The notes beneath the pieces were generated by a model, which was not told the DNA's origin, searched no databases, and saw only the letters and a list, made by a program, of their open reading frames with translations. A stretch of 64,000 nucleotides of DNA. It comes from Brachyspira innocens ATCC 29796 (GTDB lineage: Bacteria > Spirochaetota > Brachyspiria > Brachyspirales > Brachyspiraceae). This document shows positions 1-64,000 of the stretch, piece by piece (within the stretch, counting starts at the first letter, position 1; the number at the start of each line of letters is the position of its first letter). A program made the position numbers and the translations under genes. The DNA is taken from positions 1 through 64,000 of the forward strand of contig NZ_ARQI01000130.1 of NCBI RefSeq assembly GCF_000384655.1, read 5' to 3'.

Positions 1-95
1 AGTTTATCACTAGCAATATTATGTGATAAACGAGCAGCTTATAACTGACGAAGGAAGTTATAAGCTATTTGTAGGCGAGTTTATCACTAGCAATA
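1..95. repeat. Nested direct and inverted repeat upstream of crt
   Basis: The 18-mer AGTTTATCACTAGCAATA occurs at 1-18 and again at 78-95. Between the copies, GTGATAAAC (23-31) is complementary both to GTTTATCAC at 2-10 and to the same 9-mer at 79-87, so two outer stems are mutually exclusive. A perfect 11-bp inner stem AGCTTATAACT/AGTTATAAGCT (36-46/56-66) has a 9-nt loop. The second copy ends only a few bases before the crt Shine-Dalgarno. It could be an intergenic repeat cut by the window edge or a leader structure; the sequence does not decide. Confidence 0.6.
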
Positions 96-108
96 AAAGG
101 AGAAATCA

Positions 109-885
109 ATGGAATTCGTTAAGTATGAAGAGAAAGGTATGATTGGTATTATTACCATTAGCAGAGAAAAAGCTCTTAATGCCTTAAACTCTCAAGTGTT
201 GGATGAAATAGAAAAAACTTTTGATAGTGTTGATATTAATAATATAAGATGTTTAATATTAACTGGAGCAGGCGAAAAATCATTTGTAGCAGGTGCTGAT
301 ATATCTCAAATGAGTACATCTACTAAAGCAGAAGGCGAGGCTTTTGGTAAAAAAGGTAATGATATATTTAGAAAAATAGAAACATTCCCTATACCAGTAA
401 TAGCTGCCGTTAATGGTTTTGCTTTGGGCGGCGGATGTGAAATATCTATGAGCTGTGATATTCGCATATGTTCTGAAAATGCTATATTTGGTCAGCCTGA
501 AGTTGGTCTTGGTATTACCCCTGGTTTCGGCGGTACTCAAAGACTTGCTAGAATAGTAGGTGTTGGAATGGCTAAACAAATGATTTATTCTGCAAAAAAT
601 ATAAAAGCTGATGAAGCTTTAAGAATAGGACTTGTTAATGCTGTTTATCCTCAAGCAGAACTTATGGCTGCTGCAGAAAAATTAGCTTCTTCAATAGCTG
701 CTGCTGCTCCTATAGCTGTAAGAAACAGCAAAAAAGCTATTAATGAAGGCTTACAAGTTGATATGGACAAAGCCATTGTCATAGAAGAAAAATTATTTGG
801 TGACTGTTTTGAAACAGAAGACCAAAAAGAAGGTATGAAAGCTTTCTTGGAAAAAAGAAAAGTAGAAAAATTTGTTAATAAATAA
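109..885 (+). CDS. crt: Enoyl-CoA hydratase / 3-hydroxybutyryl-CoA dehydratase (crotonase)
   Basis: A 258-residue crotonase-fold enzyme, the usual length for short-chain enoyl-CoA hydratases. It should interconvert crotonyl-CoA and 3-hydroxybutyryl-CoA in the cytoplasm. The oxyanion-hole segments FVAGADI (about 59-65) and ALGGGCE (about 105-111) are intact, and both catalytic glutamates of true hydratases are present, E111 and E131, the latter in FGQPEVGLG followed by GGTQRL. This argues against an isomerase or hydrolase member of the fold. AAGGAG sits 6-7 bases before the ATG. The next gene encodes the matching dehydrogenase 185 bp downstream, so the two probably act in sequence in a butyrate-type pathway; thiolase and butyryl-CoA dehydrogenase are not in the window. 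The gene symbol follows clostridial usage. Confidence 0.9.
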   Translation: MEFVKYEEKGMIGIITISREKALNALNSQVLDEIEKTFDSVDINNIRCLILTGAGEKSFVAGADISQMSTSTKAEGEAFGKKGNDIFRKIETFPIPVIAAVNGFALGGGCEISMSCDIRICSENAIFGQPEVGLGITPGFGGTQRLARIVGVGMAKQMIYSAKNIKADEALRIGLVNAVYPQAELMAAAEKLASSIAAAAPIAVRNSKKAINEGLQVDMDKAIVIEEKLFGDCFETEDQKEGMKAFLEKRKVEKFVNK

Positions 886-989
886 TAGTTTAATTTGCAA
901 ATTAATATAAATAATGTAATATATTTTTAATATTAAAATGCTAAATATAAAAATTGTTAGTGTATATCAAATTTATTTGCTATACATTT

Positions 990-1020
990 TACATTAGTTT
1001 AGTAGAGCTAATGTATGGTT
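990..1020 (+). terminator. Weak hairpin between crt and hbd
   Basis: TACATTAG (990-997) and CTAATGTA (1008-1015) form an 8-bp stem with a 10-nt loop, followed by ATGGTTTTT. The stem is AT-rich and the T run is short, so it may attenuate or process the crt-hbd transcript rather than end it. Confidence 0.35.
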
Positions 1021-1070
1021 TTTATTAGCAGCAATAAAAAATAATAATTTTTAAAATTAAGGAGTTAAAA

Positions 1071-1913
1071 ATGAAAGTAGGTGTAATTGGTGCTGGTGCT
1101 ATGGGTTCTGGTATAGCACAAGCTTTTGCTCAAACAGAAGGTTATGAAGTTTATTTGTGCGATATAAAAGAAGAATTTGCAGCTAATGGTAAGGCTAGAA
1201 TTCAAAAAAGTTTTGCTGGAAGAGTAGCTAAAGGTAAAATGCAGCAGGCTGATGCTGATAAAATTTTGGCTAAAATCACTACTGGTCTTAAAGATATTTG
1301 TAAAGACGCAGATTTAATAGTTGAAGCTGCTTTTGAAAATTTGGAAGTTAAAAAAACAACTTTCAAAGAATTGCATGAAATTTGTAAACCAGATTGTATA
1401 TTCTCTTCTAATACTTCATCTCTTTCTATTACTGAAATAGGTGCTGGTATGGGAAGACCTATTGTTGGTATGCACTTCTTCAATCCTGCTCCTGTTATGA
1501 AATTGGTTGAAGTTATTTCTGGTCTTAATACTCCTAGAGAGATTGTTGACAAAGTTATCAAAATATCTCAGGAAATAGGTAAAACTCCAGTAGAAGTTAA
1601 TGAAACAGCTGGTTTCGTTGTTAACCGTATACTTGTTCCTATGATTAATGAAGGTATTGAATTATATTCTATGGGTATAGCTTCTGCTGAAGGTATTGAT
1701 AATGCTATGAAATTAGGTGCTAATCACCCAATGGGTCCTCTTGCTTTAGGAGATTTAATCGGCCTTGATATAGTACTTGCTATTATGGAAGTTCTTCAAA
1801 AAGAAACAGGAGATCCTAAATACAGACCTAGTGCTTTGCTTAGAAAAATGGTTCGCGGCGGATTACTTGGTCAAAAAACTGGTAAAGGTTTTTATGATTA
1901 TTCTAAAAAATAA
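1071..1913 (+). CDS. hbd: 3-hydroxybutyryl-CoA dehydrogenase
   Basis: A 280-residue protein of the 3-hydroxyacyl-CoA dehydrogenase family, the normal length for the stand-alone clostridial-type enzyme. It should reduce acetoacetyl-CoA to 3-hydroxybutyryl-CoA with NAD(P)H. The N-terminal Rossmann motif [11 protein letters not shown] starts near residue 7. [10 protein letters not shown] and the catalytic His in [18 protein letters not shown] are intact, and the C-terminal dimerisation domain with [11 protein letters not shown] and [14 protein letters not shown] is complete. A Shine-Dalgarno (AAGGAG) precedes the ATG. It follows crt, the preceding or following step of the same pathway, and ends at a strong terminator. 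Confidence 0.92.
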
Positions 1914-1947
1914 TGGTATTTTAGTTTATTTATGTTAAGGATTAATG

Positions 1948-1977
1948 CGGGGGACTAGCTGTTCCCCGTATTTTTTT
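1948..1977 (+). terminator. Rho-independent terminator after hbd
   Basis: CGGGGGAC (1948-1955) pairs with GTTCCCCG (1961-1968), 8 bp including one G-T pair and a 5-nt loop, followed by TA and seven T. It is an unusually GC-rich stem for this region and should end the crt-hbd unit. Confidence 0.85.
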
Positions 1978-2030
1978 GAATTTAATATTATTTATTAAGA
2001 TTAAAAAGTATAAAAAATTATGAAGTTTAA

Positions 2031-2058
2031 TTGTATTTTTTTATTACTTTTATATAAT
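2031..2058 (+). promoter_or_regulatory. Sigma-70-type promoter of the haemoglobin gene
   Basis: TTGTAT (2031-2036), a 16-bp spacer and TATAAT (2053-2058) lie 36 bp before the start codon of the truncated haemoglobin gene, after the hbd terminator. No operator was recognised. Confidence 0.5.
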
Positions 2059-2094
2059 TAAAAATAAAAAATAAAATTATTAGGACAATTTATT

Positions 2095-2469
2095 ATGAAA
2101 TATACTGAAATAAATGATGAAGGAATAGAAAAATTAATGGATATATTCTATTCAAAAATAAGAGTTCACAAAGATTTGGGACCTATATTCAACGGTGCTG
2201 TTGGTACAGATGATGAATCTTGGGAGAGACATAAAGAAAAAATAGCCAAATTTTGGAAAACTATGCTTTTAAATAAAAATTTGTATATGGGAAATCCAGT
2301 TCAGCCCCATATTAATTTGCTTCCTTTTGATATTAAATTATTTGATACTTGGCTTGATTTGTTTAAAGGATGTTTAAATGAAGTTTTTGAAGAAAAGGCA
2401 GCTAATAAATATTATGAGGTTGCAGAAAATATAGGAAGAAATTTTAAAGCTGTATTATTCCAGCAGTAA
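2095..2469 (+). CDS. Group III truncated haemoglobin
   Basis: A 124-residue haem protein resembling group III truncated haemoglobins such as Campylobacter Ctb. The N-terminal FYSKIRVHKDLGPIF block, the segment KFWKTMLL, then GNPVQPHINL with the likely proximal haem ligand H72, and FDTWLDLF all fit the family. Known members bind O2 and NO and are linked to nitrosative or low-oxygen stress in microaerophiles; here that role is an inference. It has no signal peptide and should be cytoplasmic. It stands as a single gene with its own promoter. The convergent MarR gene begins its 3' end 39 bp away. Confidence 0.82.
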   Translation: MKYTEINDEGIEKLMDIFYSKIRVHKDLGPIFNGAVGTDDESWERHKEKIAKFWKTMLLNKNLYMGNPVQPHINLLPFDIKLFDTWLDLFKGCLNEVFEEKAANKYYEVAENIGRNFKAVLFQQ

Positions 2470-2507
2470 TATTAATAGGCAAGGGATAAATTATTTATCT
2501 TTTGCCT

Positions 2508-2924
2508 TTATACTTCTGATATATTATCTCTGATTTTTTCTAATATTTTTATGAACTTATCAGTATCTTCTGTATTTAATTCTTTTACTATTGTTTCTAA
2601 AACTTTATTTTCATAGTTTTCTATAATTGGAAGTTCTTTTTTGGCTTTTTGTGTAAGAAATAGTGAAAAAGCTCTTTTATCTAGTTTATTTTCTCTTCTT
2701 TCTATAAAAGATTTTATTTCTAATTTATCTATCATAGCTTTGACAGTGTTTTGATCCTTATCGAGCTTTATAGATAATTCTTTTTGAGATATTCCTTCCT
2801 CTTTGGAGAGTTCTTTTAATACTATTAACTGTTCGGGTGTAATATCAAAATCAATTATTTGTTTGCCTATATACTGATATATTTTTCTTGCAGTATAACA
2901 AACATCATATCCTATATTATTAAT
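2508..2924 (-). CDS. MarR-family transcriptional regulator with likely ATT start
   Basis: Reading back from the stop at 2508 the frame stays open to 2951 but contains no ATG, GTG or TTG before an internal ATG at 2735, which would cut the DNA-binding domain in half. AAGGAG at 2936-2931 is followed after 6 nt by ATT (2924-2922), giving 138 residues, the normal MarR length. The wHTH is visible as TPEQLIVLKELSKEEGIS, then QKELSIKLDKDQNTVKAMID and a wing with ERRENKLDKRAF. The C-terminal helix supports dimerisation. It lies directly downstream of a metallo-hydrolase gene on the same strand and may control it. The alternative is a gene that lost its start by mutation. Confidence 0.75.
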   Translation of the reverse strand: MNNIGYDVCYTARKIYQYIGKQIIDFDITPEQLIVLKELSKEEGISQKELSIKLDKDQNTVKAMIDKLEIKSFIERRENKLDKRAFSLFLTQKAKKELPIIENYENKVLETIVKELNTEDTDKFIKILEKIRDNISEV

Positions 2925-2940
2925 ATTATGCTCCTTATAT

Positions 2941-2974
2941 AAAAAATGCTATCATATATTTATTATGATAGCAT
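2941..2974 (-). terminator. 11-bp palindrome with T run between hydrolase and MarR genes
   Basis: ATGCTATCATA (2946-2956) is perfectly complementary to TATGATAGCAT (2964-2974) with a 7-nt loop. Read on the minus strand it is followed at once by TTTTTT (2946-2941) and then, 4 nt later, by the MarR Shine-Dalgarno. It can act as an intercistronic terminator or attenuator for the hydrolase transcript, and as a palindromic DNA site it could also be an operator in front of the MarR gene. Confidence 0.6.
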
Positions 2975-3009
2975 ATAATTTATTTTTTGTTAATAGGTTA
3001 TGTTATTAA

Positions 3010-3843
3010 TTATTGTTTAGCTCTTTCTATTAATGAGTTTAAATATTTTTCCATATCTTCATTTGACATAATAAATGGATTTTCTTCGCCACTTTTTAAA
3101 TTTCTTACTTTTTCTAAATTGGCATATCCGTTATCAGCAAATAAGTGTGCTGTGAGAGAAACTCTTGCATTTCTTGATTTGGCTTCTTTTTTAAAATATT
3201 CTGCTGATTTTTTATATTCTGATATTAATTCTTTTTCTTTTGGAAGTCCAGTTCCTCCCCAAAGTACAGCAGTATATTCTTTTCCTCTGAATTTTACTGG
3301 AAATATAAAAGAAGTGCATCCAGCAGTATGACCTGGTGTTTCTAATATAGTTATACTCATGTCTCCTAAAGTTATTACATCTTTATCTTTTGAATAAATA
3401 TCAACTTTAGTTTTTGGAGAACGAGGTGAATTTGCTCCAGTATTTAGATTGTACATTAGATCTTCATCTGTTTTTGTTAGTACAACTTTAGCACCGTATT
3501 TTTCTCTTAAATATTTAGCTCCGCCGTAATGATCTCCATGACCATGACTTAATATTATATATTTTAAGTTTTTAGGGTCTAATCCGAAGCCTTTAATACC
3601 TTCTTCTATTAGTTTAGCATCTCTGTCGTCCCACATAGAATCTATAAGTATAAGTCCGTCATAAGTATTTATTACCCAAGCAACAACACTTACAGAGCCT
3701 ATACAGTATACATTATCAAATACTTTTGTAGGCTTTAGAGGAGTATTGTCATTTAGATAATCCATTGGTGTTTTTTCGGCTGCAAATAGTGAAAAAAAGA
3801 ACATTAAAAAAATGAAAAAAGTTTTTTGTAATAGGTTCATCAA
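3010..3843 (-). CDS. Exported MBL-fold metallo-hydrolase, subclass B3-like
   Basis: A 277-residue metallo-beta-lactamase-fold protein with an N-terminal signal peptide (Phe/Leu-rich core, likely cleavage after SLFAA near residue 22), so it acts in the periplasm. All six B3-type zinc ligands can be placed: H100, H102 and H172 for one site, D104, H105 and H233 for the other (motifs HGHGDH, ETPGHTAG, TAHLFADN). Whether it hydrolyses beta-lactams or another substrate cannot be told from sequence. AGGAGG lies 7 nt before a TTG at 3843 and 10 nt before an ATG at 3840; either start is possible. It has a strong promoter with a palindrome and is followed by a MarR regulator gene. Confidence 0.85.
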   Translation of the reverse strand: MMNLLQKTFFIFLMFFFSLFAAEKTPMDYLNDNTPLKPTKVFDNVYCIGSVSVVAWVINTYDGLILIDSMWDDRDAKLIEEGIKGFGLDPKNLKYIILSHGHGDHYGGAKYLREKYGAKVVLTKTDEDLMYNLNTGANSPRSPKTKVDIYSKDKDVITLGDMSITILETPGHTAGCTSFIFPVKFRGKEYTAVLWGGTGLPKEKELISEYKKSAEYFKKEAKSRNARVSLTAHLFADNGYANLEKVRNLKSGEENPFIMSNEDMEKYLNSLIERAKQ

Positions 3844-3875
3844 TTTTTTACCTCCTACTAATAATTTATACCTAA

Positions 3876-3904
3876 AATATAATACGTATACGTACTATTG
3901 TCAA
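3876..3904 (-). promoter_or_regulatory. Promoter with operator-like palindrome for the MBL gene
   Basis: On the minus strand TTGACA (3904-3899), a 17-bp spacer and TATATT (3881-3876) form a near-consensus promoter. The perfect 12-bp palindrome TACGTATACGTA (3883-3894) sits inside the spacer, where a bound dimeric regulator would block RNA polymerase. The downstream MarR protein is the obvious candidate, by inference. Confidence 0.75.
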
Positions 3905-3969
3905 TATGTAATTTTTATATAAAAAATAAAAAAATTGTATATTTGATTGTTATAATAATATTTCATATA

Positions 3970-3978
3970 TGTTATAAT
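3970..3978 (+). promoter_or_regulatory. Extended -10 element of the ankyrin gene
   Basis: TGTTATAAT (extended -10 form TGnTATAAT) lies 27 bp before the ankyrin gene ATG. No good -35 is seen at the normal distance, which extended -10 promoters tolerate. Confidence 0.45.
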
Positions 3979-4005
3979 GAAATATATCTTATTTTGGAAT
4001 GAATT

Positions 4006-5154
4006 ATGTTAAGAAGGTTAATATTTATAATTTTTATTTTATCTTTAAATATCTTGTATTCTCAAGAGGAGCAGGAGCCTCCTGTTAATATACCAATAAT
4101 AAAAGCTGTAGCTAATAATGATATTAATGGATTAAAAAAACTGATAGAAGAGGGAGCTGATATTAATATAAAAGATGCTGAAGGAAATACTCCTTTAATA
4201 TGGGCTTCACTTTTAGGATATGAAAAAATAGTTAAGGAGCTTTTAGCAAATGGAGCTGATATTAATATGGGAAACAGCTTTGAGAATACTCCAATAATGG
4301 CAGCGGTTCTTGAAGGTAACAGCAGTACTGTAAGAGAATTAATATCTAGTGGAGCTGATTTAAATGCTAAGAATAAAGACGGATGGACTGCTTTGATGTG
4401 GTCTTGTGTTAAAGGGGATTTATCAGTATTGAGAATGCTTGTTAATGCTAAGGCTGATATTAATATAAAAGATATTAACGGCAGTACACCTCTTATGGTT
4501 GCTTCTGACAGCGGTTATTCATCAATTGTAAAAGAATTAATAAAATTTGGAGTAGATGTTAATCAAAAAAATAATTTTGGAGATACTGCTTTGATGATGG
4601 GAGCTATAATAGGCGATGTGACAATTGTAAGAGAATTAATTAAAGCAGGTGCTAATATAAATGAAAAAGGTTCTAATGGAGGCAGTGCTTTAATATATGC
4701 AGCAAGATTTGGAAAAATAGATGCTGTTAGGGAATTAATAAAAAGCAATGCTGATGTTAATATATCCGCTGATGACGGAACTACTCCAATATTGGCTGCA
4801 TGTATAGACGGACATAGTGATGTAGTAAAAGAACTTATAAAGGCTAATGCTGATATTAACAGAGCTGATAATGTAGGCTATAATCCTTTAATAGTTTCTG
4901 CAATAGAGGATCATATAGTTATTGTAGAGGCACTTATTGATGCGGGTGCTGATATAGATTTTTCTACTAAAGAGGGGTACACTCCATTAATGGGGGCTGC
5001 TATAAAAGGAAATATTGAGATGGCTCAGGTTCTGCTTGATGCTGGTGCTGATATTAATTATAAAGCAAATAATGGAAAAACTGCTTTAATAATGGCTGAA
5101 GAAAAAGAACAGGAAGAGATGGTTAATTTTTTAAAAGCTAATGGTGCTAAATAG
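4006..5154 (+). CDS. Secreted ankyrin-repeat protein
   Basis: A 382-residue protein made of a short signal peptide (residues 1 to about 20, ending near LNILYSQ) followed by about eleven ankyrin repeats that fill the rest of the chain. The repeats show the GADIN turn and TPL(I/M) helix starts at 33-residue spacing; ten TPL/TAL-type helix starts plus an N-terminal cap can be counted. It should be exported to the periplasm or beyond and bind another protein; the partner is unknown. Repeats keep the consensus closely, consistent with a stable scaffold. It is a single gene with an extended -10 promoter. Ankyrin proteins of this form are common in Brachyspira, from general knowledge. Confidence 0.85.
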   Translation: MLRRLIFIIFILSLNILYSQEEQEPPVNIPIIKAVANNDINGLKKLIEEGADINIKDAEGNTPLIWASLLGYEKIVKELLANGADINMGNSFENTPIMAAVLEGNSSTVRELISSGADLNAKNKDGWTALMWSCVKGDLSVLRMLVNAKADINIKDINGSTPLMVASDSGYSSIVKELIKFGVDVNQKNNFGDTALMMGAIIGDVTIVRELIKAGANINEKGSNGGSALIYAARFGKIDAVRELIKSNADVNISADDGTTPILAACIDGHSDVVKELIKANADINRADNVGYNPLIVSAIEDHIVIVEALIDAGADIDFSTKEGYTPLMGAAIKGNIEMAQVLLDAGADINYKANNGKTALIMAEEKEQEEMVNFLKANGAK

Positions 5155-5268
5155 TTTTTATTTAATTTTTATTGTAAGATAATAATGCTTTATAAAACTC
5201 ATAGTATTGTTTTTTATCCTCTAATAATATAATATTAATTCAATAAATATTTAATAAATAGGTTATAT

Positions 5269-6156
5269 ATGTTTACAAATAATAATATGACAACTTCCGA
5301 ATTATTAAAGTCGGTAAGGCAAATAGAAATAAAAACTTCAAAAATAGTTAACTCATATTTTGCAGGACAGTATCATTCTGCTTTTAAGGGGCAGGGTATA
5401 GAGTTTGATGAGGTTAGAAAATATACTGTAGGCGATGATGTTAGGGCTATGGATTGGAAGGTAAGTGCCAGATACAATGAGCCTTTTATTAAACGTTTCA
5501 GAGAAGAGAGAGAATTAAGCGTTATAATACTTGCTGACTTTTCTGCTTCTACTGATTTTGGGTTTACAAAGACTAAACATAATCTGATTGTAGAGCTTAG
5601 TGCTTTGCTTAGTTTTTCAGCTTTAAAAAATAATGATAAAGTTGGTCTTTTAATATTTACTGATACAGTAGAAAAATTTATTCCTTTAAATAAAGGCAGA
5701 AATCATGTACTTAGGATAATAAGAGAGCTTATAGAGTTTGAACCTAAAAGTGCAAATACAAATATAGCCAATGCTTTAGAATATTTTAACCGAATACAAA
5801 AAAGAGACAGCATAACATTTTTAGTAACAGATGCCTGTGCTGATTTGCCTAAAAAAGAAATAGATATTACAAGAAAACGTCATGATTTTATTGTATGTTT
5901 GGTTAATGATGATTTGGAATATAATCTTCCTAATTTGGGAGGCACTTTAGTATTGTCTGATTTGGAAAATGAAGATTATGTTTACTTTGATATGTCTAAT
6001 AAACGAATAAGAGAAGAGTACTTCAATGAACAGAATAATATTATGGAAGATAGGCTTAATTTTCTTAAAAGAAATTCTATAGAAAAAATAGTTTTAGATA
6101 CTTCAAGCGATTATGTTACTGAAGTTATGAAGTTTTTTGTTAAGAGAAGACGATAA
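5269..6156 (+). CDS. DUF58 domain protein
   Basis: A 295-residue protein of the DUF58 family, which has a von Willebrand A-like fold. The family hallmark is present near residues 55-80: the YTVGDDVRAMDWKVSAR block followed by a basic segment with FIKRFREERELSV. The following ILADFSASTDFG is the VWA-like metal-site strand, with D-x-S-x-S partly kept. There is no signal peptide or membrane segment. DUF58 genes usually stand next to a MoxR ATPase gene; here no such gene adjoins it, and the MoxR-type ATPase of this window is 27 kb away beside its own VWA partner. Function is unknown; a chaperone-like assembly role is assumed for the family. Confidence 0.82.
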   Translation: MFTNNNMTTSELLKSVRQIEIKTSKIVNSYFAGQYHSAFKGQGIEFDEVRKYTVGDDVRAMDWKVSARYNEPFIKRFREERELSVIILADFSASTDFGFTKTKHNLIVELSALLSFSALKNNDKVGLLIFTDTVEKFIPLNKGRNHVLRIIRELIEFEPKSANTNIANALEYFNRIQKRDSITFLVTDACADLPKKEIDITRKRHDFIVCLVNDDLEYNLPNLGGTLVLSDLENEDYVYFDMSNKRIREEYFNEQNNIMEDRLNFLKRNSIEKIVLDTSSDYVTEVMKFFVKRRR

Positions 6157-6239
6157 TTTTTATTTTTTTATAATAATAATATATTTTTATTTTTTATTAA
6201 TGATATATAATATTCTCTATATTTTTTTAGAGTTTTATT

Positions 6240-7577
6240 ATGACAAAAGACATGACGGTTGGAAGTCCATTCAAAACTATAATATATTTTTCTATACCTA
6301 TGCTTGTAGGAGGAATATTTCAGCAATTTTATGGAGTTGCTGATACGATTATAATAGGTAAGTTTGTAGGTTCTAGGGCTTTGGCCGCTATTGGTGCTAC
6401 TACTTCAACTATGTTTTTCTTTTTATCATTTGCTATAGGATTTACCAATGCATTTTCTATAGTAATGGGGCAGTTCTTTGGGGCTAAAAATGAAACTATG
6501 CTTAAGAGAACTTTTTTAAACTCTATATATGTTACATTATTCAGTTCTGTAATATTATTAATATTAGGTTTATTTTTTTCAAGACCGCTTATGGTATTAT
6601 TAAAAACGCCTGATGATATTATAAATAATTCGGTACTTTATTTGCAAATATGTATTGGCTTATCATTTGGACAACTCATTTATAATGGTGCTGCAAGTAT
6701 ATTAAGGGCTTTAGGTGATAGCAAAACACCTTTATATTTTCTTATACTTACAACCATTGTTAATATTATATTAGATTTGGTATTTGTTGCTTTGTTAAAT
6801 ATGAATGTTGCAGGAGTTGCTATAGCTACAGTAATATCTCAGATAATTTCTGCTTTTTTAAGTGTACTCTATATTATTAAAAAATTTCCTATGTTAAAAT
6901 TGAATAAAGATGACAGAGTATTTGATTTTGATAATTTATTTATGATAATAAAAATAGGTTTTTCTATGAGTATTCAGGCTGTATTTTTATCTATCGGTGA
7001 GATGATTATAAGCGGAGTAGTTAATACTTTTGGTACTAATGTTGTAGCATCATATACTACTGGAAACAGAATAAGTCAGTTTGCTTCTATGGCTTATTTT
7101 GTTATATCAGAGGCTTTTGCTGTTTATGTAGCACAAAATTTTGGGGCATGCAAATTTGATAGAATTAGAGAAGGTTTTAAAAGTATAATAATACTGTCTC
7201 TATCTTTAAGTATATTAGCAGCTGTTATTATATTTTTGTTTGGAGATAATTTAATAGAACTTTTTATATCAAAAAATGATATGTATATAGATACAATAAA
7301 AGATATATGCAGAGGCTATTTGAGGATATCATCATTATTTTATCCGTTTTTGGCTATAATACTTTTATATAATAATTCTATAAGGGCTATAGGAAATGCT
7401 TTTATTCCTTTAATGTCTGGAATAGCAGAGCTTATTATTAAAGTAGGGGGATCTGTATTTTTATCTATACCTTTTGGATATGTTGGAATATGGTTTGCAA
7501 ATCCTGTGGGCTGGGCTATAGGTATAATTCCTACTTGTATTTATTTTCATAAGTATGCTTTCAAAACAAAAAAATAA
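6240..7577 (+). CDS. MATE family efflux transporter
   Basis: A 445-residue integral membrane protein with about twelve hydrophobic segments and the two-fold internal symmetry of MATE transporters. The N-terminal GSPFKTIIYFSIPMLVGG and QQFYGVADTIIIGKFVGS are typical of the MatE family, and a second related block begins near residue 240. MATE proteins export drugs or cationic metabolites using Na+ or H+ gradients; the substrate here cannot be predicted. It follows the DUF58 gene on the same strand after 83 bp with no clear terminator between, so co-transcription is possible though not functionally suggestive. The upstream frame beginning at 6137 is a shadow of this gene. Confidence 0.9.
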   Translation: MTKDMTVGSPFKTIIYFSIPMLVGGIFQQFYGVADTIIIGKFVGSRALAAIGATTSTMFFFLSFAIGFTNAFSIVMGQFFGAKNETMLKRTFLNSIYVTLFSSVILLILGLFFSRPLMVLLKTPDDIINNSVLYLQICIGLSFGQLIYNGAASILRALGDSKTPLYFLILTTIVNIILDLVFVALLNMNVAGVAIATVISQIISAFLSVLYIIKKFPMLKLNKDDRVFDFDNLFMIIKIGFSMSIQAVFLSIGEMIISGVVNTFGTNVVASYTTGNRISQFASMAYFVISEAFAVYVAQNFGACKFDRIREGFKSIIILSLSLSILAAVIIFLFGDNLIELFISKNDMYIDTIKDICRGYLRISSLFYPFLAIILLYNNSIRAIGNAFIPLMSGIAELIIKVGGSVFLSIPFGYVGIWFANPVGWAIGIIPTCIYFHKYAFKTKK

Positions 7578-7606
7578 TAGACTTGTATTTATAAAAATTA
7601 TACTGC

Positions 7607-7635
7607 TTTACATTTATAATTAATTTTAGTATAAT
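7607..7635 (+). promoter_or_regulatory. Promoter placing the Rpn mRNA start at its ATG
   Basis: TTTACA (7607-7612), a 17-bp spacer and TATAAT (7630-7635). The start codon is at 7642, where transcription would be expected to begin, and no Shine-Dalgarno is present. This suggests a leaderless message. Confidence 0.6.
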
Positions 7636-7641
7636 AATATC

Positions 7642-8553
7642 ATGAGAGATATTAATGTATTAAATGATTATTTTGTGAGATATTTATTCTCATCTAAAGA
7701 TAGTAATTTGATATTACTTGATTTTATTAATTCAACAATGCTTGATGCTAATATGAAAACTTTTAGGTCAGTAGAGATTCTAAATCCATTTAATTATAAA
7801 GAAAATTATCAGGATAAAGAAACTATAGTTGATGTAAAGTGCATAACTCAAAATGGAACAGTTGTTATAATAGAGATTCAGCTTCAAGGCAATTCAAGAT
7901 TTCCAGAGAGAATATTATATTATTGGGCTTCTAATTACAGCAAACTTTTAAAGCAGGGTGAAAAGTATGATGCTTTAACTCCAGTAATTAGTATAAATTT
8001 GCTTAATTTCAATTTAGATGATAATGATTGTATACATTCTTGCTATATGATTTATGATACTAAGAGTAAAAGACTGCTTACAGATCATTTACAGATACAT
8101 ATAATTGAGCTAAAGAAATTTAAAGATAATTTATTAGATAAAGATTTAGACTGCTGGCTTAAATTTTTTACTATTAAAGAAAAAGATAATAGGGAGGTAA
8201 TTATGTCAGAATTAGTAAAAGAAAAACCTATAATGGAAGAGGTACAGAAAAGATATAATAATTTTATAAAAGACAGACTTATGATGAATGAATATGATAA
8301 AAGAGAGGCTTATTTATATGGTAATCAGATAATGTTGGAAGAAGAAAGAAAATTAGGTATTGAAGAAGGTTTTAAAAAAGGTATAGAGAAGGGTATAGAA
8401 CAAGGTATAGAGAAAGGTATAGAACAAGGTATAGAGAAAGGAATAAAAGAAAATCAGATATTAACTGCCAAAAATATGAAAAATAAAAATATAGATATAA
8501 CACTTATAAGTGATATTACAGGGCTTAGTATAAAGGAGATAGAAGAGTTATAA
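7642..8553 (+). CDS. Rpn family recombination-promoting nuclease / putative transposase
   Basis: A 303-residue protein of the PD-(D/E)XK Rpn (PDDEXK_2) family. The N-terminal MRDINVLNDYFVRYLFS and LLDFIN are typical, and the putative catalytic core is D64-x-K66 with E78-I-Q80 (ExQ form). Family members in E. coli promote RecA-independent recombination and cut DNA; they are widespread as multicopy genes. The C-terminal third holds a charged helical segment in which KGIEQGIE-type units repeat, encoded by near-identical 12-bp DNA units, followed by an HTH-like end LISDITGLSIKEIEEL. The start is supported by the promoter at 7607-7635, with no leader. It is a single gene with a short AT-rich spacer on both sides. 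Confidence 0.85.
   Translation: MRDINVLNDYFVRYLFSSKDSNLILLDFINSTMLDANMKTFRSVEILNPFNYKENYQDKETIVDVKCITQNGTVVIIEIQLQGNSRFPERILYYWASNYSKLLKQGEKYDALTPVISINLLNFNLDDNDCIHSCYMIYDTKSKRLLTDHLQIHIIELKKFKDNLLDKDLDCWLKFFTIKEKDNREVIMSELVKEKPIMEEVQKRYNNFIKDRLMMNEYDKREAYLYGNQIMLEEERKLGIEEGFKKGIEKGIEQGIEKGIEQGIEKGIKENQILTAKNMKNKNIDITLISDITGLSIKEIEEL
8380..8440 (+). repeat. 12-bp tandem repeat inside the Rpn gene
   Basis: About five units alternating GGTATAGAGAAA and GGTATAGAACAA lie head to tail and encode GIEK/GIEQ steps of a helix. The 12-bp period keeps the frame, so changes in copy number would lengthen or shorten the helix without breaking the gene. Confidence 0.8.
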
Positions 8554-8585
8554 TAAAGCTATTTAATGTATACTAAAACTATTAA

Positions 8586-9548
8586 TTAAATATATTTATT
8601 TATAAAATTATTAATAGTATTCCAGTATAAACTTTCATCTTTCATTACAGCTGATATATGTCCTCCGTCTTTAATTATTAGCTTTTCTTTTTCTGAAGAG
8701 CATGAATCATAAAGTTTGTGTACCATATTGCAATTGACTAACTCATCTTTATCGCCATGTATAAAGAGTATAGGTACTTTTGATTTTGATACGCTTTTTT
8801 CAACATTAATATCATCAAATGAAAACCTAAGTCTTATTTTTGACATTATAGAAGTTAATTCTACTATCGGAAGAAAAGAAAATTTATATGCCATGTCAAG
8901 TCTTTCTTTTAACTGTTCATACGCATTTGTAAACCCTGCATCTTCTATAATTGCTTTTACATTATTTAAATCTTTATTTGAAGCTTCATTTAAATTTTCA
9001 CAGCTGCACATCATAACAGCATTTGCTCCCATTGAAATTCCATATAGAATAATTTTTGGAATAATTTTTTCATCGTTATAATTATTGTTAATATACTTAA
9101 TCCAAGCTAATACATCAAGCCTCTCTAAATATCCTAATGAATATATATTGCCTTCACTTTCTCCATGACTTCTTAAATCTATAGCAAGTACATTAAATCC
9201 CATATTATAAAATTTTTCTATAAAATATTTCATATAAGATCCTCTGCCTTCATATGGGTGAACTATTATTATATATACATTGCTGTTATTATTTATTAAA
9301 TGAGCATGAAGTTTTAGATTATCGCATGAAACTGTGTATACATCTTTTTGATTTTCTTCAAACCATATTTTTCTTTTTTCTTTTATTAATTTTTTTTCAT
9401 CATCATCTTCTTTTGTTTTTTCTTTTCTTTCAAAAAGTTTTTTATTAGTTTTTATAAGAAGTTTATTTACAAAATGATTTGCTGTAATTATCAGAATTAC
9501 TGCTGTTATAGTTATTGCAGATAGTATTATATATAATACTATTATCAT
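8586..9548 (-). CDS. Membrane-anchored alpha/beta hydrolase
   Basis: A 320-residue serine hydrolase with an N-terminal membrane anchor (residues about 2-24) followed by a charged linker. The alpha/beta hydrolase core shows the oxyanion strand segment VHPYEGRGSYM, DLRSHGES, the nucleophile elbow GISMG near residue 172, an acid in FIHGDKDELV and the His in KDGGHISAV, so the Ser-Asp-His triad is complete. It resembles the family of uncharacterised YqkD-type or acyl-peptidase-like hydrolases with an N-terminal helix; the substrate is unknown. Its orientation suggests a cytoplasmic or extracytoplasmic catalytic domain, not determinable here. It lies 23 bp after the ZIP gene on the same strand and may share its transcript. 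Confidence 0.85.
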   Translation of the reverse strand: MIIVLYIILSAITITAVILIITANHFVNKLLIKTNKKLFERKEKTKEDDDEKKLIKEKRKIWFEENQKDVYTVSCDNLKLHAHLINNNSNVYIIIVHPYEGRGSYMKYFIEKFYNMGFNVLAIDLRSHGESEGNIYSLGYLERLDVLAWIKYINNNYNDEKIIPKIILYGISMGANAVMMCSCENLNEASNKDLNNVKAIIEDAGFTNAYEQLKERLDMAYKFSFLPIVELTSIMSKIRLRFSFDDINVEKSVSKSKVPILFIHGDKDELVNCNMVHKLYDSCSSEKEKLIIKDGGHISAVMKDESLYWNTINNFINKYI

Positions 9549-9571
9549 TAAATAATCCTTTTTATTATAAA

Positions 9572-10378
9572 TTAACCCAAAGCCACATCAAGAACCATCA
9601 TCACAGCAAAACCAATTATAAAACCAAATACACCAAAGTGATTATGTTCTTCAGCTACAGCCTCAGGTACAAGCTCTTCTACAACAACGTATATCATAGC
9701 ACCAGCAGAAAAAGATAGTGCTATAGGAAGTATAAGCGTAAGTTTAGTAACAGCCAAAGCACCTATAACGGCAGCAATAGGCTCTACTATTCCAGATACA
9801 GCACCAAATAAGAAAGATTTTATATTTGATACACCGTTGGTTTTAAGAGGAAGCGATACGGCAGCACCCTCTGGAAAGTTCTGCAAACCTATAGCCAATG
9901 CTAATACCAAAGCAGCATTAAAAGTTACATCAGCATTTCCTATAGAAAAAGCTCCGAATGTTATTCCTACAGCCAAACCTTCTGGTATATTATGCAAAGT
10001 TACAGCAAGAAATAAAAGTATATTTTTTGAAAGTTTTGTGTTTGTTCCCTCTTTTTGTTCGCTTCCATTTACTATATGCATATGAGGGAGTATTTTATCT
10101 AGCACCCATATAAAAAATGATCCGAATAAAAATCCAAAAGCGGGTATAACCCAATTTGGTAGATTAGTATTTTTTGATAACTCTATAGAAGGGGCAAGCA
10201 ATGACCAAAAACTTGCCGCCATCATAACTCCAGCAGCAAATCCATACATAGAAGCAAATACTTTATGTTTGATTTCCTTTGAAAAGAAAAATACAAGTGC
10301 TGAGCCTAATGCTGTAAAAGTAAATGTTATAGTTCCGCCGAATAATGCAAGTAATGCTGGGGGGATATTTTCTATCAT
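9572..10378 (-). CDS. ZIP family metal transporter (GufA-like)
   Basis: A 268-residue membrane protein of the ZIP family with about eight hydrophobic segments. The metal-binding signatures in the fourth and fifth transmembrane helices are intact: HNIPEGLAVG and QNFPEGAAVS. A His-containing loop (ILPHMHIVNG) precedes them. ZIP proteins import Zn2+ or other divalent cations; the GufA-like subfamily is prokaryotic. The gene is transcribed away from the repeat region at 10.5 kb with its own promoter, and the hydrolase gene follows after 23 bp. Confidence 0.9.
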   Translation of the reverse strand: MIENIPPALLALFGGTITFTFTALGSALVFFFSKEIKHKVFASMYGFAAGVMMAASFWSLLAPSIELSKNTNLPNWVIPAFGFLFGSFFIWVLDKILPHMHIVNGSEQKEGTNTKLSKNILLFLAVTLHNIPEGLAVGITFGAFSIGNADVTFNAALVLALAIGLQNFPEGAAVSLPLKTNGVSNIKSFLFGAVSGIVEPIAAVIGALAVTKLTLILPIALSFSAGAMIYVVVEELVPEAVAEEHNHFGVFGFIIGFAVMMVLDVALG

Positions 10379-10418
10379 TTTTATAACCTTAAATAAATAT
10401 AATTTTTTTAATTTGTAT

Positions 10419-10446
10419 ATTATATATATAATGAGATTAATTTCAA
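10419..10446 (-). promoter_or_regulatory. Likely promoter of the ZIP gene
   Basis: On the minus strand TTGAAA (10446-10441), a 16-bp spacer and TATAAT (10424-10419) lie about 40 bp before the ZIP start codon. Confidence 0.5.
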
Positions 10447-10514
10447 TTTTTTAAATTAGCTTATTTTTATTAAATAGAGTATAATAATATATAGATTAAT
10501 TTTTAATTTTAGTT

Positions 10515-10824
10515 TATACCTAAACAATTATATTTTGTCAGAATTAATTTTTTTAATTTTAAATATTTGCATTGCTTTACCCTTACGAAGTACACAGCGT
10601 GAGCTACGTATCCATCACTTCTTTTGTACTGTGTCCGCCTCGTTCTGCGTACCGTATGCAGGCATGTAATAAAGGAGCAAAATGCCTAAATTTAATAATT
10701 TATCCTACATGTAAAACATAATTAGTACTATTTAATATTATTTTTAGATTTGCACTTTTTGCAACTTTTTGCGGCGGGAAAAAGTTGAATAAAAAAATTG
10801 ACAAACTTAAAAATTTTTAGTATA
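10515..10824. repeat. Family A repeat, copy A1 (310 bp, imperfect TIRs)
   Basis: The ends are imperfect inverted repeats of about 26 bp (18 of 26 positions match): TATACCTAAACAA... TTTGTCA on the left and TTGACAAACTTAAAAA... TAGTATA on the right. The interior is locally GC-rich in an AT-rich genome and carries no open reading frame of note. The left arm matches copy A2 at 50488 nearly base for base, and the core 10616-10639 matches the MITE-like element at 50258-50281 (21 of 24). It fills the gap between the divergent ZIP and hit genes. It looks like a non-autonomous mobile repeat; no target duplication could be fixed. Confidence 0.7.
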
Positions 10825-10826
10825 TA
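10798..10826 (+). promoter_or_regulatory. Promoter of hit, located in the A1 repeat end
   Basis: TTGACA (10798-10803), a 17-bp spacer and TATATT (10821-10826) lie 40 bp before the hit start codon. The same sequence forms the right terminal repeat of element A1, so the element appears to supply the promoter. Confidence 0.75.
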
Positions 10827-10865
10827 TTATTAAACGATTTTATAATATTTCTATTGGAGTTTTTT

Positions 10866-11216
10866 ATGAGTAATTATAATGATGATAAATATTTTGATAA
10901 AGACTGTATATTCTGTAAAATAATTAAAGGAGAGATTCCTTCAAATTTCATAAAAGAAAATGAATACTGTGTTGTATTTGCAGATTTAAATCCAAAAGCT
11001 AAAGTACATTTGCTTGTTGTGCCAAAACCTCATGTGAAAAATATATTAGAGACAGATGAGTTTTTGATGAATAAAGTTTTAGAAACTATAAAGGAAGTTT
11101 CTAAAGAACAGAAGTTGGAATCTTTCAGAGTTATAAATAATTGCGGAAAAGGTGCAGGACAAAGCGTATTTCATGTGCATTTTCATATACTTTCAGGCGA
11201 TAATTTGGAAGAATAA
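10866..11216 (+). CDS. HIT family nucleotide-binding hydrolase
   Basis: A 116-residue histidine-triad protein of the Hint type, the usual length. The N-terminal CIFCKIIKGEIP with a zinc-binding-type Cys pair, LNPKAKVHLLVVPK, and the triad H103-V-H105-F-H107 are complete. Hint proteins hydrolyse nucleoside phosphoramidates and acyl-adenylates in the cytoplasm. The frame is open upstream to a TTG at 10854, but that codon overlaps the GGAG Shine-Dalgarno, which lies about 6 nt before the ATG at 10866; that ATG is chosen. TatD follows after 21 bp, probably in the same transcript. Confidence 0.9.
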   Translation: MSNYNDDKYFDKDCIFCKIIKGEIPSNFIKENEYCVVFADLNPKAKVHLLVVPKPHVKNILETDEFLMNKVLETIKEVSKEQKLESFRVINNCGKGAGQSVFHVHFHILSGDNLEE

Positions 11217-11237
11217 ATAATAATTGGAGTTAACATA

Positions 11238-12050
11238 ATGATAGACAGTCATTGCCATCTTACATATATATCAAAGAAGAGTAAAGAACTGGAAGAGGTT
11301 TTAGAGAGAGCTAATAAGGCGGGTATATTTTATTTTGTAGATATAGGAGTTCACCCTAATGATATAGACGAACGTATGTTTATACTTTCTGATGCTGAGG
11401 GTGTATTTTTCAGTATGGGGTATTATCCAGATTATGCCAATGAAAATGATGAGGATACATTAAAGGCTTTTGAATTAAAAATAAAAAATTTAAATAAAAA
11501 GACATTAAAAAATCAAAATAAGTCAATATATGCTGTAGGTGAAATAGGACTTGACTATTATCATGATGATTCAAATAAAAATGAGCAGCGTGAGTTTTTC
11601 TTGGCTTTATGTGAGGCTGCGAAAAATACTGATCTTCCTATATTAATACATAGCAGAAATGCATTTAAAGATACTTTTAAAATTCTTAGAGAAGCTGATA
11701 TACCAAAAAGAGGTATATTTCATTGTTTCAGCGGCAATGTTGATGATGCAAAAAATGCTTTGGATTTGGGATATATACTTTCTTTTTCAGGCTCATCTAC
11801 ATATATAAAAAATGATTTTATAAGAGATGCTTTTAAGTATGTGCCAAAGGATATGTTTACAATAGAAACAGATGCTCCGTATTTAACTCCGCAGAAAGTA
11901 AGGGGTAGGGCAAATGAACCATCATTTATACCATATACAGTGGAAGTATTAGCTGAGGCAAGCGGTGAAAAAAGCGAAGATATTATGAGAAAAGCTTTAG
12001 AAAATACTGTAAGAGTTTTGGAACTTCCTATAGATTTGAATAGAATTTAA
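11238..12050 (+). CDS. tatD: TatD family metal-dependent DNase
   Basis: A 270-residue TIM-barrel metallo-hydrolase of the TatD family at its normal length. The metal ligands are visible in DSHCHL at the N-terminus (H5 and H7), AVGEIGLDYY, ILIHSRNA, GIFHCFSGN and the late ETDAPYLTP. TatD enzymes have 3'-5' exonuclease activity and take part in DNA repair or degradation; close relatives include YcfH-like proteins. It is the second gene of the hit-tatD pair and ends at a bidirectional terminator. An insertion with several Lys/Asn residues (LKNQNKSIYA) is seen after the first barrel strands, harmless to the core. Confidence 0.92.
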   Translation: MIDSHCHLTYISKKSKELEEVLERANKAGIFYFVDIGVHPNDIDERMFILSDAEGVFFSMGYYPDYANENDEDTLKAFELKIKNLNKKTLKNQNKSIYAVGEIGLDYYHDDSNKNEQREFFLALCEAAKNTDLPILIHSRNAFKDTFKILREADIPKRGIFHCFSGNVDDAKNALDLGYILSFSGSSTYIKNDFIRDAFKYVPKDMFTIETDAPYLTPQKVRGRANEPSFIPYTVEVLAEASGEKSEDIMRKALENTVRVLELPIDLNRI

Positions 12051-12071
12051 TTTGTATAAAGATATGAAAAG

Positions 12072-12115
12072 CCCTCTATAAATAGAATTAATCTATATTA
12101 TAGAGGGATATTTTT
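12072..12115. terminator. Bidirectional terminator between tatD and flavodoxin
   Basis: CCCTCTATA (12072-12080) pairs perfectly with TATAGAGGG (12099-12107), with an 18-nt loop. It is followed by ATATTTTTA on the plus strand and by TTTTCATA on the minus strand, and it stands between converging genes. Confidence 0.75.
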
Positions 12116-12126
12116 ATGGGTAAATA

Positions 12127-12642
12127 TTATAGAGTTTTAATAGCTTCTTTCAATTTGTTTAAATCATCAGCATTAGGGTGTCCCATAGCATTGTCATAAT
12201 TAGCTAATTTAGATTGAACAACTTTTTTCTCATCATCAGTTGCAGCTTTTTCAAGCATATTTTCTAAATTTTTCTTCTGACCGTCTATCCATTGACCTTG
12301 GCAAGCATAAGTACCAACTAATGTATTAGAAGAATCTAAGAAAGTTTTTGCAGGATTAAGCATTTTATCATAATATTCTTGATTATTACCGTAGCCTACA
12401 GTCATAAATAAAAATACTTTTTTATTTTTTAATGTCTGCATAAACTTACCAGCAGCCTCATCGCAAGTACCTTTATAACTTCCAGCACCTACAAATACTA
12501 AGTCAGATTCACCAATTTTATTAGCATCTACTGCATCAGCTTTTACGCATTGAAGACATTCTCCGTTAGCAGATTCTTTTATAGCTAATGCTAATTTTTC
12601 TGTATTACCGCTTTTGCTAGTATAAACTATAGAATATTTCAT
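12127..12642 (-). CDS. Flavodoxin family protein
   Basis: A 171-residue protein that begins with the FMN phosphate-binding loop of flavodoxins, YTSKSGNTEKLA, and continues with the flavodoxin alternation of strands and helices (LVFVGAGSYKGTCD, FLFMTVGYGN). The last forty residues add a helical tail (MGHPNADDLNKLKEAIK) seen in flavodoxin-like proteins from anaerobes. It should carry one or two electrons in the cytoplasm, replacing ferredoxin; the partner enzyme is not in the window. AAGGAG precedes the ATG and a good promoter lies 36 bp further up. A single gene, convergent with tatD. Confidence 0.87.
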   Translation of the reverse strand: MKYSIVYTSKSGNTEKLALAIKESANGECLQCVKADAVDANKIGESDLVFVGAGSYKGTCDEAAGKFMQTLKNKKVFLFMTVGYGNNQEYYDKMLNPAKTFLDSSNTLVGTYACQGQWIDGQKKNLENMLEKAATDDEKKVVQSKLANYDNAMGHPNADDLNKLKEAIKTL

Positions 12643-12677
12643 ATTAAATTAACTCCTTATGTTAGAATACTCTAATT

Positions 12678-12705
12678 ATTATAACATAATAATAAAAAAA
12701 ATCAA
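12678..12705 (-). promoter_or_regulatory. Promoter of the flavodoxin gene
   Basis: On the minus strand TTGATT (12705-12700), a 16-bp spacer and TATAAT (12683-12678), the latter within the extended form TGTTATAAT. Confidence 0.65.
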
Positions 12706-12739
12706 TATACTATATAGGTGTATTTATGTATAAAAGTAC

Positions 12740-12768
12740 TTGCTATAATATGTGTAATATGATATAAT
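12740..12768 (+). promoter_or_regulatory. Overlapping promoters of rplI-dnaB
   Basis: TTGCTA (12740-12745), a 17-bp spacer and TATAAT (12763-12768) form one promoter. A second extended -10, TGCTATAAT (12741-12749), overlaps it 19 bp upstream. The leader to rplI is about 55 nt. Confidence 0.55.
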
Positions 12769-12829
12769 ATGTAAATTGTAAACTAGAAATTTATTATATT
12801 ATTTAATAGCGATATCAAGGAGAAGGCAA

Positions 12830-13348
12830 ATGGAAGTTATCTTAAAAAAAGATTTTATATCATTAGGTTATGAAGGTGATATATGTAAAGTAAAAGACGG
12901 CTATGCAAGAAATTACCTTATTCCAAGAAATATAGCTGTAATAAAAAATGCAGCTAATTTAAGAACTTTAGCTCAAATGCAAAAAAGTTTAGAGAAAAAA
13001 AGAGCTAAAAGAAAAATGGAAGCTGAAATATTAAAAGGTAAAATTGTTGATATAAGCGTAGTTATACCTATGAAAGTGGCTGAAAACGGTAAATTATATG
13101 GTTCTGTTAGTCAGCAAACTATAGTTGATGCTTTAAAAGAAAAAGAAATTGATATAAATAAACGCGATGTTCATATGGAAAAACATATTAAAGAACTTGG
13201 CGAGTTTGATGTTGAAATAAAATTATATCATAGTGTTAATGCTGTTATCAAAATTAAAGTTATCAATATAGATGATAAAGAAGTTGTAGAAGTAACAGAG
13301 GAAATAAAAGAAGAAAACAATAATACTTCTGAAACTGTACAAGCTTGA
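12830..13348 (+). CDS. rplI: Large subunit ribosomal protein bL9
   Basis: A 172-residue bL9. The N-terminal domain MEVILKKDFISLG followed by GYARNYLIPRNIA and AVIKNAANL is diagnostic, then a long Lys-rich central helix and the C-terminal rRNA-binding domain with LYGSVSQQTI. About twenty extra acidic residues at the end (EVTEEIKEENNNTSETV) make it longer than the 149 residues of E. coli. AAGGAG precedes the ATG. The usual partners rpsF, ssb and rpsR are absent here, but dnaB follows after 37 bp, a linkage found in many bacteria. Confidence 0.95.
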   Translation: MEVILKKDFISLGYEGDICKVKDGYARNYLIPRNIAVIKNAANLRTLAQMQKSLEKKRAKRKMEAEILKGKIVDISVVIPMKVAENGKLYGSVSQQTIVDALKEKEIDINKRDVHMEKHIKELGEFDVEIKLYHSVNAVIKIKVINIDDKEVVEVTEEIKEENNNTSETVQA

Positions 13349-13385
13349 GATTAAGTCTTAGTATCAATTAATAGGCATAATATTT

Positions 13386-14792
13386 ATGAATAATACACCC
13401 TGCTCAATAGAGGCTGAAGAGTCTCTATTGGGGGCGATGCTTCAAAACTCTCAGGCTATATCCGCAGCTTTATCCAAAATAAAATCTACTGATTTCTATA
13501 GTGAAAGAAACAGGCTCCTTTATGAAAGTATCATAGAGATGAATAATAGGGGTATAGCTGTTAATGCCGAAACCACTTTAAGATATCTTAAAGAAAACGG
13601 ACTTTTTGAAAAAATTATTCAAAATGATGAAGCGTATTTAATGCGTATAATAGACGGTACGCCTTTTCATCAAAATGCCAAATATTATGCTGAAATTATC
13701 GCTGAAAAATCATTACTTAGAGATTTAATAACAGCAACTCAGGATATACAAAAATCAGCTTATGAGGCAAAAGATGCAGAAACTAAAGAAATTGCTGATT
13801 TTGCTGAGAAGAAAATATTCGAGGTTACTCAAAGAAGACTAAGCAATGATTTTATTCATATACGGGATTTACTTTACGAGGCTTTAACTACTATAGAGAG
13901 CCGAAAAAAACACAAAGGTACTGTAACTGGAGTTCCATCTGGTTTTATATCACTTGATAAAATTACTCATGGTTTTCAGCCTTCAGATTTGATTATATTA
14001 GCAGCAAGGCCTTCTGTAGGTAAAACAAGTTTTGCACTTAATATCGTAGAACATGTTATTACAAATATAGAAACTACAGGTTTTGGTATAGGTTTTTTCT
14101 CTCTTGAGATGAGCCGAATGCAGCTTGTAGAAAGGTTAATAGCAAGTAAGGCTAGAATTAGTTTGTCAAGAATAAGGTCTGGGGACTTGGAAAAGCAGGA
14201 ATGGACTAAACTCGGACAGACTTTTAATAGTTTATCTCAGGCTAATCTTTTGATAGATGATTCCAGCCAATTAACTATAATGGAAATACGCGGTATAGCT
14301 AGGCAGATGAAGTATAGATTTGCCGAGATGAGTAAAACTTCTGGAAAAGAAATTGATTTAAAATTAATAGTTGTAGATTATCTTCAGCTTATTCATTCTG
14401 GTGTTCAGACTAGAAGAAATGGTACAAGAGAACAGGAAATAGCGGATATTTCAAGAGGGCTTAAAGCATTGGCTAAGGAGCTTAATGTACCTGTTATATC
14501 TTTGGCTCAGTTATCTAGGGCTGTTGAACAAAGACAGGATAAACCTAGACTTTCAGACCTTAGGGAATCTGGTTCTATAGAGCAGGATGCAGATATTGTT
14601 ATGTTTCTTCATAGACAAAAACCTAACAAAGAAGGAAAAGATGATGAAGTTATAGATGACAAAACTAATCAGGTTGAAGTTATACTTGCAAAGCATAGAA
14701 ATGGTGCTATACATGACGGAATACCGCTTCATTTTATAGCTGACCAGACTAGATTTGAGAATATATACAATAATAGTAATGATGCGGGGTAA
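13386..14792 (+). CDS. dnaB: Replicative DNA helicase DnaB
   Basis: A 468-residue DnaB, full length and without an intein. The N-terminal primase-interaction domain opens with PCSIEAEESLLGAMLQ. The RecA-like motor has the Walker A loop AARPSVGKTSFALN, then FFSLEMSRMQLVERL, the Walker B strand LIVVDYLQLIHSG, and the DLRESGSIEQDADIV and HRNG motifs. It unwinds DNA ahead of the replication fork as a hexamer. It follows rplI in one unit and its last codons lie just before the MlaE-like gene, whose Shine-Dalgarno overlaps the dnaB 3' end. Confidence 0.96.
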   Translation: MNNTPCSIEAEESLLGAMLQNSQAISAALSKIKSTDFYSERNRLLYESIIEMNNRGIAVNAETTLRYLKENGLFEKIIQNDEAYLMRIIDGTPFHQNAKYYAEIIAEKSLLRDLITATQDIQKSAYEAKDAETKEIADFAEKKIFEVTQRRLSNDFIHIRDLLYEALTTIESRKKHKGTVTGVPSGFISLDKITHGFQPSDLIILAARPSVGKTSFALNIVEHVITNIETTGFGIGFFSLEMSRMQLVERLIASKARISLSRIRSGDLEKQEWTKLGQTFNSLSQANLLIDDSSQLTIMEIRGIARQMKYRFAEMSKTSGKEIDLKLIVVDYLQLIHSGVQTRRNGTREQEIADISRGLKALAKELNVPVISLAQLSRAVEQRQDKPRLSDLRESGSIEQDADIVMFLHRQKPNKEGKDDEVIDDKTNQVEVILAKHRNGAIHDGIPLHFIADQTRFENIYNNSNDAG

Positions 14793-14799
14793 TTTTATT

Positions 14800-15606
14800 A
14801 TGGAATTATTTGATGTTAAAATAGAATTACGAAAAGGTGTTAAGAATAAAATAAACTATTTTCTTGCAACTTTAGGTGAATTTGCTACTCTTCTTATAGA
14901 GGTATTCAGATATACTTTTAGATCTTCTTTCTCTTTTAGACTTTTAAGAGAGCAGATAGTAAGAATGGGTGTTGATTCATTTGTTGTTGCTGCTGTTACA
15001 GTTCTTTGTACTGGTATGGTTATGTCTTTGCAGATAGCCGTAGTACTTGACAGTGTACTAAAAGGTATTTCTCAGTTTGTAGGATCTATGGTTGGTAAGG
15101 CTATGGTTAAAGAGCTATCGCCTATGCTTCTTGCTTTGATATTTGCAGGAAGGGTGGGCAGTTCTGTTACTGCTGAAATAGGTACTATGCAGGTTAGTGA
15201 GCAGTTAGATGCTTTGAAAACTTTATATACTAATCCTATAGAATATGTTGCCGTTCCGCGTTTTTGGGCTGCTGTTATATCGCTTCCTATGCTCACAGTT
15301 TCTGCAGATATTATAGGTGTTTTGGGAGGAGCTGTAGTTACAGTATTTGTGCTTAATAGTGACCCTATTCATTATTTTGATAGTGCTATATCTGTTATAT
15401 CGCTTGGAGATTTTATAGGAAGTTTAATTAAATCAACCATATTTGGTGCTGAAGTTATGCTTATATCTTGTTTTTATGGATTTAGAACTTCTGGCGGAGC
15501 TGAAGGTGTAGGTAAGGCTACTACTACAAGTGTGGTTTATAGTTTTATGCTGATACTTATTACTGACTATCTTCTAGTTTCTATACTCGGATTGTTTGGA
15601 ATGTAA
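14800..15606 (+). CDS. MlaE-family ABC transporter permease
   Basis: A 268-residue permease of the MlaE/TTG2B family. The EQ-loop region FAGRVGSSVTAEIGTM and the following SEQLDALKTLYTNPIEYVAVPRFWA are intact, with four to five membrane segments after them. In other bacteria MlaE works with the ATPase MlaF and an MCE protein to move phospholipids between the membranes. No mlaF or MCE gene follows; the next gene is an AraC regulator, so the partners must be elsewhere. The open frame extends upstream into dnaB, but GGGG at 14786-14789 lies about 9 nt before the ATG at 14800, which gives the normal length. Confidence 0.87.
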   Translation: MELFDVKIELRKGVKNKINYFLATLGEFATLLIEVFRYTFRSSFSFRLLREQIVRMGVDSFVVAAVTVLCTGMVMSLQIAVVLDSVLKGISQFVGSMVGKAMVKELSPMLLALIFAGRVGSSVTAEIGTMQVSEQLDALKTLYTNPIEYVAVPRFWAAVISLPMLTVSADIIGVLGGAVVTVFVLNSDPIHYFDSAISVISLGDFIGSLIKSTIFGAEVMLISCFYGFRTSGGAEGVGKATTTSVVYSFMLILITDYLLVSILGLFGM

Positions 15607-15667
15607 TATCTTTTTATCTTTTATATTTATAATAATTATTATATTAGAAAATAGTTTTTATATTATA

Positions 15668-15695
15668 TTGAATATTATTCATAAATTTATATACT
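15668..15695 (+). promoter_or_regulatory. Likely promoter of the AraC-type gene
   Basis: TTGAAT (15668-15673), a 16-bp spacer and TATACT (15690-15695). The start codon is 13 bp after the -10, so the leader would be only a few bases, and no Shine-Dalgarno is seen. Confidence 0.4.
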
Positions 15696-15707
15696 AAAAT
15701 ATATACT

Positions 15708-16856
15708 ATGAATATAGAATATATATGCAGCCATATTTTAAAAATGATTCAGTCTCCTGTAAGAATATATAATTCCAATAATATTTTAGAAAAAACTATA
15801 GGAATTTACGAAGGTTGTAAAGATTCTATAGATATAAGACTTCAGAATTTTCTTCTTATGAATGCCAATAAAGATTATCCTATATTAAGTATAGATAGAG
15901 ATAATATAGTTTATTCTTCTATTGTACTATCAGATAAAAAGATTATAGTAGGTCCTAATTGCATAAACAGTATATCAAATGATTCTAAGAATATGTTAGA
16001 GATTCCTTTAGATATATTTTGTGAAGAGATTTTATTTATTCATAATTTATATAATAATACAGAAATATCTTATGATGAAATGCTTATTAATAATTTTATT
16101 AACGAAGAATTGCTTCATAAAATAAATAAGGAAATTACAGATACCTATATAAATACATATTCTAATAATGTATTTCATAATCCTTATGACAGAGAGCTTA
16201 GAATATTGGAAAGTATCAGGAATGGGGATTTAAATAGTTTAAAGCAGAGTTTAGATGAAAAGTTTATAGGTCAGTATGGGGTTATGGCTAAAGATAAAAT
16301 TCGTTCATATAAAAATGTAGCTATATGCCATATATGTTTATCAAGCAGGGCAGCTATAGACGGAGGTATTTCTTCAGAAGTTTCTTTTTCAATTTGCGAT
16401 AACTTTGTAAGAAAATTAGAAGATACTAACAAAATAGAACATATACAGTCTATAGAAAGAGAGGCACAATTTTATTTCGCTCAAATGGTATACAATGAAA
16501 AAAATAATGAGCATATAGATAATAAAAATTATTTAATAAATCAATGTAAAGAAATAATTATAAAAAATATTAATAAAAAAATAGTTGTTAAAGATATAGC
16601 TAAAAAACTTTATACCAATTCTGAATATCTTTCTAGGGTATTTAGTAAACAGGAAGGCATCACAATAAAAGATTATATACAAAGGGAAAAGATTACATTC
16701 TCAAAAAATATGCTTATTTATTATGAATATTCTTTCGGAGAGATAGCACAATATTTTTCTTTTTATTCTCAAAGTCATTATATAAAAATATTTAAGAAAT
16801 GGACTGGTACAACTCCAAAGAAATTCAGAGATGAATATGGTATAAAAAATAAATAA
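15708..16856 (+). CDS. AraC-family transcriptional regulator of the arabinose block
   Basis: A 382-residue regulator. The C-terminal hundred residues are a clear AraC double HTH: VKDIAKKLYTNSEYLSRVF in the first unit, then the SFGEIAQYFSFYSQSHYIKI and GTTPKKFRDEYG consensus of the second. The N-terminal 270 residues do not show the AraC cupin pattern and were not recognised; they probably sense the inducer. It stands immediately before the sugar ABC importer and araBAD on the same strand and is the natural regulator of that block, by position. No Shine-Dalgarno is apparent. It should not be named araC without proof of binding. Confidence 0.82.
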   Translation: MNIEYICSHILKMIQSPVRIYNSNNILEKTIGIYEGCKDSIDIRLQNFLLMNANKDYPILSIDRDNIVYSSIVLSDKKIIVGPNCINSISNDSKNMLEIPLDIFCEEILFIHNLYNNTEISYDEMLINNFINEELLHKINKEITDTYINTYSNNVFHNPYDRELRILESIRNGDLNSLKQSLDEKFIGQYGVMAKDKIRSYKNVAICHICLSSRAAIDGGISSEVSFSICDNFVRKLEDTNKIEHIQSIEREAQFYFAQMVYNEKNNEHIDNKNYLINQCKEIIIKNINKKIVVKDIAKKLYTNSEYLSRVFSKQEGITIKDYIQREKITFSKNMLIYYEYSFGEIAQYFSFYSQSHYIKIFKKWTGTTPKKFRDEYGIKNK

Positions 16857-16873
16857 TTCTTAAAAAATCAAAT

Positions 16874-16903
16874 TTATAGTATAAAAGTAATAATTATAGT
16901 ATA
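16874..16903 (+). promoter_or_regulatory. Direct repeat, candidate AraC-type operator
   Basis: TTATAGTATA occurs at 16874-16883 and 16894-16903, exactly 20 bp apart (two helical turns), in the gap before the sugar-binding protein gene. AraC-type activators usually bind direct half-sites about 21 bp apart. AT-rich sequence limits the weight of this. Confidence 0.4.
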
Positions 16904-16967
16904 TAAAGCTCCTATTTTTTCCTAGTTTAAATATATATAAAAAAATAAATATTTTGGGGGCTTAACT

Positions 16968-18044
16968 ATGATAAAAAAATTATTTATCATCATTTGTTCT
17001 TTAATGTTTTTTATAATTTCCTGTTCTGGAGGAAATGACAGCGATAAAATTTTGGTTGGTGTTGCTATGCCTACACAGTCATCAGAAAGATGGATAAATG
17101 ACGCTGCTAATATGAAAGCCAATTTAGAAAAATTGGGTTATGCAGTTGATATTCAGTTTGCTGAAGACGATGTTCAAACTCAGGTATCTCAAATTGAAAA
17201 TTTTATAGCAAAAGGTGTTAAATGTTTGGTAGTTGCTTCTGTAGATTCTCAGGCATTAGTAAACGTTTTGGATCAGGCAAAAAATAATGGCATACCAGTA
17301 ATAGCTTATGACAGATTATTAATGGATACTGATTCTGTTTCATACTATGCTACATTTGATAATAAAGGCGTAGGAACTAAAATAGCAGAATATATAGTAA
17401 AAGCTAAAAATTTGGAAACAGCTAAACAAGAAAATAGAAGCTATACTGTAGAATTCTTTATGGGATCACCAGACGATAATAATGCCTTATTCTTATATAA
17501 CGGTATAATGGAAGTTTTACAGCCATATCTTGATAATGGTGTATTAGTATGCAAAACAGGAAGAACAAGTTTTCAGGATACTTGTATATTGAGATGGTCT
17601 CAGGAAACAGCACAACAATGGGCTGAAAATTATCTTTCTGGTTATTATAACAATCAAAAATTGGATATAGCTTGCAGTGCTTTTGACGGATTTGCATATG
17701 GTATACGTTCTGCTTTGGAAGCATCAGGATATAAAGTTGGTGAAGATTGGCCTTTAATTTCTGGTCAGGATGCTGAATTAATGGCTATAAAAAATATTAT
17801 TTCAGGTCATCAAACTATGACTATATTTAAAGATACTAGAATATTAGCAGAAAAATGTGCAGCTATGGTTGACGCTGTATTAAAAGGCGGTGAACCAGAA
17901 ATAAATGATACTACTCAATACAATAATAATGTAAAAGTAGTTCCTACTTATTTGTGCGAACCTATTGCTATTGATAAAAATAATTATCAAAGCATAATTG
18001 TTGACAGCGGTTATTATACAGAAGAACAACTTCAAGTTAATTAA
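16968..18044 (+). CDS. Sugar ABC transporter substrate-binding lipoprotein, ChvE-like
   Basis: A 358-residue periplasmic-binding protein anchored as a lipoprotein: the signal peptide ends in the lipobox IISC with C19. The mature part begins with the ribose/galactose-type fold KILVGVAMPTQSSERW and contains FIAKGVKCLVVASVD and NNGIPVIAYDRLLM, as in ChvE/XylF-type binders, which take up arabinose, xylose, galactose or glucose. It is followed by its ATPase (27 bp) and permease genes and then by araBAD, so L-arabinose is the likely substrate by context. A strong GGGGG Shine-Dalgarno-like run precedes the ATG. Confidence 0.88.
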   Translation: MIKKLFIIICSLMFFIISCSGGNDSDKILVGVAMPTQSSERWINDAANMKANLEKLGYAVDIQFAEDDVQTQVSQIENFIAKGVKCLVVASVDSQALVNVLDQAKNNGIPVIAYDRLLMDTDSVSYYATFDNKGVGTKIAEYIVKAKNLETAKQENRSYTVEFFMGSPDDNNALFLYNGIMEVLQPYLDNGVLVCKTGRTSFQDTCILRWSQETAQQWAENYLSGYYNNQKLDIACSAFDGFAYGIRSALEASGYKVGEDWPLISGQDAELMAIKNIISGHQTMTIFKDTRILAEKCAAMVDAVLKGGEPEINDTTQYNNNVKVVPTYLCEPIAIDKNNYQSIIVDSGYYTEEQLQVN

Positions 18045-18071
18045 TATTCAATTAAAATTAGGAGGACATTC

Positions 18072-19601
18072 ATGGATAATGATTATATTTTAGTAATGGA
18101 AAATATTACAAAAGAATTTTCATCTGTAAAAGCTCTTGATAATGTTAATTTAAAGGTTAAAAAAGGTGAAATACATGCTCTATGCGGAGAAAATGGGGCT
18201 GGTAAATCAACTCTTATGAATGTCCTTTCTGGAGTTTATCCTTACGGCAGTTACAGCGGTAATATATACTATAAGGGAGAAAAGTGTAAGTTTAAAAAAA
18301 TTAAGGATAGTGAGCATAATGGAATAGTTATCATACAGCAGGAATTGGCATTAATACCTTATCTTTCAATAGCTGAAAATATATTTTTGGGTAATGAACA
18401 GGTTTCTTTTAAAGGTGTTATAGATTGGAATAAAACTAGAGAAAAAGCTGTAGAAATGCTTAAAGTTGTGGGATTAGAAAATGAAAATGTAATGGATCCT
18501 ATTTATACTATAGGGGTGGGTAAGCAGCAGTTAGTAGAAATATCCAAAGCATTAGCAAAAAAAGTGGAGCTTTTAATATTAGATGAACCTACAGCTTCTC
18601 TTAATGATAAAGAAAGTATGAATCTGCTTGAGATTATTAAGCAGCTAAAGAATGAAGGTATTACTTGTATTATTATATCTCATAAATTAAATGAAATAAG
18701 TTATATAGCAGATTCTATAACTATTATTAGAGACGGACAAAGCATACAAACTTTACATAAAGGAAAAGATAGTTTTGATGAAGACACAATAATTAAAGGT
18801 ATGGTTGGAAGAGAATTAACAAACAGATATCCAAAGAGAGAAAATTGTCCTATAGGTAAAGTTATATTTGAAATAAATAATTGGAATGTATATAAGGGTA
18901 ATAAACATGTTTTAAAAGATATATCTTTAAATGTAAGGGCTGGAGAAGTAGTTGGTATTGCAGGATTAATGGGCAGCGGAAGAACAGAACTTGCTATGAG
19001 TATATTTGGAAGGACTTACGGAGACCGCATTAGCGGAAATATGAAAATACATGAAAAAGAAGTGTTTATAAAAAGTGTTAAAGATGCAATAGATAATAAA
19101 ATTGCATATACTTCAGAAGATAGAAAAACTTATGGTTTGGTGCTTATAGATGATATAAAACATAATATGACAATGGCAAGTCTTAAAAATGCTTTTTCTA
19201 AATTTGGCGTTGTAAATGATAATGAAGAAATATTAAAATCACATGAATATAAAAATTTATTAAATTTAAAATCTAATTCAATAAATCAGGTTGTCGGATC
19301 TTTATCTGGAGGAAATCAGCAAAAGGTAGTTTTAGCAAAATGGATGCTTTCTAATCCAGATGTTCTTATATTAGATGAGCCTACTAGAGGTATAGATGTC
19401 GGTGCTAAATATGAAATATATTGTGTTATTAATGATTTGGTAAAAATGGGGAAAGCTGTAATAATGATCTCTTCAGAATTACCTGAAATAATAGGAATGT
19501 CAGACAGAGTATATGTATTAAATGATGGAAAAATTGTGGGTGAATTGAAAGAAGATATTAATCAAGTAAATATAATGAAATGTATTATTCAAGATAATTA
19601 A
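18072..19601 (+). CDS. Sugar ABC transporter ATP-binding protein (MmsA/GguA-like)
   Basis: A 509-residue tandem ATPase of the monosaccharide importer family (CUT2). The first nucleotide-binding domain has Walker [10 protein letters not shown], a degenerate signature [14 protein letters not shown] and Walker [12 protein letters not shown]. The second has the family's typical altered Walker [10 protein letters not shown], the full signature [14 protein letters not shown] and Walker [13 protein letters not shown]. Only one fully competent site is normal for this family. It energises the permease encoded next, with the lipoprotein binder encoded just before. AGGAGG precedes the ATG. Confidence 0.93.
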
Positions 19602-19649
19602 TTATAAAATTAATAAATAAAATATATAAAAAAATGGAGGCATTTTTAT

Positions 19650-20828
19650 ATGGATACAAAAAATAACAAATATATTAATATTGATGTAAAACAATATGGT
19701 ATGATAATAGCACTTATAGCTATATTCTTTTTGTTTTATATTCTTACAGGAGGTAAAAATGCATCTCCAACTAATATAAACAATTTAATAATGCAAAATG
19801 GATATATAGTTATATTGTCAATAGGTATGCTTTTATGTGTTTTAACAGGTAATATAGATTTAGGTGTAGGATCTATAGTTGCTCTTTGCGGGGCTACTAG
19901 TGCTATATTTGTAGTTGATTTAGGAATGCCCACTCCAGTTGCATTTTTAGCTGCAATAGTTATAGGTACATTGTCTGGTGTTATAGTTGGATTTTTCGTA
20001 TCTGTTTTATCAATACCCCCATTTATTGTAACTTTGGCTACTATGTTGATGGGAAGAGGTTTAACTTATACTATGCTTCAGGCTCAGACAAAAGGTCCTT
20101 TGCCTAAAGATTATACTTTTTTAGCAATTGGATTTTTGCCTAATATAGAAGTTACATTAGGAACTGTAAAATTAGATTTGGTTCCAATAATAATAGCTTT
20201 GATAATAACAGTATTTATAATATTATCAGTAATTAAAAAAGATAAAGAAAGAGCTAAATATGGTTTTCCTACAGTTGTAAAATGGCAGCAGGCTATAGTT
20301 ATTTTTGTAATATTGGCTATATTATGGTTCTTCTTGTATAAACTTGCCAGATATAATGGTATACCTGTTGTATTAATATTGATGTCATTACTTATTGCCG
20401 TATATCATTTTATTACAACAAAAACTATAGCAGGAAGACAAATATATGCTTTGGGAGGAAATGCTAAAGCAGCTAAATTATCAGGTATTAATACTAAAAT
20501 GGTATTTTTCTGGGTTTATACCAATATGGGACTATTATCAGCAATAGCTGGAATAGTATTATCAGCAAGAAATGCATCAGCAACTCCTAAAGCAGGTGAC
20601 GGTTTTGAAATGGACGCTATAGCAGCTTGTTATATAGGAGGTGCTGCAACTTCAGGAGGTATAGGTACTATTATTGGTGCTGTAGTAGGTGCTTTCACTA
20701 TGGGTATATTAAATAATGGTATGTCTCTTGTAGGATTATCTACAGATATACAAAAGATAGTTAAAGGTTTAGTTTTATTAGGAGCAGTTACATTTGACTT
20801 ATTGTCAAAACAAAGAAAAAATGCATAA
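19650..20828 (+). CDS. Sugar ABC transporter permease (MmsB/GguB-like)
   Basis: A 392-residue permease of the CUT2 family with about ten hydrophobic segments. It has the BPD_transp_2 hallmarks: GNIDLGVGSIVALCG near the N-terminal third, the cytoplasmic loop TIAGRQIYALGGNAKAAKLSGIN that contacts the ATPase, and GDGFEMDAIAACYIGGA. The extra hydrophilic insertion of about fifty residues in the middle is typical of GguB/XylH-type permeases rather than RbsC. It completes a three-gene importer directly upstream of araB, with 31 bp between them. Confidence 0.92.
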   Translation: MDTKNNKYINIDVKQYGMIIALIAIFFLFYILTGGKNASPTNINNLIMQNGYIVILSIGMLLCVLTGNIDLGVGSIVALCGATSAIFVVDLGMPTPVAFLAAIVIGTLSGVIVGFFVSVLSIPPFIVTLATMLMGRGLTYTMLQAQTKGPLPKDYTFLAIGFLPNIEVTLGTVKLDLVPIIIALIITVFIILSVIKKDKERAKYGFPTVVKWQQAIVIFVILAILWFFLYKLARYNGIPVVLILMSLLIAVYHFITTKTIAGRQIYALGGNAKAAKLSGINTKMVFFWVYTNMGLLSAIAGIVLSARNASATPKAGDGFEMDAIAACYIGGAATSGGIGTIIGAVVGAFTMGILNNGMSLVGLSTDIQKIVKGLVLLGAVTFDLLSKQRKNA

Positions 20829-20859
20829 AATATTCTAATTAATTTTGGAGATAAATAAA

Positions 20860-22536
20860 ATGAAAAACTTTAATGTTGGCGAGCATTATGTATTAGGTGC
20901 AGATTTTGGTTCTGATTCTGTGAGAGTAGTTATAATAGATGCAAAAGATGGAAACGTTGTAGGCAGTTATGTAAGCTATTATCAAAGGTGGAAGAAAGGA
21001 CTTTACTGTAATAAACAGATAAATCAATTTAGACAGCACCCTTTAGACTATATTGAGAGTTTAACAGAAGCTGTTAATAATGCTGTTAAAGAGGCTGATA
21101 AAAAATTTAATAATGTATCTGAAAAGATTAGAGGTATATGTATAGATACAACAGGTTCTACTCCATGTTTATGCGATAAAGACGGAATGCCTTTAGCTAT
21201 GAGTGAAAAGTTTAAAGATGATCCAGATGCTATGTTCATACTTTGGAAAGATCATACTTCAGTGAAAGAAGCAGATGAGATTAACAGAGTTTCTCATAGT
21301 AATGATGTTGATTATACTCAATATCTTGGAGGAGTTTATTCTACTGAATGGTTTTGGGCAAAAACTTTGCATGTTATCAGAAATAATAAAGCTGTAAAAG
21401 AAGCAGTATATACTGTTCTAGAGCATTGCGATTGGATAACAGCAGTATTATGCGGAAATACCAATCCTAGTACTATAAAAAGAAGCAGATGTGCAGCAGG
21501 TCATAAATGCATGTGGCATAAAAGCTGGGGAGGTTATCCGCCTAGAAATTTCTTTGATAAATTTGACTCTAAACTAGGAGATATAAGAGATTCATTAGGA
21601 ACTGAAACATATTCAACTGAAACTATTGAAGGATATTTAACAAAAGAATGGGCTAATAAATTTGGACTTAATGAAGGTATATTAGTATGCGTTGGAGCTT
21701 ATGATGCACATATAGGTGCTGTAGGCGGTTTAGTTGATGTGGGTGTTTTGGTAAAAAGTATAGGTACTTCCACATGTGATGTTACTATTGGAAATTTACC
21801 AAATGGGGAAGAAAAGTTAGTAAAAGGGATATGCGGTCAGGTAGATAGTTCTGTTGTTGAAGGATATATAGGTTATGAAGCAGGTCAGTCAGCTTATGGT
21901 GATTATTATTCTTGGTTTAGAAGTTTATTAATGTGGCCTTATAAAAATATATTAAAAACTTCTGAAGAAGAGACAGAAATGTTTGAGAAAAAAATACTTC
22001 CTTTATTGGAAGAAGAGGCTAGTAAAATAAAAACTACTGAAGATTCTCCTGTTGCTGTGGATTGGATTAATGGTAGAAGAACTCCTTTTGCTAATCAAAA
22101 TTTAAAAGCGTCTATATTTGGAATGTCATTAGGTGTAGATGCTCCTATTTTTATGAAAATGCTTTTAGAGTCAACAGCGTATGGAGCTAGGGCTATAATA
22201 GAATGTTTTGAAGATGGCGGTATAGAGATTAAAAAAGTTATGGCTATAGGCGGCGTTGCTAGAAAAAGTGTATTGGGAATGCAGATATTAGCGGATGTTA
22301 CAAATAGAGAAATATATGTAACCAAAGGTGATCAGGCTCCTGCTATTGGGGCGGCTGTATTTGCTGCTAAAGCTTATGGTTTATATGACAGTGTTTTTGA
22401 GGCTCAGAATGCTTTGTCTGCGGGAATAGACAGAGTGCATAAGCCTATAGAAGAGAATGTAAAAGTATATGAGACATTATACAAAAAATATAAAGAGCTT
22501 GCTAATTTTAGTGAGAAATTAATTAATAATAACTAA
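20860..22536 (+). CDS. araB: Ribulokinase
   Basis: A 558-residue FGGY-family sugar kinase that phosphorylates L-ribulose to L-ribulose 5-phosphate in the cytoplasm. The N-terminal phosphate-binding segment GADFGSDSVRVV, the TTGSTPCLCD block, the GAYDAHIGAVGG segment and the C-terminal ATP site with AIGGVARKSVLGMQILADV are all present, and the length matches AraB (about 560) rather than xylulokinase (about 500). The frame is open to a TTG at 20845, but GGAG (20847-20850) lies 9 nt before the ATG at 20860. It is followed by araA after 19 bp. Confidence 0.94.
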   Translation: MKNFNVGEHYVLGADFGSDSVRVVIIDAKDGNVVGSYVSYYQRWKKGLYCNKQINQFRQHPLDYIESLTEAVNNAVKEADKKFNNVSEKIRGICIDTTGSTPCLCDKDGMPLAMSEKFKDDPDAMFILWKDHTSVKEADEINRVSHSNDVDYTQYLGGVYSTEWFWAKTLHVIRNNKAVKEAVYTVLEHCDWITAVLCGNTNPSTIKRSRCAAGHKCMWHKSWGGYPPRNFFDKFDSKLGDIRDSLGTETYSTETIEGYLTKEWANKFGLNEGILVCVGAYDAHIGAVGGLVDVGVLVKSIGTSTCDVTIGNLPNGEEKLVKGICGQVDSSVVEGYIGYEAGQSAYGDYYSWFRSLLMWPYKNILKTSEEETEMFEKKILPLLEEEASKIKTTEDSPVAVDWINGRRTPFANQNLKASIFGMSLGVDAPIFMKMLLESTAYGARAIIECFEDGGIEIKKVMAIGGVARKSVLGMQILADVTNREIYVTKGDQAPAIGAAVFAAKAYGLYDSVFEAQNALSAGIDRVHKPIEENVKVYETLYKKYKELANFSEKLINNN

Positions 22537-22555
22537 TTTGCGGAGGATAAGTATT

Positions 22556-24049
22556 ATGATGGATTTATCTAAATATGAATTTTGGTTTTTGACAGGCAGT
22601 CAGTATTTATATGGAGAAGAAACTTTAAAAGAGGTTAGAGCTAATTCAAAAAAAATAGCAGAAGCATTAAATAGCAGCGGACTTCCATATAAAGTAGTAT
22701 GTAAAGAAATATTAACAGATTCTGATAAAATATTAGCACAATTAAATGAAGCAAATTCAAGTGTTAATTGTGCAGGGGTAATATGCTGGATGCATACATT
22801 TTCTCCAGCAAAAACTTGGATAAAAGGGCTTAGTGTATTAAAAAAACCTATGCTTGAATTAAATACTCAATTCAATGTAGAAATACCTTATGATAAAATA
22901 GATATGGATTTTATGAATTTAAATCAATCAGCACATGGAGACAGAGAATTTGGTTTTGCTACATCAAGAATGAACATACCTCGTAAAGTTATAGCAGGTC
23001 ACTGGTCTAGTAAAAATGTACAGGACAGAATAGCTGTATGGATGAGAGTTGCTGTTGCTTATATTGATGGTATGGATATGACTATCGTAAGATTCGGTGA
23101 TAATATGAGAGATGTAGCTGTTACTGACGGTGATAAAGTTGAAGCTATGATAAAATTTGGCTGGTCTGTTCAGTATTATGCTGTTGGTGATTTAGTAAAA
23201 TATATGAGTCAGGTTACCGATGCTGAAATAGATAAACTTATGAAAGAGTATGAAGATACTTATAATATAGTTTATGGAGATAATAAAGAATATACAATAT
23301 CTCATATAAAAGAACAGGCAAAAACAGAAATAGCTATAAGAGCATTTTTAAAAGATAAAAATGCAAAAGCATTTACAAATACATTCCAAGATTTGTATGG
23401 AATGAAACAATTACCAGGACTTGCTACTCAAAGATTAATGGCTGATGGATACGGATTTGGTGCTGAAGGTGATTGGAAATTATCTGCTTTGGTAAGAACT
23501 ATAAAAGTTATGGGTAATGGTTTGAAAGGCGGTACTTCTTTTATGGAAGACTATACTTATCACTTTGAAGAAAATAATATGATGAATTTAGGAGCTCATA
23601 TGCTTGAAGTTTGTCCTTCTATAGCAGAATCTAAACCTAATATAGAAGTTCATGAACTTGGTATAGGTGATAAAGAAGCACCTGCACGTTTGGTATTTAA
23701 TGGTCAGGCTGGTCCTGCTCTATGTACTTCAATAGTAGAAATGAAAAATAGATTCAGAATGTCAGTTAATGTAGTTAATGCTGTCAAAATAGAAGAAAAT
23801 AAATTCCCTAAATTGCCTGTAGCAAGAGTACTTTGGAAACCAGCACCTAATTTAACTACTGCTGCTGAGGCTTGGATATTGGCTGGAGGCGGTCACCATA
23901 CTGTTTATTCTAATGCAATTAATGTTGATTATTTAACAGACTATGCCGAAATCGCTCAAATAGAACTTTTGGTAATAGATGAAAATACTAAAATTAATGA
24001 ATTTAGAAAAGAAATGAGATGGAATGAAGCTTATTGGAATATGAGATAA
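22556..24049 (+). CDS. araA: L-arabinose isomerase
   Basis: A 497-residue AraA, the normal length. It converts L-arabinose to L-ribulose with Mn2+. The N-terminal YEFWFLTGSQYLYG is diagnostic, and GYGFGAEGDWK, EDYTYHFE and AGGGHHTVYS carry the conserved Glu and His metal ligands. The frame is open upstream to a TTG at 22538, but GGAGG (22542-22546) lies 9 nt before the ATG at 22556; a second ATG follows directly. It sits between araB and araD in a linear uptake-and-catabolism order. Confidence 0.96.
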   Translation: MMDLSKYEFWFLTGSQYLYGEETLKEVRANSKKIAEALNSSGLPYKVVCKEILTDSDKILAQLNEANSSVNCAGVICWMHTFSPAKTWIKGLSVLKKPMLELNTQFNVEIPYDKIDMDFMNLNQSAHGDREFGFATSRMNIPRKVIAGHWSSKNVQDRIAVWMRVAVAYIDGMDMTIVRFGDNMRDVAVTDGDKVEAMIKFGWSVQYYAVGDLVKYMSQVTDAEIDKLMKEYEDTYNIVYGDNKEYTISHIKEQAKTEIAIRAFLKDKNAKAFTNTFQDLYGMKQLPGLATQRLMADGYGFGAEGDWKLSALVRTIKVMGNGLKGGTSFMEDYTYHFEENNMMNLGAHMLEVCPSIAESKPNIEVHELGIGDKEAPARLVFNGQAGPALCTSIVEMKNRFRMSVNVVNAVKIEENKFPKLPVARVLWKPAPNLTTAAEAWILAGGGHHTVYSNAINVDYLTDYAEIAQIELLVIDENTKINEFRKEMRWNEAYWNMR

Positions 24050-24066
24050 TATTATTATATGATATT

Positions 24067-24112
24067 TATTTTCTATTATGATAATATATTATTTATTTCA
24101 TAATAGAAAATA
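24067..24112 (+). repeat. 15-bp inverted repeat between araA and araD
   Basis: TATTTTCTATTATGA (24067-24081) is perfectly complementary to TCATAATAGAAAATA (24098-24112), with a 16-nt loop. No T run follows, so it is more likely an mRNA-stabilising or processing hairpin that sets the araD level relative to araA than a terminator. Confidence 0.6.
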
Positions 24113-24141
24113 TATCTTATAATCATTAAAGGGGCATACAT

Positions 24142-24837
24142 ATGCTTGATGAATTAAAAAAAATAGTATTTGACGGTAATATTGAACTTGTAAGAAGAAA
24201 TCTAGTTATTTATACTTGGGGGAATGTAAGCGGTATTGACAAAGAAAGCGGTCTTTTCGCTATAAAACCAAGCGGTGTTGATTATGATACAATGAAATTT
24301 GATGATATGGTTGTACTGGATTTAGAAGGAAATAAAAAAGAAGGCAAGTATAAGCCGTCATCTGATACTGCTACTCATATAGAATTGTATAAGGCTTTTC
24401 CAGAAATAGGTGCTGTAGTTCATACTCATTCTAGTTATGCTGCTAGCTGGGCACAGGCAAGAAAAGATATAAAAGCATTTGGTACAACTCATGCAGATTA
24501 TTTCTATGGAGATATACCTTGTGCCAGAGCTTTAACTAAAGAAGAGATAGAATCAGATTATGAAAAAAATACTGGTTTGGTTATAATAGAGACTTTAAAA
24601 GAAAGAAAGATTAATCCTATGGATATACCAGGTATAATACTATCATCTCATGGACCTTTTGCTTGGGGTAAAGATGTTCATAATGCAGTACATAATGCTG
24701 TTGTACTTGAAGAAGTAGCTAAAATGGCTTACAGAACTATACAGATTAACCCTGATATAACAAGAGTAGAACAGTATTTGCTTGATAAGCATTATTTCAG
24801 AAAACATGGAAAAAATTCATACTATGGTCAAAATTAA
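24142..24837 (+). CDS. araD: L-ribulose-5-phosphate 4-epimerase
   Basis: A 231-residue class II aldolase-fold epimerase, exactly the AraD length. It converts L-ribulose 5-phosphate to D-xylulose 5-phosphate for the pentose phosphate pathway. The zinc ligands are seen in [15 protein letters not shown] (two His) and in SSHGPFAWG (third His), with GNVSG and [10 protein letters not shown] for phosphate binding. A GGGG-type Shine-Dalgarno lies before the ATG. It is the last gene of the arabinose block. The ribulose-phosphate 3-epimerase of the same pathway is encoded separately at 29.6 kb. Confidence 0.96.
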
Positions 24838-24848
24838 AATTTTTGAGT

Positions 24849-24898
24849 AAACTGTATAATTTTATATTTATACTCTAAAATTATACAGTTTGCTTATT
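24849..24898. terminator. Strong bidirectional terminator between araD and murE
   Basis: A perfect 16-bp stem: AAACTGTATAATTTTA (24849-24864) and its complement at 24876-24891, with an 11-nt loop, followed by GCTTATTTTT on the plus strand. It separates the converging araD and murE genes. Confidence 0.85.
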
Positions 24899-24899
24899 T

Positions 24900-26426
24900 T
24901 TATATATCTTTATAGAATTCTTTTAATGCTTCTTTTGCTGTTTCTCTGTCATCAAAATGTATTGTCTTATCTGGGAATATTTGATAAGTTTCATGGCCTT
25001 TGCCTGCTATTATAACTATGTCATTTTCTTTGGCTTCTTTTATAGCTTCAAATATTGCCTCTTTTCTGTCTATAATTTTTTTATAATCTTTCTTTTTAAA
25101 TCCTTTTTCAATATCGTTCATTATTTGATTAATGTCTTCTGTTCTTTGATTATCTGTAGTAAGTATAGAAATATCCGAATATTTTTCTGCGATACTAGCC
25201 ATTATCGGACGTTTTTTTCTGTCTCTATCTCCTCCGCATCCAAATACTACTATTACTCTGTTTGGATTTAATTTTCTAGCCTCTCTTAATATATTTTCTA
25301 AACTGTCTGGAGTATGAGAATAATCAACTGCAGCAATAAATGGGTGCTTTTCTTTTGTTACTATTTCAAATCTTCCTGCTACCTGAACCCTTCTCATAGC
25401 TTTAATTGATTTTTCTATGTCTAGTTTATATTCAGAAACATAAGCTAATACTGATAATGAGTTTAAAATATTAAATCTTCCAAGCATTGATAATTTTACT
25501 TTTGATATAAACTTGCCATTAGCATAAAACTCATATTCTGTATTTTTTGAATTAAGAGAAATTATTTTTCCGTAATAATCAGCTTTTTCATTAAGTCCGT
25601 AAGTAACCATTTTAATACCAAGTTTTTTTATATAATTTGATATTTGCTTAAAGTTATCCGTGTCTATATTAACTATTGCTAATTTTTTCTTTTTAGAGCT
25701 TTCTTTTAGAAGTGAGAATAATTTTAATTTTGCTTTAAGATAATTTTGCATATCTCCATGATAATCAAGATGATCTTCTGTGATATTAGTAAAAATGGCT
25801 GTATCATAATTTAAATAATCGCATCTGTCCATAGCAAGTGCCTGAGATGATGTTTCCATAACTATATGAGACACCTCTTTTTTTAATGCCTTATCAAATA
25901 TATTCTCTAAGTCAATGGATTCTGGGGTAGTAAGATTAGTTTTTATTTCTGTTTTTCCTATCATATTTTTAATTGTACCTATTAAAGCAGTTTTATTTTT
26001 ATTGGCTTCAAGTACAGATTTTAACAAATATGTTGTAGTTGTTTTTCCGTTAGTTCCAGTAATTGCTATAGTATTAATCTTTTTAGTAGGATCATCAAAA
26101 AACTTTGCCGAGATATAAGCTAAACATTCTCTTGGATTTTTTACTGCTATAAAATATACATTTGAGTGTTTATCTTCTAATTCTTTTATAAAGTTTTTAT
26201 CAGCTGAATTATCATGTATTATTATACTTGCTTTATTATTAATGGCACTTTCTATATATTTATGACCGTCATCTTTTAAGCCTTTTATAGCTACAAAAAT
26301 ATAGTTCTTTTTTATTAATTTTGAATTGTACGCTATGCCTTTTATTTCAGTGTTTAAGCATTCTTTAGTTAATTGCTTTTCTTTTGATACTTTATATCCT
26401 TTGATAAGTTCTTTAAAAAGTTTCAT
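24900..26426 (-). CDS. murE: UDP-N-acetylmuramoyl-tripeptide ligase MurE
   Basis: A 508-residue Mur ligase that adds the third residue to the peptidoglycan stem peptide. The ATP loop AITGTNGKTTTTYLL, TTPESIDLE, the carbamylated-Lys region KAKLKLF and GGDRDRKKRPIMA are intact. The substrate-selecting motif, DNPR in enzymes that add meso-diaminopimelate, reads DNQR here (TTDNQRTED). Spirochaetes differ in using diaminopimelate, ornithine or other diamino acids, so the acceptor cannot be assigned. It is a lone gene, not in a mur cluster, transcribed towards araD. Confidence 0.9.
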   Translation of the reverse strand: MKLFKELIKGYKVSKEKQLTKECLNTEIKGIAYNSKLIKKNYIFVAIKGLKDDGHKYIESAINNKASIIIHDNSADKNFIKELEDKHSNVYFIAVKNPRECLAYISAKFFDDPTKKINTIAITGTNGKTTTTYLLKSVLEANKNKTALIGTIKNMIGKTEIKTNLTTPESIDLENIFDKALKKEVSHIVMETSSQALAMDRCDYLNYDTAIFTNITEDHLDYHGDMQNYLKAKLKLFSLLKESSKKKKLAIVNIDTDNFKQISNYIKKLGIKMVTYGLNEKADYYGKIISLNSKNTEYEFYANGKFISKVKLSMLGRFNILNSLSVLAYVSEYKLDIEKSIKAMRRVQVAGRFEIVTKEKHPFIAAVDYSHTPDSLENILREARKLNPNRVIVVFGCGGDRDRKKRPIMASIAEKYSDISILTTDNQRTEDINQIMNDIEKGFKKKDYKKIIDRKEAIFEAIKEAKENDIVIIAGKGHETYQIFPDKTIHFDDRETAKEALKEFYKDI

Positions 26427-26610
26427 AATTTAGTCCCATTTTTCATTTATTATATTTCTTATATAGAAAATAAAACAATTTTTTAAATTTTATAGTAAAA
26501 AATATATTTTATTTTATTTACTATATTATACAAATAAATAGCTTGATTTTTAGGTGTAAAAGATATATAACTATATTATAGTAAAAACTTTTTCTTGATG
26601 GAAGTAAATT

Positions 26611-28125
26611 ATGAATATATTTATGGTATCTAGTGAAGCCTATCCATTTTCTAAAACAGGAGGGCTGGGTGATATTGCAGGAAGTCTGCATTTGGAGATT
26701 TCTTCTATCAATACTACCAATACTATGAATACTAGAAAGGCTTCAAATATTAATGCTTCTTTGATTATACCATTATATAAACAAAATTATAAACTTATAT
26801 CCAAAAAAGATATATTAACTACATTAGAAATAGAACATGGTAAAAATATAGTTAAAGTTGATATTGCTAGAATTAAGCACCCTAATAATGATAATATAAA
26901 TGTTTATTTTATAAAAGAAGATAACTTATTTAAAAGAAATGGTATTTATTCTGAAAATGGTATTGATTATAATGATAATGCAAGCAGATTTATATTATTT
27001 TCAAAAGCGGCAGTTAAACTTATAATATATTTATACGAAAAAGAAAATTTAGAAGTTGATATAGTACATATTCATGATTGGCAGACTGCTTTAATAGCTT
27101 TATACATTAAAGAAGTATTTAATGAAGAGGAAGCATTAAAAAAATTAAAAGTAATTTTTACTATACACAATTTGGCATATCAGGGTAATTTTCCTGTTGA
27201 TATTTATGGTCTTTTAAATATCTCTTGGAAGTTTTTTGTACATAGCAGATTGGAGTTTTATGGTAATGTTAGTTTTATAAAGGCTGGTATTATACTATCT
27301 GATATCGTTACAACTGTAAGCCCATCATATGCTAAAGAGATACAGGGTGAAGAGTTCGGATGCGGTCTTAATAATTTGCTTTCCGATGTATCTTCAAAAT
27401 TATATGGTATACTTAATGGCGGTCATGACGAAGAATGGGACCCTAAAACAGACAAATATATAAAAAATAATTATGATATAAATACTGTTTCAAAGAAAAA
27501 AATTATAAGAAATTCATTATATAAAGAGTTTGGTTTTATTAATAAATCCTGTCCTCTTGTAACTATGATTTCTAGGTTTGACCCTCAAAAAGGGCTTGAT
27601 TTGATATATCAGTCTTTTTTTGAGATTGCAACTTATAATGCTAATTTTATTTTTCTTTTCAGCAAAAATAATTATTTTAAAGATTTTGAAGAAGATTTTA
27701 TTGACAGAGCTAATAGAGCAAAAAACATAAAAGTATTATTTAGTTTTGATGAATCATTGGCTCATAGACTTACAGCAGGAAGCGATATGTATTTAATGCC
27801 TAGCAGATTTGAGCCTTGCGGACTTAATCAGATATACAGTATGAAATATGGAAGTATTCCTATAGTGCATGCTGTAGGAGGACTTAAAGATACTGTTATA
27901 AATTATAATGGGGCAAAAACTATTAATAAAGCAACTGGATTTGTATTTAATGAATATTGTATTAAAAGTTTTGTTTACACTATGGATTTAGCTTTTGATT
28001 TATATTATAATAAAAAAGATATATGGGATAAATTGGTTGCTAATGCTATGAGTAAAGATTATTCGCTTCATAGATGTGCTTTAGAATATACTAAACTTTA
28101 TAAAAAATTGTTGAGTGATAAATAA
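26611..28125 (+). CDS. glgA: Glycogen synthase
   Basis: A 504-residue GT5 glycosyltransferase that extends alpha-1,4-glucan from ADP-glucose. The ADP-glucose binding motif KTGGLGD lies at the N-terminus (SSEAYPFSKTGGLGDIAGSL). IHDWQTAL, IFTIHNLAYQGNF, NGGHDEEWDP and the C-terminal domain with MPSRFEPCGLNQIYSMKYG are all typical. In place of the usual NGID loop it reads LNGGHDE, a conservative change. No other glg gene lies in the window. The start has GGAAG 6-7 bases upstream. The next gene begins 38 bp downstream. Confidence 0.93.
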   Translation: MNIFMVSSEAYPFSKTGGLGDIAGSLHLEISSINTTNTMNTRKASNINASLIIPLYKQNYKLISKKDILTTLEIEHGKNIVKVDIARIKHPNNDNINVYFIKEDNLFKRNGIYSENGIDYNDNASRFILFSKAAVKLIIYLYEKENLEVDIVHIHDWQTALIALYIKEVFNEEEALKKLKVIFTIHNLAYQGNFPVDIYGLLNISWKFFVHSRLEFYGNVSFIKAGIILSDIVTTVSPSYAKEIQGEEFGCGLNNLLSDVSSKLYGILNGGHDEEWDPKTDKYIKNNYDINTVSKKKIIRNSLYKEFGFINKSCPLVTMISRFDPQKGLDLIYQSFFEIATYNANFIFLFSKNNYFKDFEEDFIDRANRAKNIKVLFSFDESLAHRLTAGSDMYLMPSRFEPCGLNQIYSMKYGSIPIVHAVGGLKDTVINYNGAKTINKATGFVFNEYCIKSFVYTMDLAFDLYYNKKDIWDKLVANAMSKDYSLHRCALEYTKLYKKLLSDK

Positions 28126-28163
28126 TAGAAAATTAAATTTATAAATTTACAAAGGAGTTAATT

Positions 28164-28661
28164 ATGGCAAAAGATCCAAGTTTTGATATAGTTTCTGAGG
28201 TTGATATGCAGGTTATTGATGACTGTGTTAATGTTGCTGCTAAAGAAATAGATAATAGATTTGATTTTAAGGGACAAAATATACAAATAGAACTCAATAA
28301 AGGAGAGAAAACTATTACTATAGTTGCCCCTGCAGATTTTGTACTTAATCAGGTAAAAGATATTCTATTTCAGAAATTTATTAAAAGAGGCTTAAATCAA
28401 AAATGCCTTAGAGAAAAGAAAAAAGAAAAAGCAGCAGGCGATGCAGTTAGAGAGATTAATGAAATAGTTCATGGTATAGATAAAGATTTGGCAAAACAGA
28501 TAGTAAAAGATATTAAAGATATGAAATTAAAAGTACAGGCAAGTATACAAGATGAGCAGGTAAGGGTGTCTGGTGCTAAAAAAGATGATTTGCAGTCTGT
28601 AATAACAATGCTTAAGGGTAAAGATTATCCTATACCTTTGCAGTTTACAAATTATAGATAA
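28164..28661 (+). CDS. YajQ-family nucleotide-binding protein
   Basis: A 165-residue YajQ (DUF520) protein, full length. The N-terminal [12 protein letters not shown] and NRFDFKG, and the C-terminal [23 protein letters not shown], are family signatures. The fold is two ferredoxin-like domains; members bind nucleic acids or GTP, and a Xanthomonas member binds cyclic di-GMP. Whether this one binds cyclic di-GMP is not visible. AAGGAG precedes the ATG. It follows glgA and ends at a strong terminator facing lexA. Confidence 0.92.
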
Positions 28662-28694
28662 TTAATTTTATATAATAATATTTATTATGCAGTA

Positions 28695-28723
28695 AAAAAG
28701 AGGGTTTATAAAGCCCTCTTTTT
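28695..28723. terminator. Bidirectional terminator between yajQ and lexA
   Basis: AAAAAGAGGG (28695-28704) pairs with CCCTCTTTTT (28714-28723) around a 9-nt loop, giving an A-tract/T-tract hairpin that works in both directions between the converging genes. Confidence 0.9.
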
Positions 28724-28737
28724 AACAAGATATATAA

Positions 28738-29364
28738 TCATACTTTTAACCTTATAAGTCCTACAACTTTTCCAACTAAAGCAACGCTTTCTTTTATTAT
28801 AGGCGGATAATTTTTATTTTCTGGCATAAGTTTTATATGGTCTTTTTCTCTGAAAAATCTTTTAATTGTTATCTCTTCATTTCCATTATCATCAATTTTT
28901 GCTACTACTATATCGCCGTTATCAGCCTGATTAGTAGGGTGCACTAATACCATATCTCCTTCTTTTATATGGGCATTTATCATAGAATCTCCCATAACTT
29001 TCATAAGGAAATTACCTTCATCTTGAGCTATAGATTTTGGAAGTGAGTATGTTTCTTCTACAGTTTCATCAGCTACGTCCATTAAAAGACCTGCTTTAAC
29101 TTCATTTGATAAAAGCGGTATTCTTACCATATTGTGATTGCCTTTTTCTGATGTATCTATAGGCACGCTTCCTCTAGCTCTTTTACCAGTTTTTTTTACG
29201 TATCCCTTTTTTTCCAAAGCTGTAAGATGTGTTGTTACTGCTGTTGGAGAAGCGAAGTTAAAATGAACCATAATTTCCTTTACAGTTGGAGGGTATCCGT
29301 TTTCATTGGTAAATCTTTGCAAAAAATTAAAAATATCTCTTTGTTTATCAGTTAATTCAGTCAT
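28738..29364 (-). CDS. lexA: LexA repressor
   Basis: A 208-residue SOS repressor with the normal two-domain build. The N-terminal winged helix reads LTDKQRDIFNFLQRF, NGYPPTVKEIMVHF and SPTAVTTHLTALEKKGY. The self-cleavage site is A91-G92 and the catalytic dyad is S127 (VMGDSMINA) and K168 (ITIKRF), so the protein should be cut on RecA activation. Its recognition helix differs from the E. coli and Bacillus versions, so the operator cannot be assumed. GAGGT precedes the ATG. It has a near-consensus promoter with a small palindrome at the expected start of transcription. Confidence 0.95.
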   Translation of the reverse strand: MTELTDKQRDIFNFLQRFTNENGYPPTVKEIMVHFNFASPTAVTTHLTALEKKGYVKKTGKRARGSVPIDTSEKGNHNMVRIPLLSNEVKAGLLMDVADETVEETYSLPKSIAQDEGNFLMKVMGDSMINAHIKEGDMVLVHPTNQADNGDIVVAKIDDNGNEEITIKRFFREKDHIKLMPENKNYPPIIKESVALVGKVVGLIRLKV

Positions 29365-29383
29365 ATTTATACCTCTTTATATT

Positions 29384-29428
29384 TACATGTAGTATTTGTT
29401 ATTATACTATATAAAAATATGATGTCAA
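29384..29428 (-). promoter_or_regulatory. lexA promoter with candidate autoregulatory palindrome
   Basis: On the minus strand TTGACA (29428-29423), a 16-bp spacer and TATAAT (29406-29401) match the consensus exactly. The palindrome TACATGTA (29384-29391) lies about 10 bp after the -10, near the transcription start, where LexA would be expected to bind its own gene. The palindrome is short, so the operator assignment is tentative. Confidence 0.65.
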
Positions 29429-29557
29429 GTTATAATGTGAAAAAAATAATATTTTTATAAAATATAAATAATAAATTATCATAAAATTTAATATTATAAT
29501 AATATGTTAAATACAAATATTTGTATAAAAATAATTCTTGAATGATAATTATTTAAA

Positions 29558-30208
29558 TTATTTATTTCCCTTAAGTTTATTAATAGTATCTTTTTTGTTA
29601 TCGCTGTCAATTATTGCACTTCCAGCAACAAGGAAATTTGCTCCTGCTTCAATTACCATATTACAGGTATTAAGATTAACACCTCCGTCTACTGCAAGTA
29701 TTATATCCCTATTACCAATCAATTTTTTAGCTTCTCTTATTTTTTTTACAGATGATTCTATAAACTTTTGTCCTCCAAATCCCGGATTAACACTCATTAT
29801 AAGTATATAATCTATATCATCTATAATAGGCTCTATAACATCAACTCTTGTATGCGGATTAAGTACAATACCTGCTTTGATATTATGCGATTTTATTTGA
29901 TAAATAAGTCTGTGAATATGAATATTGCCTTCATAATGCACACTTATAATATCAGCACCAGCTTTAGCAAAATCATCAATGTGCTTTTCTGGATTTACTA
30001 TCATAAGATGAACATCAAGAGGAATATTGCTTGCTTTTTTTATATCAGAAACTATTTTGGCCCCGAATGTAATTTGAGGAACAAATACTCCGTCCATAAT
30101 ATCCAAATGAAGATAATCGCTTTGAGCTTCTTCAAGTTCTTTTATTGCACTTTCCAAATTTAAAAATGAAGAAGTTAATATTGAAGGGGCTATCATAATC
30201 TTATTCAT
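29558..30208 (-). CDS. rpe: Ribulose-phosphate 3-epimerase
   Basis: A 216-residue TIM-barrel enzyme that interconverts D-ribulose 5-phosphate and D-xylulose 5-phosphate. The signatures HLDIMDGVFVPQITFG, LDVHLMIVNPE, ISVHYEG and MSVNPGFGGQKFI, plus the phosphate-binding DGGVNLNTC, are complete, including the catalytic aspartates. It is followed in the direction of transcription by a 190-bp gap before lexA, and preceded by rnc 59 bp upstream on the same strand, so rnc-rpe may be co-transcribed. It links to the product of the arabinose block. Confidence 0.95.
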   Translation of the reverse strand: MNKIMIAPSILTSSFLNLESAIKELEEAQSDYLHLDIMDGVFVPQITFGAKIVSDIKKASNIPLDVHLMIVNPEKHIDDFAKAGADIISVHYEGNIHIHRLIYQIKSHNIKAGIVLNPHTRVDVIEPIIDDIDYILIMSVNPGFGGQKFIESSVKKIREAKKLIGNRDIILAVDGGVNLNTCNMVIEAGANFLVAGSAIIDSDNKKDTINKLKGNK

Positions 30209-30267
30209 ATGTTTTCCTTATCATATTTTTTGTTTTATTAAAAATTTATTATTAAAAAATTATATTA

Positions 30268-31008
30268 TCATTTGTTTTGTCTGTTTTTCTTTATGGTTTT
30301 GCTTACTCTTTCTATATTTTCTAATGCCTTTTTAGCAGCTTCAGTTTCTGCTTCTTTTTTGCTTTTTCCTATTCCAGAAGAAAAGTTTTTATCATTAACA
30401 TAAACTTCTGCTTTAAACATCTCATGATTATTTTCATCATGGTATTCATAAGATTTATATACTGGGCTTGTTTTATGTTTTTTTTGTATAAGTTCCTGAA
30501 ATATAGTTTTATAGTCTTTATCAAAGTTTTCTATATCAAGATTAGTAAGTCTGTTTTTATATGCCGTCATAACAAATTTGGCAGCATTAGTAATACCAGA
30601 ATCCAAGTATATAGCTCCCACTATAGCCTCAAATAAATCTTCAAGCATGTTATCCCTATATCGTCCTCCAGAAACCTCTTCTCCATGTCCTAAAAGAAGA
30701 AAGTCTCCGAGTTTTAGTTCTTTTGAAATATCGGCTAAACTTTTTTGAGAAACCAAAGATGATTTTACTTTGGAAAGCAAACCTTCTTTACTAGTATTAT
30801 ATTTTTTAAATAAATAATCTGATATGATAAGAGAAAGTACAGAGTCTCCAAGAAACTCAAGCCTTTGATTATATTTCATTTTATTTTTAGATTCATTAGC
30901 ATAAGTTCTATGAGTAATAGCTTCTAAAAGATATGACTTATTTCTAAACTCATATTTTATAGCTGCCTGACAATTATTTAAAATTTCTTCTATATTTATT
31001 ATGTTCAT
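30268..31008 (-). CDS. rnc: Ribonuclease III
   Basis: A 246-residue RNase III with both domains. The endonuclease signature QRLEFLGDSVLSLIIS lies near residue 45, and the second acidic motif LEDLFEAIVGAIYLD near residue 120. The C-terminal double-stranded RNA-binding domain begins near residue 165 (YKTIFQELIQKKH) and ends in KSKKEAETEAAKKALE. It processes rRNA and structured mRNAs. No Shine-Dalgarno stands out before the ATG. It is upstream of rpe on the same strand, with the VWA/MoxR pair further upstream. Confidence 0.95.
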   Translation of the reverse strand: MNIINIEEILNNCQAAIKYEFRNKSYLLEAITHRTYANESKNKMKYNQRLEFLGDSVLSLIISDYLFKKYNTSKEGLLSKVKSSLVSQKSLADISKELKLGDFLLLGHGEEVSGGRYRDNMLEDLFEAIVGAIYLDSGITNAAKFVMTAYKNRLTNLDIENFDKDYKTIFQELIQKKHKTSPVYKSYEYHDENNHEMFKAEVYVNDKNFSSGIGKSKKEAETEAAKKALENIERVSKTIKKNRQNK

Positions 31009-31104
31009 AATACATTCTGCCTAACAATATAGCAATTATAATACAATGAAAAAAAATACAGTCAAGAAAATATTATTATTTTTTTATAATTTTATATATA
31101 AATG

Positions 31105-32586
31105 TTAAATATTAAAGATATTTGAATACATATTTTCTGTAATCTCTTTAACAGAACCTCTTGAAGAATCATAACACCAATTATAATCAAATATGCTGTT
31201 TTTTACATTAAATAGAGGAGTACTTCCTACTATAAGAGAATAGAATCTATTTTCATTTTTTCTTTGTTCATTTACTAATTTATAATCACTGTCGGTAAAA
31301 TCATTAAATACAAAGTCAGAGATAAAAATTAAATCAGATTTTTTATAATTTTCAATATTCATAGTTTTTATAGCATGCCTCAATGCAGGCACAGCATCAG
31401 TTCCTCCATCAAAACTTAATCTTAAAAACTCAATCAAATTATCCATAGTATTAGGATATGTTAAATCCATAGTTTCTATTTGCGTACTAAAATTTATAAG
31501 ATAGCAGTTTCTTTTCTGTTTCATTGCACGAGTAGCTAGATATAATGTAACAGCTTTTGAAACAGTTTCTGGAACTCCGCTCATAGAACCGCTTGTATCA
31601 ACACATATTATAATAGGACCTTTTTTATCATCTTCTTTAGCCTGTATTTCTTCTTCTATATCCTGCTCATAAAATGAATCAACATATCCTTCTTTTTTGA
31701 AAGTTAAAAGCCTGTTTTCAAAATATTTAACTCCAAATAAAGTTTCAAGTACACCTTCAGCTAGAAGCAGCTTTTCCTGAGGAAGTATATTATGTATATC
31801 CCTAGAATAAGTTATGCCAACAATCTCTTCCTGAGAGTTAGTATCTATTTTTTTAGTTTTGAAAGTTTCTTTTCTTAGAACTTTTTCTATTTTTATGCTT
31901 TCCTCTGCTTTCATAAATCTTCCTAGCATATCGCAAAGTTCTTTTATACTTTTATGATTTTTTAGAAAGTTTGCTAGTTTTTTTATATAATTTATATCTC
32001 TTTTGGCAATTTTTCCAAGACTCAAATCAAAAAGCTCACCTGTTTCATCGCCTAATGATTCTTTAATCTCTTTTATATCTTTTAAATATTCAAGCAGATT
32101 TTTAGTATCTTTAAAAAACTCTTTTCTCCTTTCGTCTATTTTATCCAAAGCCCATTTAGTATATTCTCTGTCTAAAGAATTTTTCCAATCATTCAAAACC
32201 ACTTTTTCTAAAGCATTATAATAGTTATTGATATTATTGTATTCTTCTTTTTTATGTCTATTTTTTATATCATTTAATTTTTTATTATAAAAATTATAAT
32301 CAGCATTTTTATCAAAATTTTTATAATTATTTATATCATTTAAAATACGGTTTTCATCAGCACCATTATTTTTAAAAGAAGAATATGCATTATTATATTT
32401 ATTATATTCATTTTTCAAAGGGTTGTTAGATGAAAGTTCTTTATTCAAATTTTCATTATAATCATTTATTTTTTTATCGAGTTCCTTTGAAAACTCTTCA
32501 TCTTCAAATAATTCACTGTACTGCGGAAATTCAGTATATAATTGATTTTTAATATCATCTTTTTTAAATAAAAAACTATCCAGCAT
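31105..32586 (-). CDS. VWA-domain protein, ViaA-like
   Basis: A 493-residue protein whose C-terminal 190 residues form a von Willebrand A domain with a complete MIDAS motif, DTSGS in IIICVDTSGSMSG, and a later T/D pair (FDGGTDAVPAL, FISDFVF). The N-terminal 290 residues are highly charged and helical with many Asn/Lys. Length, order and pairing match ViaA, the partner of the MoxR ATPase RavA in enterobacteria (ViaA 483 residues). It starts 1 bp after the end of the ATPase gene, so the two are translationally coupled. In E. coli the pair acts on respiratory complexes and membrane lipids; here the client is unknown. Confidence 0.85.
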   Translation of the reverse strand: MLDSFLFKKDDIKNQLYTEFPQYSELFEDEEFSKELDKKINDYNENLNKELSSNNPLKNEYNKYNNAYSSFKNNGADENRILNDINNYKNFDKNADYNFYNKKLNDIKNRHKKEEYNNINNYYNALEKVVLNDWKNSLDREYTKWALDKIDERRKEFFKDTKNLLEYLKDIKEIKESLGDETGELFDLSLGKIAKRDINYIKKLANFLKNHKSIKELCDMLGRFMKAEESIKIEKVLRKETFKTKKIDTNSQEEIVGITYSRDIHNILPQEKLLLAEGVLETLFGVKYFENRLLTFKKEGYVDSFYEQDIEEEIQAKEDDKKGPIIICVDTSGSMSGVPETVSKAVTLYLATRAMKQKRNCYLINFSTQIETMDLTYPNTMDNLIEFLRLSFDGGTDAVPALRHAIKTMNIENYKKSDLIFISDFVFNDFTDSDYKLVNEQRKNENRFYSLIVGSTPLFNVKNSIFDYNWCYDSSRGSVKEITENMYSNIFNI

Positions 32587-32587
32587 A

Positions 32588-34186
32588 TTATTTTAAAAAC
32601 TCTCTAATCTTTTCAAGCTCTATAACCTTAGACTTTAATTCAGATATATTTTCATTGTATATTTCAGCCATCAAAAAATTATTTTCATCACTTAAAAATA
32701 CAGAATATATATTATTAATATTGTTTTTTAAATAATTTTCATAACCATTAATATAATCATCAATATTGTTTATTAAATCATTGCATTCTATTTTTAAGTT
32801 TGAATTATTTACTGATACAATATTATTAGCTGTATTATTGACACTATTTTTAACAGGCAGACTGCATATAGTTTCATATACTTCTTTTCCATTTTCATCT
32901 ATTAAAATAACACTACCCCAAAGACCAACAAGACTTATACTTCTATTCTTCATTTTTATCTTCAATTTGCCATTACCTAAATGTATGCCTTCTAAGTATT
33001 TACATTCAAAAACATTTCCATTATTTACATAATATGGATTGAAATATGAACCAGTATTCAATTGATGTGATGTAGCATATAAACTATAATTTATCAAAGG
33101 ATAATTTCTCCATTTTACAGGTAATTCTACAAACTTTTCTCCATTTATCAATACTGTTTCAAATTCTAAATCGTCATCATTTGAATCAGTGCTGCTGCTA
33201 TTTTGAGAATTTTTAGACCTATTTTTTATGTCCTCAATTTTTTCATCAAATATATTTATATCTGAAGCTGAAAAAAATTTTATGGCTTCTAATACTATTT
33301 TTTTCACCGCTTCAATATTTTCTTCAAGTGTCCATATACAATGAGTTATTAAAAAACAATCTACAGGCATAACAGTATTTCTTTCTGAAAAAAATGCAGC
33401 TGCTTTTAATATATAAACAATATTTTTCCATCTTCTGTCTGAAATATATATAGCTTCATTATTGCCTTTGTTATATTCGTCTATCTCGTATTTTATGGAG
33501 CATATTATATCAAGAGCTTCGTCGGATACTGATACATTATCTATCTCTTTATGAAATTTTAACCAATCTTTAGTAGATATTTTTTCTTCTTCTTTTAAAT
33601 CAGCATCGAAAGAAACATCTTTATCAGATATTAACTTTACAAAATTATCAACATCTTTAGCAGTATCAACAAATAAACGCATTATAAATCTGTCATACAT
33701 TGCCTCAAATCCCTGACCTTTAGGCGGAGTTTCATTACTTGCTGAAACTAATGCCTTTAATGGCACTTTCTCTTCAGCACTTCCGTTTCTATACACTTTT
33801 TCATTTATTATAGTTAATAATGTATTTAATATTGCAGGACTGCTTTTCCAAATTTCATCTAAAAATACAAAATCGGCTTTAGGTAAATATCCTTCAGTCT
33901 GTCTTTCAAATTTATCTTCTTTTAATTTTGATAAGCTCACAGGTCCGAATACATCTTCAGGAGTAGTGAATCTATTCATAAGCTGCCCGAAATATTTAGA
34001 ATCTTTAAAATCTGAAGCTATTCTTCGTACTATCAAACTTTTAGCAGTGCCAGGAGGACCATATAAAAATACTGATTTTCCAGCCAAAGCACATAAAAAA
34101 GTTAAGGCAATAACTTCATCTTTTTCATACAACCCTTCAGAAAGTTTTTTTATTATATAATTTACTTTTTCTTTATTTAATTCCAT
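32588..34186 (-). CDS. MoxR-family AAA+ ATPase, RavA-like
   Basis: A 532-residue AAA+ ATPase. Residues about 1-330 hold the MoxR motor: Walker A GPPGTAKSLIV, Walker B VFLDEIWKSSPAILNTLL, sensor 1 LVSASNETPP and the arginine-finger region YDRFIMRL. A second half of about 200 residues is Asn-rich and has little recognisable fold, in the place of the LARA domain of RavA. The gene precedes the VWA protein gene by 1 bp, the RavA-ViaA arrangement. Such pairs remodel or insert cofactors into protein complexes. The length is slightly above E. coli RavA (498). Confidence 0.85.
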   Translation of the reverse strand: MELNKEKVNYIIKKLSEGLYEKDEVIALTFLCALAGKSVFLYGPPGTAKSLIVRRIASDFKDSKYFGQLMNRFTTPEDVFGPVSLSKLKEDKFERQTEGYLPKADFVFLDEIWKSSPAILNTLLTIINEKVYRNGSAEEKVPLKALVSASNETPPKGQGFEAMYDRFIMRLFVDTAKDVDNFVKLISDKDVSFDADLKEEEKISTKDWLKFHKEIDNVSVSDEALDIICSIKYEIDEYNKGNNEAIYISDRRWKNIVYILKAAAFFSERNTVMPVDCFLITHCIWTLEENIEAVKKIVLEAIKFFSASDINIFDEKIEDIKNRSKNSQNSSSTDSNDDDLEFETVLINGEKFVELPVKWRNYPLINYSLYATSHQLNTGSYFNPYYVNNGNVFECKYLEGIHLGNGKLKIKMKNRSISLVGLWGSVILIDENGKEVYETICSLPVKNSVNNTANNIVSVNNSNLKIECNDLINNIDDYINGYENYLKNNINNIYSVFLSDENNFLMAEIYNENISELKSKVIELEKIREFLK

Positions 34187-34367
34187 ATTATAATACCTTA
34201 ATAATTACTTATTAAGTATAATAACATATATATTAATCATTAACAAGTATAAAAATATATTTTTAGATTTTATAATTGTTTTTTTACTTTGTATATATTA
34301 TAATGTTTTTTTAATTCATAAATAAAATTATTTTGTTTAATATTTATTTGCAGATAAAAGGAATAAA

Positions 34368-35315
34368 ATGATATCAGTAGAAAATTTAAGTAAATATTAT
34401 GGTGATTTTCATGCTTTAAAAGGCGTAAGTTTTGAAATAAATGCAGGCGAAATAGTAGGTATACTAGGTCCTAATGGTGCTGGCAAGTCTACTACTTTGA
34501 GAATACTTACCTGTTATCTTTCTCCCACAAGCGGAAATGCAGTTATTGACGGAAAAAGTATATTAGATAATGAAATGGAAGTAAAAAAAGTTATAGGATA
34601 TTTGCCAGAATCGGCACCGCTTTATGATGATATGAGTGTGTTTGATTATCTTGTTTATATGGCGGAAATACAGGAACTTGAAAGAAGCAGATTAAATGAA
34701 AGACTAAGATATGTTGTAGAAGCCTGCAGTTTGAAAGATGTTATATCAAAATCAATAGGTGAGCTTTCAAAGGGTTATAAGCAGAGGGTAGGTATTGCTG
34801 GTGCTATAATCCATGACCCTAAAATACTTATATTAGATGAACCTACAAACGGACTTGACCCAAATCAGATAGTAGAAATAAGGGAACTTATAAAAGAGCT
34901 TGGTAAAGAAAAAACTGTTCTCATATCAACTCATATATTAAGCGAAGTTGAGGCTACTTGTTCTAGGGCTATAATTATTAATCAGGGTAATGTTATTGCA
35001 GATGCTGACCCTAAACATTTAACTTTAAATAATAGTAAAGAAAATAAAATATCTTCAAGAATAAAATTATCTATTAAAACTAATGATGATAATAATAAAA
35101 TAATAGAAAAGCTCAAAAAAATAGAAAATGTTTATGATGTGAAAATAGAAAATAATGATAATTTGAAAGATATAATAGTTTATTCTAATGATGAAGAGCC
35201 TAGAGAAAAAATTTATGCACTTATAAAAAGTACGGATTGGGTAATATATGAAATGATAAAAGAAAGAGAAAATTTAGAAGAGGTGTTCCATACACTTACA
35301 AAAGGAGATAAATAA
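34368..35315 (+). CDS. ABC transporter ATP-binding protein (GldA-like)
   Basis: A 315-residue ATPase. The nucleotide-binding domain has Walker A GPNGAGKST, signature LSKGYKQRVGIA, Walker B LILDEPTNGLDP and H-loop STHILSE. Residues about 225-315 form the C-terminal domain typical of ABC-2 exporters linked to gliding or Nos-type systems. AAGGAAT lies before the ATG. The permease gene starts directly at its stop codon, and a DUF4340 protein follows, the arrangement of Gld-like exporters. Substrate unknown. Confidence 0.9.
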   Translation: MISVENLSKYYGDFHALKGVSFEINAGEIVGILGPNGAGKSTTLRILTCYLSPTSGNAVIDGKSILDNEMEVKKVIGYLPESAPLYDDMSVFDYLVYMAEIQELERSRLNERLRYVVEACSLKDVISKSIGELSKGYKQRVGIAGAIIHDPKILILDEPTNGLDPNQIVEIRELIKELGKEKTVLISTHILSEVEATCSRAIIINQGNVIADADPKHLTLNNSKENKISSRIKLSIKTNDDNNKIIEKLKKIENVYDVKIENNDNLKDIIVYSNDEEPREKIYALIKSTDWVIYEMIKERENLEEVFHTLTKGDK

Positions 35316-36059
35316 GTGGAGAATGTTTTTTCAGTGAATAAAATAAATCATATTATAAATAAATCTATAGTTATACTAAAGAAAGAATTAAGACATATTT
35401 TCTTTTCGCCTATAGCATATATATTTTCAGCAATATTTTTGATAGTAAGCGGAGTATATTTTTTCTCAAGATTTTTTATACTTCAGCAAAATGATATGCA
35501 GGATTTTTTCAGCATTTTGCCTTTAATACTATCTTTAATAATACCGCCTATAACAATGGGTTTATTATCAAGCGAGTTTTCGAGCGGTTCTTATGAGCTT
35601 ATAAGCACTCAGTCAGTTTCTACTTTAGAAATAATATTAGGTAAATTCTTTTCAGCTGTTATATTTATGCTTTTTGCCTTAATTCCAACTATACTATATC
35701 CTATTACATTGATGTTTTTAGGAAGGCTTGATATAGGACCTATAATTGCAGGCTATATTGGAAGCGTATTTCTTATTATGGCATTATGTGCTATTGGTAT
35801 ATTTGCCTCATCAACAACAAAGAATCAGATAGTGGCTTTGATAGTAGGACTTGCTATTATGATATCATTAAACATGTTTTTGAGATATTTAACCTTGCTT
35901 TTTCCAGCCTCTGTTAATATTATAGAAGTTATAAGCGGTGATTATCATTTTGCTAATATTGCAAGAGGGGTATTGGATTTGAGAGATATTGTTTATTTCT
36001 TGTCTGTTACAGTAATATTTTTGTATTTATCAAATATTATGCTGGAAAATAGGAAATAA
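35316..36059 (+). CDS. ABC-2 type permease (GldF-like)
   Basis: A 247-residue membrane protein with six hydrophobic segments, the ABC-2 permease pattern; the segment IILKKELRHIFFSPIAYIFSAIFL is typical of the GldF/NosY group. It starts with GTG immediately after the ATPase stop codon, with AAGGAG about 8 nt upstream inside the ATPase gene, so translation is coupled. It pairs with that ATPase to form an exporter. In Bacteroidetes and many other bacteria a GldG-type protein follows; none is present here. Confidence 0.87.
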   Translation: MENVFSVNKINHIINKSIVILKKELRHIFFSPIAYIFSAIFLIVSGVYFFSRFFILQQNDMQDFFSILPLILSLIIPPITMGLLSSEFSSGSYELISTQSVSTLEIILGKFFSAVIFMLFALIPTILYPITLMFLGRLDIGPIIAGYIGSVFLIMALCAIGIFASSTTKNQIVALIVGLAIMISLNMFLRYLTLLFPASVNIIEVISGDYHFANIARGVLDLRDIVYFLSVTVIFLYLSNIMLENRK

Positions 36060-36100
36060 TTTACGATATTAGAAATTAAAATAAAATAGGGATTATATAA

Positions 36101-37129
36101 ATGAAAAAGAATATTACAAAAATTATAGTTTTACTTGTTGTACTTGCTGTAATAAGTGTTGCAGCTTTTATTACTACAAAACAAAAACGCTTACAAATGG
36201 AAGCTAATAAACCAAGAACTCAGCTTTTTGAACTTAATGAAACAAATGTTACGAAATATGAATTAAAATATGCTGAAGAGCCGATTATCGTAGAAAAAAT
36301 AGATGAAACTTGGAAAGTAATTTCGCCTTCTAATGATTATAAAATAGATCAATTAGAGGCTTTTGCTAATGTTAAAAACTTTAATACACTCAATATTGAT
36401 ATGACTATTACTAATCTTTCAGAGCTTGAATCATTCGGACTTGAAAATCCTAGCAATGAGTTTACAGTTTGGGAAGGTAATAAAGAGTATAAAATATTTG
36501 TAGGAAATAAAACCCCAGATGAAGAAAGATACTATGTAAAATATAATGATGAATATTTTAGTGTTGAATTAATATATATAGAGGCATTAAAGAAAACTAT
36601 TGATATGTTAAGAGATAAACAAATATTTGACAGACCTATATATATAGATTCAGTAATTAGAACAGAAAGCAATGTAAGAGATTATACTAATATCATAAGA
36701 AAAGAAAATAGAACTAATTGGGTTGTTGATGGAGTAGAGGAAGAGATTAATTTAGATAAGGCTTATAGAGATTTTGAAACTTTATCTTTGGTTAAGGCAA
36801 CAGGATTTGTGTATGATGATAATATGATAAAATATTTGGAGAGATTATTCAGAATTCCAGATGCAACAATCACAATATATATGGAAGATAATACTAAAAA
36901 AAGCTATGAAATAGTATATGATAATAATGACAATAGAGTATATGTAAAACCAGAAAGCGGAATAATATACGAAGTTGATTATTCTATATATGCTGCTGCT
37001 ATGCGTGACAGAAGTTACTATATAAAGACAGAAGATGATGATAAAGAAATGAATAATTCAGATGATGAGTTTTATAATGATAATATGTCAGAAGATAATA
37101 TGAGATTAGATGAAAATATTCAGCAATAA
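36101..37129 (+). CDS. DUF4340 domain protein, exporter accessory
   Basis: A 342-residue protein with one N-terminal membrane segment (residues about 5-25) and a large extracytoplasmic part, matching the DUF4340 family seen downstream of Gld-like ABC exporters. The repeat-like beta segments LFELNETNVTKYELKY, PSNEFTVWEGNKEYKIFVGNKTPDEE and YYVKYNDEYFSV are typical. The last thirty residues are acidic and disordered. It lies 41 bp after the permease and likely belongs to the same complex. Function unknown. Confidence 0.75.
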   Translation: MKKNITKIIVLLVVLAVISVAAFITTKQKRLQMEANKPRTQLFELNETNVTKYELKYAEEPIIVEKIDETWKVISPSNDYKIDQLEAFANVKNFNTLNIDMTITNLSELESFGLENPSNEFTVWEGNKEYKIFVGNKTPDEERYYVKYNDEYFSVELIYIEALKKTIDMLRDKQIFDRPIYIDSVIRTESNVRDYTNIIRKENRTNWVVDGVEEEINLDKAYRDFETLSLVKATGFVYDDNMIKYLERLFRIPDATITIYMEDNTKKSYEIVYDNNDNRVYVKPESGIIYEVDYSIYAAAMRDRSYYIKTEDDDKEMNNSDDEFYNDNMSEDNMRLDENIQQ

Positions 37130-37157
37130 TTTCATAAATAAATAATAGGAGCAAATT

Positions 37158-37715
37158 ATGAAAAAGCAAATACCTAATTTACTAAGTATTAGCAGAATAG
37201 TTTTATCACCGCTTGTTATATTTTTATATTTTTATAATTCTATGATAAGTGCTGTGCTTGCTTTAATATTTCTCATAATATTGGAGATAACTGACGCTTT
37301 AGATGGAGCTATGGCTAGGAAATTCAATTTAGTTAGTGATTTAGGTAAGGTGTTAGATCCTTTTGCAGATACTGTATTTCATATAACTATGTTTACAATA
37401 TTTTTGTATGAAGGTTCTATGCCTATATGGATGTATATAATTTCGCTTTACAGGGATATGTTTTCTATGTTTATAAGAATATTAGGAGGGCTTCGAGGCT
37501 TTGCTGTTGCTGCTAAGTTTAGCGGAAAACTAAAAACTGCTTCAAGGGCTGCTGCTGTTGTTATAATATTCTTAATAAAAATATTAAAGCATACTTCTAT
37601 AGTTTTACCATATAATGAAATAATATACTATAGTTTATTAGTTGTAACAATAATAACTATATATTCATTCTTTGATTATATGCCTTTAATAACTGGAAAG
37701 TCAGCTAAAAAATAA
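37158..37715 (+). CDS. pgsA: CDP-diacylglycerol-glycerol-3-phosphate 3-phosphatidyltransferase
   Basis: A 185-residue CDP-alcohol phosphatidyltransferase with about six membrane segments. The catalytic motif is complete: D-AL-DG-AM-AR, eight residues, G-KVL-D-PFA-D. It makes phosphatidylglycerol phosphate in the inner membrane. The opening KKQIPNLLSISRIVLSPLVIF is typical of PgsA rather than phosphatidylserine or cardiolipin synthases. AGGAG precedes the ATG. It is the last gene of the ABC/DUF4340 run and ends at a strong terminator. Confidence 0.9.
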   Translation: MKKQIPNLLSISRIVLSPLVIFLYFYNSMISAVLALIFLIILEITDALDGAMARKFNLVSDLGKVLDPFADTVFHITMFTIFLYEGSMPIWMYIISLYRDMFSMFIRILGGLRGFAVAAKFSGKLKTASRAAAVVIIFLIKILKHTSIVLPYNEIIYYSLLVVTIITIYSFFDYMPLITGKSAKK

Positions 37716-37750
37716 TAGAACTGATTAAATTAATTTTTTAGTATTAGAAT

Positions 37751-37791
37751 AAAAAGCTGATAACTTATTGACTTGAGTTGTCAGCTTTTTT
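37751..37791 (+). terminator. Terminator after pgsA
   Basis: AAAAAGCTGATAAC (37751-37764) pairs with GTTGTCAGCTTTTT (37777-37790), 14 bp with one G-T pair and a 12-nt loop, leading straight into a T run. Confidence 0.9.
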
Positions 37792-37825
37792 ATTATAATT
37801 ATACCAGTTTATAGTTGTCTATGTA

Positions 37826-38021
37826 TATGCTGAAAATTCTTAAGTTTGTCAATTTTTTTATTGTTCTTTTCCCGCCTTCGCTCTGCGGACTTCGTCAAAA
37901 TAACCTTATATCATCTATAAACTCGGATACGCTTCGCAAAAGACTGCATATTTATATATTATTATCTTCTATTTACGATAAAAATAATATATAAAAAATA
38001 GTTTAAAAACAGGCAGGTATA
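37826..38021. repeat. Family A repeat, copy A3 (inverted, divergent)
   Basis: From 37826 the sequence TATGCTGAAAATTC... then TTAAGTTTGTCAATTT... TTCCCGCC is the reverse complement of the right arm of copy A1 (10.77-10.82 kb) with few changes. The interior is GC-rich (CGCCTTCGCTCTGCGGACTT) and shares CGCAAAAGACTGCATATTTA with CGCGAAAGACTGCATGTTTA of the 50.2-kb element. The far end is only weakly preserved, perhaps AGGTATA at 38015-38021. The promoter-like end here points left on the minus strand and has a degenerate -10 (CATATA). Confidence 0.55.
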
Positions 38022-38034
38022 ATATAAAAATAAA

Positions 38035-38062
38035 ACCGCCTATAAAATATTTTATAGACGGT
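38035..38062 (-). terminator. Terminator of the symporter gene
   Basis: ACCGCCTATAAAA (38035-38047) pairs with TTTTATAGACGGT (38050-38062) apart from one C-A mismatch. On the minus strand it is followed by TTTATTTTTATATT. Confidence 0.8.
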
Positions 38063-38095
38063 ATTTATTAATGGCAATTTTATTATATGTCAGTT

Positions 38096-39298
38096 TTATG
38101 CAGATTTTACAATTTTTTTCTTGTATATTGTATCTACTATAACACCCAAAGCATTATCACCAGATACATTACAAGCAGTACCGAATGAGTCTTGAGTGAT
38201 GTATAAAGCAACCATTATAGCACATAAAGGACTATCTGGAGTACCTAATCCTACCATATAAAGGAAAGGCAAAGCTGTCATTATAGAACCGCCAGGAGCA
38301 CCAGGAGAAGCTATCATAGCTATACCAAGCATAGCAATGAAAGGAAGTACTGTAGTGTAAGAAATAGGTATTTGATTCATTAAACATACGGCAGTGGCAC
38401 AGGCTGTAATTGTTATCATAGAGCCTGCCATGTGTATATTAGCACAAAGAGGTACTACAAAGTTTCTTATTTGTTCAGATATTCCGTCTTTTTCAGCACA
38501 TTGTAAATTTACAGGTATTGTAGCAGCTGATGACTGAGTGCCTAAAGCTGTAGCATATCCAGCTATTTGGTTTTTCATAAGCATAAAAGGATTTTTCTTT
38601 CCTATTGTACCAGATACTAAGAATGCTATTAATAAATAAAGTAAATGCATTATTATTACCACTATAAATACTTTCCATAATATTCCTAAAATTACAAAAG
38701 TTTTTCCAGATCTAGTCATATCTACGAAAGTACCACAAATGTAAAGAGGCAAAAGAGGAATTATAGATACTCTTAAAACTTTATCTATAATAGTTGATAA
38801 CTCTTTAAAAACATTGTACAAATAATCACCTATTTCTTTTCCTCTCATAGTGGAAATACCAAGTCCTATTATGAAAGCAAATAAAACAGCTGCCAAAGTA
38901 TCTAAAAGAGGAGTTACCGTTATTGATAAATAAGGAGCAACAGAGTTTCCGGCAGCAGCAGCTATTTTTTGAATATCATCTGGACTCATAAAACTAGGAA
39001 ATAGATTATAAGCTACTAAAAAAGATGCTGATCCAGCGATTAATGTAGAACCATAAGCTAATATACAAGTCACAAGAAGTAAGAATCCCGAGCCTTCTTT
39101 TAAATCAGCTATACCCATAGACACATAGGAAACTATCATTAGCGGTATTACAAACTTCAAATAAGAACTAAATATTCCAGATGCTGTAACAATAATTCTT
39201 GATATTACTTCTGGTATAAAGTGCTGTCCAAAGAATATACCGAGCAGAATTCCGATGATTAGTCTAGGTACTAATCCAAGTTTAAATTTTTTTTCCAT
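38096..39298 (-). CDS. Dicarboxylate/amino acid:cation symporter (DAACS family)
   Basis: A 400-residue transporter of the Glt/DctA family. It has eight main membrane segments and the re-entrant loop serine motif, here SSAATIPVNLQCAE, a variant of the usual SSSAATLP. The second signature, NMDGT in glutamate transporters, reads NIHMAGS, which makes glutamate or aspartate uncertain; SstT-like serine/threonine carriers also differ here. It should use Na+ or H+ to import a small acid. AGGAG precedes the ATG. Its own terminator follows; it stands alone between repeat A3 and a long AT-rich gap. Confidence 0.88.
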   Translation of the reverse strand: MEKKFKLGLVPRLIIGILLGIFFGQHFIPEVISRIIVTASGIFSSYLKFVIPLMIVSYVSMGIADLKEGSGFLLLVTCILAYGSTLIAGSASFLVAYNLFPSFMSPDDIQKIAAAAGNSVAPYLSITVTPLLDTLAAVLFAFIIGLGISTMRGKEIGDYLYNVFKELSTIIDKVLRVSIIPLLPLYICGTFVDMTRSGKTFVILGILWKVFIVVIIMHLLYLLIAFLVSGTIGKKNPFMLMKNQIAGYATALGTQSSAATIPVNLQCAEKDGISEQIRNFVVPLCANIHMAGSMITITACATAVCLMNQIPISYTTVLPFIAMLGIAMIASPGAPGGSIMTALPFLYMVGLGTPDSPLCAIMVALYITQDSFGTACNVSGDNALGVIVDTIYKKKIVKSA

Positions 39299-39858
39299 GC
39301 ATTTCTCCTAAATTAATGTTTATACTATATAATATATACAAAAATCACAACAAGTAAATAGAAGTCCACATTTTTTTTGTTTTTAACTACTAATAGAAAT
39401 ATTAAAATTTTGTTTAAAAAACTTTTACACTACATAAATTATGTTTACAAAAAATATAATAGATTTGTAGTAAAACATTAAATTTCAAATATATTGTAAT
39501 ATACGGCCTTTATATATATTAAATCAATTTTAAAAGAATGTATTATTATATAAAAATGAATAATATTTATATGTTATTCAATTTATTTATGCTATTATAA
39601 ATTTATTTGTATTAAAAAATGATTACTAATTAATATGAAATATATCTGATTTATAAAAATAAAGTTATAATAAATATTATTAATAGTAATTTTAAATTAA
39701 TTAATAAACATCTTGTATCTTAATAATGATTTATCAATAAACTAAACTATATATCTATAATAATATTACTATAATAAATAAAAAAATAATATATTTTACG
39801 AATGTTTTTCAATTTTTACGTATTTATTATAGTAAAGTATATTATTTGGAATTTAATT
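39299..39858. other. 560-bp AT-rich intergenic region
   Basis: The gap between the divergent symporter and lipoprotein genes is almost pure A/T. It holds the lipoprotein promoter at 39815-39843 and presumably the symporter promoter near its left edge (minus-strand TATATTATATAGTATAAAC near 39319-39337). No open frame, RNA or repeat with clear ends was recognised in the rest. Confidence 0.5.
39815..39843 (+). promoter_or_regulatory. Promoter of the envelope gene cluster
   Basis: TTTACG (39815-39820), a 17-bp spacer and TATATT (39838-39843) lie 15 bp before the ATG at 39859. The position rules out the longer upstream frame from 39802, whose first codons overlap this promoter. Confidence 0.55.
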
Positions 39859-41577
39859 ATGAAAAAACTATTTTTTCTTATTTTATTAATTTTGGTTATT
39901 ATATTTTCTTGTAAAAAGGTAAATATATTAAGTCCCGTTCATATTCCTCCACCTACTGCTTTCCCTTCTGAAAGTGATGAAGAAGCAAGTATACCAGATT
40001 ATCCTAATCCAAGTCCTTTGCCTCTGCCTCCTGAAGAAACAGAAGAAAAACCTATAGAAATAAACCCAGAAATAGTTCAAGACGGTACAGTATTCGGCGG
40101 ATTTTCAAAAAGATTTAGATATAAAAATGAATGGTATGTATTAGCTGCTAATGAATATAAATATGATCCTGATAAAAAACAATTAAACAGAACAGGAAAA
40201 GGTGCTGTATTAAAAATAACTGATGATGGAAATACAATAATCAAAATACATAGTCTGTCACCAAATGAAGATTTAAGTAAAGTTCAATATTGGACTAATC
40301 TTCATTCTCCTAAATTAATTATTGATACTGATAGAGTATATATAGAATTAACCAACAGATCATATGAAGTTCCTTATAAAGATATAACATTTGAAATAAA
40401 ACCAAGTAATTTTAAAGATACATTATATGATACAGAATATTATTATGAAGTTAGAACATACAGACATAGTGTTTCTTCGGATACTCTTATTAATTGGCAG
40501 GATTTAAAAGATATTGATAAAATATATAAACTTCCAGAAACAAATTATAATAATCCTAATAACTGGCAGGGAAGAATAGGCTGTACTAGAATAGAAATAG
40601 TATTTTTTAAAGATAAATTGTATGCGTTTAATAGATGGTATTCAGTGTATGATTTAAGTCCTACAGGATACAGAGATCCTAATGATAAAATATTTACCAC
40701 TTCAGATGGGTATTATTATGTTAATGATTTGAATGACTCTTCTTTAGAGTTAAAAACTTGGACAACAAATCAAAATCCGTTCGGATGCCGAGATGGTTAT
40801 GATATAAAAACAGATGGAAAAAAGCTTTATGTTACAGGAGGAGTTTCAAATTGGTTCTATTATAATGCTCCTTATTGGAAATATGGAGTTAAATATTTTG
40901 ATAAATCTTATGGTATATGGTCTACTGAAGATGGTAAGAATTGGGTAAAAGAAACATCGTCAGCAAATTATGATGCAGCTGATTATATAGGAGATGAAAT
41001 GATAGCTATGAGTAGTTTGCCTCAAACACCTCCAACACCTTCAGAACCTTCATATACATTGCTTAACGGTAAATATTATAGAACCTTAAATCTTACCTAT
41101 CCTATACCGCCTATAAAAGAAATAATGGATACCGTTGATAAATTTGAAACTAATTTTACTATTACAGAAGAACATATAAGAAAGTCTGGAAGTTATCAAT
41201 TACAGGTATCTGATATTTCTCCTGATAAGGCACAGGAATCCGATTGGATCAGTATTGTACCAAATAATGATATTACTTCTTTTATAGGATGGGAAAGCGG
41301 AGGAGGATATTTGTTTACATTTAATAATAAAATAGTGCGTTTAGTAGATTATGACAGAGAGTTTAAACTTAATACTCAGTATGAAACAGCATTAAACTTA
41401 TCAGAGAAATATTATGCACTTCTTATAAAGGCAAAAACTATGGAAGATTATAAAAAATATGATTATTATTTCTTGTATTATAAATCAATGTCTGATATGA
41501 TTAAAATGATAAAAGATAAAGGCAATGATTATTTCCTTCCAGATAAGGCCTATACTCATTATACTTTTGAATTATAA
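39859..41577 (+). CDS. Lipoprotein of unknown function, proline-rich N-terminus
   Basis: A 572-residue predicted lipoprotein. The signal peptide ends in IFSC with C18; the next 50 residues are a Pro/Glu-rich linker (HIPPPTAFPSESDEE, PSPLPLPPEETEE). The rest is beta-rich, with many Tyr/Trp/Asp and one Asp-box-like turn, STEDGKNW, suggesting a propeller-like fold, but no family was recognised. The frame is open to an ATG at 39802, but the promoter and the normal signal peptide favour 39859. It heads a run of four exported proteins, with 15 bp to the next gene. Confidence 0.75.
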   Translation: MKKLFFLILLILVIIFSCKKVNILSPVHIPPPTAFPSESDEEASIPDYPNPSPLPLPPEETEEKPIEINPEIVQDGTVFGGFSKRFRYKNEWYVLAANEYKYDPDKKQLNRTGKGAVLKITDDGNTIIKIHSLSPNEDLSKVQYWTNLHSPKLIIDTDRVYIELTNRSYEVPYKDITFEIKPSNFKDTLYDTEYYYEVRTYRHSVSSDTLINWQDLKDIDKIYKLPETNYNNPNNWQGRIGCTRIEIVFFKDKLYAFNRWYSVYDLSPTGYRDPNDKIFTTSDGYYYVNDLNDSSLELKTWTTNQNPFGCRDGYDIKTDGKKLYVTGGVSNWFYYNAPYWKYGVKYFDKSYGIWSTEDGKNWVKETSSANYDAADYIGDEMIAMSSLPQTPPTPSEPSYTLLNGKYYRTLNLTYPIPPIKEIMDTVDKFETNFTITEEHIRKSGSYQLQVSDISPDKAQESDWISIVPNNDITSFIGWESGGGYLFTFNNKIVRLVDYDREFKLNTQYETALNLSEKYYALLIKAKTMEDYKKYDYYFLYYKSMSDMIKMIKDKGNDYFLPDKAYTHYTFEL

Positions 41578-41592
41578 TTTGGGAATGTTTTT

Positions 41593-42843
41593 ATGAGAAA
41601 AATTGTTTTTATATTTTTTATGATAATTTTATCAGGGATAAGTCTGTATTCTCAGTTTCCCGGACTTAATTATAATACATTTATTAATGCATATATAGAG
41701 TATACTGGAATGTATAATAATATTCCTAAAGAAACATTAGATATTTTAACCTCAAGCGAACAAATGAATAAATTATTTGATGATGGAATAAAGTCTTTTA
41801 CATTTGGAGAACTCATATCAATAGCACAAAATCCAGAAAAAGTTTTGGATACTACAACTAATGAATCGGTAATATTATTGGTCGGCACCACACTTGGTTT
41901 TTTAGAGGTAGCTAATATGCAGCAGGGAACTGCGGCTATTGTACTTAATGCTTTAAAAAAGAAAACAGCTTTTAATGCTGCTTCTGGCAATAATACTGGT
42001 CTTCTTATACCTATGCATACTCCTATAGGAAGTTTTGGAATTAATTTATATAGTGATGTTCCTCTGCTTCATATTGATTATATAAAAAATCCCACAAGGA
42101 CTCAAAATGATTATGAGGCTTTATCAAAGGCATTGGATATATTGCCTATACCTCATGTTAATGCCTATTTTCAGGTGAATTTAGGTCCTATACCTTTGGC
42201 TTTAACTCTTAGAGGCGGCATTTCTTTGGGATTTAAAGAGATTTACGGGGCTGTTGTTAATGATGTTGAAATAGAATCTATGGGTTGGAATATAGGAGCT
42301 TCACTCAAGGCTTATTTATTCAGAACTAAATATTTTTTTGGAGATTTAAGATTTGATTTTAATTATGATGTTGGTAATTTAAGTTTGGATGTTAGAAATA
42401 GAAATATATATGTACCTTTATATTTAGGATTTAAAGGCGGTACTGAAACGGGGGTTGTTTTTAATGGAAATGCTTTTTTAAGAAGCAAATGGAAAACTTT
42501 TGCTTTAAGTCCTAAATTGGTATTTGGATTTAAAATGCAGGAGAAAGTTCCAGTTATACAATATTTAGCTGCATATTTTTCAGTTGGGGCAGATATAACT
42601 TTTGGAAGTATGGAATCAACAGTAGGCGTAAATGGTATTGGAAGTTATGCCAATATAGTGGGACATAAGATAACAGCAAATGATTTATATATACCTAATT
42701 CCAGTGATAAACAATCTTATAAGCTTTATGATATGAGAGTGGGTTTTCATTTTGATATATTCTATCAGTCATTAGCTATTGAATACGGTATATTTACAAA
42801 GCAATTCGCTGTTTCATTTATACCTATAAACATAAGGTTTTAA
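41593..42843 (+). CDS. Exported protein, probable outer-membrane beta-barrel
   Basis: A 416-residue protein with a cleavable signal peptide (about 1-22, ending near GISLYSQ). From about residue 120 it shows alternating beta strands and glycine turns (NAYFQVNLGPIPLALTLRGG, LYLGFKGGTETGVVFNG, MRVGFHFDIFYQSLAIEYG) and ends on ...VSFIPINIRF with a terminal Phe, as outer-membrane barrels do. The family was not recognised; the pattern is similar to uncharacterised barrels of Bacteroidetes and spirochaetes. It lies between the lipoprotein and the OmpA-like gene with 12-15 bp gaps, so it is co-transcribed. Confidence 0.7.
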   Translation: MRKIVFIFFMIILSGISLYSQFPGLNYNTFINAYIEYTGMYNNIPKETLDILTSSEQMNKLFDDGIKSFTFGELISIAQNPEKVLDTTTNESVILLVGTTLGFLEVANMQQGTAAIVLNALKKKTAFNAASGNNTGLLIPMHTPIGSFGINLYSDVPLLHIDYIKNPTRTQNDYEALSKALDILPIPHVNAYFQVNLGPIPLALTLRGGISLGFKEIYGAVVNDVEIESMGWNIGASLKAYLFRTKYFFGDLRFDFNYDVGNLSLDVRNRNIYVPLYLGFKGGTETGVVFNGNAFLRSKWKTFALSPKLVFGFKMQEKVPVIQYLAAYFSVGADITFGSMESTVGVNGIGSYANIVGHKITANDLYIPNSSDKQSYKLYDMRVGFHFDIFYQSLAIEYGIFTKQFAVSFIPINIRF

Positions 42844-42855
42844 TAAGGCGGTATT

Positions 42856-43455
42856 ATGAAATATATAAAAATATTTTTGATTCTAATTATTCCTTTTATT
42901 CTTACTGCCTGTTTCATACCTGAAAGAAGATTATATTTTTCTTGGAACAGACCACAGAAAATTAAAGATGCATGTGATTATGAGTTTAATGTTAATACTA
43001 ATATCTCATTGATTAAAACAGACAGAGGATATTTGCTTGATACAGATAAAGAAATATATTATAGGCTTGGAGAAGAAAAGCCATACAATATAGATGATTA
43101 TTATTATGTTATGAATGAAGTTATGACTTTTATGAGTAATAATAGAAATTGCATTTTGATAGTAGAAGGTCATGCTGATATTACAGGGCATGGTAATGGA
43201 GATATTAATTACAGATTATCAGAGAGAAGGGCTAGCGTTATAAGAGATGTTATACTTTCTTCAGGTTTTTTTTATAAAAGAGTTCAAATTTTTGCTTATA
43301 GTGATATAATTCCTAAATATATTACTAATATTTCACAAAATAGAAGAGTTGATTTTGTCGCTCTTAAATGTGAGAGAGAATTAAGTAATTATCTTAATTA
43401 TTATAGTAATTATTACAGCAATATTACAGCTTTTAGTAGTAATATTACTGAATAA
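42856..43455 (+). CDS. OmpA-like peptidoglycan-binding lipoprotein
   Basis: A 199-residue lipoprotein: signal peptide with lipobox LTAC and C19, a short variable stretch, then an OmpA C-terminal-like domain from about residue 85. LIVEGHADITGHGNGDINYRLSERRA and the later NRRVDFVALKC match the domain's peptidoglycan-binding pattern, including the Asp and Arg that contact diaminopimelate or its replacement. The end is Asn/Tyr-rich. It probably ties the outer membrane or its barrel partners to the cell wall. It sits 12 bp after a predicted barrel gene and 17 bp before another, which suggests one envelope complex. Confidence 0.85.
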   Translation: MKYIKIFLILIIPFILTACFIPERRLYFSWNRPQKIKDACDYEFNVNTNISLIKTDRGYLLDTDKEIYYRLGEEKPYNIDDYYYVMNEVMTFMSNNRNCILIVEGHADITGHGNGDINYRLSERRASVIRDVILSSGFFYKRVQIFAYSDIIPKYITNISQNRRVDFVALKCERELSNYLNYYSNYYSNITAFSSNITE

Positions 43456-43472
43456 TTGTTAGGAGTTATATT

Positions 43473-44141
43473 ATGTTAAAATTATCAAAAATTGTTCTAA
43501 TAAGCAGTTTATTAGTATTAGTTCAGCAAATCTCTTATGCCAAAATTGGCGGATTTGAATTGATAGTTAATGTCCCTATAGGTGCTGGTATTACTTTAGT
43601 GAATAAAAATGTATCAGTTGCTGGTAATCCTAAATTAGGCGGAAATTTTCAAATAGGGGTAGAGGCTGATATAGGGTATATGTTCCAAATAATGGATAAT
43701 ATGGGAGTAAGTCTTCTTGGTTCTCTTGGATATGATTTTACTGGTTTTAGTTATTCAAAAAATAATAACACTGAAAGCTATAAAAATACGGTTCATGATA
43801 TTTATATAGGTTTTTATCCTAAATTCAATATAGCTGGATTTTCTATTGGTATCAATACTGGAGTGAAATTTGATGTGAGTTCAAAATTACACTATGAAAC
43901 TTCATCCGCTTCTGAAAATATTAATAATAAAGTTAAGCCTAGAACATATATAAGAGGCACTTTTGATTATTCCATATTTTTCAAAGATAATATGGCGATT
44001 AATGTAGGACTTTATATAGGCTATGACTGGGGATTTGCATGGTCAGATACATATGCCAATGCTGATGTTGTGAAGAACGAAACATTTGGAAACTTAGATG
44101 TTGGTGTTCAGGTAGGATACAGATTCGGACCTAAATTTTAA
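43473..44141 (+). CDS. Small outer-membrane beta-barrel protein
   Basis: A 222-residue protein with a signal peptide (about 1-24, ending near QQISYA) and an eight-strand-sized barrel. The first strand GGFELIVNVPIGAGITLV, repeated Gly/aromatic strands (VGLYIGYDWGFAW, LDVGVQVGYRFGPKF) and the terminal Phe are typical. It resembles, in start and style, the protein encoded at 63791 (FNAGIGLYIPLGASIS). AGGAG precedes the ATG. It is the last gene of the four-gene cluster and ends at a strong terminator. No function is known. Confidence 0.75.
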   Translation: MLKLSKIVLISSLLVLVQQISYAKIGGFELIVNVPIGAGITLVNKNVSVAGNPKLGGNFQIGVEADIGYMFQIMDNMGVSLLGSLGYDFTGFSYSKNNNTESYKNTVHDIYIGFYPKFNIAGFSIGINTGVKFDVSSKLHYETSSASENINNKVKPRTYIRGTFDYSIFFKDNMAINVGLYIGYDWGFAWSDTYANADVVKNETFGNLDVGVQVGYRFGPKF

Positions 44142-44181
44142 TTAAGATATCTTCAATAATCATATTTCTGTTTTTTATAAA

Positions 44182-44220
44182 GGGCATACTATTAAAAATA
44201 GCATGCCCAACTTATTTTAT
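44182..44220. terminator. Bidirectional terminator after the envelope cluster
   Basis: GGGCATACTATT (44182-44193) pairs with AATAGCATGCCC (44197-44208) with one mismatch and a 3-nt loop. T-rich sequence follows on both sides, between converging genes. Confidence 0.8.
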
Positions 44221-44239
44221 ATAATATAAAATAAATATA

Positions 44240-45139
44240 TTATTTTTTTATTATCTCCATACTCCAATCGGGGCCGCTTTCAACTTTATATTTATCAGAG
44301 AAATTTCCCATATTAACAGCAACAGAGAAATTAAGTTCTGAATTGAAATATGACATGTTATCGCCTTCAGCTACATCTCCGAAAGTATTAACAAGTTTAA
44401 CATCGCCATTCCAAATTAAAGTATTTTTATTGTATATAGAAACATTTAGAATATCTCCAACCTGTACTCCATTGTCTAGCATTAATTGACGAGAAAGTGA
44501 AGACCATACATTTCCATACTGTACATCAAGTATAGGAATGTTGGCAAAGAATTTACCTTCTTCATATCTTGGTTTTTGATAATCTATTTTTGTTATATTA
44601 GTTCCTAATGATTTACCAACTTGTTCAAAAGTTATTTGTTTTGAAGCTAGTCTTGCTCCAGTATATACATAAACATCTCTGCCATGAAAAGTATATGATT
44701 CCTGAGAGTTGGTAAGTCTGTTTACTGCTTCATCAATCTCTCTTACTTCTTCTATACCTAAAGTTTCAGAGACAAAAGTTAAAGAGCCATTATCTGGAGT
44801 TACAAAATAATAGTTGTTAGTAGTTTTCATAACAACCGATTTTCTTTCAGTACCAACTCCGGGGTCTACAACATTAACAAATACAGTTCCTTCAGGCCAA
44901 TATCTTGCAGTTTGGTCTAATCTCAAAGCAGCTTCCCATATATTAAATGCAGGTATTTCATGAGTAAGGTCATAAACTTTTAAATCTTTATCTACTGTTA
45001 AAGCTACTCCGTACATACTTGCAACAGCATTATCCTTTCTTCCAAAATCTGTTTGAAGTGCAAGCGGAGATTTATCAATTTGTTTTTGGCATGATATAAG
45101 CATAACAAATAATGATATTATTAATATATATTTTTTCAT
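44240..45139 (-). CDS. SAM hydroxide adenosyltransferase (DUF62) with lipoprotein signal
   Basis: A 299-residue member of the SAM hydroxide adenosyltransferase (DUF62, fluorinase-like) family, which splits S-adenosylmethionine into adenosine and methionine. The family motifs are clear: LQTDFGRKDNAVASM at the start, VNVVDPGVGTERKSVV, VTPDNGSLTF and FHGRDVYVYTGARLA. The odd feature is an N-terminal signal with lipobox LISC and C17 directly before the catalytic domain, which would place the enzyme in the periplasm, where SAM is not expected. Family members are normally cytoplasmic. It is a single gene, convergent with the envelope cluster. Confidence 0.85.
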   Translation of the reverse strand: MKKYILIISLFVMLISCQKQIDKSPLALQTDFGRKDNAVASMYGVALTVDKDLKVYDLTHEIPAFNIWEAALRLDQTARYWPEGTVFVNVVDPGVGTERKSVVMKTTNNYYFVTPDNGSLTFVSETLGIEEVREIDEAVNRLTNSQESYTFHGRDVYVYTGARLASKQITFEQVGKSLGTNITKIDYQKPRYEEGKFFANIPILDVQYGNVWSSLSRQLMLDNGVQVGDILNVSIYNKNTLIWNGDVKLVNTFGDVAEGDNMSYFNSELNFSVAVNMGNFSDKYKVESGPDWSMEIIKK

Positions 45140-45163
45140 TTTGTATCCTTTTTTATTTTGTTA

Positions 45164-45199
45164 AAAAATTAAGGGCATAAGAATAAACTCATACCCTTG
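45164..45199 (-). terminator. Terminator after the 30-residue basic gene
   Basis: AAGGGCATAAG (45171-45181) and CTCATACCCTT (45189-45199) pair with two mismatches; on the minus strand the stem runs into AATTTTTT. Confidence 0.6.
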
Positions 45200-45216
45200 A
45201 AGTTTCTTTTTAATAA

Positions 45217-45309
45217 TTATTTAGTTTTAGCATTTAGAGCGTCTTTTTGTCTTTTTATTCTTCTTAAAGCTCTTTTGCGTTTAACTACTTTTCTATGCTG
45301 TTTTCCCAC
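45217..45309 (-). CDS. Small basic protein of 30 residues
   Basis: A short frame with a strong AAGGAG 5 nt before a GTG start at 45309, ending in TAA at 45217. It encodes 30 residues with 14 Lys/Arg: the start (M)GKQHRKVVKRKRALRR and end LNAKTK. The density of basic residues suggests RNA binding, as in tiny ribosomal proteins such as bTHX or the AURKAIP1/COX24-type group, but no family was recognised. It has its own terminator and lies between the SAM hydrolase and fba genes, in the fba direction, 52 bp after fba. It is below the size limit of most gene finders. Confidence 0.7.
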   Translation of the reverse strand: MGKQHRKVVKRKRALRRIKRQKDALNAKTK

Positions 45310-45361
45310 GTTATCTCCTTTAATTTAAATTTTTATTGTATTTATATTTTATTTATTAAAA

Positions 45362-46324
45362 TTATATTTTTCCATTAGAACCTAATACATTATTAATTTT
45401 ATGCATGTATAGTTTTTTCATTTCATCACGAGCAGGTCCTAAATATTTTCTAGGATCGAATTCTTTAGGATTGTCATGGAATACTTTTCTAATAGCTGCA
45501 GTCATAGCAAGTCTTGAATCGCTATCGATATTGATTTTACAAACGGCACTTTTTGAAGCTTCTCTTAATTGTTCTTCTGGAATACCTATAGCATCATCTA
45601 ATTTACCGCCGTATTCATTAATCATTTTTACATATTCTTGAGGTACACTTGAAGAACCATGTAAAACGATAGGGAATCCAGGAATTTTTTTCTCAATTTC
45701 TTTAAGAATATCTAATCTTATTTCTGGATTTTGACCTGGTTTGAATTTATAAGCACCATGACTAGTACCTATAGAAATAGCAAGAGAGTCAACGCCTGTT
45801 TTTTTAACGAAATCTTCTACTTCTTCAGGCTGAGTGTAAGTGTGATGTTCAGCAGAAACATCGTCTTCAACACCAGCAAGTACTCCCAATTCACCTTCTA
45901 CAGTAACATCATATTTATGAGCATATTCAACAACACTTCTAGTAAGTTCTACGTTTTTGTTGTAATCATAATGGCTTCCGTCTATCATAACAGAAGAGAA
46001 ACCATATTCAATACAGCTTTTGCAAAGTTCTAAACTGTCGCCATGGTCAAGGTGTAAAACTATAGGAACATTAACACCTAATTCTTTAGCATATTCAACA
46101 GCACCCTGAGCCATATATCTTAATAATGTTTGATTGGCATATTTTCTTGCTCCTGAAGATACTTGAATAATAACAGGGCTTTTAGTTTCTACACAAGCCT
46201 GAACTATAGCCTGAAGTTGTTCCATATTATTAAAGTTAAATGCAGGTATTGCATAACCGCCGCTTATAGCTTTTTTAAAAAGGTCTCTGCTATTAACAAG
46301 ACCTAAATCTGAGAATTTAACCAT
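45362..46324 (-). CDS. fba: Class II fructose-bisphosphate aldolase
   Basis: A 320-residue zinc-dependent aldolase that splits fructose 1,6-bisphosphate in glycolysis. The zinc ligands are seen in IVLHLDHGD, EGELG and in VLHGSSSVPQE; the phosphate-binding IGTSHGAYKF and NIDSDSRLAMT are intact. Length and motifs fit the class IIB-like group. AAGGAG precedes the ATG. The small basic gene follows on the same strand, perhaps on the same transcript. Confidence 0.95.
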   Translation of the reverse strand: MVKFSDLGLVNSRDLFKKAISGGYAIPAFNFNNMEQLQAIVQACVETKSPVIIQVSSGARKYANQTLLRYMAQGAVEYAKELGVNVPIVLHLDHGDSLELCKSCIEYGFSSVMIDGSHYDYNKNVELTRSVVEYAHKYDVTVEGELGVLAGVEDDVSAEHHTYTQPEEVEDFVKKTGVDSLAISIGTSHGAYKFKPGQNPEIRLDILKEIEKKIPGFPIVLHGSSSVPQEYVKMINEYGGKLDDAIGIPEEQLREASKSAVCKINIDSDSRLAMTAAIRKVFHDNPKEFDPRKYLGPARDEMKKLYMHKINNVLGSNGKI

Positions 46325-46551
46325 ATTCTTCTCCTTAATTCTTTTTAAAAATTATAAAAAATACTTATTAATAATATAGTAAAAATAATATTTTTTCAAT
46401 AAAAATACTTATTTTTTATATGATTAGAATTCAAAAAAAATATTTAAAAATTAAAAATAAAATAACAGCCTACAAATTATACATGAAATAAAACTATATT
46501 ATTAATTATAATTATTTTTCTATAATTTTAATAATTGCCTTATATGATTTG

Positions 46552-46580
46552 TTGACTATTGTTTTTATATATGTTATAAT
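46552..46580 (+). promoter_or_regulatory. Promoter of thrS-infC-rpmI-rplT
   Basis: TTGACT (46552-46557), a 17-bp spacer and TATAAT (46575-46580), the latter in the extended form TGTTATAAT. Transcription would start near 46587, leaving a leader of about 60 nt. Confidence 0.8.
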
Positions 46581-46588
46581 ACTTCAAA

Positions 46589-46621
46589 ATATTTGCATAA
46601 GTTTTTATTATATGCAAATAT
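46589..46621 (+). promoter_or_regulatory. Hairpin at the 5' end of the thrS leader
   Basis: ATATTTGCATA (46589-46599) is perfectly complementary to TATGCAAATAT (46611-46621) with an 11-nt loop. It begins at the predicted transcription start and ends 14 nt before the Shine-Dalgarno. It may be an operator, a 5' stabilising hairpin or a translational control element. Confidence 0.55.
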
Positions 46622-46646
46622 AAGTATCAATTCAAGAGGTGTTATA

Positions 46647-48578
46647 ATGTCAAAAATTAATTATTTGGGACAGTCCTATGATTTGTCCAATGGAGAGTCC
46701 TTACTAGACTTCCTTAAACAAAATGCCAAAAAAGATTCCAAAGATGCAATAGCAGCTAAATTTAATGGAAAAGAAGTTGACCTTACATATACGCCTGAAA
46801 CAGATGGCGATTTAGAATTGATACTTACAACCACCGATGAAGGGCTTGAAATATTAAGACACTCTACAAGCCATTTAATGGCTCAGGCTGTTAGAAGACT
46901 TTATCCTAATACTCAGGTTACTATAGGGCCTGCTATTAAAGATGGGTTTTATTATGACTTTGATGCAGAAAAACCTTTTACAGAAGAGGATCTTCCAAAA
47001 ATAGAAGATGAAATGAAAAAAATTATCAAAGAAAATATACCTGTAGTAAGAAAAGTAATGAATAAAAATGAAGCTATAGAGTATTTTAAAAAAGCTAATG
47101 AGCCTTATAAAGTTGAGATTATAGAAGGCATAGATGCTGATACAGTATCTTTTTATGAACAGGGCGATTTTATAGATCTTTGCCGCGGTCCTCATGTTCC
47201 TTCTACAGGATATATAAAATCATACAAACTTATGTCTGTAGCTGGTAGTTATTGGAGAGGGGATTCTAATAACAAAATGCTTTCACGTATATATGGAACA
47301 GCATTTGAAAGCAAAGATGCTTTAGACAAATATCTTAAAAAACTCAAAGAAGCTAAAGAAAGAGATCATAGAAAATTAGGTAAAGAACTTAATTTATTTA
47401 GTTTTCATGAGGAAGGACCTGGTTTTCCTTTCTGGCATCCTAGAGGAATGATTATCTATAAAGCAGTAGAATCTTATATAAGAAATGAAAATGATAAACG
47501 TGGATATGTTGAAATAAAAACTCCAGCTATACTTAATGAAGAATTATGGCATAGAAGTGGACACTGGGATAATTATAAAGAAAATATGTATTTTACAGAA
47601 ATTGATGAAACTAAATACGCTGTAAAACCTATGAACTGTCCGGGCGGTTTGATTGTTTATAATTCTAATATACACAGCTATAGAGATTTGCCTTTAAGAG
47701 TTGCTGAATTAGGTTTTGTTCACAGACATGAGCTTTCTGGAGCTTTGCATGGGCTTTTCAGAGTTAGAGCTTTTACTCAAGATGATGCCCATATATTCTG
47801 TACAGAAGAGCAGTTGGGTGATGAAATTATTAATACTATAGAATATTATTTATCTGTATATAAAGATTTTGGTTTCGAGAACTTTGAAATATTTGTTTCT
47901 ACAAGACCAGCCAAATCAATCGGAAGCGATGAGATTTGGGAGCTTGCTACTAAATCATTAATTAATGCTTTAGATAAATTAGGTATAAACTATAAAATTA
48001 ATGAAGGAGACGGAGCTTTTTATGGTCCTAAAATAGATTTTAATATTAAAGATGTTCTTGACAGAAACTGGCAATGCGGTACTTTACAAGTTGACTTCTC
48101 GCTTCCTATGAGATTTGAAATAAGCTATGAAGGTAAAGACGGAAGAAAACATACTCCAGTAATGCTTCACAGAGCTATACTTGGTTCAATGGAGCGTTTT
48201 ATAGGTATATTGGTTGAGCATTATAATGGTAAGTTCCCGTTATGGCTTTCTCCTTTACAAGTAGCTGTTGTTAATGTGCTTGATGAAAAATCTCAGATTG
48301 ACAGAGTTAATGAAGTGGCTAAGGCATTAAAAGATGCAGGATTCAGAGTTGAAATAGATGAAGGAAATGAAAATTTAGGTACTAAGATTAAAAAATACCG
48401 CTTGCAAAGAACTCCGTATACGGTTATAATAGGAGCCGAAGAAGTTTCTAATGGTAAATTATCTATTAGAACACGTTCTTCACAAGAAATTAAAGATATG
48501 GATTTAAATGAGTTTATAGAGAAACTCAAAAAAGAATCTAAGGAGAGAATGAATGATTCTATATTTACTACTAAATGA
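46647..48578 (+). CDS. thrS: Threonyl-tRNA synthetase
   Basis: A 643-residue class II synthetase of full length. The N-terminal TGS domain (about 1-62) is followed by the editing domain with HSTSHLMAQAVRRL and the zinc/His motif DLCRGPHVPSTG, the catalytic core with MNCPGGLIVY, RHELSGALHGLFRVR and the C-terminal anticodon domain. An open frame extends to a TTG at 46593, but that lies at the mRNA 5' end within the hairpin; the ATG at 46647 has AGAGGTG about 6 nt upstream. Its stop codon overlaps the infC Shine-Dalgarno. Confidence 0.96.
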   Translation: MSKINYLGQSYDLSNGESLLDFLKQNAKKDSKDAIAAKFNGKEVDLTYTPETDGDLELILTTTDEGLEILRHSTSHLMAQAVRRLYPNTQVTIGPAIKDGFYYDFDAEKPFTEEDLPKIEDEMKKIIKENIPVVRKVMNKNEAIEYFKKANEPYKVEIIEGIDADTVSFYEQGDFIDLCRGPHVPSTGYIKSYKLMSVAGSYWRGDSNNKMLSRIYGTAFESKDALDKYLKKLKEAKERDHRKLGKELNLFSFHEEGPGFPFWHPRGMIIYKAVESYIRNENDKRGYVEIKTPAILNEELWHRSGHWDNYKENMYFTEIDETKYAVKPMNCPGGLIVYNSNIHSYRDLPLRVAELGFVHRHELSGALHGLFRVRAFTQDDAHIFCTEEQLGDEIINTIEYYLSVYKDFGFENFEIFVSTRPAKSIGSDEIWELATKSLINALDKLGINYKINEGDGAFYGPKIDFNIKDVLDRNWQCGTLQVDFSLPMRFEISYEGKDGRKHTPVMLHRAILGSMERFIGILVEHYNGKFPLWLSPLQVAVVNVLDEKSQIDRVNEVAKALKDAGFRVEIDEGNENLGTKIKKYRLQRTPYTVIIGAEEVSNGKLSIRTRSSQEIKDMDLNEFIEKLKKESKERMNDSIFTTK

Positions 48579-48590
48579 GGTAGATAAATA

Positions 48591-49169
48591 ATGGCAACAG
48601 TAAAAAAAGAAGGAGAGAGAATTAATCAATTTATTACTGCCCCAGAAGTTAGAGTTGTGCGTGATGAGGGAGTAAGTCCTGGTGTAATGAGTATTAAAGA
48701 TGCTCTTGCATTGGCTAAAGAGGAAGGTTCGGATTTGGTTGAAATTGTACCTACAGCAGATCCTCCTGTTTGTAAGATTATCAATTACGGTAAGTATAAA
48801 TTTGATATTCAAAAGAAAAGTAAAGAAGCTAAGAAGAAACAGAAATCAGTACAGCTTAAAGAAATCAAGATGCGACCTCAGATAAGCATACATGATTATA
48901 ACTTTAAAATGAAGCATATTCGTGAATTCTTAGAGGAAGGTAATAAGGTAAAAATTACTATAATGTTTAGAGGTAGGGAAATGGCTCATACTGAATTCGG
49001 CTATGACCTTATCAATAAAATTATACAGGATTTGGAAAATGAGGCTGCTACAGAAAAACCTGCTAAATTAGAAGGTAAAAATCTATCAGCAGTGCTTAAT
49101 CCAGTAAAAATGAAAAAAACTTCTTCTGATTCGGAAAAAAATGAAGTTTCTGAAAATAAGGAAGAATAA
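48591..49169 (+). CDS. infC: Translation initiation factor IF-3
   Basis: A 192-residue IF-3. The N-terminal domain shows INQFITAPEVRVV and GVMSIKDALALAKEEGSDLVEI; the linker is Lys-rich; the C-terminal domain has LKEIKMRPQISIHDYNFK and GNKVKITIMFRGREMAH. It has a short acidic tail. Unlike many infC genes, whose AUU or AUC start lets IF-3 limit its own synthesis, this one begins with ATG, with GAGGT upstream. It is the second gene of the thrS-infC-rpmI-rplT operon. Confidence 0.96.
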   Translation: MATVKKEGERINQFITAPEVRVVRDEGVSPGVMSIKDALALAKEEGSDLVEIVPTADPPVCKIINYGKYKFDIQKKSKEAKKKQKSVQLKEIKMRPQISIHDYNFKMKHIREFLEEGNKVKITIMFRGREMAHTEFGYDLINKIIQDLENEAATEKPAKLEGKNLSAVLNPVKMKKTSSDSEKNEVSENKEE

Positions 49170-49195
49170 TTATTTTATAATTAATAGCCCACTAG

Positions 49196-49220
49196 CTATG
49201 CGTACTTATCATACGTATAG
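49196..49220 (+). promoter_or_regulatory. Hairpin in the infC-rpmI gap, possible r-protein leader
   Basis: CTATGCGTA (49196-49204) pairs with TACGTATAG (49212-49220), 9 bp including one G-T pair and a 7-nt loop, without a T run. In E. coli the L20 translational operator lies around this junction, so an equivalent site is plausible but unproven. Confidence 0.4.
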
Positions 49221-49261
49221 ATTGAGCATACAGTAAATATAATTTTAAAGGATATTAGTTT

Positions 49262-49465
49262 ATGAAACAAAAATTAAAAACAAAAAGCGGTGCAAAAAAA
49301 CGTTTTAGATTCTCTAAAACAGGTAAAGTGAAATTTGCTCATGCATTTGGAAGCCACAAATTCTTAAGCAAAAGACCTGACACTAAAAGAAAGTATCGTA
49401 AAGCAAGAATAGCTGATGATACTAATATGTTAGAAATGCCAAGATTAATGCCTTACGGCAGATAA
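49262..49465 (+). CDS. rpmI: Large subunit ribosomal protein bL35
   Basis: A 67-residue bL35: KLKTKSGAKKRFRFSKTGKV, then KFLSKRPDTKRKYRKA and the C-terminal MLPYGR-like end (RLMPYGR). Very basic, normal length. It lies 92 bp after infC, a gap that holds a hairpin, and 15 bp before rplT. Confidence 0.97.
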   Translation: MKQKLKTKSGAKKRFRFSKTGKVKFAHAFGSHKFLSKRPDTKRKYRKARIADDTNMLEMPRLMPYGR

Positions 49466-49480
49466 TAAAAGGAGACCAGA

Positions 49481-49834
49481 ATGAGAGCAGTTAGCGGTGT
49501 AGTAAGAAAGAAAAAAGTTAAAAAAATATTAAAGATGGCTAAAGGTTACTATGGTTCTCATAGTAAACAGATGAAACAAGCTAAAGAAGCTGTAATAAGA
49601 GGTTTAAAATACGCTTATCGTGACAGAAGACAGAAAAAAAGAATGATGAGACGTTTATGGACTTTAAGAATCAATGCAGCTTGCAGACCTTTAGGTATAT
49701 CTTACAGCAAGTTTATTAATGGACTTAAAAAAGCTAATGTTATAATAGACAGAAAAGCTTTATCTAATTTGGCTATTGATGATTACAAAGCATTTGAAGC
49801 TGTAGTTGAAGTAGCTAAAAAAGCACTTGCTTAA
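49481..49834 (+). CDS. rplT: Large subunit ribosomal protein bL20
   Basis: A 117-residue bL20, normal length. The basic N-terminal extension [17 protein letters not shown] leads into [19 protein letters not shown], and the globular C-terminus contains [21 protein letters not shown]. In other bacteria bL20 represses its own operon. GGAG precedes the ATG, and a strong terminator follows. Confidence 0.97.
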
Positions 49835-49869
49835 AATAAATTAAAAAATATTTACTTATGTATAAACAG

Positions 49870-49907
49870 CCGTTAGTATTTATTAATTTAAATACTAACG
49901 GTTTTCT
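49870..49907 (+). terminator. Terminator after rplT
   Basis: A perfect 13-bp stem, CCGTTAGTATTTA (49870-49882) with its complement at 49889-49901 and a 6-nt loop, followed by TTTTCTATT. Confidence 0.9.
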
Positions 49908-49966
49908 ATTATCAAAAATTTATATAATTTTCTTGTTTTTTTATAAAAATATTAAAGTTAATTTCC

Positions 49967-50064
49967 AAGCGGCCGATAATATATTTAGTTGATTGGACTA
50001 CCCCCCAATAACTATATTTGTAATAAGCCGCTTTGTTCATCCCACAAAAGCGGTTTATTTTTTT
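49967..50064 (+). ncRNA. Candidate structured RNA with switch-like terminator
   Basis: Three short segments compete: AAGCGGC (49967-49973) is complementary to GCCGCTT (50027-50033), while CCGCTTT (50028-50034) is also complementary to AAAGCGG (50047-50053), which leads into TTTATTTTTTT. The first pairing encloses a hairpin TAGTTGATTGG/CCAATAACTA (49986-49996/50005-50014) with one bulged G and a C-rich loop. This is the antiterminator/terminator layout of riboswitches and attenuators. No known class was recognised and no plus-strand gene follows, so a free-standing small RNA is also possible. Promoter unclear. Confidence 0.45.
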
Positions 50065-50200
50065 AAATTTTATTGAATAAAAAATATACCTTTTGCAATT
50101 TTGTACATTTATATGGCTAATTATCATATAATAATTATAAAATAATATTTACAATTTTAATAATTGAGTCTTTGCCGCTTACTGTGTATACTTTAGAAAA

Positions 50201-50444
50201 TAGACTTGTTTCAAAACTAATTTTTTATAATTTTGTGGGGACTAGCCCCCACACCCCCACTTCTTTTGGACGATGTCCGCCCGTGGCGTGGCACAAAGAA
50301 GCAGGTACAGCCCGTAGTCGCGAAAGACTGCATGTTTATATACTAAAATTATAGTTTATACAACATGTAAAACATTGTATTTATAATTTTAAAATTAAAT
50401 AATTTTAGTAATTAATCTAGTAAAGTAGTTTTGAAACAAGTCTA
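50201..50444. mobile_element. MITE-like element B, 244 bp with perfect 19-bp inverted ends
   Basis: TAGACTTGTTTCAAAACTA at 50201-50219 is exactly complementary to the sequence at 50426-50444, and both ends close on TA, as expected for elements that insert at TA (IS630/Tc1-mariner-like). There is no transposase frame inside; the interior has a GC-rich block (GGGGACTAGCCCC, CACTTCTTTTG, TGTCCGCC) unlike the surrounding DNA. It would move only with a transposase supplied elsewhere. Part of the core is shared with element A1 at 10.6 kb and with A3 at 37.9 kb. Confidence 0.8.
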
Positions 50445-50487
50445 ATATAATTTCTTCACTTTATAGTAAGGCATTAGGAACATCTTA

Positions 50488-50612
50488 TATACCTAAACAA
50501 ATACAGTTTGTCAAAAAATTAATTTTTTAAATTTAGAAATTTGCAGGGCTAGTCCCAAAAAATATTAAAAATATAAAAATCAATTTTTGACAAACTTAAA
50601 AATTTTAGTATA
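50488..50612. repeat. Family A repeat, copy A2 (125 bp)
   Basis: The left arm TATACCTAAACAAATACAG... TTTGTCA and the right arm TTGACAAACTTAAAAATTTT... AGTATA are near-inverted repeats of one another and match copy A1. The interior is much shorter than in A1 and contains GCAGGGCTAGTCCC. It lies 43 bp after element B and runs to the 3' end of the RND gene. Confidence 0.7.
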
Positions 50613-50614
50613 AT
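50587..50614 (+). promoter_or_regulatory. Outward promoter in repeat A2, antisense to the RND gene
   Basis: TTGACA (50587-50592), a 16-bp spacer and TATAAT (50609-50614) are an exact consensus match. The promoter points into the 3' end of the minus-strand RND gene and could give an antisense RNA. Confidence 0.6.
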
Positions 50615-53600
50615 CATTTCAATTTTATAAGTCTCAAATCAAAAGCTATCATAAACACACAAGGTAAAAATATTAATGTTATAAGTGTGGAAAATATAAG
50701 TCCATAAGCCAAACTCATAACTATAGGCACTATCAAATCAGCACGTCCTCCTATGCCATAAACTGTTGGAAGAAGGCCTCCTACTGTTGTTACTGTGGTC
50801 AAAAATATAGGAAGAAGTCTTTGAGTAGCACCTTCTACTATTGAGTTGAATGCGAATTTTTTTGGGTTGCTTAATGCTTCCGTATCAGTTTTTCCAGATT
50901 CTATGATTTTATTTATCAAGTCTATCATTATGATGCCGTCATTAACGAGAACTCCGCATAGTCCTACAATTCCTATAAAACCAATAAATGACATAGGCAT
51001 GCCATGAAGATAAAATGCTATAAATACTCCTGTTAATGTAAAAGGTATTAAAAACATTATCATAAGAGGCTGAACAAATTTTTTAAACTGAAGTAATAAT
51101 ATTAAATATATTAAAACTATTGCTATTAAAAGTGTAACAGTAAGCCCGTCCAAAGCTCCTACTGTCTGGTCAGCTTCTCCTCCAAAACCTATTATTATAC
51201 CGGGGTATCTTTGAGCAATATCTTTAAACTTATTTTGTACAGCAAACATTACTTGTATAGAAGTATTTTGTCCTTGTATCAAGTCGGCATTGATTGTAAT
51301 ACATCTCTGACCATTATAGTGCCTAATAGAAGATACTCCATTAGTTTCAACTATATTTGCCACATTTTTTAAATATAAAAGTCTGTTATATGTATTAGGT
51401 ATAACTAGATTATTAAGTACATTAGTATCAAATATATAATTTCTGTCTAACTGTACCCTGAAGTCTAATTTATAATCAAGTTCCTGTATTGATGTTGCCA
51501 CTGTTCCGCTGTATGCTGTTCTAAGTTCATTTGCAACATTAGCTACATTCATACCAAGCTGTGCTATTTCATCATAGTCAAATAATACTCTAAGTTCATT
51601 TTTACCCGCTTTGTCATCATCATAATAGTTAATTACGCCGTTTAAGCTAAGTAAATATGCTTTTACTTCATCTCTTACTTTTCTAGTCTGCTCTAGATTA
51701 TTTCCTACTATTTTTATATCTACTGCTTTACCAGGGTCCATAGGAAGTTTTACTGATACCATTAAAGCATCTAATTCTTCTCTTAAACTCGTTTTTTCTA
51801 ATTCTCTGTTTATATCGTCCATTATATCATAAGCTGTTTTTTTTCTTTCTGTAGATGGTATAAGATAAACAGTGATTCCTGCTAGATTTGCCGATTCTTC
51901 TGAAATATCAACTATATTTTGATTAACCTGTTTTCCCACAACACTATTAACAGCTATTAAGTTTTTAGGATCAACTGACTTGTATATAACATTCTCTATT
52001 TGTTCAACGTATTTCATAGTATTATTAATAGAGTTACCTATACCAGAGTCAATATTTATCATTATACTGTCTGAACTTGTATCATATATAAGTATAAATT
52101 TTTTAAGGCTTTCTTTAGCTAAAAAGAAAGAAAATATTAAAAGCACTATAAAAAATAAAACTACTAAATATCTGAATTTTAATAAAGTTTTTAATGCTTT
52201 ATTAAAAGGATTTTTCATAGCATTAAATAATTTTTCTTTATCAAAGTCTAGAGGATTTTTTATTTTTTTAAAAAATTTAAATTTAGAGTTTTTTTTAGTT
52301 TTATCCTGTAAATTATTTGGAAGAATAAATATAGCCTGAAAAAGACTAGCAATTAAAGCTACAACTACAACTTTAGGAAAAGGTGCTATAAGTTTTCCTA
52401 CAACATCTTTTGTAAGAAGCATAGGCATAAAGGCTACAACAGTAGTCATAGTAGCAACCATTATGGGGCTTACTACGTCTCTCACTGCTTCAACTGTTCC
52501 ATCCAGCCCAGTTTTTCCAGCCTTTTGGAAATCGTATATGTTTTCGCATACTACTATGCTATTATCAACAACCATACCTATAACAGTAATTATACCAGCA
52601 AGTGATATTATATTAAAAGTTAAATCAGAAAAATTAATATATGAGAAAGTGATGAATATAACAACTATCATACCTATGCTTGTAAATAATGCACTTTTAA
52701 AATCCAAAAATATTATAAGCACTATTAATATGATGATAAATCCGAATATTAAATTACTCGTTGCCACATTTGTTAGAGATAATACCATTCTTGAAGTTTC
52801 ACCCATAGTTGTAACTTCTATATTTTCTGGGATAAGTTTTTGATTATTTTTTAGGAAATTATTAATGTTTTCTGTAGTTTTTACTATATCAGCATTTTCT
52901 TTTTTTTGTATGCTTAGAGAATATCCTTCTAGGCTGTTTATTCTTACATATATAGACTTTTCAACAAAATCTCTATTTACTTTTGCCAAATCCTGTATTC
53001 TTACTCTTTGCCCATTAAAAGTAGAACGTACTACAACATTAGTTGCTTCTATAGGGTTTTCAAACTGCCCCATTGTTACTATTGTTTTTTCTTCTTCATC
53101 TTCTTCTAAATCTTCATAAATAGGCTTCTTAAAATCTCCGCTTGTAGCTCTTATATTTCTAGCAGAAAGAGAGTTTACTATATCAGTTAAAGAGATATAG
53201 TATTCCTGCAGTTTTTTTGGGTCAGCAAGTATTTTTATTTCAGGGTCTGTTCTTCCCTGCACAGTTATATCAGCAACCCCATCAACATATTTTAATTGTC
53301 TTTCAAGTTCTTTACTAAAATCATATAAAACTTTTTCATCTCCTTCAAATCCTTTTTTAAAATGAACTCCTATTTTATAAATAGATGTAAGTTTTGGGTT
53401 TATATCTGTTATTTCTATGGTTTCAACTTCTTCTGCCATATCTGGAACACTTTGCATCTTTCTGAAAATATCGTCTTTAGCTTTGCTTGTATCTATCTCC
53501 ATATCAAGCTGTACAAATATTATAGCAGCATTTTCTGTTATTATGGATGTAAACTCATCTATTCCAGATATAGTTCTTAATTGGTCTTCTATTTGTATAA

Positions 53601-53793
53601 CAGCATTTTGTTCTACATCTAAAGGAGAAGCACCTGGATATACAACTTGCAAAATCATTAATTCTAAATCTGTAGATGGAAATGATTCTTTATCTATATT
53701 GTAATATGAGTATAAACCTATCATAATAGAGACAAATATGATAATGTTTACAAGCATTCTGTTACTTGCAAAGAAGTATATTAATTGTTTCAT
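50614..53793 (-). CDS. RND family efflux permease
   Basis: A 1059-residue RND transporter of full length with twelve membrane segments (one at 10-28, six around 330-560, the rest after 880) and two large periplasmic loops. Typical features include the N-terminal FASNRMLVNIIIFVSIMIGL, VVYPGASPLDVEQNAV, GMVVDNSIVVCENIYDF in helix 4 with the proton-relay acid, and GVLVNDGIIMIDLINKI. It resembles the HAE/AcrB-like group of spirochaetes and clostridia. Neither a membrane-fusion adaptor nor an outer-membrane channel gene adjoins it. A TetR-type regulator is divergent, 331 bp away. Confidence 0.92.
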   Translation of the reverse strand: MKQLIYFFASNRMLVNIIIFVSIMIGLYSYYNIDKESFPSTDLELMILQVVYPGASPLDVEQNAVIQIEDQLRTISGIDEFTSIITENAAIIFVQLDMEIDTSKAKDDIFRKMQSVPDMAEEVETIEITDINPKLTSIYKIGVHFKKGFEGDEKVLYDFSKELERQLKYVDGVADITVQGRTDPEIKILADPKKLQEYYISLTDIVNSLSARNIRATSGDFKKPIYEDLEEDEEEKTIVTMGQFENPIEATNVVVRSTFNGQRVRIQDLAKVNRDFVEKSIYVRINSLEGYSLSIQKKENADIVKTTENINNFLKNNQKLIPENIEVTTMGETSRMVLSLTNVATSNLIFGFIIILIVLIIFLDFKSALFTSIGMIVVIFITFSYINFSDLTFNIISLAGIITVIGMVVDNSIVVCENIYDFQKAGKTGLDGTVEAVRDVVSPIMVATMTTVVAFMPMLLTKDVVGKLIAPFPKVVVVALIASLFQAIFILPNNLQDKTKKNSKFKFFKKIKNPLDFDKEKLFNAMKNPFNKALKTLLKFRYLVVLFFIVLLIFSFFLAKESLKKFILIYDTSSDSIMINIDSGIGNSINNTMKYVEQIENVIYKSVDPKNLIAVNSVVGKQVNQNIVDISEESANLAGITVYLIPSTERKKTAYDIMDDINRELEKTSLREELDALMVSVKLPMDPGKAVDIKIVGNNLEQTRKVRDEVKAYLLSLNGVINYYDDDKAGKNELRVLFDYDEIAQLGMNVANVANELRTAYSGTVATSIQELDYKLDFRVQLDRNYIFDTNVLNNLVIPNTYNRLLYLKNVANIVETNGVSSIRHYNGQRCITINADLIQGQNTSIQVMFAVQNKFKDIAQRYPGIIIGFGGEADQTVGALDGLTVTLLIAIVLIYLILLLQFKKFVQPLMIMFLIPFTLTGVFIAFYLHGMPMSFIGFIGIVGLCGVLVNDGIIMIDLINKIIESGKTDTEALSNPKKFAFNSIVEGATQRLLPIFLTTVTTVGGLLPTVYGIGGRADLIVPIVMSLAYGLIFSTLITLIFLPCVFMIAFDLRLIKLK

Positions 53794-54124
53794 ATGTTTT
53801 ATCCTAAAATATATATATTATAGTATAGCAAATTTTTATATAAATTTATCTATATAATAAAAAATATTATATAATAATTTATTTTAAATTTACACAAACA
53901 TCAATATTTATGAAATATAGTATTAATTTGTACTAATTAATAGACATAAATATTATAGTGTTCATTATAATCATATTTATCACAAATTTTTTTATGATTA
54001 TTATTTATTATTGTTATATTAACAGTTTACATTTTGTAATATTATAATATAATAATTATTATTGATAATATTGTTAATTGAATTAGTAATATTATTTTTT
54101 TTGTTTAGATTAGGAAGCTAACGT
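53794..54124. promoter_or_regulatory. Divergent RND/TetR control region
   Basis: This 331-bp, extremely AT-rich region must hold both promoters. The 8-bp inverted repeat TATTAATT/AATTAATA (53921-53928/53935-53942, 6 bp apart) is a possible TetR-type operator, but pure A/T repeats of this size arise easily by chance here. No promoter could be assigned with confidence. Confidence 0.35.
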
Positions 54125-54712
54125 ATGAAAAATAGTTCAAATAAAAATAATGCTAGAGTAAAAAAAACAAAAAAAATACTTGAAGATTCACTAGGTCTTT
54201 TACTAGAAGAAAAGCCTTTTGAAGATATTAGAGTAATTGATATTTGTGCAAAAGCTAATATGCACAGAAGTACTTTTTACACTTATTATAATGATAAATA
54301 TGAACTATTAAAATCAAAGTTAGATGAATATGAAGCCAAGTTTTTGGAAGACCTCAATAGATACAAAATAGAAAATAAATTAAAAGATGAACATATTGAT
54401 ATAATGGAGAAAATACTTCAATATTTTTATCTTAATAGGAAATATTTAAAGATAATATTTCAAAATAATAAAGACGGAAGTATTACTAAGATATTGAGAG
54501 AATATTTAGCCTCTTATGTAATTGAGGGTATAAAGGATTTTAAAACAATAAGACCAGATAAAGAAAATGTTGTAAGAATAATGGGTAGTTTTTATTCAGG
54601 AGCTTTTATATCTGTTCTTACTGATTGGATTTTAAATGACTGTTTTATATCTGTAGAAGATTTGGCTGTGTATATTTCTGATATTATCATGCAGAGAGTA
54701 TTTTCTGAATAA
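54125..54712 (+). CDS. TetR/AcrR-family transcriptional regulator
   Basis: A 195-residue regulator with the TetR N-terminal HTH: RVKKTKKILEDSLGLLLEEKPFEDIRVIDICAKA and the recognition part MHRSTFYTYYNDKYELL. The C-terminal ligand domain is helical, of the group often annotated TetR_C_7/DhaS-like. It is divergent from the RND gene, the usual arrangement for a repressor of an efflux pump; this pairing is inferred from position. It stands as a single gene; 250 bp without features follow. Confidence 0.88.
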   Translation: MKNSSNKNNARVKKTKKILEDSLGLLLEEKPFEDIRVIDICAKANMHRSTFYTYYNDKYELLKSKLDEYEAKFLEDLNRYKIENKLKDEHIDIMEKILQYFYLNRKYLKIIFQNNKDGSITKILREYLASYVIEGIKDFKTIRPDKENVVRIMGSFYSGAFISVLTDWILNDCFISVEDLAVYISDIIMQRVFSE

Positions 54713-54963
54713 AATATAAATCTAATTAATAATATATAATTCTATTAATCTTTTAAATACTTAAATTATTATATATAAAACTAAACATGTTTTGTATAAA
54801 TTAATCAAGTTTTATAATTATTTAATCTGCAATGAAATAAATATTAAAATATGTTATTGAAAAAAAATGCGGTTGTCGATAATATAAAAAATAAAATAAA
54901 TTTTTTACTTTTATATACTTAATTTGATTTATTTATATATAAAGAATAGGAGATATTTATATT

Positions 54964-55494
54964 ATGAAGAAAATAATTATCTTGATATCATTGTTTGTAC
55001 TTTGTTTTAATTTATTAAATGCACAAAATATAACTAAAGATAGTGATTATTCAAAGAATTGGGCTAATTTCATATTTAGAAAAACAATAGACATGAGAGG
55101 TGCTTTATATGAGGGAAGACCTGGAGGTGATTTAGAATTAGTATCTGGAAGATCTCCTCTTTTTTTGATTAAAATGTATAAATTTATGGGAGCAAGATCT
55201 GATACACATGCATATTATACTCATCAGGTTCCTATATCTATGTTTTATGATAATGCACCAGCTTTGGGCGTTAATCTTGTAGAAGGTTATTCTATAGAGG
55301 GCGGCAAAATAATGAGATATTCAAAATATATAAGAAGCTATCAGGGCAAATTGGATTCATGGAAAAAATCTAATTCTGTTTATACTAATGAGAGATGGGT
55401 GGCAAATTCTGATGCTGATTGGGGATCATACCCAGTACCTCAGCCTGAAGATGTGAATTGGGCAGAGGGAGAATATGCAGGAGAATTGTATTAA
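54964..55494 (+). CDS. Exported protein of unknown function, first of a tandem pair
   Basis: A 176-residue protein with a signal peptide (about 1-20, ending at LLNAQ). No known family was recognised. Its C-terminal 75 residues match those of the next gene: EGY-(I/V)E-K-Y-Y-SY-KL-W-K, then WVA, W, P-P and D-NW at the same spacing. It therefore looks like half of a recent tandem duplication in which one copy is secreted and the other membrane-anchored. AGGAG precedes the ATG. The pair is followed by a STAS protein, with no obvious functional link. Confidence 0.75.
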   Translation: MKKIIILISLFVLCFNLLNAQNITKDSDYSKNWANFIFRKTIDMRGALYEGRPGGDLELVSGRSPLFLIKMYKFMGARSDTHAYYTHQVPISMFYDNAPALGVNLVEGYSIEGGKIMRYSKYIRSYQGKLDSWKKSNSVYTNERWVANSDADWGSYPVPQPEDVNWAEGEYAGELY

Positions 55495-55507
55495 ATTATA
55501 ATGCAGT

Positions 55508-56020
55508 ATGTTTTTTATTATATTAGTTATATTATTAGTTCTTATAGTTTTATTTTTTATTAATCATAAAAGTGTAATATCTTATGATAATGCTTGGGTT
55601 AGATTAGTTCAGAATAAGACAGTTAAAGATGCTGATAAAAGCTATTTATTTAAAGAAGATGCTCAATTAATTATAGGCGGCAAAAAAAAAATAGATTTTA
55701 TAAAAGCAAAATATGATAATATGGCCGTTTACAGTAATACTGATTATTTAAATAAATTTATGTTAGTTTTTTCTGGATATCCTTCTGTAAAAGTAACTTT
55801 TATGGAAGGATATATTGTTGAAAATAATAAATTATATTATACCTATGCTTATAAATCTTCATATTATACTAAGCTCAATAACTGGATGAAAATTAACGGG
55901 GTTTTTCAGTCTAAAGAAGTATGGGTGGCCAAAAAAAATATAAAGTGGTCTGCATTTCCGTATCCTACTGCCTCTGATATTAATTGGGAAAAAAAGGCTA
56001 TGATAGGCAGTTTATCATAA
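55508..56020 (+). CDS. Membrane-anchored paralogue of the preceding protein
   Basis: A 170-residue protein with an uncleaved N-terminal hydrophobic helix (about 2-19, IILVILLVLIVLFFI) instead of a signal peptide, then a domain related to that of the preceding gene: EGYIVENNKLYYTYAYKSS, KLNNWMKINGVF, VWVAKKN, PYPTASDINW. It starts 13 bp after the preceding stop without a clear Shine-Dalgarno, so it may be translated by coupling. Function unknown. An in-frame alternative start was not seen. Confidence 0.72.
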   Translation: MFFIILVILLVLIVLFFINHKSVISYDNAWVRLVQNKTVKDADKSYLFKEDAQLIIGGKKKIDFIKAKYDNMAVYSNTDYLNKFMLVFSGYPSVKVTFMEGYIVENNKLYYTYAYKSSYYTKLNNWMKINGVFQSKEVWVAKKNIKWSAFPYPTASDINWEKKAMIGSLS

Positions 56021-56164
56021 AATATATAAAAATTATAACTGATATGAAAGTTTACTTATTATACCTTTTTGTGAATATATGAAAAGTTAGGAGATAATTT
56101 TTTTATTAATTTTAAAAATCTATATATTACAATATTACGGTATATCTTGTTATTATAAGTTATA

Positions 56165-56192
56165 TTGACTAAAAATTTTTATTTGTCATACT
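56165..56192 (+). promoter_or_regulatory. Promoter of the STAS gene
   Basis: TTGACT (56165-56170), a 16-bp spacer and CATACT (56187-56192), 27 bp before the ATG. Confidence 0.5.
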
Positions 56193-56219
56193 TAAAATAA
56201 ATTTACAAAAGGAGAAATT

Positions 56220-56552
56220 ATGAGTTTAAATATAGATGATAAAGGTAAAGTTAAAGTTGTTAGTTTGGCTGGAAAACTAGATGTTAATTTATCTGTATCT
56301 ATAGAAGCTGAGTTAGAGCAGTTAGTTGAATCTGGAAGCCATTTTCTAATATTAGAGCTATCAGGAATTGAATATTTAAGTTCAAGCGGTATTAGAGTAT
56401 TTATTTCTATAATGAGAAAAATTAAAGATAAAAATGGAAGATTAGTATTAGCCTGTGTACCAGATATTATTAAAAAAATATTAAAAACAGTTGAATTAGA
56501 AGATTTGTTTGAAGTTTATGAGTCAGTAGATGATGCAGTAGCTTCATTCTAA
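56220..56552 (+). CDS. STAS-domain anti-sigma factor antagonist
   Basis: A 110-residue single STAS domain of the SpoIIAA/RsbV type. VVSLAGKLDV, FLILELSGIEYLSSSGIRVF and LVLACVPDIIKKILKTVELE follow the fold. The phosphorylatable serine is S56, just before the Gly in YLSSSGI. Such proteins release a sigma factor or other target by binding a kinase-type anti-sigma factor; no kinase or phosphatase gene lies nearby, so the partner is unknown. It has its own promoter and Shine-Dalgarno (AAGGAG), and is followed by the giant lipoprotein gene with a separate promoter. Confidence 0.9.
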   Translation: MSLNIDDKGKVKVVSLAGKLDVNLSVSIEAELEQLVESGSHFLILELSGIEYLSSSGIRVFISIMRKIKDKNGRLVLACVPDIIKKILKTVELEDLFEVYESVDDAVASF

Positions 56553-56563
56553 TTTTTTTTACA

Positions 56564-56592
56564 TTGATTTTTATTTGTATTTTTTGTATAAT
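56564..56592 (+). promoter_or_regulatory. Promoter of the giant lipoprotein gene
   Basis: TTGATT (56564-56569), a 17-bp spacer and TATAAT (56587-56592) lie about 62 bp before the ATG. Confidence 0.7.
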
Positions 56593-56654
56593 GCTTGTAT
56601 AAGTTGTATAATTAATTTTATACTACTATTAAATATATAGAGTAGAAACATTTT

Positions 56655-59600
56655 ATGAAGTTAAAGTATTATATAAAATTAAAATTACTAATATTATTTT
56701 CTTTTATACTATTTGCCTGTGCATCCAGTCAGAAGAATTCTGATTCTGTATTCAGCAGCAGACCTTTTTTAAGAGAATATAAAAGATATTCTCTTACTTC
56801 AGGGGAGGTGAATCCAGCTTTGGATGCTGTAATAGACAGAGAAGGTACTTGGGTATATTATGCAAGAGAAAATGCAGGAAATACAGATATTTTTGCAATA
56901 GATTCATATACTTTAGAAACATTTAGATTAACTAGAAGCCCTGGTATAGATACTTCTGTTTCTGTTGATGATAAATCAAAATATGTAGTATTTTCTTCTA
57001 CAAGAGATGACGCTTTTGGTGATATATATGCTTATAAACTAGTTAATCTTGTTGGTATAAGAACTTCAAAAAATAATTTAGAAAATTTAGAACAAAGTAT
57101 TATAAGACTTACAGATTATAAAGGCTATGATGTTGACCCTGTGATATCTCATAGAGGAAATATGATAGCTTTTGTATCTGATAGAGATGCTGGTATTAAA
57201 AAGCTCTTTACTATGAGAAATAATGGTAAAGATGTAAGAAAACTATCAGATATAGAAGCTAGTTCCCCTGCTTTTTCTTTTGATGACACTAAAATAGCAT
57301 TTATAACTTCAAAAATAGGAGAGCCTTATTCTCAATTAGCTATATATAATTTTACTCCAAGCACTAATGAGCAAACTAATTTAACAATTCTTACTTCTAC
57401 AAAGACATTTAAATTTAATCCCACTTTTTATAATGATGATACTATAATATTTTTTGAAATAGAAAAAGATTCTGATAGAGATGGAAATTTGACATACTAT
57501 GATAAAAGACGTTTGATGTCATATTCGCTTACAACACATCAGTCATATGTATTATCTGAAGATACTCAATTAACAACTTTTAATGTTGCTTATCCTTCTG
57601 CTTTGGTAGGTGCTTATGTTGTTAGTGAAGATGGTACTAGTATAGTAACAATGGGTTCTACGAAAGAGTATTTTATAAAAGATGATAATTCTCAGACTAT
57701 GTATGAGAGTTTTGTTGAACTTCCTTATGATAGAAAAGTTGATGCTATAGACAGATTTTCTGAATATTTTCCATTTGAAGATGATAAGGGAAATGTTGCT
57801 AAAGCATATTTTAATATAATGATATCATCATATACAAATAATAATATAAACGAATATAATAAAGCTAAAAATACTCTTACACAGGAATATTCTGATACAT
57901 TTGTAGGATTTTTGACTTCAAGAATATATACGAATTTTTATACTAATGAAAATATATTTAATTTAGATTTTTATACTAATGATTTTTTTGCAACGAATAA
58001 AAATTTCAAAAATTTAGATATTACTAATTTGCTTGGTTGGGCTGGATACATATCGGCCAATGAAAAATATAAAAATAATAATTCTGATAAAGATACATTA
58101 CTTATACTAGATAACTTAATAAATTTGAATATAAGCAAAGATTTATATATGTTGGCAGCAAAGTTATATGCTCATTCTGTTGAAGATAATGGTTATAAAT
58201 ATCCTGAAGATGAAGATATGTATAATGTTCCTTATAAGAGAAAAGATTTATTATTTTCAGACAGACTAGATATTGCCAAAAATTTTATAAGAGATACAAA
58301 GATATCTTATAACATTATAATAGATAATGCCCACCCTTATGCGCCTTTATCGGCAGCTGCTAGGCTTATATATTTAGACGGACTGATACTTTCAAGAAAT
58401 TATGAAGAAGCTACTAATTTATTTATCCCTTATACTGAAGCGAAAAATGATATAATGCTTGCTTTAGGATATTATGGAAATGCGAAGGTGCTTTTAGCTC
58501 AAAATGATGATGGGGCTTATGCTCTTTTAAAAGAAGCTTTGACTTCTGGAGGTAAAAATTTTGAATCAACTTATGAGGCAGAAGATTGTAAAACTAAATT
58601 AGCAAGTTATTATAAATCATTAGCAGATGATGCTTATAATCAGCAGAGATATGCTGTTGCTTATGATAATTATAATGAAGTGTTAAAGTATTCGCCTAAT
58701 GATACAACTGCTTCAACTAGAGTAATAGAGAGCGGACTTAGAGCTTACAGTACTATAGATTCTCTTGAAAGAACTATTTATGAAAGAGAGAGAACTATTT
58801 TAAGTACAAGATATTCTGATCATGAGGCACATGCCGAACTTGCTAATGCATATTATTATTTGGCTAATAGATATTATGGTATGGCTGTATCAAAACAGTA
58901 CAGTAAAGAACGCTATGTTGTAAGTGATAAAAAGCGTGAAGACGGATTTTATTTGTATTTAAATAAATCTTTTGAGGCAATAGTTGATAAGGCTGTTTCA
59001 TATATTGACTTTGCAATATTTTTATATCCAGATGAAGAGGATTATTATATAAAAAAAGCTGAGATGTTAACATTTGCTCAGGCTTTGAAAATGCAGGTTC
59101 TTCAGGATACTAAAACTTATAAAAGTGTAATAGAGTTAGTACCTGCTTATAAAGATAATACAATTACCAATGATGTATATATGGGCTATAATTTACTTGC
59201 ATTTCAAACTGCTGATTTGGATTCTGAAATTATAGATGCATTGATAATGGCTAAAAGCAAAGTAAAAACAAAACCTAATATTGTTTCTATAATGCTTGCT
59301 AATTCATACTTGATAAATGGAAGATATTCTGATGCTGCCTCTGAATATAAAGAGGCTGAAAGTCTGCTTAATCAGGTAGGAAGTGATAAGAGCAGGGCTT
59401 GGTATCATTTCTTTTATGGTTATTCTCTTTGGATGAATAATGATATAAAAGGTGCATACAGAGAATACGATACTGCACGTAAATTATTTGAAAAACTTGG
59501 TGATAAAGAAAGTATATATAAAATAGTAGGGTATACTTCTGTAGCTGCTATTGAGCAGGAAGATTATGAAAAAGCTATAGAATCATTGCTTGAAAGAGAT

Positions 59601-62600
59601 AAACTTACAGAAAATGATGTTAATAAAAATGAACTTAATCAGCTTTTGCTTGCTGCATGTTATCTAAAATTAGAAGATTATAATAATGCTTTAGCATATT
59701 GTGATAGTGTAAAAGCACAGATTGATAGTTTGGATTCATCAGTTTATACTCCTAACTATGTAAGTATAACATTATACGGAGCTAACATTAATATAGTAAA
59801 TTTGGGTCTTGCATCTTTCGGAGGATATATACCAGGGGAGCCTTTGAATGTTGATAAGCAGCAGATGCTTTACTCTATATATCAAGAACTTTATGAAAAA
59901 ATGGGAAGATATTCTGAGGCTAGAGAGGCTTTATCATCTTATAGAAATTATGTTATGAAAGATAAGCCTAAAGAATCTATACAGCCTCTTATGCTTGCTA
60001 CTTACTTTAATAACGAAGGATATCTTTACTACAGACAAGGAGATCAGTCAAACTCTATAATGTCATTTAAAAGTTCTATAAAGGAATATCAAAAGACATT
60101 AGACCCTAAAACTCTTGAAAATAATCCTAGTCTTCAGTATCAGAATGCTGAAAATGATGCTAAAAACTATTTAAGTTTATCATCTTTATATTTAAGATAT
60201 TTGTCAGAAAATGATTTAACTTCTATAAAAAAAGAATTTTTTATAGAATTATTTAATACTACAAAAACTCTTAAAGTATTATCTACTAATAATTCAGTTA
60301 GTACCAAAGACAGATTATTGTTATATTCTCATATAGCAGCATTCCAATATATAATGGCATTCAAACTTACAGCAGATAACAGCATAGAGTATAAAAGAAC
60401 AAACAATGATGACCCTACTGATATGACTGATTATGATATAAATGTTCAAAGACTTACTATGCTTAAAGATGCTATTGACAGATATAAATATATTCTTTCT
60501 TCTAATTCTAATTTCCCAGTGGATTTAAAAACTGAAATAATTGTAAGATATAATTTGGCTAAGGCCTATGAACTTGCAGGATATATTGAAGAGGCTGCAA
60601 GAGAGTATATGTCAGCATTTTCAAAGGCACAGGCTTCAGCTTTTGCTGTTGAGGAGATTGCTATACTTACTACTTTAATTGATTTTAGTACTAAATATAG
60701 AAACAGATATCCAGATAGTCTTGATTATCCTGTGCAGTATGTATTTAGGATACTTCAGAGAATAAGCGAAAGCGTATTTATGATAACATTTGTTGAAGAT
60801 AATAACTTTATATTAATACAGGCAAGACGTAAAGTTATAGAATTTCTTCAAGATAAATATCCAGATGCCAGTCTTAATATACTTGCTATGTTTGATGCTA
60901 TTGATATGCGAAGAAAGTTTTTGGATAAAAGACTATATACATTAGGAGAAAATAATTATTATCTTAGAGAATATTATAAACTTTATGAGAATGCTCTTTA
61001 TGCTTATCAAAGATATTTAGACGCTGTTGCAACTCCTTATGATAGTAAAACAGAAGCTGCAGCACTTAAAGAAATTGCTAATTATGAAAAAGAAGCTATA
61101 AAAAGATTTTCTAATACTCCAATAGAGCCTATCGTTATATGCGATGTTAAGCCTGCAGATATAGACAAATCTATGCGTAAAGATGAAACTTTAATATGGG
61201 ATACTTTCTTCGGATATAGATTTGTAAGAGAAAATGGAAAAACTTCATTCTATCTGCAAAGTAATGCTATGCCTAAAACTAAAAACTATGTTACTCATAT
61301 AGGTTTTAGACCAATTGTTATAAGCAATAAGAATATATTTGTAAGGGAATTGTATGATTCTACAGAATATATGCTTCCTGCAAAAACTGCTTATATAGAT
61401 ACTAAATTAATCTCATTCTACAGAACTACTAGAAGTGCTGAAAAAGAAATAAACAGCAGTATGAGTATGATGAGTAATACCAACTCTACTAATAGTGCCT
61501 ATAGCTATAATATTAAAGAAACAAATAATTATGAGTACAGAAGAAATACTCTTGCTATGAATGTGGCTTATAATACTGCTGAAACTAATTTATCAGAAAC
61601 AAATTATAATACTACAAATGTACTTTCTACAAATAATACAGCTTCTACAAACAGACGAAGAAGAGGAAACTTTAGATTTATAGAATTAAAAGATATACCT
61701 ACTAATTCGTATGTTCCTTTGATTGTAGATATAACAGGTGCTAGCGGCTCTGATATATCTAATATTATGAGTAAAAATCTTTATATAGTTTACAGTGATA
61801 AAGAAACTTTTGATAAAAACAGAAGAGTATTGAGAAATATTAATAATATAGCATTAGTAGTAGGCAACAGCGGAAGAGATTCTAGGATAATGTTCTATAC
61901 TAATTATTTCAGAAAATTATCAACCAATTCTTTAGAAACTGCGATGAAAGGATATGATAATAATTTATTTACTGTATATGGAAAACCTGATTATAGTATG
62001 ACTTCATTATCAAATGAAGCATATAATTTTAAAACAAGACTTTACACTTCATATGCCAATACTGAAAATCCTAGTATTTCTATGATGTCTAATGTTATTG
62101 CCTATTCTCAAAGCGATGATGAAAAAATGTTTAATTATGCTACTATTGTTGAAGATAGATATGCGGCAAAAGATACTAATACTGCGTACTTATTTTCAGA
62201 AGAAGGATATAAATTCTTTGCCTCTTCATACAGCAATATAAGTGATTCTAATGCTTATAAATTTATTAAGTCAATGCTTCCAGTGTATAGAAGAATGGGA
62301 GAAGACGGAGCGGTAAAAGGTGCGAATAGAGCATTGCATTTTGTATATCTATATACAAACAATAATTACGATTTAGTAGATGAATACTTTACTCCTAGGA
62401 CATTATCAAGATTCTTAAAAGCTAAAGATAATCCTAATGAATCTGTAAGGTATTTAAATTATATAGCAAATAGGGTTAATGGAGATAATAAAGAAAAGAT
62501 TTTGGAAGTTGCTGTACTTTATGATTTGATATATGCTAAAACTCCTATTGATACTGTAACTAATTTCCTTAACAGAATGCAAAACACAAATGAGGTATTA

Positions 62601-63656
62601 ACTGTAGCTAATACAATACTTGATACTTCTGTAACAAATGAAAGCGATATATTCACTACTATGAATTATATATACGGCAATCAGTATGTATTTGAAACAG
62701 AAACAGTATCTTCATTTGCCGATAGATTCTATTCATTATACAAAACTAATTCTGCTTATATATACGGGCTATTAAATAAAATACGTGTTCCAGAAAGCGA
62801 CTTTGATAAAAATATAGCAAATGCTTATGATATATTTTCTAATGAAAGCACTAATACTATGTTTATATTTTATGCTTATGAAAATGATAAATATACCGCT
62901 TATAGTTATGTGGTAGGCGACAGCGAAGTAAAAAAATCAAGCCTTATTGATATGAAAAAACTTAGCGGATATTTGGAAAGTTTTACTAATGCTGCTAAAG
63001 CTAGAGACAGAAGAACGGCTTTGAAATCCATTGAAAGCGGAATGCTCTCATCAGATATTATTAAAGATGCACAGAGAGTTCAGAGAATATATATAACAGG
63101 TTCTTATGCTAATTTATTTACAGTGCCTTTTGCATATTTGAATTCTTTAAGAAGTAATGATGTTGTTAAGATAAGAGAGTTGGAGTATTCACCTCTCTAT
63201 GTACTTAATGTAGGAAAGCCTAAAATTAAATTAAATACTGAAACTAATTTCTATACCTCTTTAGAAACTTCAGCAGTTGAGAAATTTACTAATCCTAATG
63301 GAAATATACCATTAACGCACTATATAGGAATAGATACTAATAGAAATAAACCTTTTGATAAAGAAGATATTTTCCTATCTCCTGCTAGAAATGCTGATAT
63401 ATTTATGTATTTGGCTGCCAGAAATGATACAAAACTTATGTTTACTTATGCTACTAATAGTGCAGGCGACTATTATACTGTAATGAAGTATTTATATGAA
63501 AGATTTGATAATGGTATTATTGATGCTTACAGATTTATAAAGACTAATAGGGTGAGTGTTAATACTATAAATAACAGTGATAGGGATACGCTTTACATTG
63601 CCAATTATGCATTGTTTGATTATATACTTCCGGGTATACCTAAAGGTGATAAATAG
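56655..63656 (+). CDS. Giant lipoprotein: TolB-like, TPR and CHAT-like regions
   Basis: A 2333-residue lipoprotein, by far the largest gene here. The signal peptide ends in LFAC with C22. Residues about 45-330 carry TolB-type PD40 beta-propeller repeats (GTWVYYARENAGNTDIF, YVVFSSTRDDAFGDIYA, IAFVSDRDAGIKKLF). From about 390 to 1480 lies a long run of helical tetratricopeptide-like repeats (AVAYDNYNEVLKYSPND, DAASEYKEAESLLNQ). Residues about 1595-1675 are Asn/Ser/Thr-rich. The last 650 residues contain two stretches like the end of CHAT caspase-fold domains, around 1730-1765 and 2140-2310, but without a recognisable His/Cys pair. It should sit in the periplasm, anchored in a membrane, as a large scaffold. 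Function unknown; the CHAT reading is tentative. Confidence 0.8.
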   Translation: MKLKYYIKLKLLILFSFILFACASSQKNSDSVFSSRPFLREYKRYSLTSGEVNPALDAVIDREGTWVYYARENAGNTDIFAIDSYTLETFRLTRSPGIDTSVSVDDKSKYVVFSSTRDDAFGDIYAYKLVNLVGIRTSKNNLENLEQSIIRLTDYKGYDVDPVISHRGNMIAFVSDRDAGIKKLFTMRNNGKDVRKLSDIEASSPAFSFDDTKIAFITSKIGEPYSQLAIYNFTPSTNEQTNLTILTSTKTFKFNPTFYNDDTIIFFEIEKDSDRDGNLTYYDKRRLMSYSLTTHQSYVLSEDTQLTTFNVAYPSALVGAYVVSEDGTSIVTMGSTKEYFIKDDNSQTMYESFVELPYDRKVDAIDRFSEYFPFEDDKGNVAKAYFNIMISSYTNNNINEYNKAKNTLTQEYSDTFVGFLTSRIYTNFYTNENIFNLDFYTNDFFATNKNFKNLDITNLLGWAGYISANEKYKNNNSDKDTLLILDNLINLNISKDLYMLAAKLYAHSVEDNGYKYPEDEDMYNVPYKRKDLLFSDRLDIAKNFIRDTKISYNIIIDNAHPYAPLSAAARLIYLDGLILSRNYEEATNLFIPYTEAKNDIMLALGYYGNAKVLLAQNDDGAYALLKEALTSGGKNFESTYEAEDCKTKLASYYKSLADDAYNQQRYAVAYDNYNEVLKYSPNDTTASTRVIESGLRAYSTIDSLERTIYERERTILSTRYSDHEAHAELANAYYYLANRYYGMAVSKQYSKERYVVSDKKREDGFYLYLNKSFEAIVDKAVSYIDFAIFLYPDEEDYYIKKAEMLTFAQALKMQVLQDTKTYKSVIELVPAYKDNTITNDVYMGYNLLAFQTADLDSEIIDALIMAKSKVKTKPNIVSIMLANSYLINGRYSDAASEYKEAESLLNQVGSDKSRAWYHFFYGYSLWMNNDIKGAYREYDTARKLFEKLGDKESIYKIVGYTSVAAIEQEDYEKAIESLLERDKLTENDVNKNELNQLLLAACYLKLEDYNNALAYCDSVKAQIDSLDSSVYTPNYVSITLYGANINIVNLGLASFGGYIPGEPLNVDKQQMLYSIYQELYEKMGRYSEAREALSSYRNYVMKDKPKESIQPLMLATYFNNEGYLYYRQGDQSNSIMSFKSSIKEYQKTLDPKTLENNPSLQYQNAENDAKNYLSLSSLYLRYLSENDLTSIKKEFFIELFNTTKTLKVLSTNNSVSTKDRLLLYSHIAAFQYIMAFKLTADNSIEYKRTNNDDPTDMTDYDINVQRLTMLKDAIDRYKYILSSNSNFPVDLKTEIIVRYNLAKAYELAGYIEEAAREYMSAFSKAQASAFAVEEIAILTTLIDFSTKYRNRYPDSLDYPVQYVFRILQRISESVFMITFVEDNNFILIQARRKVIEFLQDKYPDASLNILAMFDAIDMRRKFLDKRLYTLGENNYYLREYYKLYENALYAYQRYLDAVATPYDSKTEAAALKEIANYEKEAIKRFSNTPIEPIVICDVKPADIDKSMRKDETLIWDTFFGYRFVRENGKTSFYLQSNAMPKTKNYVTHIGFRPIVISNKNIFVRELYDSTEYMLPAKTAYIDTKLISFYRTTRSAEKEINSSMSMMSNTNSTNSAYSYNIKETNNYEYRRNTLAMNVAYNTAETNLSETNYNTTNVLSTNNTASTNRRRRGNFRFIELKDIPTNSYVPLIVDITGASGSDISNIMSKNLYIVYSDKETFDKNRRVLRNINNIALVVGNSGRDSRIMFYTNYFRKLSTNSLETAMKGYDNNLFTVYGKPDYSMTSLSNEAYNFKTRLYTSYANTENPSISMMSNVIAYSQSDDEKMFNYATIVEDRYAAKDTNTAYLFSEEGYKFFASSYSNISDSNAYKFIKSMLPVYRRMGEDGAVKGANRALHFVYLYTNNNYDLVDEYFTPRTLSRFLKAKDNPNESVRYLNYIANRVNGDNKEKILEVAVLYDLIYAKTPIDTVTNFLNRMQNTNEVLTVANTILDTSVTNESDIFTTMNYIYGNQYVFETETVSSFADRFYSLYKTNSAYIYGLLNKIRVPESDFDKNIANAYDIFSNESTNTMFIFYAYENDKYTAYSYVVGDSEVKKSSLIDMKKLSGYLESFTNAAKARDRRTALKSIESGMLSSDIIKDAQRVQRIYITGSYANLFTVPFAYLNSLRSNDVVKIRELEYSPLYVLNVGKPKIKLNTETNFYTSLETSAVEKFTNPNGNIPLTHYIGIDTNRNKPFDKEDIFLSPARNADIFMYLAARNDTKLMFTYATNSAGDYYTVMKYLYERFDNGIIDAYRFIKTNRVSVNTINNSDRDTLYIANYALFDYILPGIPKGDK

Positions 63657-63728
63657 ATAAATAATATTTACCTTATTTTACTTTATATTAAAAAATACGC
63701 TTTTTTAGTAAAAATTATTTACTTTTTC

Positions 63729-63757
63729 TTGACATTTTATTTACAATATATTATAAT
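63729..63757 (+). promoter_or_regulatory. Consensus promoter of the last gene
   Basis: TTGACA (63729-63734), a 17-bp spacer and TATAAT (63752-63757) match the sigma-70 consensus exactly, 33 bp before the ATG, with an AAAGGGG Shine-Dalgarno. Confidence 0.85.
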
Positions 63758-63790
63758 ATAAGTATAATCAATCAAGAAAGGGGCGTATTT

Positions 63791-64000
63791 ATGAAAAAGA
63801 TATTTCTTGCAATTATTAGTATTTTTATAATTCAAATTCAAACAGCTTTTGCAGATTTTAATGCTGGTATAGGTTTGTATATACCTTTGGGAGCATCCAT
63901 TTCTCAAAGTTATCAAGACTATAAACTAGGTGTTAATAATAATGACGGCAAACTTACTACAGGTGCTGCTTTTGAATGGGGTGTTGGAATAACTCCCTGA
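63791..64000 (+). pseudogene. Truncated outer-membrane barrel gene at the window edge
   Basis: The frame opens with a signal peptide (MKKIFLAIISIFII... ending at TAFA near residue 21) and the first barrel strand FNAGIGLYIPLGASIS, like the small barrel protein at 43473. It then stops at a TGA in the last three bases of the window, after only 69 residues, in the middle of what should be a second strand (FEWGVGITP). A complete barrel of this type would need about 200 residues. Either the gene is broken by a stop or frameshift here, or the reading continues in another frame beyond the window. The strong promoter and Shine-Dalgarno suggest it was recently functional. Confidence 0.5.

Follow-up and report, generated by a model that had tools for sequence, protein, structure and literature searches.

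The window analysed here is a 64,000-nucleotide stretch of DNA from Brachyspira innocens ATCC 29796 (contig NZ_ARQI01000130.1). Near its 3' end, a single unbroken ORF on the forward strand (56655..63656, stop codon included) encodes a protein of 2333 amino acids, hereafter called the giant. This uninterrupted frame bears out a preliminary description of the DNA, which had portrayed the product as a lipoprotein joining a TolB-like propeller, TPRs and two CHAT-like ends. The signal sequence ends in a lipobox-like LFAC motif (residues 19-22; 56709..56720) that is conserved across Brachyspira and contains the predicted lipidated residue, Cys22, a column that is 93% conserved among 29 relatives. 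A lipobox-like motif is also present in most spirochaete giants, as judged with a simple pattern rather than a dedicated predictor. On these sequence features, the Brachyspira giant is an exported, lipid-anchored protein with a predicted lipobox, as originally proposed.

The propeller was likewise correctly recognized. A PD40/TolB-like beta-propeller occupies residues ~30-330 (56742..57644), where the PD40 (E = 1.2e-6) and TIGR02800 TolB-propeller (2e-14) models match within residues 90-275 and the family HMM matches at 9e-47. Downstream lies a helical/TPR region (residues ~340-1470; 57672..61064), with a family HMM match of 2e-30 to residues 881-1329. TPRs are strong in the relatives of the giant (TPR_12, E 1e-18 to 1e-24) and helices are predicted in the B. 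innocens protein, but its own best TPR match (TPR_2, 7.6e-5) falls under the Pfam cut-off. AlphaFold2 (AF2) modelling, which began at residue 1280, predicts that residues 1280-1505 and 1780-2064 are entirely helical. The segment collinear with the first CHAT domain (CHAT1) of other spirochaetes, here termed the pseudo-CHAT1 position, covers residues ~1480-1800 (61092..62054) and includes an N/S/T-rich, low-confidence stretch at ~1600-1670. It is followed by a helical, TPR-like linker in the AF2 model (residues ~1801-2040; 62055..62774) and by the cysteine-free pseudo-CHAT2 (residues ~2060-2333; 62832..63653), which was assigned by alignment, family HMM and a shuffle test. All of these features are on the forward strand. 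A PDB sequence search with the Brachyspira giant matched no solved structure, and no phage matches were found.

Distribution of the giant family

The gene was found in all 25 Brachyspira genomes searched, including B. innocens (54-98% identity), and is therefore a core gene of this genus. Named carriers include B. hampsonii, B. alvinipulli, B. catarrhinii and B. pilosicoli. Approximately 100 of 393 Spirochaetota genomes, from many families, carry ORFs of ~2250-2900 amino acids that match a relative used as the query, a one-query search of limited sensitivity that missed Brachyspira genomes known to carry the giant. The family as a whole ranges from 2.2 to 3.1 thousand amino acids, and 14 alignment columns are invariant among 15 diverse members. 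The family HMM matches show clear orthology of the Brachyspira giant to the family over its propeller and TPR parts, and the Brachyspira protein is the local form of a Spirochaetota-wide family. Relatives also occur in two phyla beyond Spirochaetota, one represented by 39 genomes and including locus L099 from a lake-sediment MAG, and the other by 82 genomes.

Several other large or caspase-like ORFs were encountered. An 11,060-amino-acid frame in genome G191 was rejected as a gene since it consists of masked sequence. A 1605-amino-acid propeller-TPR protein that lacks a CHAT match (L098:9899-14713) is encoded directly 3' of a DUF1318 gene and is possibly a shortened giant. In another spirochaete, a 505-amino-acid protein (L025:4133-5650) carries the caspase-like motifs TYSGHG and DACYSGN, followed by what appears to be an outer-membrane-type C-terminus.

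This distribution bears on a possible role for the giant at the cell surface, where the lipoprotein could use its propeller for adhesion or host interaction. A propeller lipoprotein in a gut-dwelling genus invites this view, given that BPP43_05035 of B. pilosicoli is a 463-amino-acid propeller lipoprotein that functions as an adhesin or in host interaction and is reported to be unique to its species (PMC11444514). That protein was rejected as the counterpart of the giant, being different and much shorter. The giant is conserved in distant spirochaetes and in two further phyla, one of them known from a lake-sediment MAG; this conservation, together with the AsmA/DUF1318 linkage described below, makes an adhesin function improbable.

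CHAT domains and their catalytic residues

Giants of other spirochaetes carry two CHAT-like C-terminal domains with helical repeats between them. Pfam CHAT matches were obtained for the spirochaete orthologues L022 (genome G037; 5e-14), L057 (3e-6) and L059 (2e-4). In profile-profile comparisons, spirochaetes other than Brachyspira matched the active CHAT2 found outside the phylum at 99% (2e-18) for CHAT2 and 95% (3e-8) for CHAT1. The two CHAT-like ends that had been proposed are thus upheld for the family, but the B. innocens giant itself has no match to Pfam CHAT (PF12770). A full-length CHAT HMM matches the Brachyspira protein weakly, and profiles built only from Brachyspira did not align significantly with active CHAT in hhalign (0.5% for CHAT2, 0.2% for CHAT1).

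The comparison was more informative with a model of the CHAT2 N-terminal half, for which residues 2067-2166 of the B. innocens giant, at the collinear place, outscore 198 of 200 shuffles; with L023, none of 200 shuffles scored as high. No comparable shuffle support was obtained for CHAT1 in Brachyspira. Structure prediction had been suggested as a check. An AF2 model of residues 1280-2333 (1054 amino acids) is of moderate quality (pLDDT 64), and in the PDB its fold is best matched by chains of the TPR-CHAT protein Csx29 and by separase (E 2e-4 to 1e-3), at a TM of about 0.2 and with helical repeats contributing to the score. A cropped model of CHAT2 was poor (pLDDT 56) and did not match a CHAT fold. 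Because the Brachyspira profiles are non-significant and the fold matches low-scoring, we consider a CHAT origin of the Brachyspira C-terminus likely by collinearity, a grade that falls short of proof for Brachyspira alone.

The proposal that these ends are inactive is well founded. The last 837 residues of the B. innocens giant are free of cysteine (the last Cys being at or before residue 1496), and therefore this protein cannot be a CHAT protease. Similarly, the last 300 residues lack cysteine in 17 of the 18 Brachyspira-type sequences checked, and neither the His nor the Cys catalytic motif is present in any of 22 diverse spirochaete members. The catalytic positions are indeed changed, as had been noted, but not at the site that was indicated. 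The CHAT Cys motif aligns with IFLSPARN in the Brachyspira giant, and TYATNSAG aligns with the SLWxVDD strand, one after the Cys motif, so that in this alignment it is probably the strand that follows that motif.

Relatives with an intact dyad, the search for which had also been recommended, do exist. The L099 protein (2833 amino acids; propeller-TPR-CHAT1-TPR-CHAT2) has a CHAT match of 2e-63 with intact HLSCHG and LSACES motifs. Among four further full-length members read from its phylum, one has a His to Lys change, and all 20 full-length members read from the 82-genome phylum keep both His and Cys. The CHAT2 dyad is consequently intact in 24 of 25 full-length relatives from the two non-spirochaete phyla, and their CHAT2 is, by its motifs, probably an active cysteine protease. 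CHAT1 is degenerate in five aligned members of the L099 phylum, and both phyla have a single Cys motif past residue 1300. In a tree built from the N-terminal 1500 residues, spirochaetes branch separately from the two other phyla (support 0.95); therefore, a single change between the active and inactive states suffices.

The preliminary description had compared the giant with CHAT-TPR proteins of cell death and defence, which raises the possibility of such an effector having moved to the periplasm. The TPR-CHAT layout and the best fold matches, to Csx29 and separase, are compatible with this origin. However, catalytic motifs are missing from all of the diverse spirochaete members, and the giant is a core gene whose envelope-related surroundings are fixed, with no defence genes recognized among the neighbours examined. 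A defence effector is therefore highly improbable, and the comparison does not hold: gene context and phyletic pattern instead favour lipid transport in the envelope (AsmA, DUF1318).

Association with AsmA-like and DUF1318 genes

In spirochaetes, the typical gene order is AsmA-like, DUF1318 lipoprotein and giant, with ORFs that overlap or nearly touch (L021, L094-L097, L121-L123 and others). The AsmA partner matches PF05170 (7e-8 in L021, 2e-11 in L096) and the DUF1318 partner matches PF07027 (4e-13 in L021). By coordinates, 56 genomes have a same-strand DUF1318 gene immediately 5' of the giant, and four more bring the count to at least 60. The association extends to the other phyla. Of 20 loci from the 82-genome phylum, 15 have the complete AsmA-DUF1318-giant arrangement and all 20 have DUF1318 near the giant; in the L099 phylum, DUF1318 adjoins the giant in five of five loci, with a FecR gene downstream as in spirochaetes. 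Separately, the family f6 genomes G053, G116, G178, G219 and G099 each contain two giants and two DUF1318 genes, which suggests duplication of the whole module.

Among the 393 Spirochaetota genomes, 99 have both giant and DUF1318, four the giant alone, five DUF1318 alone and 285 neither, in a sample whose members are not independent, such that shared ancestry inflates any co-occurrence P-value. The four giant-alone genomes are incomplete assemblies or contig ends. Four of the five DUF1318-alone genomes have an ORF of 2610-3069 amino acids directly 3' of DUF1318, and the fifth (G114) is a Brachyspira that was outside the search run with the B. innocens giant. When downstream giant-sized ORFs are counted, the giant is present in 103 of 104 DUF1318 genomes. 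Because kinship inflates P and the giant-negatives rest on one query, the claim that can safely be made is that a giant accompanies DUF1318 in nearly every genome carrying the latter.

In B. innocens, genes for an AsmA-like protein (1101 amino acids) and a DUF1318 lipoprotein are located together on contig C107, away from the giant. The former matches DUF748, which we take to belong to the AsmA clan, at 3e-10, below the cut-off of that model. The latter matches profile A4 at 8e-54 but does not reach the cut-off of its Pfam model. The operon is thus split in Brachyspira with all parts retained. Directly upstream of the giant is a STAS-domain protein gene (56220..56552, forward strand; PF01740, 3.7e-20), which occupies this position in the Brachyspira loci read. 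In G030 a STAS gene stands ahead of the AsmA-DUF1318 pair instead, from which we infer that this gene is probably a remnant of the AsmA-DUF1318-giant cluster. Farther upstream, two adjacent genes (54964-55494 and 55508-56020) encode small, mutually homologous exported or membrane proteins with no meaningful Pfam match, a pair that many Brachyspira loci retain 5' of the giant.

In several spirochaete families, the giant is followed directly by genes for SpoIIE-response regulator proteins and/or FecR, and SpoIIE phosphatases with a response-regulator domain and FecR recur beside it at L063, L067, L093 and L095, hinting at a regulatory link. These neighbours, the FecR genes in the L099 phylum and the 5' STAS gene in Brachyspira could be explained if the giant were an envelope stress sensor that reads the state of the envelope and signals via STAS, SpoIIE-response regulator and FecR, with AsmA/DUF1318 being what is sensed. 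However, SpoIIE and STAS are less constant neighbours than DUF1318, and Pfam searches recognize no cytoplasmic domain in the giant that could relay a signal. We therefore regard sensing as an unlikely role, albeit the most plausible of the alternatives considered.

Proposed role and comparison with known systems

AsmA-family proteins have been proposed to transport phospholipids from the inner to the outer membrane, a plasmid carrying ydbH-ynbE-ydbL suppresses envelope defects, and E. coli YdbH is reported to work with the lipoprotein YnbE (PMC8593681, PMC11784454, PMC12977461). The E. coli ydbH-ynbE-ydbL genes act in outer-membrane lipid homeostasis (PMC8593681, PMC11784454). We hypothesize that the giant is a large periplasmic, lipid-anchored partner or scaffold of an AsmA-type lipid-transfer module in which the spirochaete CHAT domains are dead, a reading that we hold to be somewhat better than even. 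The AsmA-like bridge, the DUF1318 lipoprotein and the giant would form an inner-to-outer-membrane lipid-transfer module, with the propeller and TPR superhelix serving as docking surfaces and the catalytically dead CHAT domains acting as rigid binding or positioning modules. Such a physical complex, its role in lipid transport and the membrane in which the giant would reside are suppositions at this stage. Against the proposal, the giant is apart from AsmA/DUF1318 in Brachyspira, the AsmA partner matches no YdbH-specific Pfam family, and co-regulation of the giant with DUF1318 could serve a different function in the envelope, as the SpoIIE and FecR neighbours might indicate.

In the two other phyla, CHAT2 would probably still cut a periplasmic target of the same system, its presumed substrate. 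More broadly, and with more doubt than confidence, we suggest that AsmA-like, DUF1318 and giant proteins constitute an undescribed envelope machine in at least three phyla, in which a regulated periplasmic CHAT protease controls lipid bridging outside spirochaetes and a scaffold takes its place within them. In a literature search confined to papers accessible without subscription, we found no publication that connects AsmA with CHAT domains and none of relevance on DUF1318. To our knowledge, the phospholipid route to the outer membrane and the regulation of AsmA bridges have been little studied in spirochaetes, and a constant giant partner would offer a testable handle on both. If true, a link between exported CHAT proteases and a lipid-transport operon would take this family past cytoplasmic defence and cell division.

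The giant resembles parts of three known systems. Like TolB of Tol-Pal, it has a PD40 propeller and an export signal, but it scores 53 bits against a cut-off of 343 bits, over the propeller part only, and the TolB amino-terminal domain was not detected in it. As in the TPR-CHAT proteases Csx29 (of Craspase) and separase, TPRs precede CHAT, and an H-C dyad is present in the relatives from two phyla. Unlike these proteases, the giant is exported, has a propeller in front and carries two CHAT domains; no CRISPR partner was seen, and the dyad is absent from spirochaete giants. In gene content there is a parallel with ydbH-ynbE-ydbL, in which YdbL is the DUF1318 protein of E. coli. In both cases an AsmA-family bridge and a DUF1318 protein are encoded together (PMC8593681). 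However, no YnbE was recognized among the ORFs of at least 70 amino acids examined, the DUF1318 protein is itself a lipoprotein of ~200 amino acids, the AsmA partners scanned match no YdbH-specific Pfam family at E<=0.1, and a propeller-TPR-CHAT protein of 2.2-3.1 thousand amino acids has been added.
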